Assembly (NCBI RefSeq): GCF_018616375.1
Contig: NZ_JAEQBB010000004.1
Location: 124,001 to 188,000, forward strand
Direction: 5' to 3'
DNA: 64,000 bases
Source of the DNA: Exiguobacterium sp. J17977
Lineage (GTDB): Bacteria > Bacillota > Bacilli > Exiguobacteriales > Exiguobacteriaceae
A program made the position numbers and the translations under genes. Positions within the stretch are counted from its first letter, which is position 1. Every line of letters starts with the position of its first letter. Below the pieces are notes generated by a model. That model did not search any database, had not been told where the DNA came from, and saw only the letters and a list, made by a program, of their open reading frames with translations. Positions 1 to 64,000 of the stretch are shown here, in pieces.

Positions 1-9
1 CCCGTTTTT

Positions 10-387
10 TTATGAAAATTTATTTAATCGCGCATCCCATTCCTGGTCGAAGCGTCGCATATCGGCTTCGATGTCGTCGAGAATCGGTTCGAGGTTTTCA
101 ATCTCGTTCGTCTCCCCAGCCATTTCGAGCTGATGGAACCGTGCAGCCGTCTCGTCGAGTCCGACCGAATAAGAGGCCCCTTTCAACAAGTGGGCGAGCT
201 GTTCGATTTGTTCGTGGTCCCGTTCCGTCACCATGCGTCTCAATTCAGGGAATTTCGCCTCGAATTGGCGGATATATGTCTCGGCAATCTTTTTTAAGAA
301 ATCTTTATTTCCGCTAGCGATTTGATGGAGCTCCGCCAACTTTTCTTCGTTAAACAGAGCATTATGGGGTGTTTGTGACAACTCCAT
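10..387 (-). CDS. Orphan HPt (histidine phosphotransfer) domain protein
   Basis: This 125-residue protein is a single HPt domain. The phosphorylatable histidine lies in the motif AHLLKGAS (about residues 66-73), followed by SVGL, as in phosphorelay HPt four-helix bundles. HPt proteins pass phosphate between receiver domains in the cytoplasm. The start is an ATG preceded by AAAGGAGGG. No histidine kinase is nearby, but a receiver-PP2C phosphatase gene on the same strand lies 1.1 kb upstream, beyond corA, so the two could belong to one signalling route; that link is inference. The 3' end lies ten bases from the window edge, so its terminator is not visible. Confidence 0.85.
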   Translation of the reverse strand: MELSQTPHNALFNEEKLAELHQIASGNKDFLKKIAETYIRQFEAKFPELRRMVTERDHEQIEQLAHLLKGASYSVGLDETAARFHQLEMAGETNEIENLEPILDDIEADMRRFDQEWDARLNKFS

Positions 388-471
388 CCCTCCTTTACCT
401 CAATCCTACTAACATTCCTACCCACTGTAGCATGTTTTCGAGAAAAAACAAAAAAACTCCTCTTTTTCCGA

Positions 472-500
472 TTGCACTCTCCCAGTCGCCTACCTATAAT
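472..500 (+). promoter_or_regulatory. Sigma-A promoter of corA
   Basis: TTGCAC at 472-477 and TATAAT at 495-500 are separated by 17 bases. The corA start codon follows 28 bases after the -10 box. The spacing and the perfect -10 make this a confident housekeeping promoter. It also sits divergently beside the HPt gene. Confidence 0.85.
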
Positions 501-528
501 TAGGTTGAGCTAAGGTAGGAGGAACATT

Positions 529-1464
529 ATGCTAACGATTTACCGTACCGACGCATCTGGGCGTGTCGACGAAATCGAAGATTTTGACAAAGGGAGCTGG
601 ATCCAACTCGTCAATCCGACGAAAGATGAGGCCGATCAAGTCATCGCCGCCTCCGGCATTCCTGAAGATTTCGTCTACGACCCGCTTGATATTGAAGAAA
701 AACCGCGATTTGAAAAAGATGATGAGGGTCTCCTCATGATTATCGACGTCCCATATGTCGAAGAAGACGACACGGGACGCACCTACAATACGATTCCACT
801 CGGTATCATCGTCACGGGGCGACATTTCATCACCGTTTGTTCGCGTGACCTTGACGTGCTCAACTTGTTCGCCAACGGAAAAGCCCGTCTGTTCCGGACG
901 AACTATCGGAGCCGGTTCGTCTTCCAGATTTTGCACCGAGTCAGCATGACGTATTTGCGCTTCCTTCGCCAAATCGATCGGCGCATGGACGAGCTCGAGC
1001 AAGAGTTGCAACGTTCGATGCGAAATCAGGAAATCTTTCAATTGATGAACTTACAGAAGTCGCTCGTCTACTTCATGACGTCGCTCAAAGCGAACGACAG
1101 CGTCCTCGACCGCATCGTCAAGACACCGAGTCTCGAGAAGCACGAGGAAGACGAGGAACTGCTCGAGGACGTGTTCGTCGAGCACCGCCAGGCGATGGAG
1201 ATGGCGTCGATTTATAACGATATCATCAGCATCAAGATGGACGCCTTCGGTTCGATTATCTCGAACAACGTCAACTTCGTGATGAAGTTCTTGGCTTCGA
1301 TCACGATTGTACTCAGTATCCCGACGATGATTTCCGGGATATTCGGGATGAACGTCCAAGTGCCGTGGGAAGGCCAACCAATCGGCTTCGTGTTCGCCAT
1401 CACGATGATGATCGGATTCTCAAGCCTCGCGTTTTACATTTTGTGGCGCAAACGATATTTCTAA
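529..1464 (+). CDS. corA: CorA-family magnesium/divalent cation transporter
   Basis: A 311-residue CorA family channel. It has a long acidic, helical cytoplasmic N-terminal part (residues 1 to about 245) and two C-terminal membrane segments (about 250-305). The first segment ends in the family signature GMN (in IFGMNV), and the protein ends in basic residues, as expected for a cytoplasmic C terminus. CorA forms pentamers that import Mg2+ and sometimes Co2+ or Ni2+. The start is an ATG behind GTAGGAGG. It is a single-gene unit between its own promoter and a bidirectional terminator. The exact ion cannot be told from sequence alone. Confidence 0.93.
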   Translation: MLTIYRTDASGRVDEIEDFDKGSWIQLVNPTKDEADQVIAASGIPEDFVYDPLDIEEKPRFEKDDEGLLMIIDVPYVEEDDTGRTYNTIPLGIIVTGRHFITVCSRDLDVLNLFANGKARLFRTNYRSRFVFQILHRVSMTYLRFLRQIDRRMDELEQELQRSMRNQEIFQLMNLQKSLVYFMTSLKANDSVLDRIVKTPSLEKHEEDEELLEDVFVEHRQAMEMASIYNDIISIKMDAFGSIISNNVNFVMKFLASITIVLSIPTMISGIFGMNVQVPWEGQPIGFVFAITMMIGFSSLAFYILWRKRYF

Positions 1465-1468
1465 AAAA

Positions 1469-1505
1469 AGATGGTGTTGCCCGTTGGGGCGACACCATCT
1501 TTTTA
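1469..1505. terminator. Bidirectional terminator between corA and the PP2C gene
   Basis: A long stem (GATGGTGT.. with ..ACACCATC) is flanked by A7 on the left and T5 on the right. It can therefore stop corA on the plus strand and the converging phosphatase gene on the minus strand. Confidence 0.85.
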
Positions 1506-2615
1506 CATCAATTTGACCGTGACGAGACACAAGTCATCATCAATCTCGATTTTCGGAACGAGCTGTTCGGCCACGTGACGGGCGTAGTCAAGCCCGTAAG
1601 AAGCGACGTCCTTCTCGAGCCAACGGATGCCGTCGTCGATGTCTTTGCTGTAACATTCCATCAATCCGTCCGTATACATATGCATCGTCATCCCCGGTTC
1701 GATGTCGACGACGTTTGACTCAAAATTCGGCTCCTCGAACATGCCGACCGGGACACCGGTCGTCTCAAGACGAGTCACGCCCGAGTCCGACGTCACGATG
1801 ACCGGCGGGTGACCGGCGTTGACGTACTCGATTTGCCGTTTCGTCGTGTCGATATAACAATAGACGGCCGTGAAATAGCTCTGCATGTCCTCTCCCGAGA
1901 ACAAGAATGTCATCTGACGGTTCAACTCACTCATCACATCTACCGGATATTGGACGTTGCTGACGAGACCGGGCAAAATCGAGCGGATGCCCATCGTAAT
2001 CAACGCCGATGAGACACCGTGCCCCATCACATCGAAGATGATGACGCCGTAGCGGTCAGGGGCGACCTGGAACCAGGCGTACATGTCCCCAGCCAGTTTT
2101 TTGGACGGCAAGTATAGCGCCCGGACGTCAATCTCATCGTTGCTGATGGGCGGGGTCAACGCGCTCTGTTGAATCTTTTGCGCGAGATCGAGGTCGTATT
2201 GCAGCCGCGCCTCATATTTTTTCCGTTCGTCGACGGCCGCTTTATACCGGAGTGCGGAGCGGATTCGCGCGAGCAGTTCTGTGATTTTTATCGGTTTGGT
2301 CGTATAGTCGGACGCTTCGGCGTCGAGTCCTTCCGCGATCTGTTTTTCCTCGGTGCGACCCGAGACCATAATGACGGGAAGCTCTTCATAGCCGCTCATC
2401 TGTCGAATCCGTTTGCACGTCTCGATTCCAGAGATGCCTGGCATCTCGACATCAAGCAGGACAAGGTCGTATAGCGACGGGGCTTGCGGGTCCATCAGGA
2501 GCGCGAGCGCATCTTCACCACTCGAGACCGAAATCGTCTCATAATCATGTTGATGCAATAATTGTTCGAGAACCATCGTATTGACCGGTTCGTCGTCCAC
2601 AATCAGAATCGCCAT
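1503..2615 (-). CDS. Response regulator receiver - SpoIIE/RsbU-type PP2C phosphatase
   Basis: This 370-residue protein fuses two modules. An N-terminal receiver domain (about 1-120) has the acidic pair VDDE, the phospho-acceptor Asp in LLDVEMPG and the Lys in TTKP. After a short coiled linker, a PPM/SpoIIE phosphatase (about 165-370) has the metal-binding aspartates in GDMY, DVMGHG, MYTDG and DDDL. Such proteins dephosphorylate anti-anti-sigma factors in partner-switching pathways, gated by phosphorylation of the receiver. The start is taken as the second ATG (2615), six bases after AGGGATG; the ATG at 2621 has no room for a ribosome binding site. The orphan HPt protein at 10-387 is a possible phospho-donor (inference). 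Confidence 0.88.
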   Translation of the reverse strand: MAILIVDDEPVNTMVLEQLLHQHDYETISVSSGEDALALLMDPQAPSLYDLVLLDVEMPGISGIETCKRIRQMSGYEELPVIMVSGRTEEKQIAEGLDAEASDYTTKPIKITELLARIRSALRYKAAVDERKKYEARLQYDLDLAQKIQQSALTPPISNDEIDVRALYLPSKKLAGDMYAWFQVAPDRYGVIIFDVMGHGVSSALITMGIRSILPGLVSNVQYPVDVMSELNRQMTFLFSGEDMQSYFTAVYCYIDTTKRQIEYVNAGHPPVIVTSDSGVTRLETTGVPVGMFEEPNFESNVVDIEPGMTMHMYTDGLMECYSKDIDDGIRWLEKDVASYGLDYARHVAEQLVPKIEIDDDLCLVTVKLM

Positions 2616-2776
2616 AGTCATCCCTACTTTCTCTGTCAGTGTTCTTCTATACGTTATTGTATCATATCTAATCGTTTCATTAGGTATTTCAATGCTGTGA
2701 CAGTTCGATGTGGTTCAAAGATGGAGAATCTCGTCTGTTTTTGGCATACTAGAAGTACGAAAGCGAGGAATGCCGC

Positions 2777-2944
2777 ATGGGATGGATATTCGCTGTGAGC
2801 GGTTTGATTATCTTGCTCGTCTTGATTGCTTCAATCGTCGTCATTCAAAAAGGGTATGCCTATAAAGATAACAAAGACGACATCGTGCTCGATTACGATG
2901 AGATCAATCGCCGCATCACTGAAGAAGAACAGCAGAAAAAATAG
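2777..2944 (+). CDS. Small single-pass membrane protein (55 aa), unknown
   Basis: A short ORF starts with ATG at 2777 behind GCGAGGAA. It encodes 55 residues: a hydrophobic segment (about residues 4-23, with ISILLV-type composition) followed by a charged tail rich in Lys, Asp and Glu and ending in QQKK. The gene sits between the phosphatase gene and topB and is closed by its own hairpin terminator, which argues that it is real. The layout is that of a membrane-anchored small protein with a cytoplasmic tail. I do not recognise a family and give no function. Confidence 0.6.
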   Translation: MGWIFAVSGLIILLVLIASIVVIQKGYAYKDNKDDIVLDYDEINRRITEEEQQKK

Positions 2945-2972
2945 AGCCATCGGCGGATGGCTCTATTTTTTA
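2943..2972. terminator. Terminator between the 55-aa gene and topB
   Basis: AGAGCCATC and GATGGCTCT pair around a GGCG loop and are followed by ATTTTTT. The hairpin ends the small plus-strand gene and lies at the 3' end of the converging topB. Confidence 0.8.
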
Positions 2973-5096
2973 TTTGAATTCGAACCGAAGCGCCCCTTTT
3001 TCAAGGTAAAGCGCGGCCTCGAACGTCTTGTCCCCTTTTTTGAACGTGTGCACGTTCGATTGTCCGCCGTTGATCATCTGTTTCAGCTCATCCTTGGCAA
3101 TCCCGACACCGAGCACTTGCTTCGACATCGTAAACTTGCACCCTTCGCGATAACCGCTACAACCAATGAACTTCGGATGCTCGACAAGTCCCTTGCCGCA
3201 ACTCGGACAGACGCCGAACGAGGCTTTCGGCCGTGACGCCGCTTTTTTCCCGAAGCGTCGTGCCTCAATCGTGTAACCTTCCGGATTCGCCGTCTCGACG
3301 CGCGCTTTCGCTTCTTCGACGATGTGAATCGACATCTTTTTCGCCTGGTCGATGAATTCGGCGGCCGAAGCTGAGGCCTGTCCGATCTCGTTCAGGCGCT
3401 TCTCCCATTTTGCGGTCATGGCCGGCGAGGCGAGGATGCTGTCGCCGAGCACGTCAATCAACAGACGCCCCTTGTCGGTCGGGACGAGCTCTTTCTTTTG
3501 CAGGTCGACATAACCCCGCTTCTTCAATCCGTCGATAATATTGGCCCGCGTCGCCTCGGTGCCGAGCCCTTCGACCTCTTTCATGATGTGAATCAATTCC
3601 TCATCGTCGAGCTGTTTTCCGGCGACTTTCATCGCCATGATGAGCGCGCCTTCGGTATACCGTTTCGGCGGTTCCGTCTGTTTCGACAACACTTCGACTT
3701 TCTTTTCCGTCAATGGTTCTCCACATGTGAGCGCCGGGAGTTCGACGTCTTTGGACTTCATCTCGACGACTTGACGATAGCCCGGACTGACGACGACCGT
3801 CCCCTTTGCCCGGTACAAATCGTCCCCGTCCATAAGGTCGACCGTCGTTTTCTCAAGTTTGGCCGGTGGGGCGAAAGCAGCGAGAAAACGCCGATTGATT
3901 AAATCGTATAGCTTCGCCTCGTCCCCACTGAGTCGGGCCACATCCCCGCACGCCTCGGTCGGGATGATCGCATAGTGATCACTGACCTTTTTCGCGTTGA
4001 CGTAGCGGCTGTTCCGGGACGGATTCTCGGTCAACACGTCCTTCAGTCCGGCGTATGCTGCAGACTTCAATAGGCGAGCTTTCGTCTGCGGGAACAGCGT
4101 CGCCTCATCCGGTGTGACGAAACTCGAGTCGGTCCGCGGATAACTGATCCAGCCTTTCGTATATAGCTTTTGGGCGATGTCGAGCGTCTTCTTCGCCCCG
4201 AAGCCGAATCGCTTGCCGGCCTCGGCCTGCAGACCCGATAAGCTGAACCAGAACGGCGGGTGTTCCGTCTTGTCTTCCTTGTCAATGGAATGGACGACGG
4301 CTGTCCCGCTTGCCCGGTCGACGACGGCGTCGGCTTGTTCGCGCGTCTTCAGTTTCGTCGTCTTTCCGAGCGTGTATTTCGCTTTGAACGTGCCACGTCC
4401 TTTTTGGAGCGTCGCCTCGACCTCGAAATACGGTTCCGGGACGAACTGTTTAATCTCGCGTTCGCGATTGACGATCAATGCGAGCGTCGGTGTTTGGACA
4501 CGACCGAGCGAGAATACGTCTTCGATGCCAATCGTCTTCAATAGCGTCGTATACGCGCGGGAAGCGTTCATACCGACGAGCCAGTCTGCGCAGGCGCGAC
4601 TCATCGCCTCGTGATAGTACGGGACCGTCTGGTCGCCCGGCAATAGCGCGGCGAAACCACGGTCGACCGCCTGCTCGGTCAAACTCGAAATCCATAGGCG
4701 CGACAACGGTTTTTGATTGCCGGCGAGCCGTAAAATGAGCCGCACGATGGCTTCCCCTTCCCGCTCGGCATCGGACGCGATGATGACGTCGGTGATGGAT
4801 CGGTCGTGTAACCACTTCTTGATCGTCTGGAACGGTTTGGACTTGCCTTTCGAGATGCGATAGTCGAATCGGTCCGGGACAATCGGGAGTGACTCATATT
4901 TCCATGACTTCCATTCCGGCTTATAGTGGGACGGTTCTTGAAGTTCGCATAAGTGACCGACCGCCCAGACGACGATGGCGCCTTCCGGGAACCGGGCACA
5001 AGATGAAATTTCAATCTCGTCTTTTTTCTTTTTTGAAGGATACGGCGCAGCCAGTTTTTGAGCTTGCGACGGTTTCTCCGCAATGATTAATCTCAT
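2970..5096 (-). CDS. topB: DNA topoisomerase III (type IA)
   Basis: A 708-residue type IA topoisomerase that relaxes negative supercoils and decatenates DNA. The N-terminal TOPRIM domain has the family Glu in AEKPSQ and the acidic triad in DAEREGE. The catalytic tyrosine is in ISYPRTDS (about residue 300). A C-terminal zinc-ribbon-like segment has CPSC, then two further cysteines before FTMSK. The start was moved to the ATG at 5096, giving MRLIIAEKPS as in B. subtilis TopB; an upstream extension of 16 residues has no family support. It faces the small gene at 2777 tail to tail and is divergent from the DMT exporter. Confidence 0.95.
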   Translation of the reverse strand: MRLIIAEKPSQAQKLAAPYPSKKKKDEIEISSCARFPEGAIVVWAVGHLCELQEPSHYKPEWKSWKYESLPIVPDRFDYRISKGKSKPFQTIKKWLHDRSITDVIIASDAEREGEAIVRLILRLAGNQKPLSRLWISSLTEQAVDRGFAALLPGDQTVPYYHEAMSRACADWLVGMNASRAYTTLLKTIGIEDVFSLGRVQTPTLALIVNREREIKQFVPEPYFEVEATLQKGRGTFKAKYTLGKTTKLKTREQADAVVDRASGTAVVHSIDKEDKTEHPPFWFSLSGLQAEAGKRFGFGAKKTLDIAQKLYTKGWISYPRTDSSFVTPDEATLFPQTKARLLKSAAYAGLKDVLTENPSRNSRYVNAKKVSDHYAIIPTEACGDVARLSGDEAKLYDLINRRFLAAFAPPAKLEKTTVDLMDGDDLYRAKGTVVVSPGYRQVVEMKSKDVELPALTCGEPLTEKKVEVLSKQTEPPKRYTEGALIMAMKVAGKQLDDEELIHIMKEVEGLGTEATRANIIDGLKKRGYVDLQKKELVPTDKGRLLIDVLGDSILASPAMTAKWEKRLNEIGQASASAAEFIDQAKKMSIHIVEEAKARVETANPEGYTIEARRFGKKAASRPKASFGVCPSCGKGLVEHPKFIGCSGYREGCKFTMSKQVLGVGIAKDELKQMINGGQSNVHTFKKGDKTFEAALYLEKGALRFEFK

Positions 5097-5222
5097 AGGA
5101 TCCCTACTTTCAAAGTCATCCGAAATCTCTTGTCGGAACGACACTTTCGAGAAAGAATGTATTTTCTTATCTATTCTATAATATCATTAGAAGAGTATGT
5201 ACAACAAAAAGGGGGATGTCTC

Positions 5223-6092
5223 TTGTCTTATCTTATCTTATTCGCCGCCGTCTTTTTCTTATCGACGAGCGTCTTGTTCGTCAAATGGACGTCCGCACCG
5301 GCCGAGACGGCCGCGTTTTACCGCATGCTCATCACTTGTCTGATGTTGTTGCCCTTCGTCGACTTCAAGTCACTCCTCGGGACACGTCTCATGACGCGGT
5401 ACGCCTTGTTGCTCAGCGGGACGTTGCTCGCGTTTCATTTTTGGCTCTGGTTTTTATCGCTCGATTATACAACCGTCGCCAGCTCGACCCTATTCGTCAC
5501 CTCGAGCCCGATTTTTGTCTTAATCGGAAACGCCTTGATTTTTAAAAAGAATCCGACCCGTAAAGGCTTGGCCTTCGCGCTCATCGCTGTCATGGGCGGC
5601 ATGCTTGTCGCGGCCGGCGACATTCAACTCGGACGTGAAGCGTTATTCGGCGACTTGCTCGCCTTAATCGCCGCGCTGCTCATTGCCGGCTATTGGCTTG
5701 TCGGTCAACACGTCCGGACCGAGATGAACACGAATACATATTCGTTCAGCGTCTATCTCGTCGCCGCGGTCGTTCTCTGTTTCATGCTCCTCGTCCGGGG
5801 GACGACGTTCACCGCGTTCGAATCGGTCAACTGGTGGTACTTCCTCGCCCTTGCCTTCTTCCCGACGATTTTAGGGCATAACTTGTTCAACTATGCGCTC
5901 GCCCGTGTCAGTGCGACCGTCGTCAGCATCACGATTCTAGGGGAAGCGCTATGGGGCATGCTATTCGGATTCGTCTTCTTCGAAGAACGCCTCGGCGTCA
6001 TGCAATGGATTGGTGCGGCCGTCCTGCTCGGCGGGATTTACTTATTCCTAAAAGAAGACGCCCGCTCTACAAGAACGGACGTCGCTTCATAA
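5223..6092 (+). CDS. EamA/DMT-superfamily transporter
   Basis: A 289-residue integral membrane protein with about ten hydrophobic segments arranged as two EamA repeats, as in drug/metabolite exporters of the RhaT/YdcZ type. The second repeat begins around residue 150 (GDLLALIAALLIAGYW). The chosen start is TTG at 5223, eight bases after AAAAAGGGGG; the longer frame from 5130 adds an unlikely charged leader. Substrate cannot be predicted. The last six bases overlap the end of the converging MATE gene, an unusually tight 3'-3' arrangement. Confidence 0.85.
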   Translation: MSYLILFAAVFFLSTSVLFVKWTSAPAETAAFYRMLITCLMLLPFVDFKSLLGTRLMTRYALLLSGTLLAFHFWLWFLSLDYTTVASSTLFVTSSPIFVLIGNALIFKKNPTRKGLAFALIAVMGGMLVAAGDIQLGREALFGDLLALIAALLIAGYWLVGQHVRTEMNTNTYSFSVYLVAAVVLCFMLLVRGTTFTAFESVNWWYFLALAFFPTILGHNLFNYALARVSATVVSITILGEALWGMLFGFVFFEERLGVMQWIGAAVLLGGIYLFLKEDARSTRTDVAS

Positions 6093-7469
6093 ATTGGTTG
6101 CCTTCGCTTCGACTTCGTCTTCAGACGGGCGGAACAATAACTTGCGGTCCCACACCGCCATGCCGACCGCCGTCAAAAAGGTCATCGCATCAGCGATTGG
6201 AAACGCGAGCCACACCCCGAATACGCCGAAGAAGTTCGGCAAGATGAACACGAGCGGAATCGTATAGAGCGTTTGCCGCGACAGCGACAAGAACATCGCG
6301 ACCCGAGCCTTACCGAGTGATTGATAGATGCCGTTGACGAGCATTTGGACGCTCGGGAGGAACGAGACGGCGAACAACACATGAATCGCCGTCACACCAC
6401 CGGTAATCAAGTTGGCGTCGGTCGTAAACATACGCATCAGCTGTTCTGGAATCAATTGGAGCGTCAACCAGATGATGACGGCGATGGCGATTCCGGCCCG
6501 CATTGCCGTCCAAATCGTCTCTCGCATCCGGTCAAATTGTTTGGCCCCAAAATTGTAGCCGACAATCGGCTGCATGCCTTGAACGATGCCCATGATCGGC
6601 ATGCCGACGAGCGCCATGAATTTATTGATGATCGCGAAGATGGCAAGTTCCTCGGTGCCCCCATACGTTCCGAGCATGACGTTGACCCCGACGAATAAAA
6701 TTGACTGCGACACCATCATGATGAACGAAGACGACCCAATCGCCATAATCTCTTTCAACTCGCCAAACCGCAATCGAAATTTCCGCCATTGGAAATCGAG
6801 CTCGGTGCGGCGATTTTTTGCGAAGAAGAAACGGAGCATGAGCACCGACCCGACGACTTGGGCGAGCGCCGTCGACCAAGCCGCCCCGTAAATGCCCCAA
6901 CCGAACGTGAAGATGAACAGCGGCGTCGTCACCAAGTTGACGACGACGGTCGTGAGCATGACCTTCATCTGATAGGGCGCCTGCCCCTCGGCGCGCACCA
7001 TCGCGCTCGCCGCAAGCGTGAACATGAAGAACGGCGAGCTGATGAGCACGACCGATAAGTATTGTCGACTCAATTCCATGATGGCCGACGTCGCACCGAA
7101 CACTTTCAAGATGTCATCGAGCATGAAAAAGGCGGAACTGACCGCGAAGGCGGCGAACACGCCGACGAGGACGAGCACGTTCAGAAACGTGACAGCAGCC
7201 CCGGCATCGTCGCCTTTACCGAGTTTTCGTGAACTGATGGACGCCCCGCCCAATCCGACCGCACTCGAGACGGCCATGAGAATCATTTGAATCGGGAACG
7301 CAATCCCGATGGCGGCCACGGCGGATGCCCCGATACCGCGGGCGACGAAGATTGTATCAATGATATTGTACAGTGCCGTCACCAACATCCCGATCATCGC
7401 CGGTAGCGACAGCTTGAACAGCAGGCGTCCGATTGGGTCGGTCCGGAGCTGCTCCGTATTTTGATTCAT
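6087..7469 (-). CDS. MATE-family multidrug/cation antiporter
   Basis: A 460-residue membrane protein with 12 predicted hydrophobic segments in two related halves. The N-terminal half starts PIGRLLFKLSLPAMIGML and has a following IIDTIFVARGIG, typical of MATE exporters (MepA/DinF-like branch). Such proteins export cationic compounds in exchange for H+ or Na+. ATG start behind AAAGGGGATG. It is transcribed alone after the two U32 genes. The actual substrate and coupling ion are not determinable here. Confidence 0.92.
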   Translation of the reverse strand: MNQNTEQLRTDPIGRLLFKLSLPAMIGMLVTALYNIIDTIFVARGIGASAVAAIGIAFPIQMILMAVSSAVGLGGASISSRKLGKGDDAGAAVTFLNVLVLVGVFAAFAVSSAFFMLDDILKVFGATSAIMELSRQYLSVVLISSPFFMFTLAASAMVRAEGQAPYQMKVMLTTVVVNLVTTPLFIFTFGWGIYGAAWSTALAQVVGSVLMLRFFFAKNRRTELDFQWRKFRLRFGELKEIMAIGSSSFIMMVSQSILFVGVNVMLGTYGGTEELAIFAIINKFMALVGMPIMGIVQGMQPIVGYNFGAKQFDRMRETIWTAMRAGIAIAVIIWLTLQLIPEQLMRMFTTDANLITGGVTAIHVLFAVSFLPSVQMLVNGIYQSLGKARVAMFLSLSRQTLYTIPLVFILPNFFGVFGVWLAFPIADAMTFLTAVGMAVWDRKLLFRPSEDEVEAKATNL

Positions 7470-7550
7470 GCTTCCATCCCCTTTGTCGTCTATGTTAACA
7501 GGGTAGCAAGATTGGATGGAACGGTCGACTATGTTGTCTTGCCGGATGTG

Positions 7551-8804
7551 TCAGACTTGACTCGGCACGGGCGTGTTCACGGCACACGCTTTTCGCTTAC
7601 GCATGATGAAATCGGTCGCGACCGGTTGCTCGACCTTGACGCGCACCGTCATCATCGCCTGGTTCGCCGTCTCAATCACGGCTCCCATCTCATCGTATAG
7701 TTCATCAACCTTTTGCGTGAATCGCACAAAACCGGGCCCGAAGAACTCGACTTCTTCCCCGCGCCGGAAATGGTTCCGTTGCTCGAGTGTCGCCAGCTGT
7801 GTCGACGCATCATACGAGATGACGCGGGCCGCGAACGCATACTGTGGGATGACACGCGGTTTGCCGAACAGTTGCTCGTTTTCGGTTGGGACGCCGTAAT
7901 AGAACCCGGTCGCGAGTTCCCGTTGTGCCGCTTTCCAAATCTCTTCTTCCCAGGCCGGGTCGAACACGAAGCCATCAGGATCATCACAGTACGCATCGAT
8001 GACTTGCCGATAGACGTTACAGACTGTCGCCACGTAATGAATCGACTTCATCCGGCCCTCGATTTTCAAGCTGTCGACACCCGCCTCGACCAAATCTGGG
8101 ATATGGCGCACCATCGCCAAATCGACCGAGCTCATCGAGAACGGTTCCTCGTCGCGTGCCACCATCTCATCGGACAAGAGCTCGTCCGCCTCGAAGAAGC
8201 CATACTTCCAACGGCACGATTGGGCACAGCCACCCCGGTTCGCATCGCGGAGCGCCATGTGGTTCGATAGCGTGCAGCGACCCGAGTACGAGATACACAT
8301 CGCCCCGTGGACGAACGTCTCAATCTCGACATCGACTTGCCGTTTCATCTCCTTGATTTCTTCCATCGATACTTCGCGGGCGAGGACGATCCGCTCCAAT
8401 CCTTCCTCTTGCCAAAAGCGGAGCGTCTCATAGTTTGTCGCTGACGCCTGCGTCGACAAATGGACCGGCAGCCCAGGCGCCTCCGTGAGGCAGACCTCAA
8501 TCATGGCCGGGTCGGAGACGATGACGGCATCGATGCCGATATCGCGAAGCTGACAAAAGAACTCACCCGCACCTTCGATATCCCCTTCATGGGTGACCAT
8601 ATTCGCGGCGACATACACTTTTGCCCCGCGTGCATGGGCGAAGGCAACGCCTTCGGCCATCTCGTCATAACCGAAATTGCCGGCTCGCGAGCGGAGCCCA
8701 AACTGTTGTCCCCCGATAAAGACCGCATCGGCCCCATACAAAATCGCCATCTTCAATTTTTCTAAGTTGCCGGCCGGTGCTAATAATTCTGGACGTTTTT
8801 TCAT
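7551..8804 (-). CDS. trhP2: U32-family tRNA hydroxylation protein (YrrO/TrhP2-like)
   Basis: A 417-residue U32 'peptidase' family protein. It opens with the family signature PELLAPAGNLEKL and GADAVFIGG. A cysteine-rich stretch (residues about 170-195: CISYSGRC, then GCAQSCRW) is the conserved U32 cysteine motif. In B. subtilis the paralogous pair YrrN/YrrO (TrhP1/TrhP2) is needed for 5-hydroxyuridine at tRNA position 34, made from prephenate-dependent chemistry. The neighbouring gene is the shorter paralogue, nine bases upstream, so both are one operon. ATG behind GAGGGATTG. Confidence 0.9.
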   Translation of the reverse strand: MKKRPELLAPAGNLEKLKMAILYGADAVFIGGQQFGLRSRAGNFGYDEMAEGVAFAHARGAKVYVAANMVTHEGDIEGAGEFFCQLRDIGIDAVIVSDPAMIEVCLTEAPGLPVHLSTQASATNYETLRFWQEEGLERIVLAREVSMEEIKEMKRQVDVEIETFVHGAMCISYSGRCTLSNHMALRDANRGGCAQSCRWKYGFFEADELLSDEMVARDEEPFSMSSVDLAMVRHIPDLVEAGVDSLKIEGRMKSIHYVATVCNVYRQVIDAYCDDPDGFVFDPAWEEEIWKAAQRELATGFYYGVPTENEQLFGKPRVIPQYAFAARVISYDASTQLATLEQRNHFRRGEEVEFFGPGFVRFTQKVDELYDEMGAVIETANQAMMTVRVKVEQPVATDFIMRKRKACAVNTPVPSQV

Positions 8805-8813
8805 CTCAATCCC

Positions 8814-9716
8814 TCACTTGATCTCTTCTGGATTTCGTAACAATAGTCCCGTCCCGAGCCTAAATCGTTCCGGTTGCAGTTCGGCGAAACGACGTTCCAT
8901 GACGTGACGGTCGAACCGACCGTTCAACAAATCTGAACGGGCCTTATCGAACAGGCGGACGATGTCGACGAACGCGTCACCTGCGTGCCAGCCCTCGAGT
9001 TTCCACGTGTGTAGCCCACCCTTCAACAGGACGGGCAATTGTCCCATGAGCGTCAAATCCTCAGAGAACACATGCGTCCCATTTTCATCTTCATATACCG
9101 GATAGCGGCTGGCCGCGTCCGATGGTTCACTGATGTAATACTCACGCTTTTGCGCCCCGTCACTCGGCCGACCAATTTCATTGAAATAGTTCGTCAACAG
9201 CGGTCGCTTCGAGTGGTGGATGCATGTCGGGCCGTACACTTGGACTTCGACCGGCAATCCGATTTGTTGTTGAATCAAGCCGAGTTCGGTCAGCGTCACT
9301 TCACGGGCCGCGATGGCCCCGATGGCATCGCGCTTGCCCCAAAATTGAATGTGTCGGGCCGACGTGACGAGCGTTTGAGCATCATACCAATAGGGGATAT
9401 TTGCATTACGGATTAAACGGATGGCGCCCGGATCACCGGCCGTCACACTGTCAACCCCAATTGATTTTAAAGCCGCTAAATAGTCGGGCAGCGTCTCAAT
9501 CTGATGATTATGCATCAAATTATTGACGGCGACGGTCACTTCTTTGCCGTAACGGTGGGCAATCGCTGTGACTTCTCGCACAGCCTCCAACGACCAGTCT
9601 CCTTTGTGGCGTAACCCGTATGTTGCTTCTCCGATATAGATGCGGTCAGAGCCCGCCATCATCAGCGCTTCTGCTTGCTCAACGCCTTGTGCTGTAGTCA
9701 CTAGCTGAATCATCAT
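8814..9716 (-). CDS. trhP1: U32-family tRNA hydroxylation protein (YrrN/TrhP1-like)
   Basis: A 300-residue U32 family protein, the short paralogue of the pair. It has LVTTAQGVEQAEAL and GSDRIYIGEATYGLR, matching the N-terminal U32 barrel, but lacks the cysteine-rich motif of its partner: the corresponding region reads QVYGPTCIHHSKRP. B. subtilis YrrN has the same division of labour. The start is the ATG at 9716, seven bases after GAGGAGAAG; an upstream GTG lies inside that ribosome binding site. It is the first gene of a two-gene unit, and the missing third member (the methyltransferase TrmR/YrrM) is not nearby. Confidence 0.88.
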   Translation of the reverse strand: MMIQLVTTAQGVEQAEALMMAGSDRIYIGEATYGLRHKGDWSLEAVREVTAIAHRYGKEVTVAVNNLMHNHQIETLPDYLAALKSIGVDSVTAGDPGAIRLIRNANIPYWYDAQTLVTSARHIQFWGKRDAIGAIAAREVTLTELGLIQQQIGLPVEVQVYGPTCIHHSKRPLLTNYFNEIGRPSDGAQKREYYISEPSDAASRYPVYEDENGTHVFSEDLTLMGQLPVLLKGGLHTWKLEGWHAGDAFVDIVRLFDKARSDLLNGRFDRHVMERRFAELQPERFRLGTGLLLRNPEEIK

Positions 9717-9866
9717 CTGGTTTCTTCTCCTCACTTTGTGAGCCTAATCACATATTCTCGCTATACTCTAGCATACGTATTGACACCGCGGCCGAGCAGG
9801 AATTTAACAACTCGTGAAGAAATCAGTAACAATGTATGACTTTTTACATCGAAGGAGTGGACGATT

Positions 9867-10661
9867 TTGACAAAAACTGCCCTAATCACAGGAGCCTCGA
9901 CGGGAATCGGACTCGATTTGGCTGTCTTGGCGGCCCGGGATGGATTTGATTGTATCCTCGTATCCCGCAACGAACCACGATTGCACGAATTGAAAAAAGT
10001 ACTGGAGAAGCGTTACCGCGTCAGCGTGCACGTCTTCGCCCTCGACTTGTCTGAACACCAAGCAGTAAAACGATTGACGAGTGCAATCGCCGATGCCGGA
10101 CTGACGGTCGACTTTTTAATCAATAATGCCGGTTTCGGGACGGCCGGTGAGTTCATCGAGCTCGATGCCGAAACCGAGGCCGAAGAGGTCCGTTTGAACG
10201 TCAACGCCTTGACCGAATTGACGAAAGCTTATTTGCCGGACATGGTGGGACGGAATCATGGCTATGTGTTGAACGTCGCCTCGGTCGCCGCTTTCCAACC
10301 CGGTCCATATATGGCGGTCTACTATGCGACGAAAGCTTATGTGTTGTCGCTCACCGAGGCGCTCCATGCCGAAATGAAAGGGACAGGCGTGCATGTGAGT
10401 GTCCTCTGCCCAGGTCCGACCGATACCGGCTTCTTCAACCGGGCCGGCAGTGAGATGATGGTGTCAAAAATGCCGTCTCATCTCGTCGCCTTCTTCGGCT
10501 ATAAAGGCGTCATGACCAACAAACGCGTGATCGTGCCGGGTGTCTCGAACCAACTGCTCGTCGCCGCGGCCAAGCTCATGCCGCGCGCGGTCAGCCTTGA
10601 GATTTTGCGTCGCTTCCAAAAACCATCGGATGGTGGATCAGAAGACGTCTCGACTGTCTGA
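9867..10661 (+). CDS. Short-chain dehydrogenase (YqjQ-like)
   Basis: A 264-residue classical SDR. It has the cofactor motif TGASTGIG (residues 8-15), NNAG, the catalytic Ser in NVASVAA and YxxxK in YYATK. It resembles B. subtilis YqjQ and DltE-like SDRs, and its position near the yqj-type genes supports that. The start is a TTG, nine bases after GAAGGAG. The substrate is unknown. It is a single-gene unit divergent from trhP1. Confidence 0.88.
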   Translation: MTKTALITGASTGIGLDLAVLAARDGFDCILVSRNEPRLHELKKVLEKRYRVSVHVFALDLSEHQAVKRLTSAIADAGLTVDFLINNAGFGTAGEFIELDAETEAEEVRLNVNALTELTKAYLPDMVGRNHGYVLNVASVAAFQPGPYMAVYYATKAYVLSLTEALHAEMKGTGVHVSVLCPGPTDTGFFNRAGSEMMVSKMPSHLVAFFGYKGVMTNKRVIVPGVSNQLLVAAAKLMPRAVSLEILRRFQKPSDGGSEDVSTV

Positions 10662-10678
10662 CCCGGTTAGATACGTAC

Positions 10679-10719
10679 AAAAGGAGGAGGTTCCCACTCG
10701 GGACCTCCTCCTGCTTTAT
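10679..10719. terminator. Terminator between the SDR and the ECF operon
   Basis: GGAGGAGG and CCTCCTCC arms pair around a small loop with extra CCC/GGG pairs. The T run is better on the minus strand (CCTTTT), so it mainly ends the minus-strand operon finishing at 10729. Confidence 0.7.
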
Positions 10720-10728
10720 GTCAGTTGA

Positions 10729-11049
10729 TTAAGACTTTGATAGCTGAATCATACGCCGGATGAGTGACACGCCCGGGATACACACCATCAGTGTCGTCGC
10801 CACGACGACCGACCAGGACAATGCGCTTTCGAGCGTGAGCGCCCGTTCCATCAACCCGCCAAGGACGCTTCCGCCTCGGACGGACAAGACGATCATGAGT
10901 GCCGGCCAGACGCTCGCCCCGAGGATACTGATCATCCCGTAGCGCGTCCGTAAGAGCCGACGTGACATCAAAAATAGATTGAGTCCCATAAACAACAGTC
11001 CGATGAAAAGAAACCAACCGATTTCAACCAGATTGACGTATCCGCTCAT
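10729..11049 (-). CDS. Small integral membrane protein (106 aa), unknown
   Basis: A 106-residue protein with three hydrophobic segments (about 10-28, 40-58 and 76-95) and positively charged loops (RRLLRTR). ATG at 11049 behind GAGGTGACA. It is the last gene of the operon encoding the ECF-like transporter, 35 bases after the S component, so it may be an accessory subunit or simply a passenger. No family recognised. Confidence 0.7.
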   Translation of the reverse strand: MSGYVNLVEIGWFLFIGLLFMGLNLFLMSRRLLRTRYGMISILGASVWPALMIVLSVRGGSVLGGLMERALTLESALSWSVVVATTLMVCIPGVSLIRRMIQLSKS

Positions 11050-11084
11050 GCACGTGTCACCTCACTCGGTGTGATACCTTCTTG

Positions 11085-11630
11085 TTACCCGTCTTCCCGC
11101 ACAAATATGCGAACGAACAAATCGTGCAACAAGATTAGGAAGACGGCGTTCCCGATGCCGTGGGCCACATCGAACGGTAGACTGAGCACGAGCAACTTGA
11201 TAAAGTCGGCCCCGATGACCTCCGCGAACGAAAGATTGGCTGTCCAGCCATAGAGAAAACCGGACAAGAGCCCGACGACAGCAAGCATCCACCGCGAGCG
11301 CAGAAGCAGCGGCTTGAGCAGGATGACGACAAGAACGACGAGGAGCCAGCCTAAAAATTGAAACAAGACGAACGGTCCGAGTCCGAGCAACAGTCCCGAT
11401 AAAATCGGGACAAACAACGCCAGCATGGCGGCGCTTGTGAAGCCGAAATACAGAGCCGTCAGCATGAGCAGCGCCGTCGACGGTTGCACGTTCGGGATGG
11501 CCACGAACAGCCAGCGCCCGATGACGGCCAAGGCGAGAATCTGCGTCAAGACGGCTATCGGGACATCCGTCCGCTCAAATCTCGACATGACCCCCGCCGC
11601 AATGATTAGGATGACGATGTATGTGACCAT
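11085..11630 (-). CDS. ECF-transporter S component (substrate-binding membrane subunit), predicted
   Basis: A 181-residue protein with about six membrane segments. The N terminus has the pattern of vitamin-type ECF S components: a Pro/Ala-rich first helix region (VPIAVLTQILALAVIGRW), then PNVQPSTALLMLTALYFG. It follows the ATPase gene with a 25-base overlap, and the EcfT and DUF4430 lipoprotein genes are in the same operon. S components bind the vitamin in the membrane while EcfT and the ATPases power release. The DUF4430 neighbour, related to the beta domain of transcobalamin, suggests a corrinoid substrate, but this is inference. Confidence 0.75.
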   Translation of the reverse strand: MVTYIVILIIAAGVMSRFERTDVPIAVLTQILALAVIGRWLFVAIPNVQPSTALLMLTALYFGFTSAAMLALFVPILSGLLLGLGPFVLFQFLGWLLVVLVVILLKPLLLRSRWMLAVVGLLSGFLYGWTANLSFAEVIGADFIKLLVLSLPFDVAHGIGNAVFLILLHDLFVRIFVREDG

Positions 11631-12565
11631 AGCGCGCTCCGTTCCGTATACTCGGCAACATCACCATCGAAGACGAGCGTACCGTTCGACAGGCAAAGAA
11701 TTCGGTCCGCCGCCTGTATCAGTCGCTCATCATGGGTCGCACACAATATATGTGCCGTCGCGGCCTTCTCGATTAACGCCCGTTCAAACTGAGCTCGCTC
11801 TTGCTCGGTCAAACCGACGCTCGGCTCGTCCAACAAGAACAGCGAAGCCTCGGAATCGAAGACGGCTTGTAGTTGAGCGACGCGACGATTCGTCGCCTGC
11901 GGGAAAGGGCCGTACTCTTGTTCGGCCGGTAAATAGACCGGACGCTCGGTCCATTTGACCTTTCCATACAACGGACGCACACTTTTGGCAATCAATTCGA
12001 GCAACGTCGATTTGCCGCTCCCGTTCGTTCCGATACAGATGGTCAGTCCCGCCTGTTTCGCCTCGTATGATACATGCTCGACCGCATAGGACGCCTGTAA
12101 CGGATGGCGATAAGACACGTCTGTGACGACTAGCTGCGGCTGGTTCACGGTCGGATTGACGTGGAACGCGTCGGACGGGGTATGTTCGCGCGCCCTGTCC
12201 GTGTAAGCGACCCGTACGCCGAGTGCGGTCAGTCGGCTAAGTAACATCGTCAAATGCTCGACCCGAAACCGATCCAAATGTCGGAACGGCTCGATTAAGA
12301 CGAGCGACTCGGCTGAATCGGCGAGCGCGTGCGCGATGCGGACGAGTTGACGTTCCCCGCTCGAGCACTCGTCGAACCGTTTATGGAACAAGTGATCGAT
12401 TTGGAGAATGGCGGCCAGTTCGGCGCCGCGCAGGGCGTCACTTCCAGAAATGAGCGTTGCGACCTTCCCGGCGAGCGGGGTATCGAGGCGGACGACTCGC
12501 GCTTGTTCCGCTTGAACCCACTCCCCGAATTCGTCATGTCCGTCTGCCAAGGATAACCAACGCAT
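11606..12565 (-). CDS. Divergent fused ABC ATPase of an ECF-like transporter
   Basis: A 319-residue protein made of two ABC half-domains with complementary losses. The N-terminal half (1 to about 145) has the signature CSSGERQLVRIA but no Walker A, a degenerate Walker B (LVLIEPF) and no switch histidine. The C-terminal half (about 150-319) has Walker A GTNGSGKST, a Q loop, Walker B LFLLDEPS and switch His in CATHDE, but no signature between them; only about 70 residues separate Walker A and B. In a normal ABC pair each ATP site uses Walker motifs from one domain and the signature from the other, so this chain can build just one site. The ATG start behind GGGAGGGG is secure, so the missing Walker A is not a start error. 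Confidence 0.85.
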   Translation of the reverse strand: MRWLSLADGHDEFGEWVQAEQARVVRLDTPLAGKVATLISGSDALRGAELAAILQIDHLFHKRFDECSSGERQLVRIAHALADSAESLVLIEPFRHLDRFRVEHLTMLLSRLTALGVRVAYTDRAREHTPSDAFHVNPTVNQPQLVVTDVSYRHPLQASYAVEHVSYEAKQAGLTICIGTNGSGKSTLLELIAKSVRPLYGKVKWTERPVYLPAEQEYGPFPQATNRRVAQLQAVFDSEASLFLLDEPSVGLTEQERAQFERALIEKAATAHILCATHDERLIQAADRILCLSNGTLVFDGDVAEYTERSALWSHTSSS

Positions 12566-13202
12566 CGCGCACCCCTCCCTTCGTCAAATATGGATACAGT
12601 AGCCAAACGACCGGTGTGACCATCATCGCGATCGCCGCGAAACCAGCGAGGACGAAGCATTGGACCCAGTCGTGCTTTTCAAAGCGTCGCATCCGGTTCG
12701 TCACGTATATCGGCTCGAGACGTTGGCTGTCGATACCGACGACGACCGCCTCTTGCCAGTCCCGTCGCGGATGACTCGCCAACGATAGACGGACCGCCCG
12801 TTCCATCGTCGGGACGAGCGCCCACCCCCCGTAGAGCAATCGTGTGGAACGGGGCCACTTGTTCAAGAACGGCAATAAGCGTTCGAGACGCATGAATCGA
12901 TTGACCCAAATCATACCGAACAAAAAAGTCGCCAGTGGAATCAATTGATTCGTGACACCCCCGAATGAAATCCGCCACCCGAGGGCGAACGGGGCGAGTG
13001 AAATCAATGAGAACGCGAGGATGACACCGAGCATCGCCAGCGGAAACCGTCGTTCGAGCAGCAACAAACCGACCAGACCGAGGAGGAGCCAAATCGAGTC
13101 ATTCACGTACGTCAACACGTATAAATGGACGAGTAAGAAGAAAAGGAGCGTGACCGGATGTCTGCGCTCCCAATCTGCCTCATTCGAAGAAAGAAATCGC
13201 AT
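12534..13202 (-). CDS. EcfT-like transmembrane coupling protein, divergent
   Basis: A 222-residue membrane protein. Hydrophobic segments lie at about 16-35, 38-75 and 85-105, and near the C terminus (180-205). A central basic region (about 108-170: NRFMRLERLLPFL, RRDW, RMRRFEKH) would form the cytoplasmic coupling helices of an EcfT. The start is the ATG at 13202, which overlaps the lipoprotein gene by 23 bases; a longer frame from 13337 only reads through that gene. Position between a DUF4430 lipoprotein and the ATPase supports the EcfT call. The classic Ala-Arg-Gly coupling motif is not evident, so the call rests partly on context. Confidence 0.65.
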   Translation of the reverse strand: MRFLSSNEADWERRHPVTLLFFLLVHLYVLTYVNDSIWLLLGLVGLLLLERRFPLAMLGVILAFSLISLAPFALGWRISFGGVTNQLIPLATFLFGMIWVNRFMRLERLLPFLNKWPRSTRLLYGGWALVPTMERAVRLSLASHPRRDWQEAVVVGIDSQRLEPIYVTNRMRRFEKHDWVQCFVLAGFAAIAMMVTPVVWLLYPYLTKGGVRDALVILGRRT

Positions 13203-13590
13203 CTTCTTCGAAGCGCCATTGAATGATGTCGGTCGATTCGACTTCTTTGGCTCCGGCGCCTTCATCGCCCGGACTACCATTGAATGCGTAAACCCAGCCC
13301 GAGGATTGTCCGGCCGACTTCTCTTCGATGCCGTCAATCGCCGTCACATACGTCATCTCGCCGTTACCGACCGATTCGATGTCGAGCTCGGTCGCTTCGA
13401 GGGCATCGAGCACCGTCGCCCCCTCTTCCAAGCAGACACTCTTTTCATTGAACAACGTCTCTTCGGTCGACGCGTTGTAGACGGAAATCGTCGGCTCGAC
13501 GCCGCAAGCCGCTTCCTCGGTCGAGGTCGTGTCCCCTCCGCATGCGGTCAAAAGGGGGACGAGTAAACTCATCAGGAGCAATTTTTTCAT
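13180..13590 (-). CDS. DUF4430 (transcobalamin beta-like) lipoprotein
   Basis: A 136-residue secreted lipoprotein. The signal peptide ends in a lipobox LLTAC (Cys about residue 17). The mature part has DUF4430 features: an ATVLDAL segment, SSGWVYAFNG and a C-terminal DIIQWRFEE. This domain is related to the C-terminal beta domain of transcobalamin/intrinsic factor and often sits beside ECF transporters. Here it is followed by EcfT-like, ATPase and S-component genes, so it probably delivers or captures the substrate outside the membrane. Its start overlaps the upstream gene by four bases (ATGA). Confidence 0.85.
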   Translation of the reverse strand: MKKLLLMSLLVPLLTACGGDTTSTEEAACGVEPTISVYNASTEETLFNEKSVCLEEGATVLDALEATELDIESVGNGEMTYVTAIDGIEEKSAGQSSGWVYAFNGSPGDEGAGAKEVESTDIIQWRFEEDAISFFE

Positions 13591-14477
13591 AAATCAGTCA
13601 AATCCTCTCGTTGATGGATAGAGTAATTGTATAGAATCGTATATTTCTCGCCTGTCGTCCGCCCTTGCTGGCTCAGCCCCGACAGTTGAATACTGTTGGC
13701 AAGTACCGGTTCGCGTTGCAACCAAAACTTGACAAGACGATTGTCCCGATTGATCATGAGCATCGACTCGTTCTCGAACGTGTACATGTCATACAGTCCA
13801 TCGAATGAGAGTTGCAACAATGGCGCATCGACTTGTGACGTAAACTCGGACCAGTCCGGTTTCCGGATGGCGTCGAGCATATGTTGAAAGTCGACGAGCT
13901 TCTCGAAGAAGGCACTGCCCGAATCTTTGTTCAGTTCATCGACTTGACGATACGTCAGCTCGCCCGACTCGTCATAGTTGATTCGAATCTGTTGGAACGA
14001 GTTCGCGCGTTCGACCATGAGCAAATATTCGAGCGAACGGAGCTCACCGTCCTCAGTGAAAATCATTTTGCTCCGGTCGAGTTTGATCGAGTCACTATTG
14101 ATGCGGCGCAGGATGTTGTCCGTCATCTCGTCAAACGTCTCGTCTTGAATCGACACCGGGCCAATCTGTTGTGATTCGGCCCGGAATTCGGATTGATCAA
14201 ACAGCGGGACGAACAACAGGACGATGAAGAAAAAGAAGCCGACGAGCGCGCCGTACCATTTATAGCGGCTGTTGCGTTTCGGGAAAAATAAGAACGACAT
14301 CAAAAAACCGATTGGTATATGAAAGCCGCCGATCGGGAACGAAACGATCCCGAGCAATGAGAAAAATAAAAATTTGATAAAAAAGTTCGGTTCCGGTTCT
14401 TTCAGTTGATTCAAGCGTAAACCTAGCAACGTACTGATGACGAAAAAGCCTAGCCATACGTATAGTTGTACTGTCAC
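13587..14477 (-). CDS. Membrane protein with extracytoplasmic domain, unknown
   Basis: A 296-residue protein with four hydrophobic segments in the first 105 residues, then a soluble domain of about 190 residues (begins around QIGPVSIQDETFDEM). The soluble part has no cysteines of note and no motif I recognise. Start taken as GTG at 14477, behind GTGGGGGA and two bases after the RNase Z stop; a GTG 33 bases upstream has no ribosome binding site. It overlaps the DUF4430 lipoprotein gene by four bases, so it is translationally coupled to the putative ECF system and may be an accessory membrane component. Confidence 0.75.
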   Translation of the reverse strand: MTVQLYVWLGFFVISTLLGLRLNQLKEPEPNFFIKFLFFSLLGIVSFPIGGFHIPIGFLMSFLFFPKRNSRYKWYGALVGFFFFIVLLFVPLFDQSEFRAESQQIGPVSIQDETFDEMTDNILRRINSDSIKLDRSKMIFTEDGELRSLEYLLMVERANSFQQIRINYDESGELTYRQVDELNKDSGSAFFEKLVDFQHMLDAIRKPDWSEFTSQVDAPLLQLSFDGLYDMYTFENESMLMINRDNRLVKFWLQREPVLANSIQLSGLSQQGRTTGEKYTILYNYSIHQREDLTDL

Positions 14478-14478
14478 G

Positions 14479-15384
14479 TTAATCCCCCACTGTAAACTCG
14501 AAGAAGTCACTGGCTACATGGCTGTCTGGAAACACGGTGCGCACTTCGTCGACGAACGCCTCGTCCCGGCCTTGGTAGCGGGCCGAGATATGAGTGACGA
14601 TCAAACGCCCAACTTGCGCCGTTTTCGCGAGCGTCGCCGCCTCGACTGTCGTCGAGTGACCGTATTGACGGGCGAGCTTCGCCTCAGCTTGCATGAACGT
14701 CGCTTCATGGACGAGCACATCGACCCCTGCGGCGAGGACCGCGGCGTTCGGACAAGGGACCGTATCGCCTAGAATCGCCACGACCGGTCCTGGGACCGCG
14801 TCAGTGACGTATTCTTTAGAGGCGTAGGTTTTCCCTTCAAACTCGAACGTGTCAGACTGCTTGATCGTCCGATAAATCGGTCCGCTCGGGATGCCGAGCG
14901 CCTTCACTTTGTCGACGAGCAATGCGCCCGGTCGTTCCGGCGCTTCAATACGGAATCCGTACGACGGGAAGCGATGGTCGAGTCGTTTGACGATGACGAG
15001 GTGACCGTCCTGTTCGAACGTATCGCCGTCCTCGTACTCGACAATCGTCAAGTCATAGCCGAGATAAGAACCCGTCACTTTCATCGTCAACTCGAGCCAT
15101 TTCTTGATGCCTTTCGGTCCATATAAGGTGAGCGGGCTCGACCCGTCGAGCGCTGAACGCGTCGACAAGAACCCGGGCAGACCGAAGACGTGATCGCCGT
15201 GAAGGTGTGTCACCCAAACGGCGGAGACTTTGCGCGGTTTTACTTTCGTATGCAGCATCTGGTGCTGCGTCGCCTCGCCACAATCGATGAGCCACGTCTG
15301 TTTCGCAAGCGTGACTGCCAACCCGGAGACGTTCCGTTGTTTCGACGGCATACCAGAGCCAGTTCCTAAAAATTGTAACTTCAT
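14479..15384 (-). CDS. rnz: Ribonuclease Z
   Basis: A 301-residue metallo-beta-lactamase fold enzyme that removes the 3' trailer of tRNA precursors lacking an encoded CCA. It starts MKLQFLGTGSGMPSKQRN, as in Bacillus RNase Z, has the zinc motif THLHGDH (about residues 61-67) and a later VHEATF. Length matches the family (about 307). The start at 15384 sits behind AAAGGACA; the longer frame to 15495 is not supported. It is the first gene of the minus-strand operon that continues into the ECF-like transporter genes. Confidence 0.95.
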   Translation of the reverse strand: MKLQFLGTGSGMPSKQRNVSGLAVTLAKQTWLIDCGEATQHQMLHTKVKPRKVSAVWVTHLHGDHVFGLPGFLSTRSALDGSSPLTLYGPKGIKKWLELTMKVTGSYLGYDLTIVEYEDGDTFEQDGHLVIVKRLDHRFPSYGFRIEAPERPGALLVDKVKALGIPSGPIYRTIKQSDTFEFEGKTYASKEYVTDAVPGPVVAILGDTVPCPNAAVLAAGVDVLVHEATFMQAEAKLARQYGHSTTVEAATLAKTAQVGRLIVTHISARYQGRDEAFVDEVRTVFPDSHVASDFFEFTVGD

Positions 15385-15459
15385 AAATGATAATGTCCTT
15401 TCTTGTCGTCCATTCCATGCTATACTGTAGGCAATCGTTGAAAAAGGATGTGATCCGTG

Positions 15460-15633
15460 ATGAAGAAAGTTGAACATTCCGACTCGATCTATCAACAGAT
15501 CCGGGAACGGGCGACTTCAATGAATCGCAAACACCAACAAGAATTAGGCACCTCAATCCTCATTCACGACATAGCGATGGAACTTCACTGTTCAGACGAA
15601 CTCGTTTTAGAATCGTTGGAGTTCGCCGCATAA
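15460..15633 (+). CDS. Small soluble protein (57 aa), unknown
   Basis: ATG at 15460 opens a 57-residue ORF; GATG.. and AAAAAGGATG upstream give a usable ribosome binding site. An extended -10 element (TGCTATACT, 15418-15426) lies 34 bases upstream and a hairpin terminator follows directly, so it is a complete transcription unit. The protein is charged and likely helical (IYQQIRERATSMNRKHQQEL, then MELHCSDELVLESLEFAA), reminiscent of a small helix-turn-helix-like fold, but I do not recognise the family. Confidence 0.55.
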   Translation: MKKVEHSDSIYQQIRERATSMNRKHQQELGTSILIHDIAMELHCSDELVLESLEFAA

Positions 15634-15650
15634 TAGCTCGAACACATAGG

Positions 15651-15680
15651 AAGAGCCGACATCACGTCGGCTCTTTTTCA
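15651..15680. terminator. Terminator between the 57-aa gene and the M20 peptidase gene
   Basis: AGAGCCGAC pairs with GTCGGCTCT around a short loop and is followed by TTTTTCA. It closes the small plus-strand gene and overlaps the end of the converging peptidase gene. Confidence 0.8.
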
Positions 15681-16808
15681 TTTCGTTTTCGGTGTCGCGA
15701 CGAGCTCGACAATTTGAACGACATATTCAACCAACTTGTACAGTTCGACGAGTGGCATACGCTCGTTCGTCGTATGAATTTCTTCATATCCAACAGCAAG
15801 GTTGACGGTCGGAATCCCGCCGCCGGCAATCACGTTCGCATCCGAACCGCCGCCTGAATGCAAGATTCGAATTGGACGGCCAATCGCTGTCGCGGCTGCT
15901 TTCGCCACTTCGACGACTTCGTCCCCTTCTTCGAACTTGAAGCCTGGGTACATGATGTCGATGTCGACTTCCGCACGTCCGCCATGTTCTTCAGCTGCGT
16001 CAAGATATGCTTGTTTCATCGCTTCGGCTTGTGCTTCCATCTTATCGTGGATAAGCGAGCGGGCCTCCGCGAGCACTTCGACGTAGTCGCAGACAATGTT
16101 CGTGGCACGGCCGCCTTCGAAGCGTCCGATGTTTGCCGTCGTCTCCTTATCGATTCGACCTAGCTTCATCTTCGCGATCGCTTTCGCCGCGATTTGAATC
16201 GCAGATACACCTTTTTCCGGGGCAACACCGGCATGAGCTGTCTTGCCATAGATTTTGGCGTTCACTTTCGCCTGAGTCGGAGCTGCGACGATGATGTCGC
16301 CGACCGGGCCATCCGAATCGAGCGCGAAGCCGAACTTCGCATCGATTTTCGAAAGATTGAGTACTTTTGCCCCGACGAGCCCAGATTCTTCCCCGACCGT
16401 GATCACAAATTGGATTTGACCGTGCGGAATCGCTTGCTCCGTCAACACGCGAACGAGTTCGATCATCGCCGTCAATCCGGTTTTATCATCCGCCCCGAGG
16501 ATGGTCGTCCCGTCCGTCACGACGTAACCGTCTTGAATGCTCGTCTTGATTCCTTTACCAGGTGTGACCGTATCCATATGCGCCGTGAAATAAATCGGGT
16601 CGACGCCTTGTTTTGTAGCCGGTAGCGTAATAATCAAGTTGTTACCTGAATGAGCCGTTTTCGTCGACGCATCGTCTTCATAGACGTCGCATCCGAGCTC
16701 TGTGAAGACCGCCTTTAAATGCTCACAGATGACTGCTTCTTCTTTCGTCTCTGAGTCGATCCCGACCAGTTGTAAAAATGTGTCAAGCACTCGTTTCTCG
16801 TTTACCAT
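15678..16808 (-). CDS. M20-family peptidase, PepT-like (YqjE)
   Basis: A 376-residue zinc peptidase of the M20 tripeptidase-like branch. Metal and catalytic residues appear in FTAHMDTVTPG, in LGADDKTG and in GEESGLVG; a final His is near the C terminus (IHTTNERM). B. subtilis YqjE is the same length class and sits in the same gene neighbourhood. It likely hydrolyses short peptides in the cytoplasm. The start is the ATG at 16808, behind GGAGGGATG; the longer frame to 16868 lacks support. Substrate specificity is not predictable from sequence. Confidence 0.9.
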   Translation of the reverse strand: MVNEKRVLDTFLQLVGIDSETKEEAVICEHLKAVFTELGCDVYEDDASTKTAHSGNNLIITLPATKQGVDPIYFTAHMDTVTPGKGIKTSIQDGYVVTDGTTILGADDKTGLTAMIELVRVLTEQAIPHGQIQFVITVGEESGLVGAKVLNLSKIDAKFGFALDSDGPVGDIIVAAPTQAKVNAKIYGKTAHAGVAPEKGVSAIQIAAKAIAKMKLGRIDKETTANIGRFEGGRATNIVCDYVEVLAEARSLIHDKMEAQAEAMKQAYLDAAEEHGGRAEVDIDIMYPGFKFEEGDEVVEVAKAAATAIGRPIRILHSGGGSDANVIAGGGIPTVNLAVGYEEIHTTNERMPLVELYKLVEYVVQIVELVATPKTK

Positions 16809-16862
16809 GAAAACATCCCTCCATCCAAACATTTCTAGGTTATTATAACAAACTCGTGCCGT

Positions 16863-16891
16863 TTGCACGAACCTTTTCCATTCTGTACAAT
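16863..16891 (+). promoter_or_regulatory. Sigma-A promoter of the Prli42 gene
   Basis: TTGCAC (16863-16868) and TACAAT (16886-16891) are separated by 17 bases. The small gene starts 27 bases downstream. The fit to consensus supports the short ORF being expressed. Confidence 0.8.
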
Positions 16892-16918
16892 GAGGACAAA
16901 CACATTTGGAGGAACGTC

Positions 16919-17029
16919 ATGAGTAATAAACAGAAAAAGCGTCAACGCATCATTCAAATCGGTGTCGTCGTCATCGTATCCATCTTTTTATTGAGCACGT
17001 TTTTGTCTGGGATGGCCATGTTCCTGTAA
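16919..17029 (+). CDS. prli42: Stressosome-associated mini-protein Prli42
   Basis: A 36-residue ORF with ATG at 16919 behind TTGGAGGAAC and a consensus promoter. The product has a basic N terminus (MSNKQKKRQR), one hydrophobic helix and ends GMAMFL, matching the pattern of Prli42 (DUF4044). In Listeria this membrane mini-protein tethers the stressosome protein RsbR and is needed for oxidative-stress signalling. Its last 42 bases overlap, in antisense, the end of the FUSC exporter gene. It is too short for default gene callers, so it is easily missed. Confidence 0.85.
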   Translation: MSNKQKKRQRIIQIGVVVIVSIFLLSTFLSGMAMFL

Positions 17030-17977
17030 TAGCAGGATATACCGCTCTTTCAAAATCAAGTAGCTCTTCACGTCTGACAAGATATTTAATAGCGATGAAC
17101 GTACCTCAAATTCCTCACGCGATGTGGGAAGGGGTACGTTTTTTCGATAATGCTCAATCGTCTCTTCGAGCTCCCGTAGGAACGTCGAAGCGTCGGCCCG
17201 TTGGTTGACGTTATCCCCGACGCGTCGGAGGAATGTCGCCACCGGTTTGGCCTCATTGACGACCATCGTGATTTCCCGAGAGTTCTCGGCGATACGCTTC
17301 AAGATGTCATATTGCCGTTCCCGCATCCGAAAGTACAAATAATCCATGTCCTCGTTCCGCTTCCCAATCGAGTTCCCCATGCGACGGAGCGCGAGATCTT
17401 TCCCTTGTTTCAAATAATCCCGCGTCTTCAAAAGCATCATCGAATGGTCGTTATAGACGCCCGTCTCGACACAGGCGGCCACATCATAAAAGTGAACGGC
17501 GAGGGCCCGGTCGATATTGTCCTTGATGCGCTCAATCTCTTTATCGAGTGTCGGCATGTACATGTTGACGACAAGTCCGACCCCGACGCCGATGGCGATC
17601 AATAACAATTCGTTGACGAACAGGTCGAGCGAGAAGCGCCCTTCCGTGTACAGATGGGTCAAGATGACGACACTCGTGATCATGCCATCTTGCAGTTTGA
17701 GCTGTTGAACGAGCGGGATGAACATGACAAAATAAAGTGTGAGCGTCGCCGGTGAATAACCGAGCAAGGTGAACATCAATGCCCCCATGCCGATGGCAAT
17801 CAGGCTGGCCATGACCCGCTCATAGGAAGCCCGAAACGACTTTTTCCGTGTCTCCTGAATACTGAGGATGGCGATGATCGCTGCGAAGACGTAGTAATCG
17901 AGATGAATCGTCTCGGAGATGAGCATGGCGATTCCGGCTGCCGCCGCAGTTTTGAGCGTGCGTGATCCGATTTTCAT
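16988..17977 (-). CDS. yqjA: FUSC/aromatic-acid-exporter family protein (YqjA)
   Basis: A 329-residue protein: an N-terminal membrane half (about 1-145) with five to six segments, typical of the DUF939/FUSC aromatic acid exporter N-terminal domain, then a long charged, helical cytoplasmic half. B. subtilis YqjA (322 aa) lies in the same neighbourhood next to the art genes. ATG at 17977 behind GGAGGAG. The family includes proposed aromatic acid exporters, but the B. subtilis member's substrate is not established. The 3' end overlaps prli42 on the other strand by 42 bases. Confidence 0.85.
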   Translation of the reverse strand: MKIGSRTLKTAAAAGIAMLISETIHLDYYVFAAIIAILSIQETRKKSFRASYERVMASLIAIGMGALMFTLLGYSPATLTLYFVMFIPLVQQLKLQDGMITSVVILTHLYTEGRFSLDLFVNELLLIAIGVGVGLVVNMYMPTLDKEIERIKDNIDRALAVHFYDVAACVETGVYNDHSMMLLKTRDYLKQGKDLALRRMGNSIGKRNEDMDYLYFRMRERQYDILKRIAENSREITMVVNEAKPVATFLRRVGDNVNQRADASTFLRELEETIEHYRKNVPLPTSREEFEVRSSLLNILSDVKSYLILKERYILLLQEHGHPRQKRAQ

Positions 17978-18054
17978 AAATATCTCCTCCTCTCTCACAA
18001 AATTGTTCACTAGTTTGTTCCGTTTGGCAATCCATATGTTTGGAAGTGATCGTA

Positions 18055-19125
18055 TTGAAAAGAAAAAAACGCGGCGTGATTTCCACGCTGTTCACGCTCG
18101 CCCTCGCCGTTCTGGGCTTCCTGTGGCTCCAAGACCGTCCGAGCGGGTCGTATATCGTTCAGACGTATGATGGTGGTGACGTCTCGACCCGGTCGTTCGA
18201 AACGCTTGACGAGGCCCGGGCCTATATGGAACGGGGAGGCAATCGGGCGTTGCTCGATTCGTCAGGCGACGTCATCGACTTCACGGGCACCGGCATCGCC
18301 GTCACCCCGACCGACCGAATCACAAACTTGTATCAAGACGCCGAGTTCAAGCAACGGCAATCGTATGTTGCCGGCGGGACCCGTCTCCGTCTCGTGCAGA
18401 CGACCGACACGCATTTGTTGGTGAACATCTCTGGTGCTGACGTCTACGTGAAACCGGCCGACATGACGCTATATCCGGACGCCGTCGTCGAGCGGCGCGG
18501 CTTTTATCAGATGCGGGACGGACAAGTGTTCCATACCGTCGAGGCGAACGGAAATTTGGCCGGCACATTCCTCGTCGGACCGGCCCCGCAAGAGTCGTCC
18601 GACCGCTATTACACCGAGGACGTGCGCGACGTGTTCGATTCGCCATATCAATTCGCCTCGATCGCGTCGAAGGCTCCGTATTCGGCTCGCGAGCTCGACG
18701 CATTCCTCGGCTCACTCGATGACAGCCCGCTCACTGGGAAAGGCGATGCCTTCAAAGACGCCGAGGCGGAGTTCGGCATCAACGCCTTGTTCCTCATGGC
18801 CGTCGCCGGACACGAGTCCGGGTTCGGTACGTCCGCCATCGCCCGGGAAAAGAATAACTTGTTCGGCTTCCAGGCGACCGACAACGACCCGAGCGGAAAT
18901 GCGGCCGCCTATCCATCCGTCGAGGCCAGCATCGACGCGGCGGCCCGACTATTCGCCGAGAAGTACGTGACGGGCGTCTATGACCGTGGACCGTTCCCTG
19001 GCAATAAGCAAGCAGGCGTCAATGTGAATTACGCCTCTGACCCGTATTGGGGCGAGAAAGTCGCCGGGACGATGTATCGCATCGACCGTGATCTCGGATT
19101 GACCTATTTCGAACAGATGAAGTGA
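18055..19125 (+). CDS. Membrane-anchored N-acetylglucosaminidase (peptidoglycan hydrolase)
   Basis: A 356-residue protein with a basic N terminus and a signal anchor (about 10-25), two regions resembling SH3/wall-associated modules, and a C-terminal glucosaminidase domain (about 225-356). The catalytic Glu is likely in VAGHESGFGTS, followed by NNLFGF and KYVTG, as in LytG/Mannosyl-glycoprotein endo-beta-N-acetylglucosaminidase domains. It would cleave glycan strands outside the membrane. Start taken as TTG at 18055, eight bases after TTTGGAAG; other TTG/GTG codons lie upstream in frame. Closed by its own terminator. Confidence 0.85.
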   Translation: MKRKKRGVISTLFTLALAVLGFLWLQDRPSGSYIVQTYDGGDVSTRSFETLDEARAYMERGGNRALLDSSGDVIDFTGTGIAVTPTDRITNLYQDAEFKQRQSYVAGGTRLRLVQTTDTHLLVNISGADVYVKPADMTLYPDAVVERRGFYQMRDGQVFHTVEANGNLAGTFLVGPAPQESSDRYYTEDVRDVFDSPYQFASIASKAPYSARELDAFLGSLDDSPLTGKGDAFKDAEAEFGINALFLMAVAGHESGFGTSAIAREKNNLFGFQATDNDPSGNAAAYPSVEASIDAAARLFAEKYVTGVYDRGPFPGNKQAGVNVNYASDPYWGEKVAGTMYRIDRDLGLTYFEQMK

Positions 19126-19150
19126 TGGCCAAATGGCCGTCACTTTTTTT
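19122..19150 (+). terminator. Terminator of the glucosaminidase gene
   Basis: GTGATGGCC pairs with GGCCGTCAC across AAAT, followed by seven T. It overlaps the stop codon region, a compact intrinsic terminator. Confidence 0.85.
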
Positions 19151-19186
19151 GCAGGAATCCCCCTAGCGCTGAGCGAATACATAAAC

Positions 19187-19204
19187 TGAACGACCATTCA
19201 TTCC
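19187..19204. promoter_or_regulatory. FadR(YsiA)-like operator upstream of the dienoyl-CoA reductase gene
   Basis: The 18 bases TGAACGACCATTCATTCC match the TetR-type FadR box of Bacillales (TGAATGAMTANTCATTCA, as I recall it) at 15 of 18 positions and keep the GAAyGA / TCrTTC symmetry. It lies 15 bases before the start codon of a fatty-acid beta-oxidation gene, a sensible place for a repressor site. The site is inferred from pattern only. Confidence 0.6.
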
Positions 19205-19218
19205 AAAGGGGGATTTGT

Positions 19219-19983
19219 ATGAAAACGATTTGGATCACAGGTGGCTCATCGGGGATGGGCAAGGCGATGGCGCTAAAATTCAAGACCGAGGGCTGGAACG
19301 TCGCCATCAGCGGCCGCAACGAGGAGCGGTTACAAGAGGCGATGGGTGAACTGGAGGCGGTCGGGCCCGGAGCGGCGATGGCCGTGCAACACGACGTACG
19401 CGACTATGAGGGGTGTGCCGTCGCACTTGATCAAATCGTCGAGCGGTTCGGTCCAGTGCACGCGCTCGTCAACAACGCGGCCGGCAACTTCGTCTGTCCG
19501 ACGCTCGACTTGACGCCAAACGGATGGACGAGCGTCATCGATATCGTCTTGAACGGGACGTTCAACTGCACCCACGTGCTCGGCAAACATTGGGACCGGG
19601 AGCAACTGCGTGACGGTTCCATCATCAATATGGTCGCGTCGTACGCCTGGCAAGCAGGCGCCGGTGTCGCACCGAGCGCGGCCGCCAAGGCCGGCGTACT
19701 CAATTTGACGCGAACGCTCGCCGTCGAATGGGGATATCAGTTCGGGGCGCGCGTCAACGCGATCAGTCCGGGCCCGATCGAGCGGACGGGCGGTGCCGAC
19801 AAGCTCGCCGTCCACGTCAAAGAAGTCGAGCGCATCCGCCGCAACGTGCCGCTCGGCCGGTTCGGGACGCCGGAAGAGATTGCCGACCTCGCCTATTGGA
19901 TGGCGTCGGATGAGATGCGTTATTTGAACGGGGACTGCATCTCTCTCGACGGTGGCCATTGGCTCAATAAACATCCGTTCTAA
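19219..19983 (+). CDS. fadH: 2,4-dienoyl-CoA reductase, SDR family (YkuF/FadH-like)
   Basis: A 254-residue SDR of the dienoyl-CoA reductase branch, the same length as B. subtilis YkuF. It has TGGSSGMG for cofactor binding and NNAAGNFVCP, the family hallmark, and SAAAKAGV instead of the usual YxxxK, as is normal for DECR-type enzymes. The product reduces 2,4-dienoyl-CoA with NADPH so that unsaturated fatty acids can enter beta-oxidation. ATG behind AAAGGGGGAT. The upstream FadR-like box fits the assignment. It ends in a bidirectional terminator shared with the HD gene. Confidence 0.87.
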   Translation: MKTIWITGGSSGMGKAMALKFKTEGWNVAISGRNEERLQEAMGELEAVGPGAAMAVQHDVRDYEGCAVALDQIVERFGPVHALVNNAAGNFVCPTLDLTPNGWTSVIDIVLNGTFNCTHVLGKHWDREQLRDGSIINMVASYAWQAGAGVAPSAAAKAGVLNLTRTLAVEWGYQFGARVNAISPGPIERTGGADKLAVHVKEVERIRRNVPLGRFGTPEEIADLAYWMASDEMRYLNGDCISLDGGHWLNKHPF

Positions 19984-19987
19984 CCAA

Positions 19988-20018
19988 AAAACGGCCGAGG
20001 AGACTCCTCGGCCGTTTC
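19988..20018. terminator. Bidirectional terminator, fadH / HD-domain gene
   Basis: ACGGCCGAGGAG and CTCCTCGGCCGT form a strong stem with an A6 run on the left and TTTC on the right. It ends fadH, and the A6 run gives the better T tract for the converging minus-strand HD gene. Confidence 0.8.
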
Positions 20019-20604
20019 ATATGTCTTGACCTGTCCATTCCGCTTCGAACCGGTCCAAAAAAGTAAGCATGAACGCATGGCGTTCCCGGGCGATTCGTCG
20101 CGCCCGCTCCGTATGCATCTGATCCGCGAGCCGGAGCAACTTCTCCTCGAAATGAGCGACCGCGCTCGTCGGGTCGTCCTCACCGTGAAGGGCATTGCCG
20201 CGGGCACCGGCGAATTGGAACGTCCGGGCTATACCGATCGCCCCAATCGCATCGAGCCGGTCGGCGTCTTGCAGGATCGCGCTCTCGCGTGACGACGGGG
20301 ATCGTCCTTTTGAAAAGGACGTCTCCTCAATCATCGTCAGGACGTGTGCCCGTTGTTCGGTATCGAGTGCCAATGTGTCGAGGTGTCGTGCGACGAGCCC
20401 TTTGTCACGCCGGAGCTTCTCATCCTCGACATCATGCAACAGCGCCGCGAGCGTCAAGGCGAGACCATCGACCACCTCGCCTTCCGCGAGATGCATCGCC
20501 AAACGGCGGACGCGGTCGAGATGAGCCATGTCATGCCCGGTATGGTCTCCGGCATGGAGCTTTGTCACGTACCGCTCGGTCTCGAGCACCGCTGGATGAC
20601 TCAT
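20017..20604 (-). CDS. HD-domain phosphohydrolase (YpgQ/YedJ-like)
   Basis: A 195-residue HD superfamily protein. Metal ligands occur in HDMAHLDRV, in the HD pair of LAALLHDVEDEKL and in the later Asp of LQDADRLDAIGAIGIART, the typical order of the YpgQ/YedJ group, some of which hydrolyse nucleotides. The exact substrate is unknown. Its ATG overlaps the stop codon of the UPF0173 gene by one base (TGATG), so the two genes are co-transcribed and translationally coupled. Confidence 0.87.
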   Translation of the reverse strand: MSHPAVLETERYVTKLHAGDHTGHDMAHLDRVRRLAMHLAEGEVVDGLALTLAALLHDVEDEKLRRDKGLVARHLDTLALDTEQRAHVLTMIEETSFSKGRSPSSRESAILQDADRLDAIGAIGIARTFQFAGARGNALHGEDDPTSAVAHFEEKLLRLADQMHTERARRIARERHAFMLTFLDRFEAEWTGQDI

Positions 20605-21278
20605 CAAATCTCGATCGTCGTGTTCGGCTCAATCAAGAGACCGCGTTGATGCAATTGATCGCAGAACGCTCGAGCGTCTTGTTTGATGGGCGGGAACGTA
20701 TCGAAATGGATCGGCACGACTCGTTTCGCTTGGAGCCAGTGCGCCGCGTCGAGCGCGTCGACCGGTCCCATCGTGAAGTTGTCTCCGATCGGGAGGAAGG
20801 CGACGTCAATCTCGAAGCGTTCGCCATACAGTTTCATATCCGAAAATAGTGCCGTGTCCCCGGCGTGATACACCGTGAGCGCGTTCGTCTCGATGATGAA
20901 TCCGCCCGGCATCCCCATATAGACCGGGACGTCGCCCATGTCGAGGCTCGAGCTATGGAACGCCTGCGTCATCGTGACGCGGCCGAACGCGAACGAATGG
21001 CCGCCCCCGATGTTCATGCCGTGCACCGAGAAGCCCTTCTTCTCGTAATATGTCGCCAGTTCGTGCGTCGCGACGATCGTCGCGCCCGTCTGTTTCGCAA
21101 TCAACTCGACGTCTTCGATATGGTCGAAATGAGCGTGGGTGAGCAGGATGTAGTCTGCTTTAACGCTCGCCGGGTCGACATCCGTATGCGGGTTGCTCGT
21201 CAGGAACGGGTCAATCAAGACGGACGTCCCGTCGATATCGAGTTGAACGGTTGCATGGCCATAGTATGTGATCTTCAT
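20604..21278 (-). CDS. UPF0173 metal-dependent hydrolase (YtkL-like)
   Basis: A 224-residue metallo-beta-lactamase fold protein of family UPF0173. It starts [13 protein letters not shown] and has the zinc motif THAHFDH (about residues 48-54), a later His in YHAGDTALF and HFDTFPPI near the end. Length matches the family. The family lacks a well-fixed substrate. ATG behind GGGAGGATT. It is the first gene of a two-gene unit with the HD protein. Confidence 0.9.
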
Positions 21279-21317
21279 AGAAATCCTCCCTTTCTGTTAT
21301 CAGATGGATCGTTTCAG

Positions 21318-22040
21318 TTATAAGACTTTTTCTAAGAAGCGTTTCGCACGGTCGGTCTGCGGATTGAGGAGCAGGTCGGCCGGTTTGCCTTCCTCCATCA
21401 AGATGCCTTCGTCGAGGAAGAGGACGCGGTCTGCCACTTCACGGGCGAAGCCCATCTCGTGCGTGACGACGACCATCGTCATCCCAGTCTCGGCAAGCCC
21501 TTTCATGACGTCGAGCACTTCGTTGACCATCTCTGGATCGAGCGCTGACGTCGGCTCATCGAACAACATGACGTTCGGCTCCATAGCGAGCGCCCGGGCG
21601 ATGGCGACACGTTGCTTTTGTCCGCCCGACAATTGGCTCGGGTAGGCATCAATCTTCTCTGATAATCCGACGCGTTCGAGGAGCTTTTTCGCCCGTTCGA
21701 TCGCCTCGGCCTTGCTCACTTTCAAGACGTTGATCGGTGCGTACGTCAAATTGTCGAGCACATTCATGTGCGGGAACAAGTTAAACTGTTGGAACACCAT
21801 CCCGATGTTTTGACGTGCCTTCGAGACGTTCGCCCCTTTTTTCGTGAGCTCATAGCCGTCGACGCTGACCGTTCCGGACGTCGGTACCTCGAGCATGTTC
21901 AAGCAACGGAGGAACGTCGATTTCCCCGAACCGGACGGACCGATGACGGCGACGACTTCCCCTTTCTCAATCGATGTCGTAATGCCTTTGAGGACCTCGA
22001 GGTCGCCAAATTGTTTGTATAAATCTTTTACTTGTATCAT
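21318..22040 (-). CDS. artR: Amino-acid (arginine-type) ABC transporter ATP-binding protein
   Basis: A 240-residue polar amino acid ABC ATPase with all motifs: Walker [11 protein letters not shown] loop in [12 protein letters not shown], signature LSGGQKQR, Walker [15 protein letters not shown] and switch His in VVTHEMGFA. Such ATPases dimerise and drive uptake through the cognate permease. It overlaps the permease gene by four bases. The cluster lies between brxB and yqjA homologues, exactly where B. subtilis has artPQR (yqiXYZ, arginine), so arginine is the best guess; related cystine or glutamine systems look similar. Confidence 0.88.
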
Positions 22041-22696
22041 CTGCCATCACTCTTTCTTAGCCGTTTTTCTAGACGTTGACCAAGATACGTCAACACCATC
22101 ACTATTGTAAAGTATATCACACCGGCAAACAGGAGCGGTTCAAAGTAGATCGCCTTCTGCCCACCGACGATTTGCGCCCGGCGCATGATGTCGAGCACAC
22201 CGACCGTCGAGACGAGCGCCGATTCTTTCGTGAGCGTGATCATCTCGTTGACGAGGGCCGGCAAGATGTTTTTGAACGCCTGCGGCAAGATGATCGACCG
22301 CAGTTGTTTGACGTACGGGACGCCGAGGGCATCCGACGCTTCCCACTGGCCTTTATCGACCGCTTGAATCCCGGCCCGAATGATTTCCGAGATATAGGCC
22401 GCCGAGTTGAGTGAGAACGCGATGACGGCCGACTGGTACGGCGTCGTGATATAACCGGTCAATTGTGGCAACCCGAAGTGGATGATCGCGAGTTGCAAGA
22501 TGAGCGGTGTCCCACGGAACACGGCCGTGTAGGCGTGTCCGATGAAGTTGACGAGACGGTTCGGGACGATTTTGAATGTGGCGACGACGACGCCAAGCGT
22601 GATCCCGAACAAGGCCGAGACGAGCACGACTTGGAACATGACGGGAATCCCTTCGAGAATATACGGGATAGAATCATAAATCCGACTAAAATCCAT
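22037..22696 (-). CDS. artQ: Amino-acid (arginine-type) ABC transporter permease
   Basis: A 219-residue HisM/GlnP-type permease with five hydrophobic segments. The coupling (EAA) loop is near residues 140-160 ([20 protein letters not shown]), followed by [17 protein letters not shown], typical of polar amino acid permeases. ATG behind AGGAGGAACT. It lies after a hairpin terminator that separates it from the binding-protein gene, so its expression should be a fraction of artP. Overlaps artR by four bases. Confidence 0.9.
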
Positions 22697-22710
22697 TGTG
22701 AGTTCCTCCT

Positions 22711-22746
22711 AAAAAAGGCTGACTGATGCTTTCAGTCAGCCTTCTA
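22711..22746 (-). terminator. Intra-operon terminator between artP and artQ
   Basis: On the minus strand AAGGCTGACTGA pairs with TCAGTCAGCCTT and is followed by six T, just before the artQ ribosome binding site. No separate promoter is obvious between the genes, so it likely acts as a leaky attenuator that keeps the binding protein in excess. Confidence 0.75.
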
Positions 22747-22752
22747 CAATCT

Positions 22753-23541
22753 TTATTCTGCTGGTGCAGCTTCTTGTTCGAACCATTTTTGAGCCAACTT
22801 CTCGATTTCTCCTGAATCGATCATCTTGTTCAACTCTTCATTGAACTGATCGCGGAGCTCGTCATCCTTGCGGAAGGCAGCGGCTGAACCGGCCTCTTCC
22901 TCGTCGACGATCTCAAACGTCGTGAGTTCGCTGTCTTGATCGAGATATTTCTTCGCGACCGTGTCCTCGATGACCATTGCATCGATGCGGCCGGTCTTGA
23001 TTTCCTGAATGATCTCCGGAATCTTGTTCAAGGCGACGATTTCTGCGCCCGGGATTTGCTCTTTGGCAATCCCTTCTTGAATCGAACCGAGTTGGACCCC
23101 GACTTGTTTCCCATCTAAATCTTCAAGCGTCTGGATGGCATCGCCTTTTGACAAAATCAAGTTCTTTGCCGTGAAGTAGATATCTGAGAAATCGGCGTTC
23201 TCTTTCCGTTCTTCCGTCGGCGTCATACCTGCCATGACAAAATCGACACGACCGGCGTTAAGCGCCCCGAGCAGGCTCCCGAAGTCCATGTCTTCAATTT
23301 TCAATTCGTAGCCCATGTTCTCGGCCACTTGCTTGGCGATATCGATATCGAATCCGACAATCTCGTCCCCGTTCGCCGTATCGACGAATTCATAAGGGAA
23401 GTAGTCCGCACTCGTCCCCATGACGATGACTTTGTCGTCCTCATCGGTCGATGTCGAACCTCCTTCATTCACGTCTGCCCCACAGGCTACTGAAAAAGCG
23501 GCTAGGCTTGCGATACATAATGCTAGAAAACCTTTTTTCAT
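22753..23541 (-). CDS. artP: Amino-acid (arginine-type) ABC transporter substrate-binding lipoprotein
   Basis: A 262-residue lipoprotein. The signal peptide ends in FSVAC (Cys about residue 20), giving lipid attachment outside the membrane. The mature protein has family 3 solute-binding features: MGTSADYFPYEFVD near the start, FDIDIAKQVAEN, and MTPTEERKENADFSD. B. subtilis ArtP (YqiX) has very similar phrasing. Start at the ATG 23541, nine bases after AAAGGGA; an upstream in-frame ATG is too close to that site. First gene of the art unit; the 180-base AT-rich region upstream should hold its promoter. Confidence 0.87.
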   Translation of the reverse strand: MKKGFLALCIASLAAFSVACGADVNEGGSTSTDEDDKVIVMGTSADYFPYEFVDTANGDEIVGFDIDIAKQVAENMGYELKIEDMDFGSLLGALNAGRVDFVMAGMTPTEERKENADFSDIYFTAKNLILSKGDAIQTLEDLDGKQVGVQLGSIQEGIAKEQIPGAEIVALNKIPEIIQEIKTGRIDAMVIEDTVAKKYLDQDSELTTFEIVDEEEAGSAAAFRKDDELRDQFNEELNKMIDSGEIEKLAQKWFEQEAAPAE

Positions 23542-23723
23542 GTTCATCGTCCCTTTCTTCATTAGGATGAAATTATCAGAACTTTAACAAAATTATGACA
23601 TATATGTGAATGTTGCTCAACAGTTCTCTGACTCATCATATGTCCGACTTGTTCTTCAACCACTATATACACATAATTATTACTTGTAAAGTATATTCAT
23701 GCATAAAATCCAAAAAAATACGG

Positions 23724-24065
23724 TCACATTCGCTCGTAAGCAAAATAAGTGACCGTACCGTTGTCGCGAGAGCCGTAAGGCTGCACTCGTTTGACCGAAG
23801 CGATGGGAATGGCGCTATACACGTGGGGATAGCGTTCCCCGTCCTCGTCAAACTCATAGTGGAGCAGGCTGCCGAGACGTCCGACATGGAACGAGACGAG
23901 CACGACTCGCTCCCCATGATAATGTCGACGCACGAATTTTCCGATCTGTTGCGGGGTGCAACAACGAATGTACCCTTCCGTTTGGAGGGTAGGCTCGTTG
24001 ATCTCGCCGCGCGACAAAGCGATCGTATATTCGGCCTCGCTCATGATTTTGACGACTGGTTCCAT
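23724..24065 (-). CDS. DUF952 family protein
   Basis: A 113-residue protein matching DUF952. It has VKIMSEAEY near the start, EGYIRCCTPQQ, and the conserved ERYPHVYSAIP late in the chain; His and Arg residues of these motifs form the presumed ADP-ribose/nucleotide-binding cleft of the family fold. Function is not established. ATG behind AAGGGATC. It is a single gene downstream of brxB, separated from it by a terminator. Confidence 0.82.
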   Translation of the reverse strand: MEPVVKIMSEAEYTIALSRGEINEPTLQTEGYIRCCTPQQIGKFVRRHYHGERVVLVSFHVGRLGSLLHYEFDEDGERYPHVYSAIPIASVKRVQPYGSRDNGTVTYFAYERM

Positions 24066-24084
24066 CTCATCGATCCCTTCTTAA

Positions 24085-24117
24085 GGAAAAGCGCAAAGGC
24101 AATGCCTCTGCGCTCAC
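24085..24117 (-). terminator. Terminator of brxB
   Basis: On the minus strand AGCGCAGAGGCA pairs with TGCCTTTGCGCT and is followed by TTTCCTT, just after the brxB stop codon. Confidence 0.75.
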
Positions 24118-24120
24118 TTC

Positions 24121-24549
24121 TTAGGCGTAATAAATATCGAACAACGTCTGTAACTGCTCGACGAGCTCTTCGGCCGTCGATGACTCGATCGTGCTCCGTT
24201 CGACCATCGTGACGATATTGCCGTCTTCTAGTAGCGCAATCGATGGTGACGACGGGGCGTAACCTTCGAAATATTCACGGGCGCGGTCCGTCGCTTCACG
24301 GTCTTGACCTGCGAACACAGTCACGAACTGGTCCGGTTTGACGCCTTCCATCTTATTCACGTACGCCGCTGCCGGACGGGCGATGCCACCAGCACAGCCA
24401 CATACCGAGTTGACGAGTACGAGCGTCTTGCCTTCTTTCGTTAACGCCGCGTCGACTTCTTCCGGTGTCGTGAGTTCTGTATACCCTGCAGAGCGTACCT
24501 CATTGCGCGCTTGTTCGACTACATCTTGAAAGTATAATTGAAAATCCAT
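24121..24549 (-). CDS. brxB: Bacilliredoxin BrxB (YqiW)
   Basis: A 142-residue bacilliredoxin. It has the active-site motif CGC in [14 protein letters not shown] (about residues 49-62). N-terminal [10 protein letters not shown] and AGYTEL, and later [20 protein letters not shown], match B. subtilis YqiW (BrxB) better than YphP (BrxA). Bacilliredoxins remove bacillithiol from S-bacillithiolated proteins after oxidative stress. The gene lies next to the art operon as in B. subtilis. ATG behind GAAAGGGGA. A terminator follows. Confidence 0.92.
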
Positions 24550-24583
24550 ATTGTTTCCCCTTTCGACTTGCGTCTGTTCTTTC

Positions 24584-25768
24584 TTATTTTACGTCGAGTG
24601 GATCGGTTAGGACAAGTCTATCGCTCAATTGTCCTTCGAGGAACGGTGTCGCGTTCAACAACGTCTTGAAGGCCACATAGCGTGCCCGCGCTTCTGTGGT
24701 CGCTTCCCGGTTCGTCAAATACGCCCGGATGAGGATATTCTTCGGTGTGTGCTCCATATCAATGAACTCGAGCAGTTGCGCCTCATAGCCGACGAGGCCG
24801 AGCAATTCGGCACGAATCGAGTCGGTGGCGAGCGCCGCGAACCGTTCTTTGACGAGCCCATGCTGCAACATGACGTCGAGGCTCGGTGCCACAAGTTGAC
24901 GGTTCAACTCTTTTTGACAACACGGCACGCTCAAGATGACTTTCGCCCCCCAGCGCACGGCGCGAGCGAGCGCCATATCCGTCGCCACATCGCACGCATG
25001 GAGCGTGACGACCATATCGACCGCCGTCTCCCCTTCGAACTCGTTGATGTCGCCGACGAGGAACTCGAGACGTTCATAGCCGAGGTCGCGTGCAATCCCG
25101 GCGCATTCCTCGATGACCTCTTTCTTCAAATCGAGCCCGGTGATATGGACGTCATAACCTTTCATCTCATGCAAGAAGTGATAAAGGGCGAACGTCAAAT
25201 ACGACTTACCCGATCCGAAGTCGAGAATCCGAATCGTCCGGTCGGTCGGTAAATGTTTGATCGAGTCTTCGATAAATTCGAGGAAGCGGTTGATTTGCTT
25301 GAACTTGTCATACTTTTGGCGCTTCACTTTCCCGTCCTCGGACTGGACGCCGAGGCGGATGAGGAACGGGACCGGTTCATCGAGCGGCAACAGGTACTGC
25401 TTCTCACGGTTATGGCTCAGCTTCACTTGTTTGACGGCCGTCTCACGTTCCTTGAACGTCACTTTGAACTTTTTAGACAGTTGAAAGTGGAACTCGGACG
25501 CCTTCAATTGGAACTGTCCTTGGCGAAACGTCTCTAGCAAGTCGTCGAGTTCGATGATTGCCTCGTCCGGTGTGAGATTTTTATGTTTCATCACCCGTTC
25601 AAATTGGTATTCGAATTGTATATGGTACTCGCCCTTCAACAGGACCGGCTTCAATTTGACCCGGCGTAAATCGTTCGACTTTTGACGCGGCTGACTGATT
25701 GTCGCTGTGACGAGCTCGTTCTGGCGAATCACATCAGCGAGTCGTTCGGTTAATGCTGTATATTCCAC
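24584..25768 (-). CDS. SAM-dependent methyltransferase (Methyltransf_32-like)
   Basis: A 394-residue protein. The N-terminal 170 residues form a charged substrate-recognition region. The C-terminal part is a class I methyltransferase with motif [20 protein letters not shown], an acidic motif II (GLDLK) and [12 protein letters not shown], then VPCCQKELN. This layout fits the Methyltransf_32 group, often linked to RNA or small-molecule methylation; the substrate is unknown. GTG at 25768 is the best start (eight bases after AAAGGA); an ATG at 25777 lies directly against that site. Divergent from spo0M. Confidence 0.75.
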
Positions 25769-25794
25769 TGCGTTCATCCTTTTTTCAATAGTTT

Positions 25795-25821
25795 CGAAAC
25801 TTTTGTGCACGTGTATTCGTA
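25795..25821 (+). promoter_or_regulatory. Sigma-W-like (ECF) promoter of spo0M
   Basis: CGAAAC at 25795-25800 and CGTA at 25818-25821 are 17 bases apart, close to the sigma-W consensus TGAAAC-N16/17-CGTA. The spo0M start follows 46 bases later. B. subtilis spo0M is known to be under sigma-W (and sigma-H) control, which supports this reading. Confidence 0.65.
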
Positions 25822-25867
25822 CATACTATTACACGAACACGTGCAAACGTCAAAGGAGGATCATTGT

Positions 25868-26644
25868 ATGTTCAAAAAGTTATTATCATCAATCGGAATC
25901 GGTGCCGCGACTGTGGATACACGACTCGAAGAGAGCGCTTGTGTGCCAGGCGGCACGCTCAACGGCGTCGTCCATATCAAGGGTGGCAGCACCGAACAAT
26001 CGGTCGACCGGATTTACATCTTCTTCAACACGCTCTATAAGCACGAGGTGAACGACAAGTCGACGTATTCGACGTTCACAATTGAGAAAATCTTATTGAA
26101 CGAAGCACCGTTCATGATCGGTCCCGAAGAAGTGAAAGAAATCCCGTTCACAATCGACGTGCCGTTCAACACGCCAATCTCGGTCAGCCAATCGAAATCG
26201 TGGATCGAGACCGGTCTCGATATCGCCCAGGCCGTCGACCCGAAAGACGAGGACTCGATTCTCGTCAAACCGAACCAGGCCCAGCAAGTCGTCCTCGATG
26301 TGCTCGATGACATCGGTTTCCGCTTGAAGAAGGCCGATACGGAGATGCTCCCGGCCCGCCATCGTTCCGGCCGTCTCCCAATCGCCCAAGAGCTCGAATA
26401 CTCGCCGAACGGGACGAGCTACGGACGTAAACTCGATGAGCTTGAAGTCGTCATGCTGCAAACGGAGGCGTCGCTCGACTTATTGATTCAAGTCGACAAG
26501 AGCGTCCACAATCTCGGTAGCCTGTTCGCCGACTTGACCGGGACCGACGAATCGACTCACCGCCTCAGCTACACGAACGCCGAGCTCGCCTCGCCCGAAC
26601 GCATCCGCCGCGATATCGTGGGGTTGATCGAACGTTCCATCTGA
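25868..26644 (+). CDS. spo0M: Sporulation-control/arrestin-like protein Spo0M
   Basis: A 258-residue Spo0M protein. The family N terminus MFKKLLSSIGIGAATVDT is followed by an arrestin-like domain (PGGTLNGVVHIKGG, SFTIE and IPFTIDVP) and an alpha-helical C terminus. Spo0M influences sporulation and cell-cycle/cell-envelope behaviour in B. subtilis; in many non-spore formers it is kept. ATG at 25868 behind AAAGGAGG; a longer frame from 25805 is not used. It is a single-gene unit behind a sigma-W-like promoter and ends in a hairpin terminator, so an envelope-stress role is plausible here. Confidence 0.93.
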   Translation: MFKKLLSSIGIGAATVDTRLEESACVPGGTLNGVVHIKGGSTEQSVDRIYIFFNTLYKHEVNDKSTYSTFTIEKILLNEAPFMIGPEEVKEIPFTIDVPFNTPISVSQSKSWIETGLDIAQAVDPKDEDSILVKPNQAQQVVLDVLDDIGFRLKKADTEMLPARHRSGRLPIAQELEYSPNGTSYGRKLDELEVVMLQTEASLDLLIQVDKSVHNLGSLFADLTGTDESTHRLSYTNAELASPERIRRDIVGLIERSI

Positions 26645-26651
26645 GCGATGC

Positions 26652-26679
26652 AGCCACGGACATTTCCGTGGCTTTTTTA
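26652..26679 (+). terminator. Terminator of spo0M
   Basis: AGCCACGGA and TCCGTGGCT pair around CATT, followed by TTTTTT. Confidence 0.85.
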
Positions 26680-26689
26680 GTTTTTATAT

Positions 26690-26719
26690 GAAAAATCCTG
26701 CCCTCGGTCGAAGGCAGGA
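26690..26719 (-). terminator. Terminator of the bkd operon
   Basis: On the minus strand TCCTGCC pairs with GGGCAGGA across a nine-base loop and is followed by TTTTT. It follows bkdB, the last gene of the operon, directly. Confidence 0.8.
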
Positions 26720-26725
26720 CGTGCA

Positions 26726-28045
26726 TCAATAGAGCGTATACGTGTCCGGGTCGATGGACTCGAGCGACTGTTTGATCGCCTGCATGAACTGACCGGCGAC
26801 GAGACCGTCGAGGACGCGGTGGTCGACCGACATGCACAAGTTGACCATGTCGCGCGCCGCGAACATCCCGTTCACCCAAACCGGACGCTTCACAATCGAT
26901 TCGACTGACAGAATCGCCGCTTGCGGGTAATTCAGAATCGGCGCCGATTGAATCGAACCGAACGCACCTGTGTTGTTGATCGTGAACGTGCCGCCCCGCA
27001 TCTCGTCCGCTTTCAAGCGGTTGCCGCGGGCACGGGCCGCGACGTCTTGGAGCGCGACGGCGAGACCTTTGATGTTCTTCTCGTCCGCGTGCTTGATGAC
27101 CGGGACGTAGAGGGCGTCGTTCGCCGCGACGGCGACCGACAGATGGATGTCTTGATGGACTTTGATGTGATCGCCCGCCCATTCAGAGTTCATCATCGGG
27201 TGTTTTTTCAGTGCCTCGATCGCCGCTTTCATAAAGAACGGCATGAACGTCAGTTTGACGCCTTCGCGTTTGAAGAACTCGTCTTTCAACTTGGCCCGGG
27301 CCGTGACGAGGTTCGTCACATCGACCTCGATCATGAGCCATGCATGCGGGGCCTCATGTTTCGAGCGGACCATGTTGTTCGCGATCGCTTGACGGACACC
27401 AGCCGTCGGAATTAGTTCGACTCGGTCCGACGACGCGCCGGTTGCCGGCACAGATGGCGACACGGCCGGTGCCGCGACCGTCTCAGGTACGTCGAGCTTC
27501 GTTTGTGTCATCGTCTCTTGGACCGGAACTTGCGTCGCCGCTTCCGGCTTGACCGGACGGCCTTCCGATACGTAGCGGAGGACGTCTTTGCGCGTGATGC
27601 GACCGCCGAGGCCGCTACCGTCGAGCTCGTTCAAATCGATTGCGTTCTCGTTGGCGAGTCGGATGACGGCCGGCGAGAAACGGCCGTTATTCTGTTTTCG
27701 TGGCGCGGCCGACACTGCAGTGACCGCTTGCTTCGTCTCGACCGGGGCAGCTTCGACTTGTGCCGGTTCTGCTTCCACTTCTGCTTTCGCGGGCGCCGAG
27801 TCGGCACCTTCGACTTCCATGACGAGGACCGGTGTGCCGACGGCGACCGTGTCACCTTCACTGATTAAAATCTGTTTCACGACACCGGCACTCGTCGCCG
27901 GAATCTCGGCCGTCACTTTATCGGTCATGACCTCGGCGAGCGGCTCATACTCCTCGACGCGGTCCCCTGGTTTGACGAGAAACGTTGTGATCGTCCCCTC
28001 AGTGACACTTTCCCCGAGCTGTGGCATTTTGATTGTCTGTTCCAT
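26726..28045 (-). CDS. bkdB: Branched-chain alpha-keto acid dehydrogenase E2 (lipoamide acyltransferase)
   Basis: A 439-residue E2. One lipoyl domain (1 to about 80) has the lipoyl-lysine at 43 in VMTDKVTAE. A flexible Ala/Pro/Glu linker leads to a peripheral-subunit-binding domain (about 115-155: SPAVIRLANENAIDL, GRITRKDVLRYV). The catalytic acyltransferase core ends with the active-site SVDHRVLDG. It carries branched acyl groups from E1 to CoA, and the core forms the complex scaffold. ATG behind GGAGGGG. Last gene of the seven-gene operon, followed by a terminator. Confidence 0.95.
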   Translation of the reverse strand: MEQTIKMPQLGESVTEGTITTFLVKPGDRVEEYEPLAEVMTDKVTAEIPATSAGVVKQILISEGDTVAVGTPVLVMEVEGADSAPAKAEVEAEPAQVEAAPVETKQAVTAVSAAPRKQNNGRFSPAVIRLANENAIDLNELDGSGLGGRITRKDVLRYVSEGRPVKPEAATQVPVQETMTQTKLDVPETVAAPAVSPSVPATGASSDRVELIPTAGVRQAIANNMVRSKHEAPHAWLMIEVDVTNLVTARAKLKDEFFKREGVKLTFMPFFMKAAIEALKKHPMMNSEWAGDHIKVHQDIHLSVAVAANDALYVPVIKHADEKNIKGLAVALQDVAARARGNRLKADEMRGGTFTINNTGAFGSIQSAPILNYPQAAILSVESIVKRPVWVNGMFAARDMVNLCMSVDHRVLDGLVAGQFMQAIKQSLESIDPDTYTLY

Positions 28046-28056
28046 ATGACCCCTCC

Positions 28057-29034
28057 TTAAAAGGCGGCGAGCTGACGTGCCCGCTCCGCGATTTTTTCAG
28101 GGGATACGATGAAGAATTTCTCCATCGGTGGTGCATACGGCATCGACGGGACGTCCGGTCCCGCCAGACGCTCGATTGGCGCATCGAGTTCGAACAGCGC
28201 TTTCTCGGCGATGATGGCCGCGACTTCCCCGATGATGCTGCCTTCCTTATTGTCCTCGGTGACGAGGAGCACTTTCCCGGTCTTCTTGACGGCTTCGACG
28301 ATCCCCTCTTGGTCGAGCGGATAAATCGTGCGCAAATCGAGAATGTGCGTGCTGATGCCTTCGGCTTCGAGCGTCTTGGCCGCTTCCTGGGCCATGTGGA
28401 CGCACAGACCGTACGTGATGATCGTGATGTCGTCACCTTCTCGCTTGACAGCAGCCTTGCCGATCTCGACCGTATAGTCGTCGGTCGGAAGGTCGGCTTT
28501 CAAGAGGCGGTACGCCCGTTTATGTTCGAAGAAGAGGACCGGGTCGTTCGAGCGGATGGCTGCCTTGAGCAATCCTTTCGCATCGACCGGGTCGGACGGA
28601 ATGACGACCTTGAGGCCAGGCGTCGAGTTGAACATCGCCTCGACTGATTGCGAGTGATAGAGCGCGCCGTGGATGCCGCCGCCGAACGGCGCCCGGATGA
28701 CCATCGGGCACGTCCAATCATTGTTCGAGCGGTAGCGGATTTTTGCCGCTTCGGAGACGATTTGGTTGACCGCCGGCATGATGAAGTCGGCGAACTGCAT
28801 CTCGGCGATCGGACGCATGCCATACATGGCCGCCCCGATGCCGACACCTGCAATCGCGCTCTCGGCTAGCGGCGCATCGATGACGCGGTCCTCGCCGTAC
28901 TTCTCAATCAAGCCTTGCGTCGCGCGGAACACGCCGCCGCGGACGCCGACATCTTCTCCGAGCACGAAGACGTTCTCATCGCGGTCCATCTCTTCATGGA
29001 TCGCTTCATTGATCGCTTCAATAAACGTTTTCAT
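28057..29034 (-). CDS. bkdAB: Branched-chain alpha-keto acid dehydrogenase E1 beta
   Basis: A 325-residue E1 beta subunit, a transketolase-like protein that completes the thiamine diphosphate site with E1 alpha. The N terminus (FIEAINEAIHEEM, DENVFVLGEDVG), RVIDAPLAESAIAG and EMQFADFIMPAVNQ follow the family pattern; TEDNKEGS and PDVPSMPYAP lie near the C terminus. ATG at 29034 overlaps the E1 alpha stop by one base (TGATG), so the two subunits are coupled one to one. B. subtilis BkdAB has 327 residues. Confidence 0.95.
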   Translation of the reverse strand: MKTFIEAINEAIHEEMDRDENVFVLGEDVGVRGGVFRATQGLIEKYGEDRVIDAPLAESAIAGVGIGAAMYGMRPIAEMQFADFIMPAVNQIVSEAAKIRYRSNNDWTCPMVIRAPFGGGIHGALYHSQSVEAMFNSTPGLKVVIPSDPVDAKGLLKAAIRSNDPVLFFEHKRAYRLLKADLPTDDYTVEIGKAAVKREGDDITIITYGLCVHMAQEAAKTLEAEGISTHILDLRTIYPLDQEGIVEAVKKTGKVLLVTEDNKEGSIIGEVAAIIAEKALFELDAPIERLAGPDVPSMPYAPPMEKFFIVSPEKIAERARQLAAF

Positions 29035-30041
29035 CACATTTCCCCCTCGTACACATGGTCCATCGTCGATTCAGGAGACGCGTATGGTGCCTTGTCGGCG
29101 TACGCTGTCGCCTCATTCACTTCACGATCGACGTTCGCCTCGATCTCTGCGAGTTCTTCCTCGGTCATGACGCCATCTTCGATCAAACGCTTCCGGAACA
29201 ATTGATTCCCGTCACGATTCTTCAGGTCAGCCAACTCTTCGACCGAGCGGTACGCTTTGTCATCGTCATCCGACGAATGCGGTACGAGACGTTCGACTTC
29301 GGCTTCGATGAGCGTCGGGCCTTCGCCTCGAAGCGCGCGGGCTCGGGCTTCTTTCACGGCGACATAGACGGCAATCGGATCTGTCCCATCGACCGTGACG
29401 CCCGGCATCCCGTACCCTTTGGCGCGGTCCGATACGCGCTCGCAAGCGAGCTGCTTCGAGAGCGGTACCGAGATGGCGTACTTGTTGTTCTCACAGAACA
29501 AAATCACCGGCAATTTATGGACACCCGCGAAGTTCGCGCCTTCGTGGAAGTCACCTTGGTTCGATGAGCCTTCTCCGAACGAGACGAACGTGACGAGTTC
29601 TTCTTTTTTCAGTTTGGCGGCGAGCGCCACACCGACCGCATGTGGCACTTGTGTCGTCACCGGAGACGAGCCCGTCACGATGCGATGCTGTTTCGAACCG
29701 AAATGGCCCGGCATTTGACGGCCGCCCGAGTTCGGGTCTTCCGCCTTGGCGAACGCCGACAACATCAAATCGCGAGCCGTCTGCCCGAAGTGGAGGACAA
29801 CGGCGACATCGCGGTAATACGGAAGAATATAATCCGTCCCTTTCTCGAGCGCGAACGCCGCCCCGACTTGGGCCGCCTCTTGTCCTTGACACGAGACGAC
29901 GAACGGGATTTTTCCGGCGCGGTTCAATTTCCACATGCGCTCATCGATTTTACGGGCGCGGACCATCGTCTCATACATCGCACCGAGGTCTTGTTTCGTC
30001 AATCCTAGTTCCTCATATGAATTCACAGTCATCTGTTCCAT
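29034..30041 (-). CDS. bkdAA: Branched-chain alpha-keto acid dehydrogenase E1 alpha
   Basis: A 335-residue E1 alpha subunit. It binds thiamine diphosphate with Mg2+ through the GDG-type motif, seen here as FGEGSSNQGDFHEGANFAGV with a following ENNKYAIS, and has the phosphorylation-loop region around PHSSDDDDKAYR. It decarboxylates branched 2-oxo acids and passes the acyl group to E2. ATG behind AGGAGGAA. Gene order lpdV-bkdAA-bkdAB-bkdB is the same as in B. subtilis. Confidence 0.95.
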   Translation of the reverse strand: MEQMTVNSYEELGLTKQDLGAMYETMVRARKIDERMWKLNRAGKIPFVVSCQGQEAAQVGAAFALEKGTDYILPYYRDVAVVLHFGQTARDLMLSAFAKAEDPNSGGRQMPGHFGSKQHRIVTGSSPVTTQVPHAVGVALAAKLKKEELVTFVSFGEGSSNQGDFHEGANFAGVHKLPVILFCENNKYAISVPLSKQLACERVSDRAKGYGMPGVTVDGTDPIAVYVAVKEARARALRGEGPTLIEAEVERLVPHSSDDDDKAYRSVEELADLKNRDGNQLFRKRLIEDGVMTEEELAEIEANVDREVNEATAYADKAPYASPESTMDHVYEGEM

Positions 30042-30053
30042 TCTGTTTCCTCC

Positions 30054-31463
30054 TTAGGCGTGAATCGGTAATCCGTCGACGGCCAGTGCCGCTTCTTGGA
30101 ACGCTTCGCTCAGCGCCGGGTGAGGATGGACGAGTTGGCCCATTTCCCATGCCGTGGCGTTCAAGACGAGAGCGAGTCCGCCTTCTGTGATTAATTCCGT
30201 CGCTTTCGGTCCGACGATGTGCACCCCGAGCAGGTCGTCCGTCGTCTTGTCCGACACGAGTTTGACGAATCCGTCCGCCTGTCCTTCGATGCGGGCCTTG
30301 CCGAGGCCGTTGAAACGATACGTGCCCGTCTTGATTTCATGCCCGGCTGCTTTGGCACCTTCTTCGGTCATGCCGACCGATGCGACTTCCGGGACCCCAT
30401 AGACACAACGCGGGATCAAGGCGTAATCGAGCGGAGTCGGCTCGTGACCGAGAATCGTCTCGACCGCCTTCACACCTTCCGCCGAGGCGACATGGGCGAG
30501 TTGAAGCTTGCCGATGCAGTCTCCGATGGCGAAGATGTGACGTTCTTTCGTCCGATACTGCTCATCGACTTGGATGACACCGTTCTCGACGACAATCGAT
30601 GTGTTCTGTAACCCGAGATGCTCCGTATTGGCGACCCGTCCGACCGAGACGAGCACACACTCGACCGAGATCGTCTCTTCACCGACCGCGAGCGAGACGG
30701 CATCGGTTGCTACTTCTGTCCGTTCCGGGTCGACGGTGACGTTTTTCAACACACGGACGCCCCGTTTTTTCAGGAGTCGCTCGACTTCCCGTGACACCGC
30801 CTTGTCTTCAAGCGGCAACAGACGCTCTCCGACTTCAATCAACGTGACCGCGACATCAAGGTCGATGAGCATCGAGGCCCATTCGACACCAATGACCCCG
30901 CCACCGACGATGGCGATGGATTCTGGCAACTGCTCGAACTGGAGCAGGTCGTCCGAGTTCAAGATACGTGTATGGTCAAACGGCAGGCCTGGCAATTCGC
31001 GCGGAATCGACCCGGTCGCGATGATGAGCTGGTTCGGCAAGATGAGCTCGGACTCCCCGGATTCGTCTTCGACCGCGACCGTTCCCGGCTGCGGCGAGAA
31101 GATGCTCGGTCCCAAAATCGATGCCTTTCCGCGAAACACCTCGATTTTGCCTTGCTTCATCAAGTGCTCAATACCTTTTTCTAGTCCCGCGACCAAGTCG
31201 CGTTTGAACGACTGGGCCCGCTCCATATTGAACGAAACCGATCCCGTCTCAACACCGTACGCGCTCCCGTGTTTTGCCGTCTGATAGACGTGGGCCGCTT
31301 TCAACAACGCTTTCGTCGGGATGCAGCCTTTATGTAGACATGTCCCGCCGAGTTTCTCGGCCTCCACGATTGCGACAGTTTTCCCGGCTTGGGCCGCCTT
31401 GATGGCCGCAACATATCCGCCAGGACCGCCGCCGATGACGACAATCTCAAATTCTCGTGCCAT
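30054..31463 (-). CDS. lpdV: Dihydrolipoamide dehydrogenase (E3) of the bkd complex
   Basis: A 469-residue FAD/NAD-binding disulfide reductase. The FAD motif GGGPGGYVAAI is at the N terminus, the redox pair is GGTCLHKGC, the NAD motif GGGVIGVEWA lies in the middle, and the catalytic His is in VHPHPALSE near the C terminus. It reoxidises the lipoyl groups of E2. ATG at 31463 behind GAGGGGGA, overlapping the end of buk by 17 bases; the longer frame is not supported. Dedicated E3 in the same operon, as in B. subtilis. Confidence 0.95.
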   Translation of the reverse strand: MAREFEIVVIGGGPGGYVAAIKAAQAGKTVAIVEAEKLGGTCLHKGCIPTKALLKAAHVYQTAKHGSAYGVETGSVSFNMERAQSFKRDLVAGLEKGIEHLMKQGKIEVFRGKASILGPSIFSPQPGTVAVEDESGESELILPNQLIIATGSIPRELPGLPFDHTRILNSDDLLQFEQLPESIAIVGGGVIGVEWASMLIDLDVAVTLIEVGERLLPLEDKAVSREVERLLKKRGVRVLKNVTVDPERTEVATDAVSLAVGEETISVECVLVSVGRVANTEHLGLQNTSIVVENGVIQVDEQYRTKERHIFAIGDCIGKLQLAHVASAEGVKAVETILGHEPTPLDYALIPRCVYGVPEVASVGMTEEGAKAAGHEIKTGTYRFNGLGKARIEGQADGFVKLVSDKTTDDLLGVHIVGPKATELITEGGLALVLNATAWEMGQLVHPHPALSEAFQEAALAVDGLPIHA

Positions 31464-32538
31464 GTGTATCCCCCTCATATTCTCGAACTGCTTCTTCATG
31501 TCGGATGGTCCGGAGTGCGCCTTCGGCGAGTGCCTTCAGCTCATCTTCACCCGGATAGATGTGGACTGGCGCCAAATAGCCGACGCGCGCACTAATTTGC
31601 TCGGTCAGCCAAGTCGAATAGGCGATGCCACCCGTCAACAGAATCGCGTCGACGTCGCCGCGTAGCGTGGCGCCGTGTTTGGCGATTTCTTGGGCGACGC
31701 GGTATGCCATCGTCTCGTAAAGGAGAGCGGCCTGTTCATCCCCATCTGCCATGCGCTGTTCGATTTCAATCGCGTCGAACGTCCCGAGGTGAGCAAACAA
31801 CCCGCCTCGTCCGACGATTTTCTGTTTCATTTCCGACTCTTTATACCTGGTACTATAACATAGTTCTACTACCTGTCCAACAGGAATCGAGCCTGCCCGT
31901 TCCGGTGCGAGCGGCCCATCGCCGTCAAGTCCGTTGTTCACATCGATGACGGCCCCTTTGGCGTGGGCACCGACCGTGATACCGCCCCCTAGATGGGCGA
32001 TAATCAAGTTCAGCTCTTTGTAATCGCTTCCATTTTCAGCTGCGAATCGTTTCGCGACCGCCTTTTGGTTCAAGGCATGGAAGATGCTACGGCGATTGAT
32101 TTCAGGCATTCCCGTCATTCGCGCGAGCGGGCCGAGCTCGTCGACGACGACCGGATCGACGATAAAATTCGGTACTTGAAATAATTCGCCAAGCTTGTGC
32201 GCGAGCAGCCCGCCCAAATTTGAGGCATGCATCCCGAAGCGACCGCTCGCCAAATCCTCACGCATGAGCGGGTTGACGGCGTACGTCCCCGATGTCATCG
32301 GGGCCAGTAAGCCGCCGCGACCGACGATCGCGGACAACTCCTCGCCCGCGATATTCGACTCGGCCAATAAGTCCCGTACTTCGCGTTCTCGATGCGGCAA
32401 TTGCTCCGGAAGTGACAATCCTGTGACGTCGGCCCCGTGACGGACGGTACGAGACAATATCTCGTCCGCTCCGTCAAACAAACCGACCTTCGTCGATGTC
32501 GAACCCGGGTTGATGGCAAGAATGAGCTGTCGTGTCAT
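31447..32538 (-). CDS. buk: Butyrate (branched-chain acyl) kinase
   Basis: A 363-residue acetate/butyrate kinase family protein, the same length as B. subtilis Buk. It has the phosphate-binding start LILAINPGSTSTKV, AHLGGGITVGAH and AILLTGGIAYS. With Ptb it converts acyl-CoA to acyl phosphate and then to free acid with ATP gain. ATG at 32538 directly follows the bcd stop. Within the gene, around 31836-31860, codon choice turns unlike its surroundings (AGT, AGG, TAT) and contains a 16-base string identical to the putative FapR site of accB. Confidence 0.95.
   Translation of the reverse strand: MTRQLILAINPGSTSTKVGLFDGADEILSRTVRHGADVTGLSLPEQLPHREREVRDLLAESNIAGEELSAIVGRGGLLAPMTSGTYAVNPLMREDLASGRFGMHASNLGGLLAHKLGELFQVPNFIVDPVVVDELGPLARMTGMPEINRRSIFHALNQKAVAKRFAAENGSDYKELNLIIAHLGGGITVGAHAKGAVIDVNNGLDGDGPLAPERAGSIPVGQVVELCYSTRYKESEMKQKIVGRGGLFAHLGTFDAIEIEQRMADGDEQAALLYETMAYRVAQEIAKHGATLRGDVDAILLTGGIAYSTWLTEQISARVGYLAPVHIYPGEDELKALAEGALRTIRHEEAVREYEGDTHGTRI
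31840..31855. promoter_or_regulatory. FapR-like 16-mer inside buk
   Basis: TTTATACCTGGTACTA occurs here within buk and again at 48860-48875 in the accB promoter region. The half TAGTACC/GGTACTA is the core of FapR operators. The coding capacity is kept (..CYSTRYKES..), but the local codons are unusual. Whether a regulator binds here is not known. Confidence 0.4.
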
Positions 32539-32539
32539 C

Positions 32540-33661
32540 TCAGCGCCCACCCAATAAGCTCTTTTCGACTTTCAAGAACTGGCTGCGTGAACGGGACATC
32601 ATCTGAATCCGTTCCTCGGCCATCTTCTCGGCGGCGACATGCGTCGGCACCCCATCGCGCTCGGCGATTTCGAAGACGCGTTGCATGTTGTCATAGATGA
32701 GTTCGACTTTCTTCATCGCCCGCTCACGGTTATAGCCTTCGAGCTCGTCGGCCACGTTGATGACACCGCCCGCGTTGATGACGAAGTCCGGCGCATAGAG
32801 AATGCCGCGCTCCTCGAGCACGTCCCCGTGACGGTCCTCGGCGAGCTGGTTGTTGGCCGCACCGGCGACGATTTGGGCTTTGAGTAGCGGGATCGTCTTA
32901 TCATTGATGATGGCACCGAGCGCACATGGGGCGAAGATGTCACAATCGACCGCATAAATCTCATCCGGTTTGACGACCGTCGCGCCGAAGTCCGTCTCCG
33001 CGCGCTTGAGCGCCTCTTCGTTGATGTCGGTGACGACCAAGTGCGCCCCTTCTTCATGCAAATGACGGCATAAGTTGTAGGCGACGTTACCGACACCTTG
33101 GACAGCGACCGTCTTGCCGGCGAGCGAGTCCGAACCGAACTTCCATTTCGCCGCCGCCTTCATGCCGCGATATACACCGTACGCGGTCACCGGTGACGGG
33201 TTGCCGCTCGATCCGAACGCCGGGCTGACACCGGTCACGTAATCCGTCTCCATGTGGATGAAGTCCATGTCGGCGACCGACGTATTGACGTCTTCCGCCG
33301 TGATATAGCGACCGCTGAGCGATTGCACGTAACGACCGAACGCACGGAACAACGCCTCCGATTTGTCCGTCTTCGCATTGCCGATGATGACAGCTTTCCC
33401 GCCACCGAGGTTAAGTCCCGCCGCCGCGTTTTTATACGTCATCCCTTTCGCGAGACGAAGGACGTCCGTGAGCGCCTCTTCTTCCGACGCATAGTTCCAC
33501 ATCCGCAGTCCCCCGAGAGCTGGTCCGAGTGTCGTGTCATGAATCGCGATAATCGCCTTCAGTCCTGACGCCTGATCTTGGCAAAAGACGATTTGCTCAT
33601 AGTCCTCGGCCTGCAAGACGTCGAAAATTCGAAAGCGTGGTTCCATGTTTGTTTCCATCAT
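32540..33661 (-). CDS. bcd: Leucine dehydrogenase
   Basis: A 373-residue member of the Glu/Leu/Phe/Val dehydrogenase family. It has GGLRMW, the catalytic Lys region [15 protein letters not shown], and the NAD motif [12 protein letters not shown]. It deaminates leucine, isoleucine and valine to 2-oxo acids for the bkd complex, or runs in reverse. ATG at 33661 is eight bases after GGAGG; a TTG upstream lies within that site. Second gene of the operon, as in B. subtilis. Confidence 0.95.
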
Positions 33662-33680
33662 TGATGATTCCTCCAAAAAT

Positions 33681-34577
33681 TTATTTTTTAGCGTGCAAGA
33701 GTGCGAAGGCGAGTGAATACAGTTTGGCCTCGGCCGTATCGGCCCTACTCGTCAAGACGACGGGTGCGGCTGCGCCGACGACGATTGCCGCCACGCTCGC
33801 TCCGGCAAAGTACATCATCGATTTATAAAGGACGTTGCCGACCTCTATGTATGGGACGAGCAATAGGTCGGCTTGTCCGGCGACGTCGCTCGCGATGCCT
33901 TTCTGTTTGGCCGCGACCATGTCGACGGCGTTATCGAGCGCGAGCGGACCGTCGACGACACAACCTTTGATTTGGCCCCGTCGGTTCATTTGAGCGAGTA
34001 GCGCGGCATCCGTCGTGGCGGCCATCTGTGGGTTGACCACTTCGACGGCGGCGATGGCCGCGACGCGTGGCAACTCATAGCCGATGTCTGTCATCGCATC
34101 GACCGCATTGGTGATGATGTCGACTTTCTCCTCGAGCGTCGGTGCGATATGGATGGCCGCGTCGGTCACCCCGATCAATCGTTCCCGGTTCGGGATTTGA
34201 AACAAGGCGATATGGCTGAGTGTCCGGTTCGTCCGGAGACCCGACTCACGGCTGAGCACGGCCTTCATGAACGTCGACGTCGCGACCATGCCTTTCATGA
34301 GCACATCCGCTTCCCCGGTCTTGACCGCGAGCGTCGCCCGCTTGGCCATCTCCTGATCGCCTTTGACGTGGATGATGTCGACCGCATCCTCCTCGATGCC
34401 GTGCTCGTCACATAACCGTTTTGTCTCCCGGGCATCTCCATACAATTTAAAGCGGGATAGCCCGTGGTCGGTCGCGAGTTTGACGGCGCGGATGACCTCC
34501 ACGTCGGCGGCCCCGGCAATCGAGACGGTGCGTCCGTCCAACCGTTTCGCCTTTTCAAGCATCCGTTCAAAATTCAT
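33681..34577 (-). CDS. ptb: Phosphate butyryltransferase
   Basis: A 298-residue phosphotransacylase (PTA/PTB family). It has the IKGMV-like core [27 protein letters not shown] and a C-terminal [14 protein letters not shown] motif. It converts branched acyl-CoA and phosphate to acyl phosphate. ATG at 34577 behind AAGGGGGG. First gene of the bkd operon; a sigma-54 promoter (34612-34628) and a cre-like site (34633-34646) lie just upstream. Confidence 0.94.
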
Positions 34578-34611
34578 GCATGTCCCCCCTTGCCTGTCTT
34601 CATCTTTTATC

Positions 34612-34628
34612 ATGCAAGTTTGTTTCCA
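34612..34628 (-). promoter_or_regulatory. Sigma-54 (-24/-12) promoter of the bkd operon
   Basis: On the minus strand TGGAAA, five bases, then TTGCAT gives GG and GC with the exact ten-base spacing of SigL promoters. It lies 35 bases before the ptb start, and the enhancer-binding activator gene bkdR is immediately upstream. This is the B. subtilis arrangement. Confidence 0.85.
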
Positions 34629-34632
34629 CTTT

Positions 34633-34646
34633 TGAAAGCGCTTTAA
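34633..34646. promoter_or_regulatory. Catabolite-responsive element (cre-like)
   Basis: TGAAAGCGCTTTAA matches the cre consensus TGWNANCGNTNWCA at all but one fixed position. It lies five bases upstream of the -24 box, where CcpA could block activator contact with sigma-54 polymerase. Inferred from pattern. Confidence 0.6.
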
Positions 34647-34659
34647 TCGGTCGTGGTGT

Positions 34660-34694
34660 CTGCATTTTTTTGCGTGGTATGAAAAAAGTTGCAG
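34660..34694. other. Imperfect palindrome between bkdR and ptb (activator site or terminator)
   Basis: CTGCA plus T7 on the left faces A6 plus GTTGCAG on the right around GCGTGGTATG. On the minus strand it directly follows the bkdR stop, so it could end bkdR. It is also about 35-80 bases upstream of the -24 box, where a BkdR enhancer site might lie. A direct repeat CGTGGTRT recurs 21 bases apart (34652 and 34673). Role undecided. Confidence 0.4.
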
Positions 34695-34699
34695 GTAAT

Positions 34700-36337
34700 T
34701 TATTGCATGCGTTCAAGCTTATTATACAGCGTCCGAATCGAAATGTGTAATCGACGGGCGGCCTCCGACTTGTTGCCGTCCGCCTCTTCGATGGCCCGTT
34801 CAATCAAATCCCGCTCATAGCGCGAGACGGCATCCTGTAACGACAGCGCGTCGGTCGGCCGGGCCGATGCGACGCGTGGTGACAGTTGCAGATGGTGCGG
34901 TGCGATCCACTGTTCAGAACTCGCCATATAAATGATTGCCCGCCCGAGCACGTTCTCGAGCTCACGGACGTTGCCTTTCCAATATTGATGTTTCAACAGC
35001 TCGGTCGCCTCGCGGTTCACCCCACGCACGCTGCGGCCGTACTCTTGGTTCAGCTTGCGGACGATGCGTTCGCAGAGTGGCTCGATTTCTTCGAGCCGGT
35101 CCCGGAGCGGCGGGATGTGAATCGGCATCCGGTTGATTCGATAATATAAGTCTTCACGGAACGTGCCGTCCGCCACTTTTTGTTCAAGGTCGGCGTTCGT
35201 CGCCGCGATGATGCGGACGTCGACCGGAATCGCATTCGTACCCCCGACCCGCACGATTTCATGCTCCTGCAGGACACGGAGTAGTTTGACTTGGACATCG
35301 ACCGGCAGTTCGCCGATTTCATCTAAGAAGAGTGAGCCGCCATCGGCCTCTTCGAAATAGCCGACCTTCCCACCACGTTTCGCCCCACTGAATGCGCCGT
35401 CCTCGTAGCCGAACAACTCACTCTCGAGGAGCGTCGGGGAGATGGCCGCGCAATTGACGCGGACGAATTTCTTGTATTTGCGCGGGGACTCACCGTGGAT
35501 GGCGTGGGCGAACAGTTCCTTGCCCGTCCCCGACTCCCCGCGAATAAGGACGGTGACCGGCGTGACCGCGGCGAGGCGGGCCTGTTCGATGACGAAGCGC
35601 ATCGCGTCGCTCGACGCGATGATGTCGGCGAACTGGTATTTCGCCTCGAGGTTGCGGATGCGTGTCTTCGCTTCTTGCAGCTCGTCACGGAGCGCTCGGA
35701 TTTGAGACACGTCCCGGATGACACCGACCGACCCGCGCAACTTCCCTTCGACGATAATCGGTTCGGCATTGACGAGAATGTCGCGCCGCGTCGCCCCGAT
35801 TTGCATCCGGATATCGCGGACTCCTTGCCCGGTCGACAGCACTTTCAAGTGGACACTCTCCTGCATGCCGATGTCGGCCGTCGCCGGCTTGTCGACGACG
35901 TCTTCTTTCTTAAAACCCGTCAGTCGCGTATAGGACGGGTTGATTAAAATCGTGTTCCCGTTATGGTCGGCGACCGAGATTGCCTCGCTCGTACAGTCGA
36001 TAATCGCCTCGAGCATCTGTTGGTTTTGTTTCAACCGTTCGACGACGATGCGGATGAACTCGCCGGGCAAGACGACCGCGTCCGCGAAATGTCCTTTCAA
36101 TTCATCGAACGTCTCGGAGCGGCCCGTCGTCTCAATCACAAAATCGAGACGCTTGTCGGCACACGCCCGCCAATCTCCCGCTGTCATGATCCCCTGGTTC
36201 CGTGCGAGCTGCATCCCTTCGGCCGTCGACTCCGGGTCGATCACGGCGACGACGGTGGCGAGCGGCGAGTCGAGCAACATTTTCAACACCTCGGTCCCGC
36301 CTTTCCCCGCACCGACAATCATCAATCGTTTATTCAT
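34700..36337 (-). CDS. bkdR: Sigma-54-dependent activator of the bkd operon
   Basis: A 545-residue enhancer-binding protein. The N-terminal part (1 to about 100) is a Rossmann-like domain opening MIVGAGKGG. A PAS domain follows (about 108-225, ISVADHNGNTILINPSYTRLTG). The AAA+ core has Walker A RGESGTGKE, the sigma-54-contact loop as GAFSGA (Ser instead of the usual Thr of GAFTGA), Walker B GGSLFLDEIGE and an Arg finger region. A Fis-type helix-turn-helix ends the chain (NKSEAARRLHISIRTLYNKL). B. subtilis BkdR is 692 residues, so this form is shorter. ATG behind GGGGGAT. Confidence 0.93.
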   Translation of the reverse strand: MNKRLMIVGAGKGGTEVLKMLLDSPLATVVAVIDPESTAEGMQLARNQGIMTAGDWRACADKRLDFVIETTGRSETFDELKGHFADAVVLPGEFIRIVVERLKQNQQMLEAIIDCTSEAISVADHNGNTILINPSYTRLTGFKKEDVVDKPATADIGMQESVHLKVLSTGQGVRDIRMQIGATRRDILVNAEPIIVEGKLRGSVGVIRDVSQIRALRDELQEAKTRIRNLEAKYQFADIIASSDAMRFVIEQARLAAVTPVTVLIRGESGTGKELFAHAIHGESPRKYKKFVRVNCAAISPTLLESELFGYEDGAFSGAKRGGKVGYFEEADGGSLFLDEIGELPVDVQVKLLRVLQEHEIVRVGGTNAIPVDVRIIAATNADLEQKVADGTFREDLYYRINRMPIHIPPLRDRLEEIEPLCERIVRKLNQEYGRSVRGVNREATELLKHQYWKGNVRELENVLGRAIIYMASSEQWIAPHHLQLSPRVASARPTDALSLQDAVSRYERDLIERAIEEADGNKSEAARRLHISIRTLYNKLERMQ

Positions 36338-36468
36338 TCAGACATCCCCCATTTTTACCGTTCTGCATTCATGCTACTGAACCTGAACTGATTTCGCAAC
36401 CTCACAAAAAAGGCCGTGTCGACCTATGTATTTTCTGTTAAACTTATGAGTGTTAAGGAGGAGATCCT

Positions 36469-36717
36469 ATGCGCATCATCGCACTGTTGATCTTAATCAT
36501 CCCTGGCCTCTTCGGTGTCTATGGCATCAAGTTACTTCGCGACAGTTTCTTCCTCAAGACGAGCGTCCCGTTCTCTTGGATCGAGTCGGTGGCAGCCGCC
36601 TCAATGTTACAAGGAACGTTCGGACTGTTGATTGCGATGGGCGGGATCGGTTTTGTAGCAGGTTATATCTTCAATCGTGACAAGAAAACAGGCAAAGTCC
36701 CACGAATAGATTCTTGA
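36469..36717 (+). CDS. yqzF: DUF2627 membrane protein (YqzF)
   Basis: An 82-residue protein with two hydrophobic segments (about 3-22 and 43-68) and a short charged tail (NRDKKTGK). It matches the DUF2627/YqzF family, found next to bkdR in B. subtilis as here. Function unknown. ATG behind AAGGAGGAGA. Divergent from bkdR and closed by a strong terminator. Confidence 0.88.
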   Translation: MRIIALLILIIPGLFGVYGIKLLRDSFFLKTSVPFSWIESVAAASMLQGTFGLLIAMGGIGFVAGYIFNRDKKTGKVPRIDS

Positions 36718-36722
36718 ACACA

Positions 36723-36771
36723 AAAAAAGGTTCCCTAACTTGACTTCATTTCAAGTGCGGAACCTTTTTAT
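36723..36771. terminator. Bidirectional terminator after yqzF
   Basis: AAAAAGGTTCC and GGAACCTTTTT pair at the base with a second inner pairing (CTTGA/TCAAG). A7 on the left and T5 on the right allow use in both directions. Confidence 0.85.
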
Positions 36772-36779
36772 TCGTATTG

Positions 36780-37245
36780 AATTGTGATCACTACGGATGA
36801 TCTCCTCTCCTACTTGCTACAATCTTGTGACATGAGGTCCAATGGTCTTCTTAATGAAGAAGTTTGAAAGAAAGTAGTAACTGCCGTCTTGCGTGAACGG
36901 AAACGTACCCATTCGAGTTACTAACGTTTGTTCATCGGGTCATGTCGAACCATCCATCGTGAAGTCGAACGCTTGCCATAAACTGTTCAACGGTTGACAA
37001 CACTCCTTTTGGTCAACTGAACGATTCGTTTTCCCCGGGCACGGTCCCTAGCTTCGAACTCGATGCCGGAATCGCCTCGCGAATGAGCGTACGTCGCGAC
37101 CTCTCGTCGGGACGATGACGATTTGAGATGTCGTTCCCACCTCTGAGCTATTAACGGATAGCGGTCCGAGATGATTTCTTGCTCTAACCCGTTCCGGAAC
37201 ACGTTAGAAAGCGTTCATCTGACGCTCGTCCAAGTAACTTGGTAC
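36780..37245 (-). pseudogene. Gene-free stretch between yqzF and spo0A, possible decayed gene
   Basis: No intact gene is visible in this stretch. A GTG-initiated frame of 71 codons (36987-37202) and coherent-looking fragments in the other two minus-strand frames (for example GTFPFTQDGSYYFLSNFF around 36860-36910, after an in-frame stop) suggest a coding sequence broken by frameshifts and stops. A consensus promoter sits at one end and a terminator at the other, which is how a former gene would look. I could not identify the ancestral protein, and random frames remain possible. Confidence 0.3.
37230..37242. promoter_or_regulatory. 13-bp perfect palindrome just downstream of a promoter
   Basis: CCAAGTAACTTGG is a perfect inverted repeat (6-1-6) located 10-22 bases after the -10 box at 37252-37257 on the minus strand, the position of a repressor operator. 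No regulator can be named. Confidence 0.5.
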
Positions 37246-37251
37246 ACCTTT

Positions 37252-37279
37252 ATTATAACAAGTCTCGCCCGATTTGCAA
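37252..37279 (-). promoter_or_regulatory. Strong sigma-A promoter pointing into the gene-free stretch
   Basis: On the minus strand TTGCAA and TATAAT are 16 bases apart, with TG before the -10 box (extended -10). A cre-like sequence (AGAAAGCGCTTGCA, two mismatches) overlaps the -35. No intact gene follows within 500 bases. Confidence 0.65.
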
Positions 37280-37297
37280 GCGCTTTCTTTCACAAAG

Positions 37298-37328
37298 TAA
37301 AAGAAAATCAGGAGGAGGCCCTCCTGAT
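37298..37328 (-). terminator. Terminator of spo0A
   Basis: TCAGGAGG and CCTCCTGA pair around a four-base loop just after the spo0A stop; on the minus strand TTTTCTTTT follows. Confidence 0.8.
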
Positions 37329-37331
37329 CGA

Positions 37332-38063
37332 TTATTGCTGTTTGAACGATTGATACGTGACGAAATACGAGATAAATTCTGAGTTTTTCGGACTGCGCTC
37401 GCGCTCGGGACGACCATCGAACATCTCGTGGTCCCGCATCCCGTTCTCCCATGCCGTCTTGATGGCGTGGCGCATCGCCCGCTCGACGCGGGACGAGGTC
37501 GTCTCATGCTCTTTCGCGACCATCGGATAGAGTTCCTTCGTAATCAAGCCGAGCAACTCTTGACGCTCCCGGACGTAGACGACCGCTTGGCGGATATATT
37601 TGAACCCTTTGATGCGCGGCGAGATGCCGAGCTGTTGCAACAAGAGCGAGATATCAAGTTCTTCTGGCGACATCGCCTCGAACTCACGGCTCGAACCAGC
37701 GGCGAGTTCGCGGATTTTTGTGATCAGTTGCTGAATGTTGAACGGTTTGACTAAAAAGTAAGAAGCGCCGAGTTGCACGGCCTGCTTCGTGACTTCATCT
37801 TTTCCGAACGCACTGAGCATAATCACTTCCGGCTTGGCGTGCGCCAATTCCGTCTGTAACCGTTCGAGGACGCCGATGCCGTCTAGGTGAGGCATGATGA
37901 TGTCGAGCAGGAGCACGTCCGGCTGGTGTGTCTTGACGACGTCTAAGCATGCCTCGCCGTCGTAGGCGGTCCCGACGACTTTTAAATCGTCTTCGGACTC
38001 GAGTTGGCGGGTCAACAGATCGACGATTTCTCGATTGTCGTCCGCGATGCATAATGTGATCAA
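37332..38063 (-). CDS. spo0A: Stage 0 sporulation protein A (response regulator)
   Basis: A 243-residue Spo0A. The receiver domain has ADDN with paired Asp, the phospho-acceptor Asp in LLLDIIMPH and Lys in LVKPFN. The C-terminal DNA-binding domain keeps the Spo0A hallmark SRVERAMRHAIKTAWENG (recognition helix) and PKNSEFIS. It is about 24 residues shorter than the B. subtilis protein (267 aa), mostly in the linker and tail. The start is TTG behind AGGGGTG, directly after recN. The genus is regarded as non-spore-forming, so the regulator probably controls other transition-state genes (inference). spoIVB, normally between recN and spo0A, is absent. Confidence 0.95.
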   Translation of the reverse strand: MITLCIADDNREIVDLLTRQLESEDDLKVVGTAYDGEACLDVVKTHQPDVLLLDIIMPHLDGIGVLERLQTELAHAKPEVIMLSAFGKDEVTKQAVQLGASYFLVKPFNIQQLITKIRELAAGSSREFEAMSPEELDISLLLQQLGISPRIKGFKYIRQAVVYVRERQELLGLITKELYPMVAKEHETTSSRVERAMRHAIKTAWENGMRDHEMFDGRPERERSPKNSEFISYFVTYQSFKQQ

Positions 38064-39761
38064 TTAAGACACCCCTTCGATAAACTTCCGTTTTAATTGG
38101 AGAGACATGGTAAGCAGTTCCTCCACATGTTGTTTCGTCAATTCCGTCATCTGCGCCCCGGCAATCATTCGTCCGAGTTCATCGACCCGTTCGGCATGTC
38201 CGAGCGTCGAGACGTTCGTCTTCGTGCGCTCATCCGTCTCCGTCTTCGTGATATACAAGTGCTGGTCCGCCATGGCGGCCACCTGGGCCAAATGGGTGAT
38301 GCAGAGCACTTGCGATCCGACCGACAGGCGGAAAATTTTCTCGCCCATCGCTTGGGCGACCCGTCCCGACACGCCTGTGTCGACTTCGTCGAAGATGATG
38401 GACGCGACACCGACCGTGCGCGAGAAAATCGACTTCAACGCGAGCATGACACGGGACAACTCTCCGCCTGAGGCGACTTTGGCGAGCGGCTTGAACGGTT
38501 CGCCGACGTTCGTCATCATGTAGAACTCGACTTGGTCAAGTCCGTCCGCTTTGAACGGCCCTTCTTTGAACCGGACTTCGAATTGGGTCTTCTCCATATA
38601 CAATTCTTTCAATTCACGCTGAATCGCCTTCTCGAGCTCGGTCGCCGCTTGTTTGCGTGCCGCCGATAACGCCAGTCCGGTCGTACGTACTTGTTGCTCG
38701 AGCCGGGCGAGCCGGTCCGATAGTTCTTGCAAATGTTCTTCCCGATTCGTCATCGATTTTAACTCGTCGGCGATTTTCTCCCCATACGTGATGACCTCAT
38801 CAATCGTAGCCCCGTATTTCCGTTTCAACTGTTGGAACAAGGCGAGCCTCGTCTCAATCTCATCAAGTCGAATCGGGTCAAATTCGAGTGAATCGAGCTG
38901 GTCACGCAGCTGGAATTTGGCGTCCTCGAGCAAGAAGTAAGCGTTCGAGATCGTCTCGGCCATCGGCGCGAGCGATGTCGACAAGGAGGAAGCTTCCTCC
39001 ATCTCGCGCATGGCAATCCCGATTTGGTCGAGTCCTTTCGATTCGTCGGCGACGGCCTCATACGATAACCGTACGTGTTGATGAATCCGCTCGAAGTTGG
39101 CGAGCTCGTTCCGTTCCTCGGTGAGCGCTTGTTCTTCCCCGACCTTCAGTTCGGCCGCCTCAATCTCATTTGTCTGGAACGCGAGCAGGTCCATGCGTTG
39201 GGCCAGCTCTTGTTCGCTTTGACTCAATCGCTTCAACTCATCGGCGACGTTCTTCCAATCGACGTAAGCCTCACGATAACGCTCGAGGAGCGGCGCGAGC
39301 TCGGCTTCGGCAAAACTATCTAAAATGCCGAGATGGTATTCGGCATCCATCAAGTGTTGATGCTCATGCTGGCCGTGAATATCGACGAGCAGCCGTCCGA
39401 GCTCACGAAGCGTCGACAACGGCATCATCTTGCCGTTGACACGGCAGACGCTCTTTCCGCTGCTATGTAGGTCGCGGCGCAAAATGACGGTCCCTTCTTC
39501 AATCTCGATACCGTATTGGGTCGCCGCCTCGATAATCGGATGATCTGGTTCGACGTTGAACAGCCCTTCGATCTCCGCCTTGTCTTGGCCATAGCGGACG
39601 AACTCGCTCGAACCACGGCCCCCGACGAGCAGGCCGATCGCATCGAGCAAGATGGATTTCCCCGCCCCGGTCTCACCCGTCAATACGGTCATCCCACGCT
39701 TGAACGTGATATTCAGTTCATCGATGATCGCAAATTGTTTGATCGATAGTTCTGCTAACAT
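38064..39761 (-). CDS. recN: DNA repair protein RecN
   Basis: A 565-residue SMC-like ATPase that acts early in double-strand break repair. Walker A GETGAGKSILLDAIGLL is near the N terminus, a long coiled-coil section fills the middle, and the C-terminal ATPase half has LSRVMLALKSI and Walker B IIFDEVDTGVSG. Length matches B. subtilis RecN (576 aa). ATG at 39761 behind GAGGTGAATT; a longer frame is not supported. Between ahrC and spo0A as in B. subtilis, but with no spoIVB after it. Confidence 0.96.
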   Translation of the reverse strand: MLAELSIKQFAIIDELNITFKRGMTVLTGETGAGKSILLDAIGLLVGGRGSSEFVRYGQDKAEIEGLFNVEPDHPIIEAATQYGIEIEEGTVILRRDLHSSGKSVCRVNGKMMPLSTLRELGRLLVDIHGQHEHQHLMDAEYHLGILDSFAEAELAPLLERYREAYVDWKNVADELKRLSQSEQELAQRMDLLAFQTNEIEAAELKVGEEQALTEERNELANFERIHQHVRLSYEAVADESKGLDQIGIAMREMEEASSLSTSLAPMAETISNAYFLLEDAKFQLRDQLDSLEFDPIRLDEIETRLALFQQLKRKYGATIDEVITYGEKIADELKSMTNREEHLQELSDRLARLEQQVRTTGLALSAARKQAATELEKAIQRELKELYMEKTQFEVRFKEGPFKADGLDQVEFYMMTNVGEPFKPLAKVASGGELSRVMLALKSIFSRTVGVASIIFDEVDTGVSGRVAQAMGEKIFRLSVGSQVLCITHLAQVAAMADQHLYITKTETDERTKTNVSTLGHAERVDELGRMIAGAQMTELTKQHVEELLTMSLQLKRKFIEGVS

Positions 39762-39774
39762 ACGATAATTCACC

Positions 39775-40224
39775 TCATAACATTCCGAGTAGTCGTTCGA
39801 TGATTCGCTTCGCCTGGTCTTCGTCCCGGGCAATCATCAAAATCGTGTCATCGCCACACACCGTTCCAATCAACTCATCCCATGACAAATGGTCGATTAA
39901 CACACCGATTGCATCCGCATTGCCGGGCAACACTTTCATGACGACCAAGTTTTGGGCCGAGTCGACCGAGACGAAACTGTCGCCGAGAATCCGCTTCATT
40001 TTGCCGTACGGGTTGAAACGTTGATCGGCCGGCAGGCTATATTTATAGCGCCCGTCGTTGAGTGGTACTTTGACGAGATGGAGCTCTTTAATGTCCCGTG
40101 ACACCGTTGCCTGGGTCACTGGATATCCAGAGCGATGCAGCTCGTCGACGAGCTCGTCTTGCGTCTCGATTTCACGGTTTGTCACGATTTCTCGAATTTT
40201 AATCAAACGCTGTCCTTTATTCAT
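39775..40224 (-). CDS. ahrC: Arginine repressor/activator AhrC (ArgR)
   Basis: A 149-residue ArgR family regulator, exactly the length of B. subtilis AhrC. The winged-helix N terminus (about 1-70) has [16 protein letters not shown], and the C-terminal arginine-binding and hexamerisation domain has [13 protein letters not shown]. It represses arginine biosynthesis and activates arginine catabolism. ATG at 40224 behind GAGGTG. It precedes recN by 13 bases, so they probably form one operon. Confidence 0.95.
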
Positions 40225-40335
40225 ACTCGCTGACACCTCATTTGTTGTTTCACATACTCAGTATCATTCTAAAGTATTGTCGAAAAAAGGTCTAGCATTC
40301 GCAGGATGATTTCCCCAGTCGGTCGCCTCCACGCA

Positions 40336-40366
40336 TAAAAAAGCTGCAGACGTTTCGTCTGCAGCT
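40336..40366 (-). terminator. Terminator of tlyA (yqxC)
   Basis: GAGCTGCAGACG and CGTCTGCAGC form a GC-rich stem followed on the minus strand by TTTTTTA. It separates the dxs-side operon from ahrC. Confidence 0.82.
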
Positions 40367-41187
40367 CAAGCGTTCTTCTTCAATTGCGCGTGGGCGGCGT
40401 CGATGACCGCGTCCACGTCGATGGCTGGGTCGACACTGCCGACACCGGTGAACCGGGCGAACAATAAGAATTCGATATTCCCATCCCCACCGGTGATCGG
40501 TGAAAAGTCGAGTCCCGCAACTTCGAATCCTTCCGAGGCGAAGTAACGGACCATGTCGTCGACGACCCGTTCATGGATGGCCCGGTCCCGGACGATGCCT
40601 TTTTTACCGACATCGGCCTTCCCGGCCTCAAATTGCGGTTTGACGAGCGCCATGACGATGCCGTTGGGCTTCAAAATCGTCTTCAACGGCGGAATCATGA
40701 GCCGCAGCGAGATGAACGAGACATCAATCGTCGCGAAATCCGGCGCCACCGGGAACTGGTCCGCGGTCGCATGGCGGAAGTTCATCCGCTCCATGACGAC
40801 GACGCGGTCATCGCTCCGAAGTTTCCATGCCAACTGGTTATAGCCGACGTCGACGGCATACATCTGCGTTGCCCCGTTTTGGAGCGCACAATCGGTGAAC
40901 CCCCCTGTCGATGAGCCGATATCGATGCCGATGTTACCTGCCACATCGAACGGGAAGACGTGGAGCGCTTTCTCAAGCTTCAGTCCGCCCCGTCCGACGT
41001 ATGGCAACACTTGGCCTTTCACTTCGAGCGGGATGTCGTCGAACACTTTGTCGCCCGCCTTGTCGAGCCGTTCGGTCCCGCTATAGACGAGCCCGGCCAT
41101 GACAGACCGCTTCGCCTTCTCTCTCGTCTCCGCTAACCCGCGGTCGACGAGGAGAACATCTAATCTAGTTTTCTTTCGTTTTTCCAT
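40366..41187 (-). CDS. yqxC: TlyA-family rRNA methyltransferase (YqxC)
   Basis: A 273-residue TlyA/hemolysin-A-like protein. The N-terminal S4 RNA-binding domain (about 1-60) has TRLDVLLVDRGLAETREKAKR, and the C-terminal FtsJ-type methyltransferase has DIGSSTGGFTDCALQNGA and VDVGYNQLAW. The family 2'-O-methylates ribosomal RNA. ATG behind GAGGAAC, six bases after dxs. The 3' end borders a terminator, so this is the last gene of the xse-isp-dxs-tlyA row. Confidence 0.92.
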   Translation of the reverse strand: MEKRKKTRLDVLLVDRGLAETREKAKRSVMAGLVYSGTERLDKAGDKVFDDIPLEVKGQVLPYVGRGGLKLEKALHVFPFDVAGNIGIDIGSSTGGFTDCALQNGATQMYAVDVGYNQLAWKLRSDDRVVVMERMNFRHATADQFPVAPDFATIDVSFISLRLMIPPLKTILKPNGIVMALVKPQFEAGKADVGKKGIVRDRAIHERVVDDMVRYFASEGFEVAGLDFSPITGGDGNIEFLLFARFTGVGSVDPAIDVDAVIDAAHAQLKKNA

Positions 41188-41193
41188 AGTTCC

Positions 41194-43086
41194 TCACACA
41201 TTCTGTCGATTTGTCACTTGAACGAACTGCTGAACCGAGTCAGCGATTTGCGTCGGTCGGAGCCCGATTTCTTCGAGCAGCTGATTGACGCCGCCATGTT
41301 CGATATAGCGGTCCGGAATGCCGAGGCGGAGCACACGCGGGAACTGCCCGGCGTCGCTCGCATGTTCGAGCACGCTGCTGCCGAAGCCACCGGCAAGCGC
41401 TGCTTCCTCTAACGTGACGAGCGGGATGCCTTCCGCATATAAAGCGGTGAGCATGGCGTCGTCCAGCGGTTTAATCGTCCGAGCATTGATGACGCGGACG
41501 CTCACTTGTCCTTCAAGCAGGGCGCGTACTTCGAGCGCGTCTTGCACTTGCGGGCCGAACGTCAAGATGGCGACGTCCGTCCCATCAGCGACCGTCTCCC
41601 AGACGTCGAGCGGCAATTCGCGGAGCGTCTCGCTCATCGGTGTACCGATTCCTTCTCCACGCGGGAAGCGGACGGCAATTGGACCGTCGTCATACTTCAG
41701 CGCTGAATAGACGAGATGTTGCAACTCTTCCTCGTCTTTCGCCATCAAGATGCGAATGTTCGGGACGTGGCGCATGAAGGCAATATCGAATACCCCTTGG
41801 TGCGTCTCCCCGTCCGCCCCGACGAGACCGGAACGATCGATCGTGAAGACGACGTTCAAGTTTTGACGGCAAATGTCATGCACGAGTTGATCATAGGCGC
41901 GTTGGAAGAACGTCGAATAAATCGAGACGACCGGCTTCAAGCCTTGTGTCGCTTGTCCTCCGGCCAATGTGACCGCATGCTGTTCGGCGATGCCGACGTC
42001 AAACATCCGCTCCGGGAAGCGCTTGTTGAAGCAATCGAGTTTCGAGCCAACGCTCATCGCTGGTGTGATGAGTGTCACGCGCTCGTCCGTCTCGGCGACT
42101 TTCGTGATCGTCTCAGCGACGACCTTCGAATAGCTCGGTCCTTTGACCTTGCCTTTGATGACTTCTCCCGACTCGATTTTATACGGTCCGAGGCCGTGCC
42201 ACGTGCCGACACCATCGAGTTCGGCCGGGCGATAGCCCTTGCCTTTTTTCGTGATGACGTGGACGATGACCGGTCCATCGATTTTCTTGGCGTACTCGAG
42301 CGTCTCGAGCAGGTCGCGTAAATCGTGCCCGTCTGTCGGTCCGAAGTACGTGAATCCGAGCTCTTCGAAGAACGTCCCCGGGATGAGCGCTGATTTCAGC
42401 ATATCCTTCACACGTTCCCCGCTCCGTTCGAGCGAGTTGCCGACGATCGGGATGTGTTTGATGAGCGTCTCGACTTCTTCACGGGCGTGTTTCAATTTAC
42501 GCGACGAGCGCATCCGGCCGAGCATATTGTGCATCGCACCGACGTTCGGGGCGATCGACATCTCATTGTCGTTCAAGATGACGATGACGTTTTGTTTCTC
42601 TGCGCCGATATGGTTCAGTGCTTCGAGCGCCATTCCCCCCGTGAGCGCCCCGTCCCCGATGATGGCGATGGCCCGGTCGTTCGTGCGGCCTTTCAATTCG
42701 TTGGCGATGGCAATCCCCATCGCGGCCGACAACGACGTCGAGCTATGGCCCGTCTCCCAGACGTCGTGATCGCTCTCACAACGCTTCGGGAACCCGCATA
42801 AGCCGTTGTATTGGCGGAGCGTGTCGAACTGGCTCGTCCGTCCCGTCAAAATTTTGTGGACGTAGGCTTGATGCCCCACATCCCATACGAGTTGGTCTTT
42901 CGGACTGTCAAATACACGGTGCAAGGCAAGCGTCAATTCGACAACCCCTAGGTTTGGCCCCAAGTGCCCCCCCGTTTCTGCCAATTTTTCAATCAAAAAC
43001 CGTCTGATGTCCGCGCCGAGTGCTTCTAACTCGGGCACCGACATCCTTTTTAAAAATGACGGGTCTTGAATGGATGTCAAGTCCAT
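41194..43086 (-). CDS. dxs: 1-deoxy-D-xylulose-5-phosphate synthase
   Basis: A 630-residue thiamine diphosphate enzyme, first step of the MEP isoprenoid pathway. It has [15 protein letters not shown]-like [15 protein letters not shown], the cofactor motif [17 protein letters not shown] with DNEMSI, and [10 protein letters not shown] in the pyrimidine domain. The start is the ATG at 43086 giving [13 protein letters not shown], as in B. subtilis Dxs. It lies next to ispA but is separated from it by a terminator, so it likely has its own promoter. Confidence 0.96.
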
Positions 43087-43167
43087 GATGACCATCCTTT
43101 CTCCTGTCTTATTACTGATTCGTACCTTACATTTTACAAGAATGTGTCGATAGATGCTATACATTCA

Positions 43168-43205
43168 CAAAAACAAAGGTGACACGATGTGCTCATCGTG
43201 TCACC
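43168..43205 (-). terminator. Terminator of ispA
   Basis: GGTGACACGATG and CATCGTGTCACC form a perfect 12-base-pair stem with a four-base loop, followed on the minus strand by TTTGTTTTT. Confidence 0.9.
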
Positions 43206-43209
43206 GAGA

Positions 43210-44088
43210 TTAATGATTGCGTTGCACGACGAAATCGAGAAGCTCTCGCAAACGGGGGGCCTCGACCGATAGTTCGGCCAATGCGGCCTCGCTTGCCAAG
43301 ACTTCCCGTTCGAGCGCTTGCTTCGCCCCATCGAGCCCGAGCAGCTTCGGATAAGTCGCTTTATCGTTGCCTTCGTCCGAACCGACCCGCTTGCCGATGA
43401 GCGCCTCGTCTCCCTCGACGTCCAAAATATCGTCTTGGATTTGGAAGGCGATCCCGAGATGGTTCCCGAAGCGAACGAGCGCCTGTCGGTCTGCCACCGG
43501 GGCGTCAGCCAAAATCGCGCCCGCCTCTAGGGCGTAGACGAGCAGTGCCCCCGTCTTGCGCTCATGAATCGATTGCAACGTCGCCAGCGACACGCCGGCG
43601 CGTTTTTCGGCGAGCATATCATCGAGCTGCCCCCCGACCATGCCGGCGCTGCCTGCCGCTTCACTGAAGCGGGCGATGAGCAAGATGCTCTTCGCCGGTT
43701 CGAGCTCCGCATGGGCCAGAATCCGAAACGCGTCCGTCAACAAGGCGTCACCTGCGAGAATCGCGGTCGCCTCATCGAACTGACGATGATTCGTCGGACG
43801 CCCGCGCCTTACGTCATCATCATCCATCGCCGGAAGGTCGTCGTGGATGAGGGAGTACGTGTGGACCATCTCGAGAGCGACGGCCGCATCATGACCGAGC
43901 GCCCGTGAACGACCATATGTATCGAGGACGGCATAAAGGAGAGCCGGTCGAATCCGTTTCCCCCCTGCCTCGAGCGAGTACGTCATCGATTGGAATAAAC
44001 GTTCCGGCATCGACGACGCGTCGATGAGACGGCGCGTCGCCGTCTCCACTTCCTGCTTCCACTCTTGGAGATAGGCTTGCGCGCTCAT
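43210..44088 (-). CDS. ispA: Farnesyl diphosphate synthase (polyprenyl synthetase)
   Basis: A 292-residue trans-prenyltransferase. The first aspartate-rich motif is in IHDDLPAMDDDDVRRG and the second in QIQDDILD. It condenses isopentenyl diphosphate with allylic diphosphates for quinones and undecaprenyl carriers. Its ATG overlaps the xseB stop by four bases, so it is coupled to the exonuclease VII genes as in B. subtilis. Confidence 0.95.
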   Translation of the reverse strand: MSAQAYLQEWKQEVETATRRLIDASSMPERLFQSMTYSLEAGGKRIRPALLYAVLDTYGRSRALGHDAAVALEMVHTYSLIHDDLPAMDDDDVRRGRPTNHRQFDEATAILAGDALLTDAFRILAHAELEPAKSILLIARFSEAAGSAGMVGGQLDDMLAEKRAGVSLATLQSIHERKTGALLVYALEAGAILADAPVADRQALVRFGNHLGIAFQIQDDILDVEGDEALIGKRVGSDEGNDKATYPKLLGLDGAKQALEREVLASEAALAELSVEAPRLRELLDFVVQRNH

Positions 44089-44315
44089 ACGGTGCCACCC
44101 TTTTCACGGAGCGTCCCGTCGAGTTCGAGAATCTCATCCATCTTCTGTTCCGCCGCCGTCAGTTTGGCCTGGCAGAGTGCCGACAAGCGGACACCTTCCT
44201 CATAGAGCGTCATCGCTTCTTCAAGGGCGACTTCTCCCGTCTCGAGTTGCGTCACAATTTCCTCGAGGCGGGCGAGCGCCGCTTCAAACGTCTGTTCTGC
44301 TTGTTGTTTCGCCAT
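44085..44315 (-). CDS. xseB: Exodeoxyribonuclease VII small subunit
   Basis: A 76-residue helical protein with the XseB pattern FEAALARLEEIVTQLE and LEEAMTLYEEG. It binds the large subunit to form exonuclease VII, which degrades single-stranded DNA. The second of two adjacent ATG codons is the better start (seven bases after GGAG). The gene overlaps xseA by 32 bases and ispA by four. Confidence 0.93.
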   Translation of the reverse strand: MAKQQAEQTFEAALARLEEIVTQLETGEVALEEAMTLYEEGVRLSALCQAKLTAAEQKMDEILELDGTLREKGGTV

Positions 44316-45633
44316 CATGTCTCTCCTTCACTTCCGCGACGGCGTGGCCATCCCGAAACCGGATTGTCACCAAGCCGTCATGTAGTTGTTTGACATCTTT
44401 CACGTACATCCCGTCCTGCTCGATGAACGTATATCCTCGAGCGAGCACGGCGAGCGGACTGACCGCGTTCAAGCGACCGACTTGAGCTGCGAAGCGGTCA
44501 GTCGGTCGTTCGAGTGGCCGAATGCGTTTGAGGCGACCGTCGAACTGACGGTGTGATTCCTCGTTGCGACGAAGCGTCTGCGCCAGCTTCCGGACATCGA
44601 GCTGTTGCTGGGACTGGGCCAGACGATGTTTGGCATGCGTCACTTGTTTCGTGACACCTTGTTCGAGCCGAATCTCGGCTTGTTCGAACCGCTCCCGCTT
44701 TTGTGTGAGCGTGAAGCGGGGCGACTTTAAGCCGTAACTGTTCGTCGCCCGACCGAGCCGTTCCCGAATCGACGACATCTGATTTGTGACAGACCGGGTC
44801 AACTGGTCCGTCAACCGTTCGACGTCTTTTCGTTGCGCTTCGATTGTCGCTGTCGCGAGCTCTGCCGCAGCCGTCGGCGTCGCGGCCCGCACGTCGGCGA
44901 CAAAGTCAGCCAACGTGAAATCGGTCTCGTGCCCGACGGCCGAGATGACTGGAATCCGAGATTCGTGAATCGCCTCGACGACGACGTCCTCATTGAACGC
45001 CCATAACTCTTCAATCGAACCGCCACCTCGGCCGACGATTAATACGTCGCAATCGGTGCGTTCGTTCATCCATCGAATCGCACTCGCCACTTGGGGGGCG
45101 GATTGATCACCTTGGACGGCGACGGGCGCGAACGTGATGGCCACGTGCGGCGCACGTCGTCTGAGCGTCGTGGCGATATCGTGAAGGGCCGCTCCCTTCG
45201 GTGAGGTGACGATCCCGATTCGCTCCGGGAAGGCTGGCAGCGGGCGTTTCCGTTCCGCTGCGAACCACCCCTTCGCTTCGAGCTCACGTTTTCGTGCCTC
45301 ATACCGTTCGAACAACATCCCGATACCGTCCTGTCGCATCAGTTCGACGTACAGCTGGATATCGCCTGTCGACTCGTACATCGTCACGCGGGCGACGACA
45401 ATCACATTCATCCCGTCTTTCGGTTCGAAATTGAGCGTCCGGGCGTCACGAGAGAACATGACCGCCTTCATCCGCGACGATTCGTCTTTGAGGGTAAAAT
45501 AACAGTGCCCGGAGGCGTACCGTTTGAAGTTCGAAATCTCGCCGATGACAGCAAGTTGTTGCAGAATCGGGTCATCATCGAGCTGTCGCTTCACGTAGCG
45601 GACGACTTCGGAAACTTGAATCGGATTAGCCAC
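44284..45633 (-). CDS. xseA: Exodeoxyribonuclease VII large subunit
   Basis: A 449-residue protein with an N-terminal OB fold (1 to about 100: VAVIGEISNF-like AVIGEISNFKRYASGHCYF), a central catalytic domain with GIVTSPKGAALHDI and IVGRGGGSIEELWAFN, and a C-terminal coiled region. It overlaps folD by eight bases and xseB by 32. Length matches the family (about 448). Confidence 0.95.
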   Translation of the reverse strand: MANPIQVSEVVRYVKRQLDDDPILQQLAVIGEISNFKRYASGHCYFTLKDESSRMKAVMFSRDARTLNFEPKDGMNVIVVARVTMYESTGDIQLYVELMRQDGIGMLFERYEARKRELEAKGWFAAERKRPLPAFPERIGIVTSPKGAALHDIATTLRRRAPHVAITFAPVAVQGDQSAPQVASAIRWMNERTDCDVLIVGRGGGSIEELWAFNEDVVVEAIHESRIPVISAVGHETDFTLADFVADVRAATPTAAAELATATIEAQRKDVERLTDQLTRSVTNQMSSIRERLGRATNSYGLKSPRFTLTQKRERFEQAEIRLEQGVTKQVTHAKHRLAQSQQQLDVRKLAQTLRRNEESHRQFDGRLKRIRPLERPTDRFAAQVGRLNAVSPLAVLARGYTFIEQDGMYVKDVKQLHDGLVTIRFRDGHAVAEVKERHDGETTSRTDV

Positions 45634-46462
45634 GGGAGGCGACCTCGACCGTATTGTGCATGAGCATCGTGATTGTCATTGGGCCGACACCACCCGGAAC
45701 AGGGGTGATGGCGCTCGCGACATCACGGACACCTGCAAAGTCGACGTCGCCGACGAGACGGCTGTCGACGCGGTTGACACCGACATCGATGACGATCGCC
45801 CCAGGCTTGACCATGTCAGCGGTGACGAGACCGGCCCGACCGACAGCGACAATCAATATATCGGCTTGCCGTGTCATCGCCCCGAGATCATTCGTCTTCG
45901 AATGGCAGTAGGTCACGGTGGCAGATTCGTTCAAGAACAGCATCCCGACCGGTTTCCCGACGATTTGGCTGCGACCGACGACGACGACGTGCTTGCCGAC
46001 AAGGTCGGTCTGCGTCTTGACGAGGTGCAGAATCCCGTGCGGGGTACATGGCAATAGCGTCTCGAGACCGAGCATCATTTTCCCGACGTTCGTCGGATGG
46101 AACCCATCCACGTCTTTGTCCGCTGAGATGCGCATGATGACGCGATTCTCGTCGATATGCTTCGGCAACGGCAATTGCACGAGAATCCCATGCAACTCGT
46201 CGTCCGCGTTCATCGAATCAATCAGTTCGAGCACTTCACGTTCTGAAATCGAGTCATCGAAGCGAATCACTTGCGAATCGATGCCGATATCAGCCGCCGC
46301 CCGTTCTTTCCCCCGGACGTAGCTGTGGCTCGCCGGATCATCCCCGATTAAAATGACTTTCAGTTTCGGTACGATGCCACGCGCGCGCAGCGCACTGACC
46401 CGTTCTTTCAACGTCTCCCGATATGATGCTGCGATTTGTTTCCCGTCGATCACTACTGCCAT
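45626..46462 (-). CDS. folD: Methylenetetrahydrofolate dehydrogenase/cyclohydrolase
   Basis: A 278-residue bifunctional FolD. It has VGDDPASHSYV, the catalytic Lys region RGKERAA, LVQLPLPKHI and the NADP-binding VVVGRSQIVGKPVG. It makes one-carbon folate units for purines and formyl-methionine. Two in-frame ATG codons are nine bases apart; the second (46462) has the better spacing after GGGGG. Follows nusB; precedes xseA with an overlap. Confidence 0.95.
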   Translation of the reverse strand: MAVVIDGKQIAASYRETLKERVSALRARGIVPKLKVILIGDDPASHSYVRGKERAAADIGIDSQVIRFDDSISEREVLELIDSMNADDELHGILVQLPLPKHIDENRVIMRISADKDVDGFHPTNVGKMMLGLETLLPCTPHGILHLVKTQTDLVGKHVVVVGRSQIVGKPVGMLFLNESATVTYCHSKTNDLGAMTRQADILIVAVGRAGLVTADMVKPGAIVIDVGVNRVDSRLVGDVDFAGVRDVASAITPVPGGVGPMTITMLMHNTVEVASRG

Positions 46463-46536
46463 CTCTCTCATCCCCCGTTGTCTTAGGTTTCTCTGTAGTT
46501 GGTGTGGTGTCTTCTCTATTTATTTAAGTTGTTCGC

Positions 46537-46920
46537 TTACGCTTTGATGATATTCCCGAGTACGCCGTTGACGAGCTTGGCCGCTTCCTCATCGGCGAAC
46601 GACTTGGCGAGTTCGACCGCCTCGTTGATCGTCACTTTGTCCGGAATTGTCTCGACGTAGAGCAACTCGTACGTCGCCATACGGAGAATCGTCCGCTCGA
46701 CATTTCCGAGACGATCAAGTCTCCAGTTTTTCAAGTTTTCGATGAGCAATTCGTCAATCTCGTCTTTCTTTTCTAACGTCTCAACGACGAGTTGTTCGTA
46801 GAATGGATCGGAGTCCATGCCATCGAGGGCAAATTCGATGGCCTCGTCTACCTCAAGTTTTGATACTTCGATTTGAAAAAGCGTTTGAATCGCTTTTTCC
46901 CGTGCTTCATGACGTTTCAT
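46537..46920 (-). CDS. nusB: Transcription antitermination factor NusB
   Basis: A 127-residue all-helical NusB. It has HEAREKAIQTLFQIEVS at the N terminus and NWRLDRLGNVERTILRMATYELLY, then DKVTINEAVELAKSF, the family signature. With NusE it binds boxA RNA for rRNA antitermination. ATG behind GGAGAG. In B. subtilis yqhY (Asp23 family) lies between accC and nusB; here there is only a terminator and about 110 bases. Confidence 0.95.
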   Translation of the reverse strand: MKRHEAREKAIQTLFQIEVSKLEVDEAIEFALDGMDSDPFYEQLVVETLEKKDEIDELLIENLKNWRLDRLGNVERTILRMATYELLYVETIPDKVTINEAVELAKSFADEEAAKLVNGVLGNIIKA

Positions 46921-46985
46921 TCAGATACTCTCCTTTTGCATGCTTTCATTGTGATAGTTTAGCATAAAGCCTCCATAAATTCAGT

Positions 46986-47028
46986 ACAAAAAACCAGGAA
47001 GCCCAAATAATGTTCGGGCTTCCTGGTC
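46986..47028 (-). terminator. Terminator of the accBC unit
   Basis: ACCAGGAAGCCC and GGGCTTCCTGGT pair over a ten-base loop and are followed on the minus strand by TTTTTTG, just after the accC stop. Confidence 0.88.
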
Positions 47029-47032
47029 AAGG

Positions 47033-48376
47033 TCATTTCGTGAGCGTCATTTCTTTTTCGACAAATTTCGTGTCGAACGCCCCGGTACGGAAACGTTCAT
47101 GGGCCATGACTTGCTGATGGAACGGGATCGTCGTGTGGATGCCCGATACCGTGAACTCGTCGAGGGCGCGCAGCATCTTCGCGATCGCCTCTTCACGAGT
47201 CGGTGCATGGACGATCAGTTTCGCCACCATCGAATCATAGAACGGCGGGATGACGGCACCGGCATAGAGGCCGCTGTCGACCCGGACGCCCATGCCGCCC
47301 GGAACGATATACTGATCGATTTTTCCGGCCATCGGACGGAAATCCGCAAACGGGTCTTCCGCGTTGATGCGACACTCGATTGAGTGACCGCTGAACGCGA
47401 TATCCGATTGGCTGATGGCGAGCGGATGGCCGAGTGCGACTTCGAGTTGTGCTTGAACGAGGTCGAAGCCGGTGATCATTTCGGTGACCGGGTGCTCGAC
47501 TTGAATCCGCGTGTTCATCTCCATGAAATAAAACTCGTTCACTTCCGGTACGTAGATGAACTCGATCGTACCCGCACCCGAATACTGAATCGCTTTGGCC
47601 GCTTTCACGGCCGCGTCACCCATCGCTTGACGGGTCGTCTCATCGATTGCCGGAGACGGTGCTTCCTCGACCAACTTCTGCATCCGGCGCTGAATCGTAC
47701 AGTCCCGCTCCCCGAGGTGGATGACGTTGCCGTATTGATCGGCGAGCACTTGCACCTCGACGTGGCGGAACGACTCGATATATTTCTCCAAATAGACGTC
47801 GCCGTTGCCGAACGCCTGCTTCGCTTCTTTACGTGTGTCGGCGAGCCCTTTCACGAGCTCGGTTTCGTCGAAAGCGACACGAATTCCACGTCCGCCGCCT
47901 CCGGCCGTCGCCTTGATGATGACCGGATAGCCGATTTCACGGGCGAGTTCAATCGCTTCCTCGTCGGTGACGACACCGCTCGACCCCGGGACGACCGGAA
48001 CGCCCGATTCGATCATCGTTCGTTTCGCCTCGTCCTTGATGCCCATCTTCCGAATCGCATAGCTGCTCGGTCCGACGAACTGGATGCCGCACGCCTCACT
48101 CATCTCGGCGAACTCGGCGTTCTCGGCCAAGAAGCCGTAACCCGGATGAATCATCGTCGCATCGACCGCGCAGGCGACCGACAAGATGTTCGGGATATTC
48201 AAATAGGAGTCTTTCGACGGGTTCGGACCGATGCAATACGCCTCATCGGCCAGACGGACGTGTAGCGCCTCGCGGTCCGCTTCCGAGAAGACGGCGACCG
48301 TCGGGATATTCAACTCTTTCGCGGCCCGGATGATACGGACCGCGATCTCTCCACGGTTAGCAATGAGTAGTTTCAT
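47033..48376 (-). CDS. accC: Acetyl-CoA carboxylase biotin carboxylase subunit
   Basis: A 447-residue ATP-grasp biotin carboxylase. It starts [17 protein letters not shown], has the Gly-rich ATP loop [12 protein letters not shown], the catalytic [14 protein letters not shown] and the later [13 protein letters not shown]. It carboxylates the biotin on AccB. ATG behind GAGGTAT, seven bases after accB; together they form the accBC unit. Confidence 0.97.
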
Positions 48377-48383
48377 ACATACC

Positions 48384-48845
48384 TCACTTCACGCTGAAGA
48401 GCGCTTGGCCGTATTCGACTAAATCGCCATCCGCGACGAGGATCTCGACGATCTCTCCGCTGATTTCCGTCTCGACATCGTTGAAAAGTTTCATCGCTTC
48501 TAGAATACAGACGACCTGTCCGGCTTCGACACGGTCGCCAACTTGCACGTAAGCGTCTTTGTCCGGTGCCGGGCGCGAATAGAACGTCCCGACCATCGGT
48601 GACGTGATCGTGCGCAAGTTGCTCGGCGCAGGCGCAGACGTTGGTGCCGCGTCTTGTTCTGTCGCGACGGCTGGCGCAGGTGCTGCGACCGGGGCCGCGT
48701 GCACGATCGGTGTATGAGTGGCGGCGAATTGTGGGGCCGCTTCTTTTTTCAATGAAAGTTTAAACTCCGGCGTCTCGAGTTCCATCTCGTGAACGGACGT
48801 CTGATCGAGTAATGTGATCAGCTCTTTAATATGTTCGATTTGCAT
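48384..48845 (-). CDS. accB: Biotin carboxyl carrier protein
   Basis: A 153-residue BCCP. A short N-terminal domain (about 1-35) is followed by an Ala/Pro-rich linker and a biotinyl domain with the biotin lysine in EAMKLFND and the preceding SPMVGTFY. It carries CO2 between AccC and the transcarboxylase. ATG behind CAGGGGG. The promoter region upstream has two operator-like elements, see the separate entries. Confidence 0.96.
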
Positions 48846-48859
48846 GAAATAACCCCCTG

Positions 48860-48876
48860 TTTATACCTGGTACTAA
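48860..48876. promoter_or_regulatory. FapR-like operator upstream of accB
   Basis: TTTATACCTGGTACTAA (minus strand TTAGTACCAGGTATAAA) keeps one perfect FapR half-site and a second with two changes. It lies 11-27 bases downstream of the accB -10 box, where FapR sites usually overlap or follow the start point. FapR represses lipid genes until malonyl-CoA rises, so accB is a sensible target. Pattern-based call. Confidence 0.6.
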
Positions 48877-48886
48877 TCTCTACTCT

Positions 48887-48915
48887 ACTATAACTGGTCA
48901 GACCAGTGAATGCAA
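48887..48915 (-). promoter_or_regulatory. Sigma-A promoter of accBC
   Basis: On the minus strand TTGCAT (48915-48910) and TATAGT (48892-48887) are separated by 17 bases. The accB start is about 40 bases further down. Confidence 0.8.
48893..48907. promoter_or_regulatory. Palindrome filling the accB promoter spacer (FadR/GntR-like)
   Basis: ACTGGTCAGACCAGT is a perfect inverted repeat (7-1-7) that occupies the spacer between -35 and -10. Its core TGGTCNGACCA is the shape of operators of the FadR subfamily of GntR regulators. A protein bound here would block polymerase. The regulator is not in this window. Confidence 0.6.
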
Positions 48916-48917
48916 CG

Positions 48918-48958
48918 ACAAAAAAAGGGCCCATTCCGAAGAATGGACACCCTTTGAT
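48918..48958 (-). terminator. Terminator of efp
   Basis: AAAGGGTGTCCATTC and GAATGGGCCCTTT pair around TTCG, followed on the minus strand by TTTTTTG. It begins right after the efp stop codon and ends at the accB -35 region. Confidence 0.85.
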
Positions 48959-49525
48959 TTACCCGTTATAGCGGCCTGTGAACTCGCCTGTGCGCGTGTC
49001 GACCGTCACTTTTTCGCCTGGCTCGATGAAGAGCGGCACTTGAATGATATGCCCTGTTTCGACCGTCGCGTTTTTCTTCACGTTCGATGCCGTGTCGCCT
49101 TTGACGCCTGGATCGGCTTCGACAATCGTCAAGACGACCGTCGTCGGAAGCTCGATACCGAGAATCTCGCCGTCGTAGTCAGCGATACTCACTTCCATGT
49201 TCTCGAGCATGTACGGGAGCGCCGCTTTCACTTGCTCGCCCGTCAATTCGAGCTGTTCATACGACTCTGTGTCCATGAACACGTACGTGTCGCCCATCGG
49301 ATAGAGGTACTGCATGCGTTTCCGCTCGATGTGCGCGCGTTCGATGCGCTCACCACCACGGAACGTCGTCTCTTGAATCGCGCCCGTGCGCAAGTTACGC
49401 ATTTTTGTACGGACGAAGGCCGCACCTTTACCTGGCTTGACGTGTTGGAACTCGATGACTTGCCAAATCGAACCGTCAGACGTCTTGACCGTTAAGCCTG
49501 TTTTTAAATCGTTAACTGATACCAT
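48959..49525 (-). CDS. efp: Translation elongation factor P
   Basis: A 188-residue EF-P of three beta-barrel domains. The modified-lysine loop is [10 protein letters not shown] (Lys about residue 33), in the Bacillus form that takes 5-aminopentanol rather than lysine. The C-terminal [17 protein letters not shown] is typical. EF-P relieves ribosome stalling at polyproline. ATG behind TAGGAGGAA. In B. subtilis the spoIIIA operon and yqhV lie between accB and efp; here only a terminator and the accB promoter do. Confidence 0.96.
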
Positions 49526-49554
49526 GTTGATTTCCTCCTAAAATGAGCTGAGAC

Positions 49555-50625
49555 TCAAGCCTCAATCGTAATTAACTCTTTTGGCGACTGCGTGAGACGG
49601 ATATTCCCCGTCTCCGTGACGACCACGTCATCCTCGATGCGGCAACCACCGATGCCGGCGATATAAATTCCTGGTTCGATTGTGACGACCATCCCCGGCT
49701 CGAGTACCGTCTCCGAACGGAACGACAATCCTGGTGCCTCATGCACTTCCATGCCGAGACCGTGTCCTGTCGAATGTCCGAAGTATTCACCGTATCCCGC
49801 GTCTTTAATCACGTCACGTGTCAACGCGTCCGCCTCGATTCCCGTGATGCCGGCTTTCGTGCCCTCGACACCTGCGAGTTGAGCCCGGAGCACCGTATCA
49901 TAAATCGTGCGCAACTCGTCCGAGATGTCCCCGATGGCGAGCGTACGTGTGATATCCGAGCAGTACCCTTGATAGTAAGCACCGAAATCGAGCGTGACGA
50001 GCTCACCGGCCTCGATGACCTTGTCGCTCGCCACACCGTGCGGCAATGCCGATCGATGCCCTGACGCAACGATCATATCGAACGAAGATGAGTCCGCACC
50101 TTGGGCCCGCATGAACATTTCGAGTTCATTCGCGACTTCTTTTTCGGTCCGCCCAGGACGGATGAACGTCTGGATGTGCGCAAACGCCGCATCCGCAATC
50201 GCCGCGGCTTCCTTCATTATCTTAATCTCTGACTCATCCTTAATCAAGCGTAGCTTTTCGACGATACCTGACGTCTCGACGAGCTCGGCTGCGACTTCTT
50301 TTTCATACGTCCGGAACTGACCGACCGTCATGTCGTCTTGTTCGATACCGAGACGCTTCACCGCTTGCTCCGTCACGACTTCTGCGACCGACTTGATGAG
50401 CGACGTCTTATGCTCGATGATGTCGAAGCCCTTCACTTGGCTCGCGGCTTGTTCCGTGTAACGGAAATCCGTGATGAAGCTCGCCGACTGCGCCGTGATC
50501 ATGAGGACACCGCTCGACCCGGTGAAACCAGATAAGTAGCGGATGTTTTCCCGTTTCGTCACGAGCAATCCGTCGATGCCGTTCGCTTCTAGCTGAGCTT
50601 GCAGTTTGTTGACCCGTTCAATCAT
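49555..50625 (-). CDS. pepP: Xaa-Pro aminopeptidase-like M24 peptidase (YqhT)
   Basis: A 356-residue M24 metallopeptidase. The N-terminal creatinase-like domain is about 1-125. The catalytic 'pita-bread' half has metal ligands in LVTLDFGAYYQGYCSDITRT, HSTGHGLGMEVHE, IEPGIY and a late Glu. It trims X-Pro dipeptide N termini. Length matches YqhT (353 aa). ATG behind GAGGAATCG; overlaps the end of aroQ by eight bases and precedes efp by 29. Confidence 0.93.
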   Translation of the reverse strand: MIERVNKLQAQLEANGIDGLLVTKRENIRYLSGFTGSSGVLMITAQSASFITDFRYTEQAASQVKGFDIIEHKTSLIKSVAEVVTEQAVKRLGIEQDDMTVGQFRTYEKEVAAELVETSGIVEKLRLIKDESEIKIMKEAAAIADAAFAHIQTFIRPGRTEKEVANELEMFMRAQGADSSSFDMIVASGHRSALPHGVASDKVIEAGELVTLDFGAYYQGYCSDITRTLAIGDISDELRTIYDTVLRAQLAGVEGTKAGITGIEADALTRDVIKDAGYGEYFGHSTGHGLGMEVHEAPGLSFRSETVLEPGMVVTIEPGIYIAGIGGCRIEDDVVVTETGNIRLTQSPKELITIEA

Positions 50626-51055
50626 GTCGATTCCTCCAATGTGCGAGCAATGCCTGCAACGCGAGCGTATAGCTCGTCAAGCCGAAACCGCTGATGACAC
50701 CGAGACAGACGGCGGCAAGTTTCGATTCATGACGAAACGACTCCCGTGCATGCACGTTCGAGATATGTACTTCGACGACCGGGGCCTTGATGGCGGCGAT
50801 GGCATCCCGGAGCGCAATCGACGTATGCGTGTACGCCCCCGCGTTGAAGATGACCCCCGCATAATCGTATGCTTCATGGAGCGCATCAATCAATTCGCCT
50901 TCATGGTTGGATTGGACGAACGTCAACTGAACATCCTCCGGGGCGGCGAGCAATAGCTCTGCCGTCAATCCCTTCAACGAGACGTCACCGTATACGTCCG
51001 GCTCCCGCTTCCCGAGTAGATTCAAATTCGGCCCATTTAAGACGAGTATATGCAC
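50618..51055 (-). CDS. aroQ: 3-dehydroquinate dehydratase, type II
   Basis: A 145-residue type II dehydroquinase. It has LVLNGPNLNLLGKREPDVYG (active-site Tyr loop), VIFNAGAYTHTSIALRDA and the binding motif EVHISNVHARE. It dehydrates 3-dehydroquinate in the shikimate pathway. The gene overlaps pepP by eight bases, as yqhS-yqhT do in B. subtilis. Shikimate kinase aroK is elsewhere in this window at 60095. Confidence 0.95.
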   Translation of the reverse strand: MHILVLNGPNLNLLGKREPDVYGDVSLKGLTAELLLAAPEDVQLTFVQSNHEGELIDALHEAYDYAGVIFNAGAYTHTSIALRDAIAAIKAPVVEVHISNVHARESFRHESKLAAVCLGVISGFGLTSYTLALQALLAHWRNRHD

Positions 51056-51197
51056 AAGTCTTCCCCCCTGTTCGTCAAGTCGCCTCTATTGTAACAAATT
51101 TAACGGTTCGTGCGACAATCGACGTTCGTGAGGTTTCGTTTTTTACGTGAATCACGGTATAATTCAACTATATAACTGTAGGAATCGAGGAAATGAC

Positions 51198-52142
51198 ATG
51201 AAAACTAAACCACTGATTCCCGTCGGCGGCCAGGCGCTCGTCGAAGGCGTCATGTTTCAAGGACGCGCCGAGAGCGCTTCGGCGATTCGACGGAAAGACG
51301 GGTCCATCGAGACGTTCCAGCAGCCCCGCATTCTCGTGCCGTGGATCCAATCGTTAAAAAAAGTCCCATTCCTGCGCGGTGTGGTCGCACTCTATGAATC
51401 GCTCAAGAACGGTTCGGCCCACATGACGTTCGCGAGCGATCGTTATGACGTCGACCCGAGTGAGGACGAGGCGACAAAGCCGGAAGAGAAAAAACAGAAC
51501 ATCTTGATGGTCGTCATGATTGCCATCGTCGGTGTCCTCTCATACGTGTTCGGCAAGCTGATTTTCAACGTCACCCCGGCTCTTCTTGCCGCCATGTTCC
51601 AAAGCGTGCCCGCATTGTCCGGTCATGTGATTCAAAACCTCCTCGAAGGGGGAATAAAATTAGTATTGTTGCTCAGTTACCTCTATTTGATTTCCTTGAC
51701 GCCACTGATCCGGCGCGTGTTCCAATACCACGGGGCCGAGCACAAGGTGATCAACTGTTATGAGTCCGGACGACCAATCACCGTCGATAACGTTCGGGCG
51801 AGCTCGCGTCTCCACTATCGTTGTGGATCGAGTTTCATCTTATTCACCGTTTTCGTCGGCATCGGCGTTTACATGATCGTCCCGATCGACCCCCTCTGGG
51901 TCCGACTCGTCAGCCGCATCGCTTTGTTGCCAGTGGTCATCGGCATCTCGTTCGAGGTGCTCCAATTCACAAACCGCTTCCGCGAACATCGCTTCTTGTC
52001 CGTTCTCGGCAAGCCTGGATTGTCTTTACAATTGTTGACGACGCGCGAACCGAATGACGAACAAATCCGTGTCGCCATCGAGGCGTTCGAGACATGGGAA
52101 CGTTCAGAACTAGGTCAACCGGCCGTGCAAAGAGAGGGATAA
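51198..52142 (+). CDS. yqhQ: DUF1385 membrane protein (YqhQ)
   Basis: A 314-residue protein of the DUF1385 family. The N terminus has GGQALVEGVMFQGR, the family hallmark, and the middle has a metal-site-like FQYHGAEHKVINCYESG and RLHYRCGSSF; about five hydrophobic segments follow the first 80 residues. Function unknown. ATG at 51198 behind GAGGAAATG. A TATAAT at 51158-51163 upstream is a probable -10 box, but its -35 is weak. Divergent from aroQ. Confidence 0.9.
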   Translation: MKTKPLIPVGGQALVEGVMFQGRAESASAIRRKDGSIETFQQPRILVPWIQSLKKVPFLRGVVALYESLKNGSAHMTFASDRYDVDPSEDEATKPEEKKQNILMVVMIAIVGVLSYVFGKLIFNVTPALLAAMFQSVPALSGHVIQNLLEGGIKLVLLLSYLYLISLTPLIRRVFQYHGAEHKVINCYESGRPITVDNVRASSRLHYRCGSSFILFTVFVGIGVYMIVPIDPLWVRLVSRIALLPVVIGISFEVLQFTNRFREHRFLSVLGKPGLSLQLLTTREPNDEQIRVAIEAFETWERSELGQPAVQREG

Positions 52143-52157
52143 GAGGAGGAAAGCACC

Positions 52158-52571
52158 ATGATCAGACAAAGAATCGGCTCGACCGCAGCCACGATCGTGT
52201 TCATCTTAGGTTTCATCGGTGTCGGCCATATGCTCGCGACCGACCCCGGTCGATTGTTCAGACAGTTGCTCTTCATCGGGATTTTCGGGTTGATTTTCTA
52301 TGTGATTTACCGATTGTTCATGGCGCCGAAAATCTCGGCTGAGGATGTGCGTTACCGGAAGACCGCCCAAGCCTCGAAAAAACGGATGCAACGTCCGGGC
52401 GCGAACCCGAAAGTGAAACCGTCCACGGCGGCCAAGAAGAAAGTGAAGCCCGGTTCGAACGTGACGAAACTGTCGAAGCGGCCGACCCGTTCGACGCATC
52501 GCAGTGACGCCCCTCACTTGACCGTCATCGAAGGCAAGAAAGGCAAGAAGAAAAAGAAAGCCAATATGTAA
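52158..52571 (+). CDS. yqhP: SA1362-family membrane protein (YqhP-like)
   Basis: A 137-residue protein with two hydrophobic segments (about 12-28 and 36-52) and a long basic C-terminal tail rich in Lys and Arg, ending GKKKKKANM. It fits the SA1362/YqhP family, whose genes follow yqhQ in Bacillales. The basic tail suggests nucleic-acid or membrane-lipid contact, but no function is assigned. ATG behind AGGAGGAAAG, 15 bases after yqhQ. A strong terminator follows. Confidence 0.82.
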   Translation: MIRQRIGSTAATIVFILGFIGVGHMLATDPGRLFRQLLFIGIFGLIFYVIYRLFMAPKISAEDVRYRKTAQASKKRMQRPGANPKVKPSTAAKKKVKPGSNVTKLSKRPTRSTHRSDAPHLTVIEGKKGKKKKKANM

Positions 52572-52608
52572 AAACGAACCAGGCCGCATATGGCCTGGTT
52601 CGTTTTTC
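52570..52608. terminator. Bidirectional terminator, yqhP-like / hypoxanthine phosphoribosyltransferase
   Basis: AAAACGAACCAGGCC and GGCCTGGTTCGTTTT form a long perfect stem with A5 before and T5 after. It closes both converging genes. Confidence 0.9.
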
Positions 52609-53134
52609 ATTCTGTCTCGACGAAGCCGATATACGGCAGATTGCGATATTGCTCGGCGTAATCGATGCCATAGCCGATGACGAATTCGTCCGGAATCTCG
52701 AAACCGACATAGTCCGCATCCAACGTGACGAGGCGGCGGGCCGGTTTATCGAGCAACGTACAAATCTTCAATTCACCCGGTTGATGCAACGTCATGTGCT
52801 GGCATAAGAATTTGAGCGTCTGTCCCGTATCGATGATGTCCTCGATGATGACGACGTACTTCCCTTCGACATCGAGATCTAAATCTTTACGGAGTTGGAC
52901 GTTCCCGCTCGAGACCGATTTCTTCCCGTACGACGACGTCGCGACCGTGTCGAGTTGGACACTGCCCGTCATCTCGCGCATCAAGTCGGCTGCGAAGACG
53001 AGCGACCCTTTCAAGACGGCCACGAGGACGATCGGTGTCCCGGCCGCATCGCGCTCGATTTGTTGGGCGAGTTCCGCCACACGTTGTTTGATCTGTGCTT
53101 CATCAAACAGCTTCCCTTTGATTTGAATATCCAT
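52607..53134 (-). CDS. Hypoxanthine phosphoribosyltransferase
   Basis: A 175-residue type I PRTase. The PRPP motif is VVIIEDIIDTGQTLKFL, and VAVLKGSLVFAADLMRE and TSSYGKKS match HPRT enzymes. It salvages hypoxanthine or guanine to IMP or GMP. The ribosome binding site AGGGGGTG lies 21 bases from the ATG, too far by itself; a perfect six-base-pair hairpin sits between them (see separate entry). Bacilli usually have hpt beside tilS-ftsH, so this may be a second copy; the other locus is outside the window. Confidence 0.88.
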   Translation of the reverse strand: MDIQIKGKLFDEAQIKQRVAELAQQIERDAAGTPIVLVAVLKGSLVFAADLMREMTGSVQLDTVATSSYGKKSVSSGNVQLRKDLDLDVEGKYVVIIEDIIDTGQTLKFLCQHMTLHQPGELKICTLLDKPARRLVTLDADYVGFEIPDEFVIGYGIDYAEQYRNLPYIGFVETE

Positions 53135-53165
53135 TATGTCGGCGATTGTTCGCCGTCACCCCCTT
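53135..53165 (-). promoter_or_regulatory. Shine-Dalgarno, hairpin, start-codon leader of the HPRT gene
   Basis: In order on the minus strand: AAGGGGGTGA, then the hairpin CGGCGA-ACAA-TCGCCG (53140-53155), then ACATA and the ATG at 53134. If the hairpin forms, the SD-to-start distance is reduced from 21 to about seven bases. Confidence 0.55.
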
Positions 53166-53269
53166 ATGATTCTTACCAGCACCCATTCTATCATAAAAAT
53201 AGCTTAAAAATAGACTTTTCTTTATGAACTTGAAGTCATCGTTCGGTTTTTAACAATATTCACTTAAAA

Positions 53270-53307
53270 TAAAGACCGCTTCCGATTCGATGCATCGGTC
53301 GCGGTCG
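53270..53307 (-). terminator. Terminator of mntR
   Basis: On the minus strand GACCGC..CCGAT pairs with ATCGG..GCGGTC, followed by TTTATTTT. It lies just past the mntR stop codon. Confidence 0.75.
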
Positions 53308-53314
53308 TTTACAT

Positions 53315-53743
53315 TTACTCGTCTTCGGTCCGGTTCAACTCTTGAAACGCGTGAAACTGTGCCATCAGTTCCGGCTTGTCCTCAAAAAACTCAACGAATT
53401 GGGTCATACAGTCGAGCGTATTCGAACTTAAATGGTGCTCGATGCCTTCGACGTCCTCATAGACGTGAGCCTCGTCGACGCCAATCAAGCGCAGGAAGGA
53501 CTCGAGCATCGCATGCCGTTCGACGAGCCGCTTCCCGATTTTTTGGCCTTTGTTCGTCAGCATGAGACCTCTATATTTCTCATAAATCAAATAGTCTTCC
53601 CGGTCGAGCTTTTGCACCATTTTCGTGACAGAGGAGGGATGCACCCCTAAATGTTCGGCGATATCGGACACGCGGGCGTATCCTTTCTCGACCATCAGCA
53701 AATAAATTCGTTCTAAGTAATCTTCCATACTCGGTGTCGGCAT
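53315..53743 (-). CDS. mntR: Manganese transport regulator MntR
   Basis: A 142-residue DtxR-family regulator, the same length as B. subtilis MntR. The manganese ligands all match by position: Asp8 and Glu11 (EDYLERIY), His77 (ERHAM), Glu99, Glu102 and His103 (VEGIEHH). A winged helix (about 20-70) has [15 protein letters not shown]. With Mn2+ bound it represses manganese uptake. It occupies its expected place between the yqhP and yqhL homologues. ATG behind GGGGAGGCC. Confidence 0.95.
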
Positions 53744-53839
53744 GGGCGTGGCCTCCCCTTATGTTCCGTTCTGCAACCTCTATTTTAACGCAACGACCTG
53801 CAAACCGAAAGCAGAACGGGGAAATCCATCAGTCAATCA

Positions 53840-53868
53840 TTGTCTCGTGACCTTATATTCTTTATAAT
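53840..53868 (+). promoter_or_regulatory. Sigma-A promoter of the rhodanese gene
   Basis: TTGTCT (53840-53845) and TATAAT (53863-53868) are separated by 17 bases; the gene starts 40 bases later. Confidence 0.8.
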
Positions 53869-53907
53869 GGATGTTGGTGAAACTTATTAGAGAAAGGGAG
53901 AACATCA

Positions 53908-54288
53908 ATGGGAATCGAAACTATCCTCGTCATCATCCTATGGGCTGCGCTCATCGCATACATCGTCTGGCGTTTCTTGCCGGCTCGCGGTTTGAAGAAA
54001 ATGAAGCAAGAAGAGTTTCGTGCGTCGCTCCGTAAAGGTCAATTGATCGACGTGCGTGAACCGAACGAGTATAAGGGAGGCCACATCGTCGGCGCCCGCA
54101 ACATCCCGGTCGGACAAATGAAACTGCGTATGAAAGAACTTCGCAAAGATCAACCGATCCTCATGTATTGCCAAGGCAAGTCACGTACGAACCAAGCGGC
54201 CAAGCTGCTCATGAAAAATGGTTATACGGACATCTACATGCTCGACGGCGGCTTCAAAAACTGGAAAGGGAAAGTCAAAAAAGACTGA
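53908..54288 (+). CDS. yqhL: Membrane-anchored rhodanese (YqhL)
   Basis: A 126-residue protein: an N-terminal membrane helix (about 4-22) and one rhodanese domain. It has LIDVREPNEYKGGHI and the active-site loop YCQGKSR, with the catalytic Cys about residue 89. It probably transfers sulfur or acts as a redox carrier; B. subtilis YqhL is the same. ATG behind AGAAAGGGAG. Single-gene unit, terminator follows. Confidence 0.92.
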   Translation: MGIETILVIILWAALIAYIVWRFLPARGLKKMKQEEFRASLRKGQLIDVREPNEYKGGHIVGARNIPVGQMKLRMKELRKDQPILMYCQGKSRTNQAAKLLMKNGYTDIYMLDGGFKNWKGKVKKD

Positions 54289-54310
54289 TCCCGCTACACG
54301 CATCGAGTCA

Positions 54311-54358
54311 ACCCCGAATGACACGCCTCTCCAGGCTCATCATTCGGGGTTTTCTTTA
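54311..54358 (+). terminator. Terminator of yqhL
   Basis: CCCCGAATGA and TCATTCGGGG pair around a loop of about 17 bases, followed by TTTTCTTT. Confidence 0.8.
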
Positions 54359-54521
54359 TACGTTTGACCATCACATCCTCCAACAGGAACGGTGACGATT
54401 CATCGAGTTCCATGGATCGGAATTTCCCCTACGACCGATTCCAATCTCAACCTCAGGAACGATATAAATGTCAACCATACTTTCGTACACTAACAACTGA
54501 ACATTAACAATAAGGGGCGAC

Positions 54522-55604
54522 ATGACCATGAATCGACATCACGCGATGAAAATCGGGGTGATTGCTGCATCTCTCACTTCAATCTTATTTTATCTGTCAC
54601 TCGGAGGAAGCGAACCAATCTTCAAAGATTCATACGACACAGTAGCATCATCCGAGACCTATTTGCCGAAGACTGTATGGCCCCAAAACGAGCAGGATGC
54701 CAGTATGGCCGGGGAAGCGAGCGGCGTCGCCGTCGGACCGGATGGGGACATCTATTATCTCCATCGCGGCAGTGGCTCTTATGGCGGGGACACGTTCATC
54801 GAGGAGCCGACTTTACTTGTCCTCGATGGCAAGACGATGGAGGTAAAACGTCGACTCGGTGACGGACTGTTTCAATCCCCTCACGGACTCGAGGTCGATG
54901 ACCGGGGTCAGATTTGGATCACGGATATCAGTTTGAACCAAATCTTCAAATTGAACGCCGAGGGGAGTGTCCTCAAGACGTTCGGACAGCCGTACGGCAT
55001 CGGTACAGAAATCGGTTTACGAATTCGAAACGTCCTCCCAAACTTCCCCCTCCCGCTCGACTATAATCAGTTCGCAAGACCGACCGACATGACTGTTTTC
55101 GAAGACGGCTCTTTCGCTGTGGCGGACGGTTATCGGAACAGCAGGATTGCAAAGTTTAATTCAGACGGGGTAATGGAGTGGGAAGTCAATCAACTCGGGA
55201 ACGAATCGGGTTCATTCAACTTACCGCACGGCATCTCTAGCGATGGGCAACATATATATGTAGCTGACCGGGACAATGCCCGCATTCAAGTGTTCGACCA
55301 TCAAGGAAACCACGTGGACACGTGGGATGCCCCTGAACTTGGACGCCCGTATGGAATTGAGGTCGGTGACGATGGACTCGTCTATGTCGCTGATGGCGGA
55401 GATTACTTGAATGGAAAACAAGACGACCCCAACAGCCAGATTGTCATCCTCAATCGACAAGGCAAGATCCTTGAACGTTTCGGACGTTGGGGGACAAAGG
55501 AGGGAGAACTCCGCATCGCCCATGACATTGCCGTCAATGCCAACGGGGACATTTTTGTGGCCGAGCTATTGAATGAGCGTCTACAGGCGTTTTATCAACA
55601 ATAA
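54522..55604 (+). CDS. NHL-repeat lyase resembling peptidyl-alpha-hydroxyglycine alpha-amidating lyase (PAL)
   Basis: A 360-residue protein with an N-terminal signal or anchor (about 10-28) and a beta-propeller of NHL repeats. It matches the PAL domain of animal peptide-amidating enzyme: SPHGLEVDDRGQIWITD, RPTDMTVFEDGSFAVADGYRNSRI, NLPHGIS, VADRDNARIQVFD and IAHDIAV. The three zinc-binding histidines, a Tyr (DGYRNSR) and two Arg positions (YYLHRGSGS, VADRDN) expected of PAL are all present, judged from memory of rat PAL. PAL cleaves C-terminal hydroxyglycine to give amidated peptides; the bacterial substrate is unknown. Probably extracytoplasmic. No hydroxylating partner is nearby. Confidence 0.78.
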   Translation: MTMNRHHAMKIGVIAASLTSILFYLSLGGSEPIFKDSYDTVASSETYLPKTVWPQNEQDASMAGEASGVAVGPDGDIYYLHRGSGSYGGDTFIEEPTLLVLDGKTMEVKRRLGDGLFQSPHGLEVDDRGQIWITDISLNQIFKLNAEGSVLKTFGQPYGIGTEIGLRIRNVLPNFPLPLDYNQFARPTDMTVFEDGSFAVADGYRNSRIAKFNSDGVMEWEVNQLGNESGSFNLPHGISSDGQHIYVADRDNARIQVFDHQGNHVDTWDAPELGRPYGIEVGDDGLVYVADGGDYLNGKQDDPNSQIVILNRQGKILERFGRWGTKEGELRIAHDIAVNANGDIFVAELLNERLQAFYQQ

Positions 55605-55663
55605 CGCAATCCTTCCGACCACAATCATTCGAACCACCTAGGTCACCCAACTATATCCGCACA

Positions 55664-55693
55664 TAAAAACCCGCTCGCGATTCGCGAGCGGGT
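55664..55693 (-). terminator. Terminator of the gcv operon
   Basis: ACCCGCTCGCGA and TCGCGAGCGGGT pair with a tiny loop and are followed on the minus strand by TTTTTATG. It ends gcvPB; PAL-like gene converges from the other side. Confidence 0.85.
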
Positions 55694-55700
55694 CGATTCG

Positions 55701-57176
55701 TTAATTGATGGACGACGGCTGGCGTCGTTCGTATTTGAGCACCGGTTTGCGAGCAGCGAGCGTCTCGTCGAGTCGTTTGACGACCGTCGTATGCGGGGCC
55801 GTCTGTACGATTTCCGGATTCTCTTCTGCCTCTTTGACGATTTGGAGCATCGCGTCGCAGAAGGCGTCGAGTGTCTCTTTCGATTCCGTCTCCGTCGGTT
55901 CGACCATGATGCACTCTTCGACGTTGAGCGGGAAGTAAATCGTCGGCGGATGGTAGCCGAAATCGAGCAATCGTTTGGCGATGTCGAGCGTACGCACGCC
56001 GAGCGCCTTCTGACGTTTGCCAGACAGGACGAACTCGTGCTTGCAGAACGTATCGTACGGGACGTCGAACGCGTCTTTCAAGCGGGCGAACATATAGTTG
56101 GCGTTCAATACCGCCTCACGTGAGACGCGCGTCAACCCTTCCGCACCCATCGTCTTGATGTAGCTGTAGGCGCGGACGTTGATGCCGAAGTTGCCGTAAA
56201 ACGGTTTGATGCGGCCGATCGATTGCGGACGGTCATAATCGAGCGTGAAGCCCGTTTCGGCACGGCGCGCAATCGGCGTCGGCAAATACGGAATCAAGTC
56301 GCGCTTCACTCCGACCGGTCCTGATCCCGGACCGCCACCACCGTGCGGGCCTGTGAACGTCTTGTGCAAGTTCAAGTGGACGACATCGAAGCCCATATCC
56401 CCAGGACGGGCGATCCCTAAAATCGCATTGGAGTTGGCGCCGTCGTAATAGAGCTTCCCGCCGGCCTCGTGGACGACTTTGGCGATTTCCAAAATATCGG
56501 CCTCGAACAAACCAAGCGTGTTCGGGTTCGTCAGCATGAGCGCCGCCGTGTCGGCCCCGACTTTCGACTTCAAATCTTCCAAATCGACGAGCCCACGCTC
56601 ATCCGATTTGACGGTCACCGTCTCGAAGCCGGCGACGACGGCCGAGGCCGGGTTCGTCCCGTGCGCCGAATCCGGCACGAGCACTTTCGTCCGTCCCAAA
56701 TCACCGTTGTGATGATGGAACGCCTTGATGAGCATGAGACCGGTCCATTCCCCATGGGCCCCGGCTGCCGGTTGAAGCGTGACTTCGTCCATACCCGTGA
56801 TCTCGGCAAGTTGTTCTTGCAGATCGACCATGAGCTCGAGAGCACCTTGAATCGACTCGACCGGTTGCAACGGATGGATATGGGCGAAGCCAGGGAGGCG
56901 GGCCATATCTTCATTCACTTTCGGATTATACTTCATCGTGCACGAGCCGAGCGGATAGAAGCCGGAATCGACGCCGTGGTTACGTGTCGACAGCGACGTA
57001 TAATGGCGCACGACATCCAATTCAGACACTTCCGGAAGTTCGGCCGCTTCTTGACGAATCATCGACGCCGGTAAGAGCGTATCCAAGTCGACTTCAGGCA
57101 CGGTCGGTGTCGGCAAGTTGTAGCCGGTCCGGCCAGCACGAGACACCTCGAAAATTAACGTTTGTTCGTGTTGCAT
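55701..57176 (-). CDS. gcvPB: Glycine dehydrogenase (P-protein) subunit 2
   Basis: A 491-residue PLP-binding half of the split glycine decarboxylase. The PLP-binding Lys is in [38 protein letters not shown] and [11 protein letters not shown] are other family marks. With GcvPA it decarboxylates glycine and passes the aminomethyl group to GcvH. The ATG overlaps the gcvPA stop by one base (TGATG). GcvH is not in this window. Confidence 0.96.
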
Positions 57177-58522
57177 CAGTTCATCCCCCCAACCACTTCA
57201 ACAAATAAATCGATTTCTTCTTTCGTCCGAAGCTCCGTCGCACAGAGCAACATTTGCGTCTTACGTTCTGTCTCATACGAGCCGAGCGGCAAACCGCCGA
57301 TGATGCCGGCCTCGAGCAGATGACGCGACACGTGATCCGCATCGACCCCGAAGTCGACGACGAACTCATTGAACATCGGTCCTTCATCGACTACCGCATA
57401 CCCAGCCGTCTTGAGTGCTTCCTTCATGTAATGAGCCGTTTGAATGTTACGGACGGCCATATCACGAATCCCGTACTTCCCGAGGGCAGACATCGTGATC
57501 GATGCCGCGAGCGCATTGAGCGCCTGGTTCGAACAGATGTTGGACGTCGCCTTGTCACGACGGATGTGTTGCTCACGCGCTTGAAGCGTCAAGACGAAGC
57601 CGCGCTTCCCATCCTCATCGACCGTTTGACCGACGAGGCGACCTGGAAGTTTGCGCATGAGCGCTTTCTTGACGGCGAAGTATCCGCATGAAGGACCGCC
57701 GAAACTTTGCGGGATCCCGAACGGCTGGGCGTCACCGACCGTGATGTCGGCACCGAGCGCACCTGGTGACTCCAAAATCCCGAGCGCGAGCGGATTGCTC
57801 GACACGACGAACAAGGCGCCGGCTTCGTGCGCGGCTTTCGCGAGTGTTGCCAAGTCCTCGACACGACCGTAAAAGTTTGGATATTGGACGACGAGACACG
57901 AAGCGTCCGTCAAATCGATGTCAGACAAGTCGGTCACGCCGGCGTTCACGTCCGTATATTCGACTGTGAGACCAGGCCCACCGGCGTATGTGCGGATGAC
58001 ATCTTTCGCTTCCGGATGGACCGCTCCCGATACGACGACACGCTTTTTCTTCGTATGGGCACTCGCAAGATACGTTGCTTCGGCGAGTGACGTGATGCCG
58101 TCGTACATCGACGAGTTGGCCACGTCCATCCCCGTCAATTCACAAATCATCGTCTGGAACTCGAACATCGCTTGCAGTTCACCTTGCGAGATTTCTGGTT
58201 GATACGGTGTATAGGCTGTATAGAACTCGGAACGGAGCAGCATATGGTTCATGACGCTCGGTGAGAGGTGATCGTACATGCCGGCCCCGAGGAAACTCGG
58301 AGTCGATTTCGTGTGCACGTTCTTCTCGGCCAGCTTCGTCATGTGACGAACAAGGTCGACTTCCGGAAGCGGGGCACCGATGGCCGCCAAAGAAGCCGTC
58401 TCCCGAAGCGATGCCGGAATATCCTCGAGTAGGTTCTCAATCGACTCGACGCCAATCGTCTGCAACATGTCACGCTCATCTTGCTCTGTCATCGGTAAAT
58501 AACGAAACTCCATTCTGTTCAT
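57176..58522 (-). CDS. gcvPA: Glycine dehydrogenase (P-protein) subunit 1
   Basis: A 448-residue first half of the split P-protein, the same length as B. subtilis GcvPA. It has [15 protein letters not shown] near the start, [24 protein letters not shown] and [11 protein letters not shown]. Start at the ATG 58522, eight bases after AGGGGG; the 16-residue extension upstream is not used. It follows gcvT by 16 bases. Confidence 0.95.
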
Positions 58523-58538
58523 TCTGAATCCCCCTGTA

Positions 58539-59612
58539 TCATTTACGTTTGTAAAACGGTGTCGGTACACGTTCGGCTTCTATTTTTTTACCCCGAACTT
58601 CAACGATAAAGTGTGTCGCTTCCGCGAAACGGCGGTCGACGCGTGCCCAGGCGATCGATTCGTTCACCGTCGGTGGCATCGTACCGGTCGTGACAACGCC
58701 AATCGTCTCCCCGTCGACTTCGACCGTCGCACCTTGACGGGCGATGCCACGCCCAAGCAGGCGCAAGCCGATCAAACGGCGCGGGATGTCTTCTTTTTGC
58801 TTCACGAGGGCATCCTTGCCGATAAAATCGGTATCGAGTTTGACGGCAAAGTTCAAGTTCGCCTCGAACGGAGTGACCGTCTCATCGAGCTCGTGCCCAT
58901 AGAGCGGAAGGCACGCTTCAAACCGGAGCGTGTCACGCGAGCCGAGTCCGCATGGCGTGACGCCTTCGGCTTCTAACGCTGACCAGATGGCGGCCACGTC
59001 TTCGGCGCGGGCATACAATTCAAACCCGTCCTCCCCCGTGTAGCCGCTGCGTGAGACGATGGTCGACACGCCGGCCACGTCACCGGTCATGAACCGGAAA
59101 AACTTGATGTCGGCCAGCGGCAAATCGGTCAACCGGCCGAGCACTTGTTCTGCCAGCGGTCCTTGGATGGCGATTTGACCATAGGCGTCCGACTCATCCG
59201 TCACCGTGACGTCCCCTGTGGCATATGCACGGACGTGCGCCACGTCTTTGTCGATATTCGAAGCGTTGACGACGAGCCAAAATGCGTCCTCATCGAGTCG
59301 ATAGACGAGCAAATCATCGACGACACCGCCGTTCGGTAGACAGAACAAATTATATTGCGCCTGACCGATCTGCAATTTTGACACATCGTTCGTGACGAGA
59401 CGTTGCACGTTCTCGAGCGCATCCGGTCCTTCGATGCGAATCTCCCCCATGTGCGACACGTCGAACATCCCGACGTTGGTGCGAACCGCTTGATGCTCTT
59501 CTTTAATCGACGAGAACATGATCGGCATCTCAAACCCCGCAAAATCCACCATCTTCGCCTTTACGGAAATCAAATCATATAAAGGCGTACGTTTTAACGA
59601 TACTTTCTCCAT
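58539..59612 (-). CDS. gcvT: Glycine cleavage system T-protein (aminomethyltransferase)
   Basis: A 357-residue tetrahydrofolate-dependent aminomethyltransferase. It has FAGFEMPIMF, MGEIRIEGPDAL, and the folate-binding late motifs RSGYTGEDGFELY and LGSRDTLRFEACLPLYGHELDE. It releases ammonia and makes methylene-THF. ATG at 59612 behind GGGGGAT. The leader is only about 100 bases long and shows no glycine riboswitch motifs, unlike B. subtilis gcvT. Confidence 0.96.
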   Translation of the reverse strand: MEKVSLKRTPLYDLISVKAKMVDFAGFEMPIMFSSIKEEHQAVRTNVGMFDVSHMGEIRIEGPDALENVQRLVTNDVSKLQIGQAQYNLFCLPNGGVVDDLLVYRLDEDAFWLVVNASNIDKDVAHVRAYATGDVTVTDESDAYGQIAIQGPLAEQVLGRLTDLPLADIKFFRFMTGDVAGVSTIVSRSGYTGEDGFELYARAEDVAAIWSALEAEGVTPCGLGSRDTLRFEACLPLYGHELDETVTPFEANLNFAVKLDTDFIGKDALVKQKEDIPRRLIGLRLLGRGIARQGATVEVDGETIGVVTTGTMPPTVNESIAWARVDRRFAEATHFIVEVRGKKIEAERVPTPFYKRK

Positions 59613-59713
59613 ATTATCCCCCAATCCCGAACGTAAATAATGTATTCTGTGAAATATTTCGTTTTCTATTCCACTTTATCAATTTTTTGTGGCTCTGCCT
59701 AGCTAAAATGGGC

Positions 59714-59753
59714 AAAAATAAAGAGGATGGAAAACGAAAACGTTTTCATCCTC
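59714..59753 (-). terminator. Terminator of the aroK-DUF948 unit
   Basis: GAGGATG and CATCCTC pair over an A/T-rich loop; on the minus strand TTTATTTTT follows. It separates the comG-aroK side from gcvT. Confidence 0.75.
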
Positions 59754-59759
59754 ATTATT

Positions 59760-60098
59760 TCATATTTTGGTCTCAGTGGAAACGTCTGGGCGTTCGATTC
59801 CAGCGGTCCGTTTAATTTCTTTCGTCAAGCCGACGGTCGCCTGTTTCAATTCCATCGTCTCGTCCTTCACTTTCACCGAATAGGCCTTCATCTGTTTCAC
59901 CGATGCATTGACCGTATCGACGTGCTGTTTGATTTCATTGACGAGCCCTTGAATGACATCGGCGCGGATTTGGAACCGTTCCGTCAAGCGCTTCACGCGA
60001 CGAAGATCCGTCTTCATTTTATTACGGTACAATAAGAATCCATACAAGCCGAGCCCGACAAGCGCGAGCACGATTATGCCAAGATTAATCCAAATCAT
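59760..60098 (-). CDS. DUF948-like membrane-anchored coiled-coil protein
   Basis: A 112-residue protein: one N-terminal membrane helix (about 5-23), then a long helical, heptad-like tail (RLTERFQIRADVIQGLVNEIKQHVDTVNASVKQM). This is the layout of DUF948/YtxG-type general-stress proteins. Function unknown. The ATG overlaps the aroK stop by four bases (ATGA). It closes the comG-aroK row on the minus strand. Confidence 0.7.
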   Translation of the reverse strand: MIWINLGIIVLALVGLGLYGFLLYRNKMKTDLRRVKRLTERFQIRADVIQGLVNEIKQHVDTVNASVKQMKAYSVKVKDETMELKQATVGLTKEIKRTAGIERPDVSTETKI

Positions 60099-60580
60099 CC
60101 TTCTACCTCCTTCAACTGATTCAATGTAAGCGCGATGGCCTCCGTGCTGAGCGAAGCGTCAAGGACGTGATCAGCGCGCGCATAGAGCGATCGGCGCCGT
60201 TCATACAATGCGTGAACGGCCGCTTTCCCATTTCGAACGAGGGGACGGTCCGAGTCTTTGATCCGCTCCCAACACGCCTCAAACGGCAAGTCGAGCGCGA
60301 TGATGACACCTTGTTCTCGCATCCAATCCATATTCGCTTCCCGTTCGACGACCCCTCCGCCCGTCACGATATAGTCAGCGCGCGCGGTTTGTAACAGCCG
60401 GCTTTCTTGGAGCCGAAACGCCGCTTCGCCATAACGGTCGAAATAGGACGGGATGTCCATCCCGGTATGTGTTTCAAACAGCTCGTCCAAATCGATGACG
60501 TGATTCGATTTTGCAAGATATTGTTTTAAGCTTGATTTACCTGTACCCATAAATCCTATGATGTAAAACGGTTTAGTCAT
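60095..60580 (-). CDS. aroK: Shikimate kinase
   Basis: A 161-residue P-loop kinase. It has GFMGTGKSS, the shikimate-binding DLDELFETH and ETGGGVV-like VTGGGVVEREANM, and the lid Arg in RPLV. It phosphorylates shikimate. In several bacilli aroK also follows the comG operon, as here, where the two overlap by eight bases. ATG behind GAGGTGAT. Confidence 0.92.
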   Translation of the reverse strand: MTKPFYIIGFMGTGKSSLKQYLAKSNHVIDLDELFETHTGMDIPSYFDRYGEAAFRLQESRLLQTARADYIVTGGGVVEREANMDWMREQGVIIALDLPFEACWERIKDSDRPLVRNGKAAVHALYERRRSLYARADHVLDASLSTEAIALTLNQLKEVEG

Positions 60581-60875
60581 CGAAATAAATCACCTCTTTA
60601 TGTCGTTCACCCGTCTGAAGGCGTATGTCGACCTCGACCGTCCCGGTGCCGAGTGGACGGCATTGGATGGTGCCGGTCGGTCTCGTCAACGCGACCGCGG
60701 TCGACCTGCACGTCCGCTCCGCCACCATCACGTGTGCCTCGAAGCGGATTGCCAAGGCATCGAGTGCCAATTGTTCGGTGCTTCGCTCGATATCAGTATA
60801 CCAAAACATCGCCCCGCCGAGTAACCACGTCAATACGATCAACGTCGACATCACAAAGTATCCGCCCGCATGCAC
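60573..60875 (-). CDS. comGG: Competence pseudopilin-like ComGG
   Basis: A 100-residue minor pseudopilin. GTG at 60875 is preferred, behind GAGAAGAA, because it keeps a type IV-like cleavage context (HAGGYFVMSTLIVLTWLL); an ATG at 60851 would remove it. The single hydrophobic helix is followed by a soluble part with two cysteines (RTCRS, IQCRP). The gene overlaps comGF by 25 bases and aroK by eight. ComGG usually links minor pilins in the transformation pilus. The sequence is poorly conserved, so the call depends on operon position. Confidence 0.75.
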   Translation of the reverse strand: MHAGGYFVMSTLIVLTWLLGGAMFWYTDIERSTEQLALDALAIRFEAHVMVAERTCRSTAVALTRPTGTIQCRPLGTGTVEVDIRLQTGERHKEVIYFDD

Positions 60876-61333
60876 ATCACGTTCTTCTCGCGCGGCCCGG
60901 TCGGATCGGTCCATTGGATTTGAAAACCTTCTCCTACCGGTTCGACCCGGTACGCCTCGATTCCTCTTAAAAATAGTAAATTCCCTCCCCCGTCTCCGAC
61001 CATGACCAAGTTCCGGTCGATCTGTTTGAGCGTCCACGTCCACGCCGTCCCGTCCGGGCGCACGTGCGTACCGACGAGACGGCCCGACACGACATCGCAA
61101 TCGCGGCTCTCAAACAGTTTCCGCACCAACAGTTGCGGCGTCGTCTGTACCTTCGCCCGAGGTTGTTCATAAAAGGTTTGTCCAAGGACGAGAAAGTGGA
61201 CCGTCAGCCCGATGAACAGCGGGATCATCAACAGCGTGAAACTCACTTCGAGCAAAGTGAAGCCCGAATCAAAGGGTCGGTAGGCAAAGGTCGCCGTCAC
61301 AGATCGCTTGGCGCCCGCTCGGGTTCGCGGCAT
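60851..61333 (-). CDS. comGF: Competence pseudopilin ComGF
   Basis: A 160-residue minor pilin with the prepilin peptidase motif SGFTLLEV (Glu at +5). A hydrophobic helix follows, and then a soluble region with RDCD and MCMR cysteines. ATG at 61333, nine bases after AGGGGAGG, lies inside comGE, so the two genes overlap by 65 bases. Many ComGF proteins have a longer leader; the basic stretch before the motif (RTRAGAKRSVTATFAYRP) is unusually long here. Confidence 0.82.
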   Translation of the reverse strand: MPRTRAGAKRSVTATFAYRPFDSGFTLLEVSFTLLMIPLFIGLTVHFLVLGQTFYEQPRAKVQTTPQLLVRKLFESRDCDVVSGRLVGTHVRPDGTAWTWTLKQIDRNLVMVGDGGGNLLFLRGIEAYRVEPVGEGFQIQWTDPTGPREKNVMCMRADTL

Positions 61334-61505
61334 CACGCAACACCTCCCCTTGGAGCCGTTCATACGTGCGAACGTTCGTCTCGAGGCGCTCGACCCGCTC
61401 CGTCGCCGCCTCGACGAACGGGGCAACGACACCGACCCACGCCAGTAAGAGCGCCAGACTGAGACAAATCTCCCAAAACGTGATTCCTTGCTCATTTCCC
61501 TTCAA
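61269..61505 (-). CDS. comGE: Competence pseudopilin ComGE
   Basis: A 78-residue minor pilin with the class III signal QGITFWEI (cleavage after Gly, Glu at +5) and one hydrophobic helix. Start taken as TTG at 61505, nine bases after CGGAGG, within the 3' end of comGD (14-base overlap). It belongs to the minor pilins that initiate the DNA-uptake pilus. Confidence 0.8.
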   Translation of the reverse strand: MKGNEQGITFWEICLSLALLLAWVGVVAPFVEAATERVERLETNVRTYERLQGEVLRDAANPSGRQAICDGDLCLPTL

Positions 61506-61929
61506 CGCGCAACACCTCCGGCTCAAACGTCCCCATCCTGAATTTTAACGTCACCATCGTCGTTCCTGAATAGAACTTCCACTGTCCGGCATATGTTGCC
61601 GCCGTGCGTGAAAAGACGATCTCACTATTGGTCGGCAGACTCATCTCGACGCCGTCCGGCACCACACGGGACACAATCGGCGTCGTCCCGCAAGCGATTT
61701 GGTAGCGCCGTTCTTTCAGATACCAACGCAGACGGGGCACACACGAGGCGTCGGCGGCGACGTAGGGTGCTTGTCCCACTTCGGCGATATCGCTCACGAG
61801 CGCCTCCGTGAAATCGAATAGCGCCAATCGGTCCATTGAACGGGCGACCGGTGTCGACATGAGGAGCAGGAGCGCCAAGATGACGAGGACGGCCGCCGTC
61901 TCGATGAACGTATAGCCGTCTTGCTTCAC
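61492..61929 (-). CDS. comGD: Competence pseudopilin ComGD
   Basis: A 145-residue minor pilin with the cleavage motif DGYTFIET and a hydrophobic helix, then a soluble region (QAPYVAADASC, YQIACGT). Start is GTG at 61929, overlapping the comGC stop by four bases (GTGA). The B. subtilis protein is similar in size (143 aa). Confidence 0.83.
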   Translation of the reverse strand: MKQDGYTFIETAAVLVILALLLLMSTPVARSMDRLALFDFTEALVSDIAEVGQAPYVAADASCVPRLRWYLKERRYQIACGTTPIVSRVVPDGVEMSLPTNSEIVFSRTAATYAGQWKFYSGTTMVTLKFRMGTFEPEVLRVEGK

Positions 61930-62237
61930 TGTTTCGTCAACGAACCGGTCGTCGGTGCATACGTGTATACGAGCGACTGACAACTGTACTCGAGCGCGTC
62001 ATCGACCGAGGCACGATCAATGACCGCCAACGTCTCCGGGTACTTTTTGTGTTCCGCATAATACAAATTGATTTCGGACTCGACGATGCGCACACTGCCT
62101 TCGCAACTGACGCTGTCCGCCCGTGACTTCCCATCTGACATCGATGGGACGAGGAGCAAGAGCAACACCGAGATAATCAGCAAGACGGCGGCCATTTCGA
62201 CGAGCGTGAATCCTTGTTCTGATTTGAAGCGTGTCAT
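61926..62237 (-). CDS. comGC: Major competence pilin ComGC
   Basis: A 103-residue major pilin with the cleavage site QGFTLVEM and the hydrophobic helix AAVLLIISVLLLLLVPS, a short soluble domain with a cysteine pair (SVSCEG, YSCQS). It polymerises into the transformation pseudopilus. ATG at 62237 behind AAGGAGG. Fourth from the right end of the visible operon after comGA and comGB. Confidence 0.93.
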   Translation of the reverse strand: MTRFKSEQGFTLVEMAAVLLIISVLLLLLVPSMSDGKSRADSVSCEGSVRIVESEINLYYAEHKKYPETLAVIDRASVDDALEYSCQSLVYTYAPTTGSLTKQ

Positions 62238-62254
62238 AATCAGATTCCTCCTTG

Positions 62255-63232
62255 TCATAGTTGAGACATGATTAGTTTGACCGGCAAATAAATCGTATAA
62301 AAGATCATCGTGACCATCACCGTCAAAAAACCGTATAACATCGGTTCGGCCTTGGCGATCAACTTCTTCCAATACAGCTCCATCTCTTCGAACACGAGAT
62401 CCCGATGAATCGTCATGATCGAACCGAGCTCCCCGCTGACTGTCCCGACGCCGAACAGGCTGACGACCTCATGCTCGAGCAAACGCTCTTGACGTGCCGC
62501 CGCCTCGAGTTCGCATCCGTCCGACATGCGCTCATGCATCCGTCTCGCGATGCTCGCCACTTCTCCGTCGCCGCGTCCGAGCCGCTCGATGATTTGGCGG
62601 ACCGAGCCCTGCCCTTCACTCAACAGGGCCAACTCGCTGACGAACAAATATGTCACGTACAGCCGCCTGCCTCGCTCGACGACACGGAGCGGCACGATCC
62701 GTCCATGTCGACCGTTCCAGTAAAGGACCGCCCCGGTCACGAGCAGCCCGATGAACAGACCTGGGAAGAACCAACGCGACAGCAGAAGCGCGTTCAGCCC
62801 ATCGAGCGTCTCGACGTCAACCATCGTCAACAGCTTTGGAAAGATATACAGGGCGTAAATCGCACCAAGCCCGAGCAGCATCGTCAAAATCATGAGCGGG
62901 TACCGTGCCAATTGGCTGAGTTCTTGCCGTAGATTGCGACGCATCGTCGATAAGACGAGCACTTGCTCAAGTCCTTCCAAAAAATGATGGCCTCGTTCGG
63001 CCGTGACGAGCATCTCTCGCATCCTCGGGTCGCTGACGAGTCCCTCGAACACGTTGGCGAGTGGCTGTCCCCCTTCAAGTTGATGTTGCATCTCCCGGAT
63101 GACTTGTTTCATTTTTCCACGTTCATGCAACTCGAGCGTCTCGAGCGTCTTCTTCAACCCGACCCCACGTGACTGGAGTCTGAGAAAGCGGCGTATGATG
63201 GCCAACTCCTTGCTCAATTGGTCTCGGACCAT
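62255..63232 (-). CDS. comGB: Competence pilus assembly membrane protein ComGB
   Basis: A 325-residue GspF/PilC-like inner membrane protein with three hydrophobic segments (about 115-135, 160-180 and 295-315) and two homologous cytoplasmic repeats (LEGGQPLANVFEGLVSD, LEAAARQERLLEHEVVSLFGVGTVSGEL). It anchors the pilus motor. ATG at 63232 behind GAGGTGAGC, overlapping the end of comGA by 19 bases. Confidence 0.92.
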   Translation of the reverse strand: MVRDQLSKELAIIRRFLRLQSRGVGLKKTLETLELHERGKMKQVIREMQHQLEGGQPLANVFEGLVSDPRMREMLVTAERGHHFLEGLEQVLVLSTMRRNLRQELSQLARYPLMILTMLLGLGAIYALYIFPKLLTMVDVETLDGLNALLLSRWFFPGLFIGLLVTGAVLYWNGRHGRIVPLRVVERGRRLYVTYLFVSELALLSEGQGSVRQIIERLGRGDGEVASIARRMHERMSDGCELEAAARQERLLEHEVVSLFGVGTVSGELGSIMTIHRDLVFEEMELYWKKLIAKAEPMLYGFLTVMVTMIFYTIYLPVKLIMSQL

Positions 63233-64000
63233 GTACAGCTCACCTCGTCTTCCCGATGCAGGATGCACCAATGCCGCGCGACTTCCATCTTCCCGGCGAG
63301 CTGTTCGAGCCGACGTTCGCCATCGGCGACACTCGCCGTATGAAACGTCGCGATCGTCATATGACCGCTGAGTGCCGCATCATGCGCCACCCGCAACTCT
63401 TCACTCGTCCGAATCTCTCCGATGACGATCACATCCGGGTCGGCCCGGAGCGTCTCTTTCAACAACGTCCGATGGTCGAGTCCCGCCCTCGGGTTGACCT
63501 CGAGTTGAATCACGCCCGGCACTTGTTTCTCCGGAGGATTCTCGATTGTGACGATGCGTCGACCGGCCAAACTTTGTAAGAATGCATACAGGACGGTCGT
63601 CTTGCCCGCTCCGGTTGCGCCTCCGATGAAGAGCAGACCTTGCCGCAACGTGGACCATTCTTTGAACCGGTGGACGTCTCGATTATCTAACAGCTCCGCT
63701 AAGTGGAACGAGGCGTTCGGAAGCCGCCATGACATGAGCGTCTGATCGAACGATGGCAGAAACGTGACCCGGATCGCCTCGTCTGTCCCGGCGTACATCC
63801 CTGACTGTGGTACGCGGTGATCCGTCTCCGTCAACGCGCACCAATACTTCATATGTAAGGTCAACCGTTCGTAGTCCGTACGTGTTATCGACTCCAAACG
63901 TTGCAAGTGAGCCCCATGACGCACTTGAATCATCACCTCGTCCCCTAACGGCATGAAATGGACATCACTTGCCTGCAACGTACGTGCCGCATCGATCACT
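63214..64000 (-). CDS. comGA: Competence pilus ATPase ComGA, 5' end beyond the window
   Basis: The visible part is 261 residues of a GspE/PilB-type secretion ATPase. It has SDVHFMPL, Walker A GGATGAGKTT, the Asp box DVIVIGEIR and the His box ATFHTASVAD. The first codons lie past the right edge (the frame is open to 64000, with a GTG at 63999). After the His box the chain ends within about 45 residues, whereas B. subtilis ComGA continues with a Cys-containing C terminus, so this form is short, about 270 residues in all. It powers extension of the transformation pseudopilus. Confidence 0.88.
   Translation of the reverse strand, partial: VIDAARTLQASDVHFMPLGDEVMIQVRHGAHLQRLESITRTDYERLTLHMKYWCALTETDHRVPQSGMYAGTDEAIRVTFLPSFDQTLMSWRLPNASFHLAELLDNRDVHRFKEWSTLRQGLLFIGGATGAGKTTVLYAFLQSLAGRRIVTIENPPEKQVPGVIQLEVNPRAGLDHRTLLKETLRADPDVIVIGEIRTSEELRVAHDAALSGHMTIATFHTASVADGERRLEQLAGKMEVARHWCILHREDEVSCTWSETN

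Follow-up and report, generated by a model that had tools for sequence, protein, structure and literature searches.

Five overlapping and tightly packed genes are read on the minus strand from position 14477 to 11085 of the analysed window, a 64-kb stretch of a 2.94 Mb Exiguobacterium genome. The first gene of this conserved set (13587..14477) encodes a membrane or exported protein that matched no family above cut-off and was present in the 30 loci examined. The second (13180..13590) encodes a DUF4430 lipoprotein (PF14478, 53 bits), which is likely the extracellular partner. Next come the gene of an EcfT-like transmembrane coupling protein (12534..13202), found by comparison with other EcfTs to be shortened and to lack the second xRG anchor, and that of the ATPase (11606..12565), a reduced fused ECF-type protein of 319 amino acids identified by its motifs and by profile alignment. 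The last gene (11085..11630) encodes an S component, CbrT-like by a profile match to 6fnp_A. No Rfam match at gathering scores was obtained in the 64-kb window.

The C-terminal half of the ATPase (residues 143-319, 11609..12139; this and all following features lie on the minus strand) corresponds to the core of a second nucleotide-binding domain (NBD2) without its helical subdomain, as judged from PF00005 (ABC ATPase, 51 bits against a curated cut-off of 25) and from a structure model. An earlier description of this DNA, made from the letters alone and referred to here as the sequence-only reading, had assigned to this half a Walker A, a Q loop, a Walker B with its glutamate and a switch histidine. 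Three of these were located: the Walker A GTNGSGKST (residues 179-187, 12005..12031; K185 in 38/38 family members), the Walker B FLLDE (residues 243-247, 11825..11839), continuing as LLDEP and with D246 and E247 in 38/38, and the switch histidine H278 (11732..11734), again in 38/38. The Q loop was not retained. Its former place is occupied by YLPA (residues 211-214, 11924..11935), where two-site relatives from other Bacilli have YLPQ; the glutamine is found in 48/48 of those relatives and in 0/38 family members, which carry Ala (35) or Pro (3) instead. Since this loss is general, the ATP site that was kept is not itself canonical. Alignments and motif searches also placed a junction at residues 215-229 (11879..11923), the point at which NBD2 has lost its helical subdomain and its signature, in agreement with the claim that this half has no signature and a reduced helical region; no signature-like pattern was found in the C-terminal half of any of the 38 family members, and its D-loop Asp is kept in only seven.

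The N-terminal half (residues 1-142, 12140..12565) appears as the remnant of a first domain (NBD1) starting near its former Q-loop, according to the hhalign alignment, which begins at residue 45, and to a mixed alignment. It comprises the helical part, the signature, the Walker B strand and the D-loop; the Walker A region is absent, and no Walker A pattern was identified in this half of the window protein or of the 38 family members. The ABC signature SSGERQ (residues 68-73, 12347..12364) shows S68, G70, E71 and Q73, and hence the S-x-G-E pattern, in 38/38. The segment with the Walker B and the D-loop (residues 87-98, 12272..12307) is degenerate: the window protein reads VLIEPF, with Ile in place of the Walker B Asp, and this Asp occurs in 0/38 members, the Walker B Glu in 36/38 and the D-loop Asp98 in 38/38. 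Histidine at the switch position is lacking in the window protein and was seen in one of the 38 members. The sequence-only reading had described this half in the same terms: a signature (S68-S69-G70-E71-R72) kept, no Walker A, a broken Walker B and no switch histidine. It had also called the losses of the two halves complementary; apart from the Q-loop Gln, the same pattern was found in 38/38, each chain bearing one Walker A and one signature, so the motif pattern is a fixed trait of the whole family.

A chain with so many absent motifs resembles a damaged gene, and a sequencing error, a wrong start or a recent pseudogene had to be considered. The ATG is preceded by the Shine-Dalgarno sequence AAGGGAGGGG (12572..12581), which had already been used to exclude a start error, and by an in-frame TGA (12584..12586) seven codons upstream, so that no Walker A domain can be concealed in frame 5' of the gene. 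Full-length relatives were present in 19/19 Exiguobacterium genomes and in 38/38 genomes examined of the order, which belong to two genera of the family Exiguobacteriaceae, with open frames of 310-322 amino acids and with the order EcfT-ATPase-S on the same strand in all 38 genomes. Identity was 54-92% inside Exiguobacterium and fell to 29-34% for the sister genus; among 22 loci compared, four had full-length relatives, all from Exiguobacterium. The dN/dS values of both halves (about 0.11-0.15) indicate purifying selection. They rest on sets of 18 and 11 sequences, of which only pairs with pS 0.10-0.65 were used (16-61 in each set), and are rough because synonymous sites are near saturation. 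Error, wrong start and pseudogene, to which we give practically no weight, are ruled out by this family-wide conservation, since colinear relatives exist in 38/38 genomes of two genera.

Outside the family, no full-length reduced ATPase was found in 360 Bacilli genomes in which the best five candidates per genome were scored; under the same limit, seven of these genomes gave partial matches (E <= 1e-16) of at most 161 residues. With E <= 1e-20, again among the best five candidates per genome, only the window's own genome matched out of 398 genomes of the phylum. This absence is provisional because no more than five candidates per genome were scored. A plasmid search in protein mode (E <= 1e-10) gave no match.

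The S component led to related loci with a complete ATPase. Its profile matched 91 Bacilli genomes outside the family (129 matched minus 38, of 398 sampled), and 52 of these 91 loci were inspected: 12 near the top of the ranking and 40 picked largely because their S frame reached about 220 amino acids or more. In 48 of the 52, the related S component has as its neighbour a fused two-NBD ATPase of 535-694 amino acids by longest frame; 47 of these 48 also have an EcfT. Because ranking and S-frame length guided the choice of loci, 48/52 cannot be taken as an unbiased frequency. In the inspected stretches of L137, L143, L145 and L147 there was no fused ATPase, and their S components may rely on an ECF module that they share with others. 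The gene order is S, then EcfT and the fused ATPase in five of the 48 (L154, L158, L161, L167 and L168), and a DUF4430 gene 5' of EcfT was confirmed in the three two-site loci scanned (L136, L141 and L142). These proteins retain the motifs of both ATP sites. The Walker A Lys is present in 47/48 NBD1 (the exception, L174, is from a stretch that stops at a contig end) and 48/48 NBD2; the Ser and second Gly of the signature are present in 48/48 of both NBDs, the first Gly in 48/48 NBD1 and 47/48 NBD2; the Walker B Asp-Glu and the D-loop Asp are found in 48/48 of both. The switch His occurs in 41/48 NBD1 (Gln in the other seven) and in 48/48 NBD2. Searches of viral contigs with the two-site profile gave 72 pattern matches, none of which was confirmed.

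Thirty reduced ATPases aligned by hhalign to eight syntenic fused two-NBD ATPases in a colinear manner (probability 100, E 9e-41), residues 45-313 of the reduced profile corresponding to columns 122-525 of the two-NBD profile; the reduced profile lacks the last part of NBD1, the linker and the helical region of NBD2. The C-terminal half scores higher with NBD2 in 38/38 (76.8 bits vs 44.0 with NBD1), and the N-terminal half with NBD1 in 36/38, narrowly (median 35.7 vs 30.9 bits with NBD2). In the two proteins tested with NCBIfam models, NBD1 was nearer to EcfA1 and NBD2 could not be separated between EcfA1 and EcfA2. The idea of a fused, reduced ECF motor is upheld by the colinear alignment and by the affiliation of the C-terminal half. 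It is likely, as far as sequence comparison can tell, that the reduced ATPase descends from a two-site fused one that had undergone deletion by the time of the Exiguobacteriaceae ancestor. The sequence-only reading had taken fusion itself as a departure from normal ECF transporters. This part did not stand, since operons of this type ordinarily have a fused ATPase; the reduction is real, and the novelty is therefore the deletion and not the fusion. Its proposed refutation, an unbroken two-domain ATPase in related genomes, was encountered in other families (the 48 loci above), yet the conclusion of error or decay that was to follow from it does not hold for a form that is reduced, open and under purifying selection in 38/38.

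The putative EcfT is reduced as well. Counts given here refer to 25 of the 38 proteins (near-duplicates and eight later loci being excluded) unless 38 is stated. The EcfTs of two-site loci measure 262-358 amino acids by longest frame (median 296), and 47/47 contain the second coupling anchor xRG[YF], followed by Gly in 46 and Ser in one. In the aligned reduced EcfTs the columns of this anchor are empty (25/25). The stretch that separates a conserved Pro from an Asp/Glu spans 47 amino acids in 25/25 of them vs 74-78 in 47/47 two-site loci. Across all 38 family loci, xRG[YFWM] was found only at the far C-terminus of the EcfTs of L056 and L057. Further blocks of 7, 11, 4 and 18 columns are absent in the reduced form, so the loss of the anchor is not isolated and the shortening is broader than the anchor. 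At the place of the ordinary first coupling anchor the reduced protein has S143-H144, invariant in 25/25 and followed by a variable residue, whereas two-site loci mostly have Arg/Lys (44/47) about four residues later, counted from the Pro. The alignment register is uncertain in this comparison, and the Ser-His pair may be a replaced first anchor. The window protein had no Pfam match at E <= 1, none of the 25 members matched CbiQ, and the EcfT-like profile had no match in the PDB. Assignment to the EcfT family depends on gene position and on one single-pair hhalign result against eight two-site EcfTs (probability 74, E 2.8e-5, 214 columns). The same genome has three further EcfTs, all with xRG motifs and with more ordinary ATPases as neighbours, separate EcfA-type ones in one case and fused ones in two (one of them partly read), so the reduction of EcfT and ATPase is specific to this operon. 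In L131, a locus of the sister-genus genome G026, EcfT is split into two frames of 173 and about 120 amino acids (1833-2720), and the ATPase and the S component are open; the break may reflect either faulty assembly or a true loss.

Structure prediction resolved one half of the ATPase. AlphaFold2 with five close sequences gave a pLDDT of 38.9. A second model used 18 alignment rows, including three single NBDs and ten two-NBD stretches that we take to be ABC-F-like, and reached a mean pLDDT of 70.9. Its C-terminal half lies mostly at 81-93 (residues 211-230 at 61-65) and superimposes on chain A of 8bms, an ATP-bound solitary ECF module, with Z 20.2 and 2.3 A over 168 residues; other matches within 1 Z of it, such as VgaL and CFTR NBD1, are to be considered tied. 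Blocks within residues 1-130 have pLDDT 34-63. With this low confidence, the N-terminal half shows a signature helix (69-82), a Walker B strand (87-91), a D-loop helix (99-114) and a strand (118-121). VIA-align hardly probed residues before 141, and full-length Foldseek alignments to two-NBD chains had rmsd values of about 14-26 A. The prediction of the chain alone, proposed earlier as a check, was thus confident for the C-terminal fold and left the placement of the N-terminal half against it undetermined. The model is not independent evidence because it was guided by two-NBD and single-NBD rows.

A composite ABC site is assembled from the Walker A, Walker B, Q-loop and H-loop of one NBD together with the signature of its partner (PMC7756269, available part). 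In ECF modules two EcfT coupling helices dock in two ATPase grooves through X-Arg-X motifs, as stated in the accessible portion of PMC10368641. The motifs retained in the Exiguobacterium chain are those of the NBD2-Walker/NBD1-signature site, minus the Q-loop Gln, and both sides of the other site are physically gone. On these grounds we favour, with a probability of about 0.7, the reading of the operon as a dedicated ECF-type importer, probably for cobalamin or a corrinoid, whose ATPase would be reduced from a two-site fused form and could build one composite site. ATP would be bound by the C-terminal Walker A and B and sandwiched by the signature and D-loop of the N-terminal half of the same chain; that the two halves face each other within one chain is inferred and is not resolved by the model. 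The closing and opening of this single sandwich would move EcfT through the only remaining helical-domain groove, that of the N-terminal half, and the S component would be expelled and then re-docked, with one ATP per cycle. ATPase and EcfT would have shrunk jointly because the deleted NBD2 helical subdomain docked the deleted EcfT anchor. The lost Q-loop Gln fits a lost membrane contact on the C-terminal half and leaves the hydrolysis rate open. Against the one-site reading it must be said that no experiment supports it, that the N-terminal preference for NBD1 over NBD2 is only narrow, and that the Walker B Glu of this half is kept in 36/38 in spite of having no catalytic role in the proposed mechanism. 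The few members that retain the C-terminal D-loop Asp (7/38) or an N-terminal switch His (1/38), the general loss of the Q-loop Gln and the broader shortening of EcfT weigh on the same side.

The main rival is a homodimer in which two chains swap their N-terminal signatures onto the C-terminal Walker A motifs and form two complete sites, the chain being then a rearranged single NBD with its helical subdomain first. Such a dimer needs a single Walker A and a single signature on each chain, as is observed, and pairing within and between chains cannot be distinguished by sequence. We consider it unlikely, though not negligible: the protein descends colinearly from single-chain NBD1-NBD2 pairs, and its N-terminal half retains a Walker B strand and a D-loop, which go beyond a helical subdomain. 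By inference, a homodimer would also offer two grooves to an EcfT that retains at most one anchor, an argument that does not exclude it. The absence of the NBD2 helical subdomain and of the Q-loop Gln (0/38) can also be read as the mark of a former motor that is now an ATP-dependent switch or structural clamp, one ATP holding the EcfT-S complex; hydrolysis would be slow or absent because the Gln is missing and the NBD2 membrane contact is lost. The severe growth defect of single catalytic-Glu mutants of an ordinary ECF module, described in the available sections of PMC10368641, would agree with it. However, E247 and H278, unneeded for pure binding, are invariant in 38/38, and we hold this proposal to be improbable.

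A still weaker case can be made for an S component that uses a housekeeping EcfA1-A2-T module, the reduced ATPase and EcfT being accessory or relics. The genome has three other EcfT genes, one of them beside separate EcfA-type ATPases, related S components occur without a nearby fused ATPase in 4/52 loci, and EcfT is broken in one genome (L131). This is hard to reconcile with an EcfT-ATPase-S order kept in 38/38 and with purifying selection on both ATPase halves, and we regard it as very unlikely.

Returning to the one-site reading, the closest known systems are the two-site loci of other Bacilli, which share the neighbours (EcfT in 47/48, S component in 48/48), the S family and colinear homology, and differ by two complete sites, a longer ATPase, a longer EcfT with xRG[YF] and, in 5/48, an S gene in first position. 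ECF-CbrT of Lactobacillus delbrueckii (PDB 6FNP) has a related S component and differs in that its EcfA and EcfA' are separate proteins and its module is common to different S components (PMC5997447, consulted portion). Complementary losses are known from Pdr5-type asymmetric ABC transporters, where NBD1 has lost Walker A/B and H-loop and NBD2 the signature, leaving one competent site; these are substitutions in whole NBDs (available part of PMC7756269), whereas in Exiguobacterium the Walker A region of NBD1 and the helical subdomain of NBD2 are deleted. The family thus shares with asymmetric ABC proteins one site that keeps its motifs and one that does not, save for the Q-loop Gln (lost in 38/38), and it does not share the otherwise whole NBDs. 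RbsA and NupO of Bacillus subtilis also carry two fused NBDs in importers, with one site called degenerate; their motifs are degenerate and not deleted, and they are type II importers and not ECF (PMC11466899, excerpt). Single competent sites are therefore known in Pdr5-type exporters and proposed for RbsA/NupO, both through substitution, within the limits of these partial sources. A reduced ECF ATPase with a matching EcfT reduction was not found in the literature searched, in which subscription papers were thinly covered.

The operon would encode an importer homologous to ECF transporters that apparently departs from them in two defining respects: in 38/38 the chain by itself does not supply two NBDs with two ATP sites, and of the two X-Arg-X anchors on the coupling helices of EcfT the second is absent (25/25 aligned) and the first altered. 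A natural one-site motor would be surprising because, in the accessible text of PMC10368641, mutation of either catalytic Glu in an ordinary ECF module caused severe impairment under conditions that make cobalamin uptake essential, and purified single-Glu mutant motors showed neither ATPase above background nor folate transport. That one ATP site was deleted together with its coupling anchor, leaving transport to a single site and a single mechanical link, is a proposal we put at only slightly better than even. If true, the two-site, two-helix ECF design would not be required for the toppling and release of S components. ABC transporters are built on two ATP sites, and the number of ATPs per cycle is still disputed. 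For exporters this number is treated in a review (PMC7756269, part available). With the reduced family, transport at one ATP per cycle could be tested directly and with no need for engineered mutants, and structural studies would gain an ECF module of unusually small size.

Concerning the substrate, the S-component profile (21 sequences) matched 6fnp_A with E 7e-22, which meets the expectation of an S component of ECF fold beside the ATPase; the only other PDB match was a weak one to a diadenylate cyclase (E 0.086). PF12822 gave 17.1 bits for the window protein, under its cut-off of 30.7, and was detected in 15/21 members at E <= 10 (best 1.5e-6). The 6FNP structure is that of ECF-CbrT, a vitamin B12 transporter (PMC5997447, in its available part). 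Cobalamin or a corrinoid is our best guess, inferred from the similarity to CbrT and from the DUF4430 lipoprotein without binding or transport data. The genome yielded no cobalamin riboswitch, which counts against this assignment. At E <= 1e-5, PF02310 matches a single protein of the genome, a MerR regulator that combines a B12-binding_2 with a B12-binding domain (L188, 1441-2298); it is presumably CarH-like and a possible user of the imported corrinoid.
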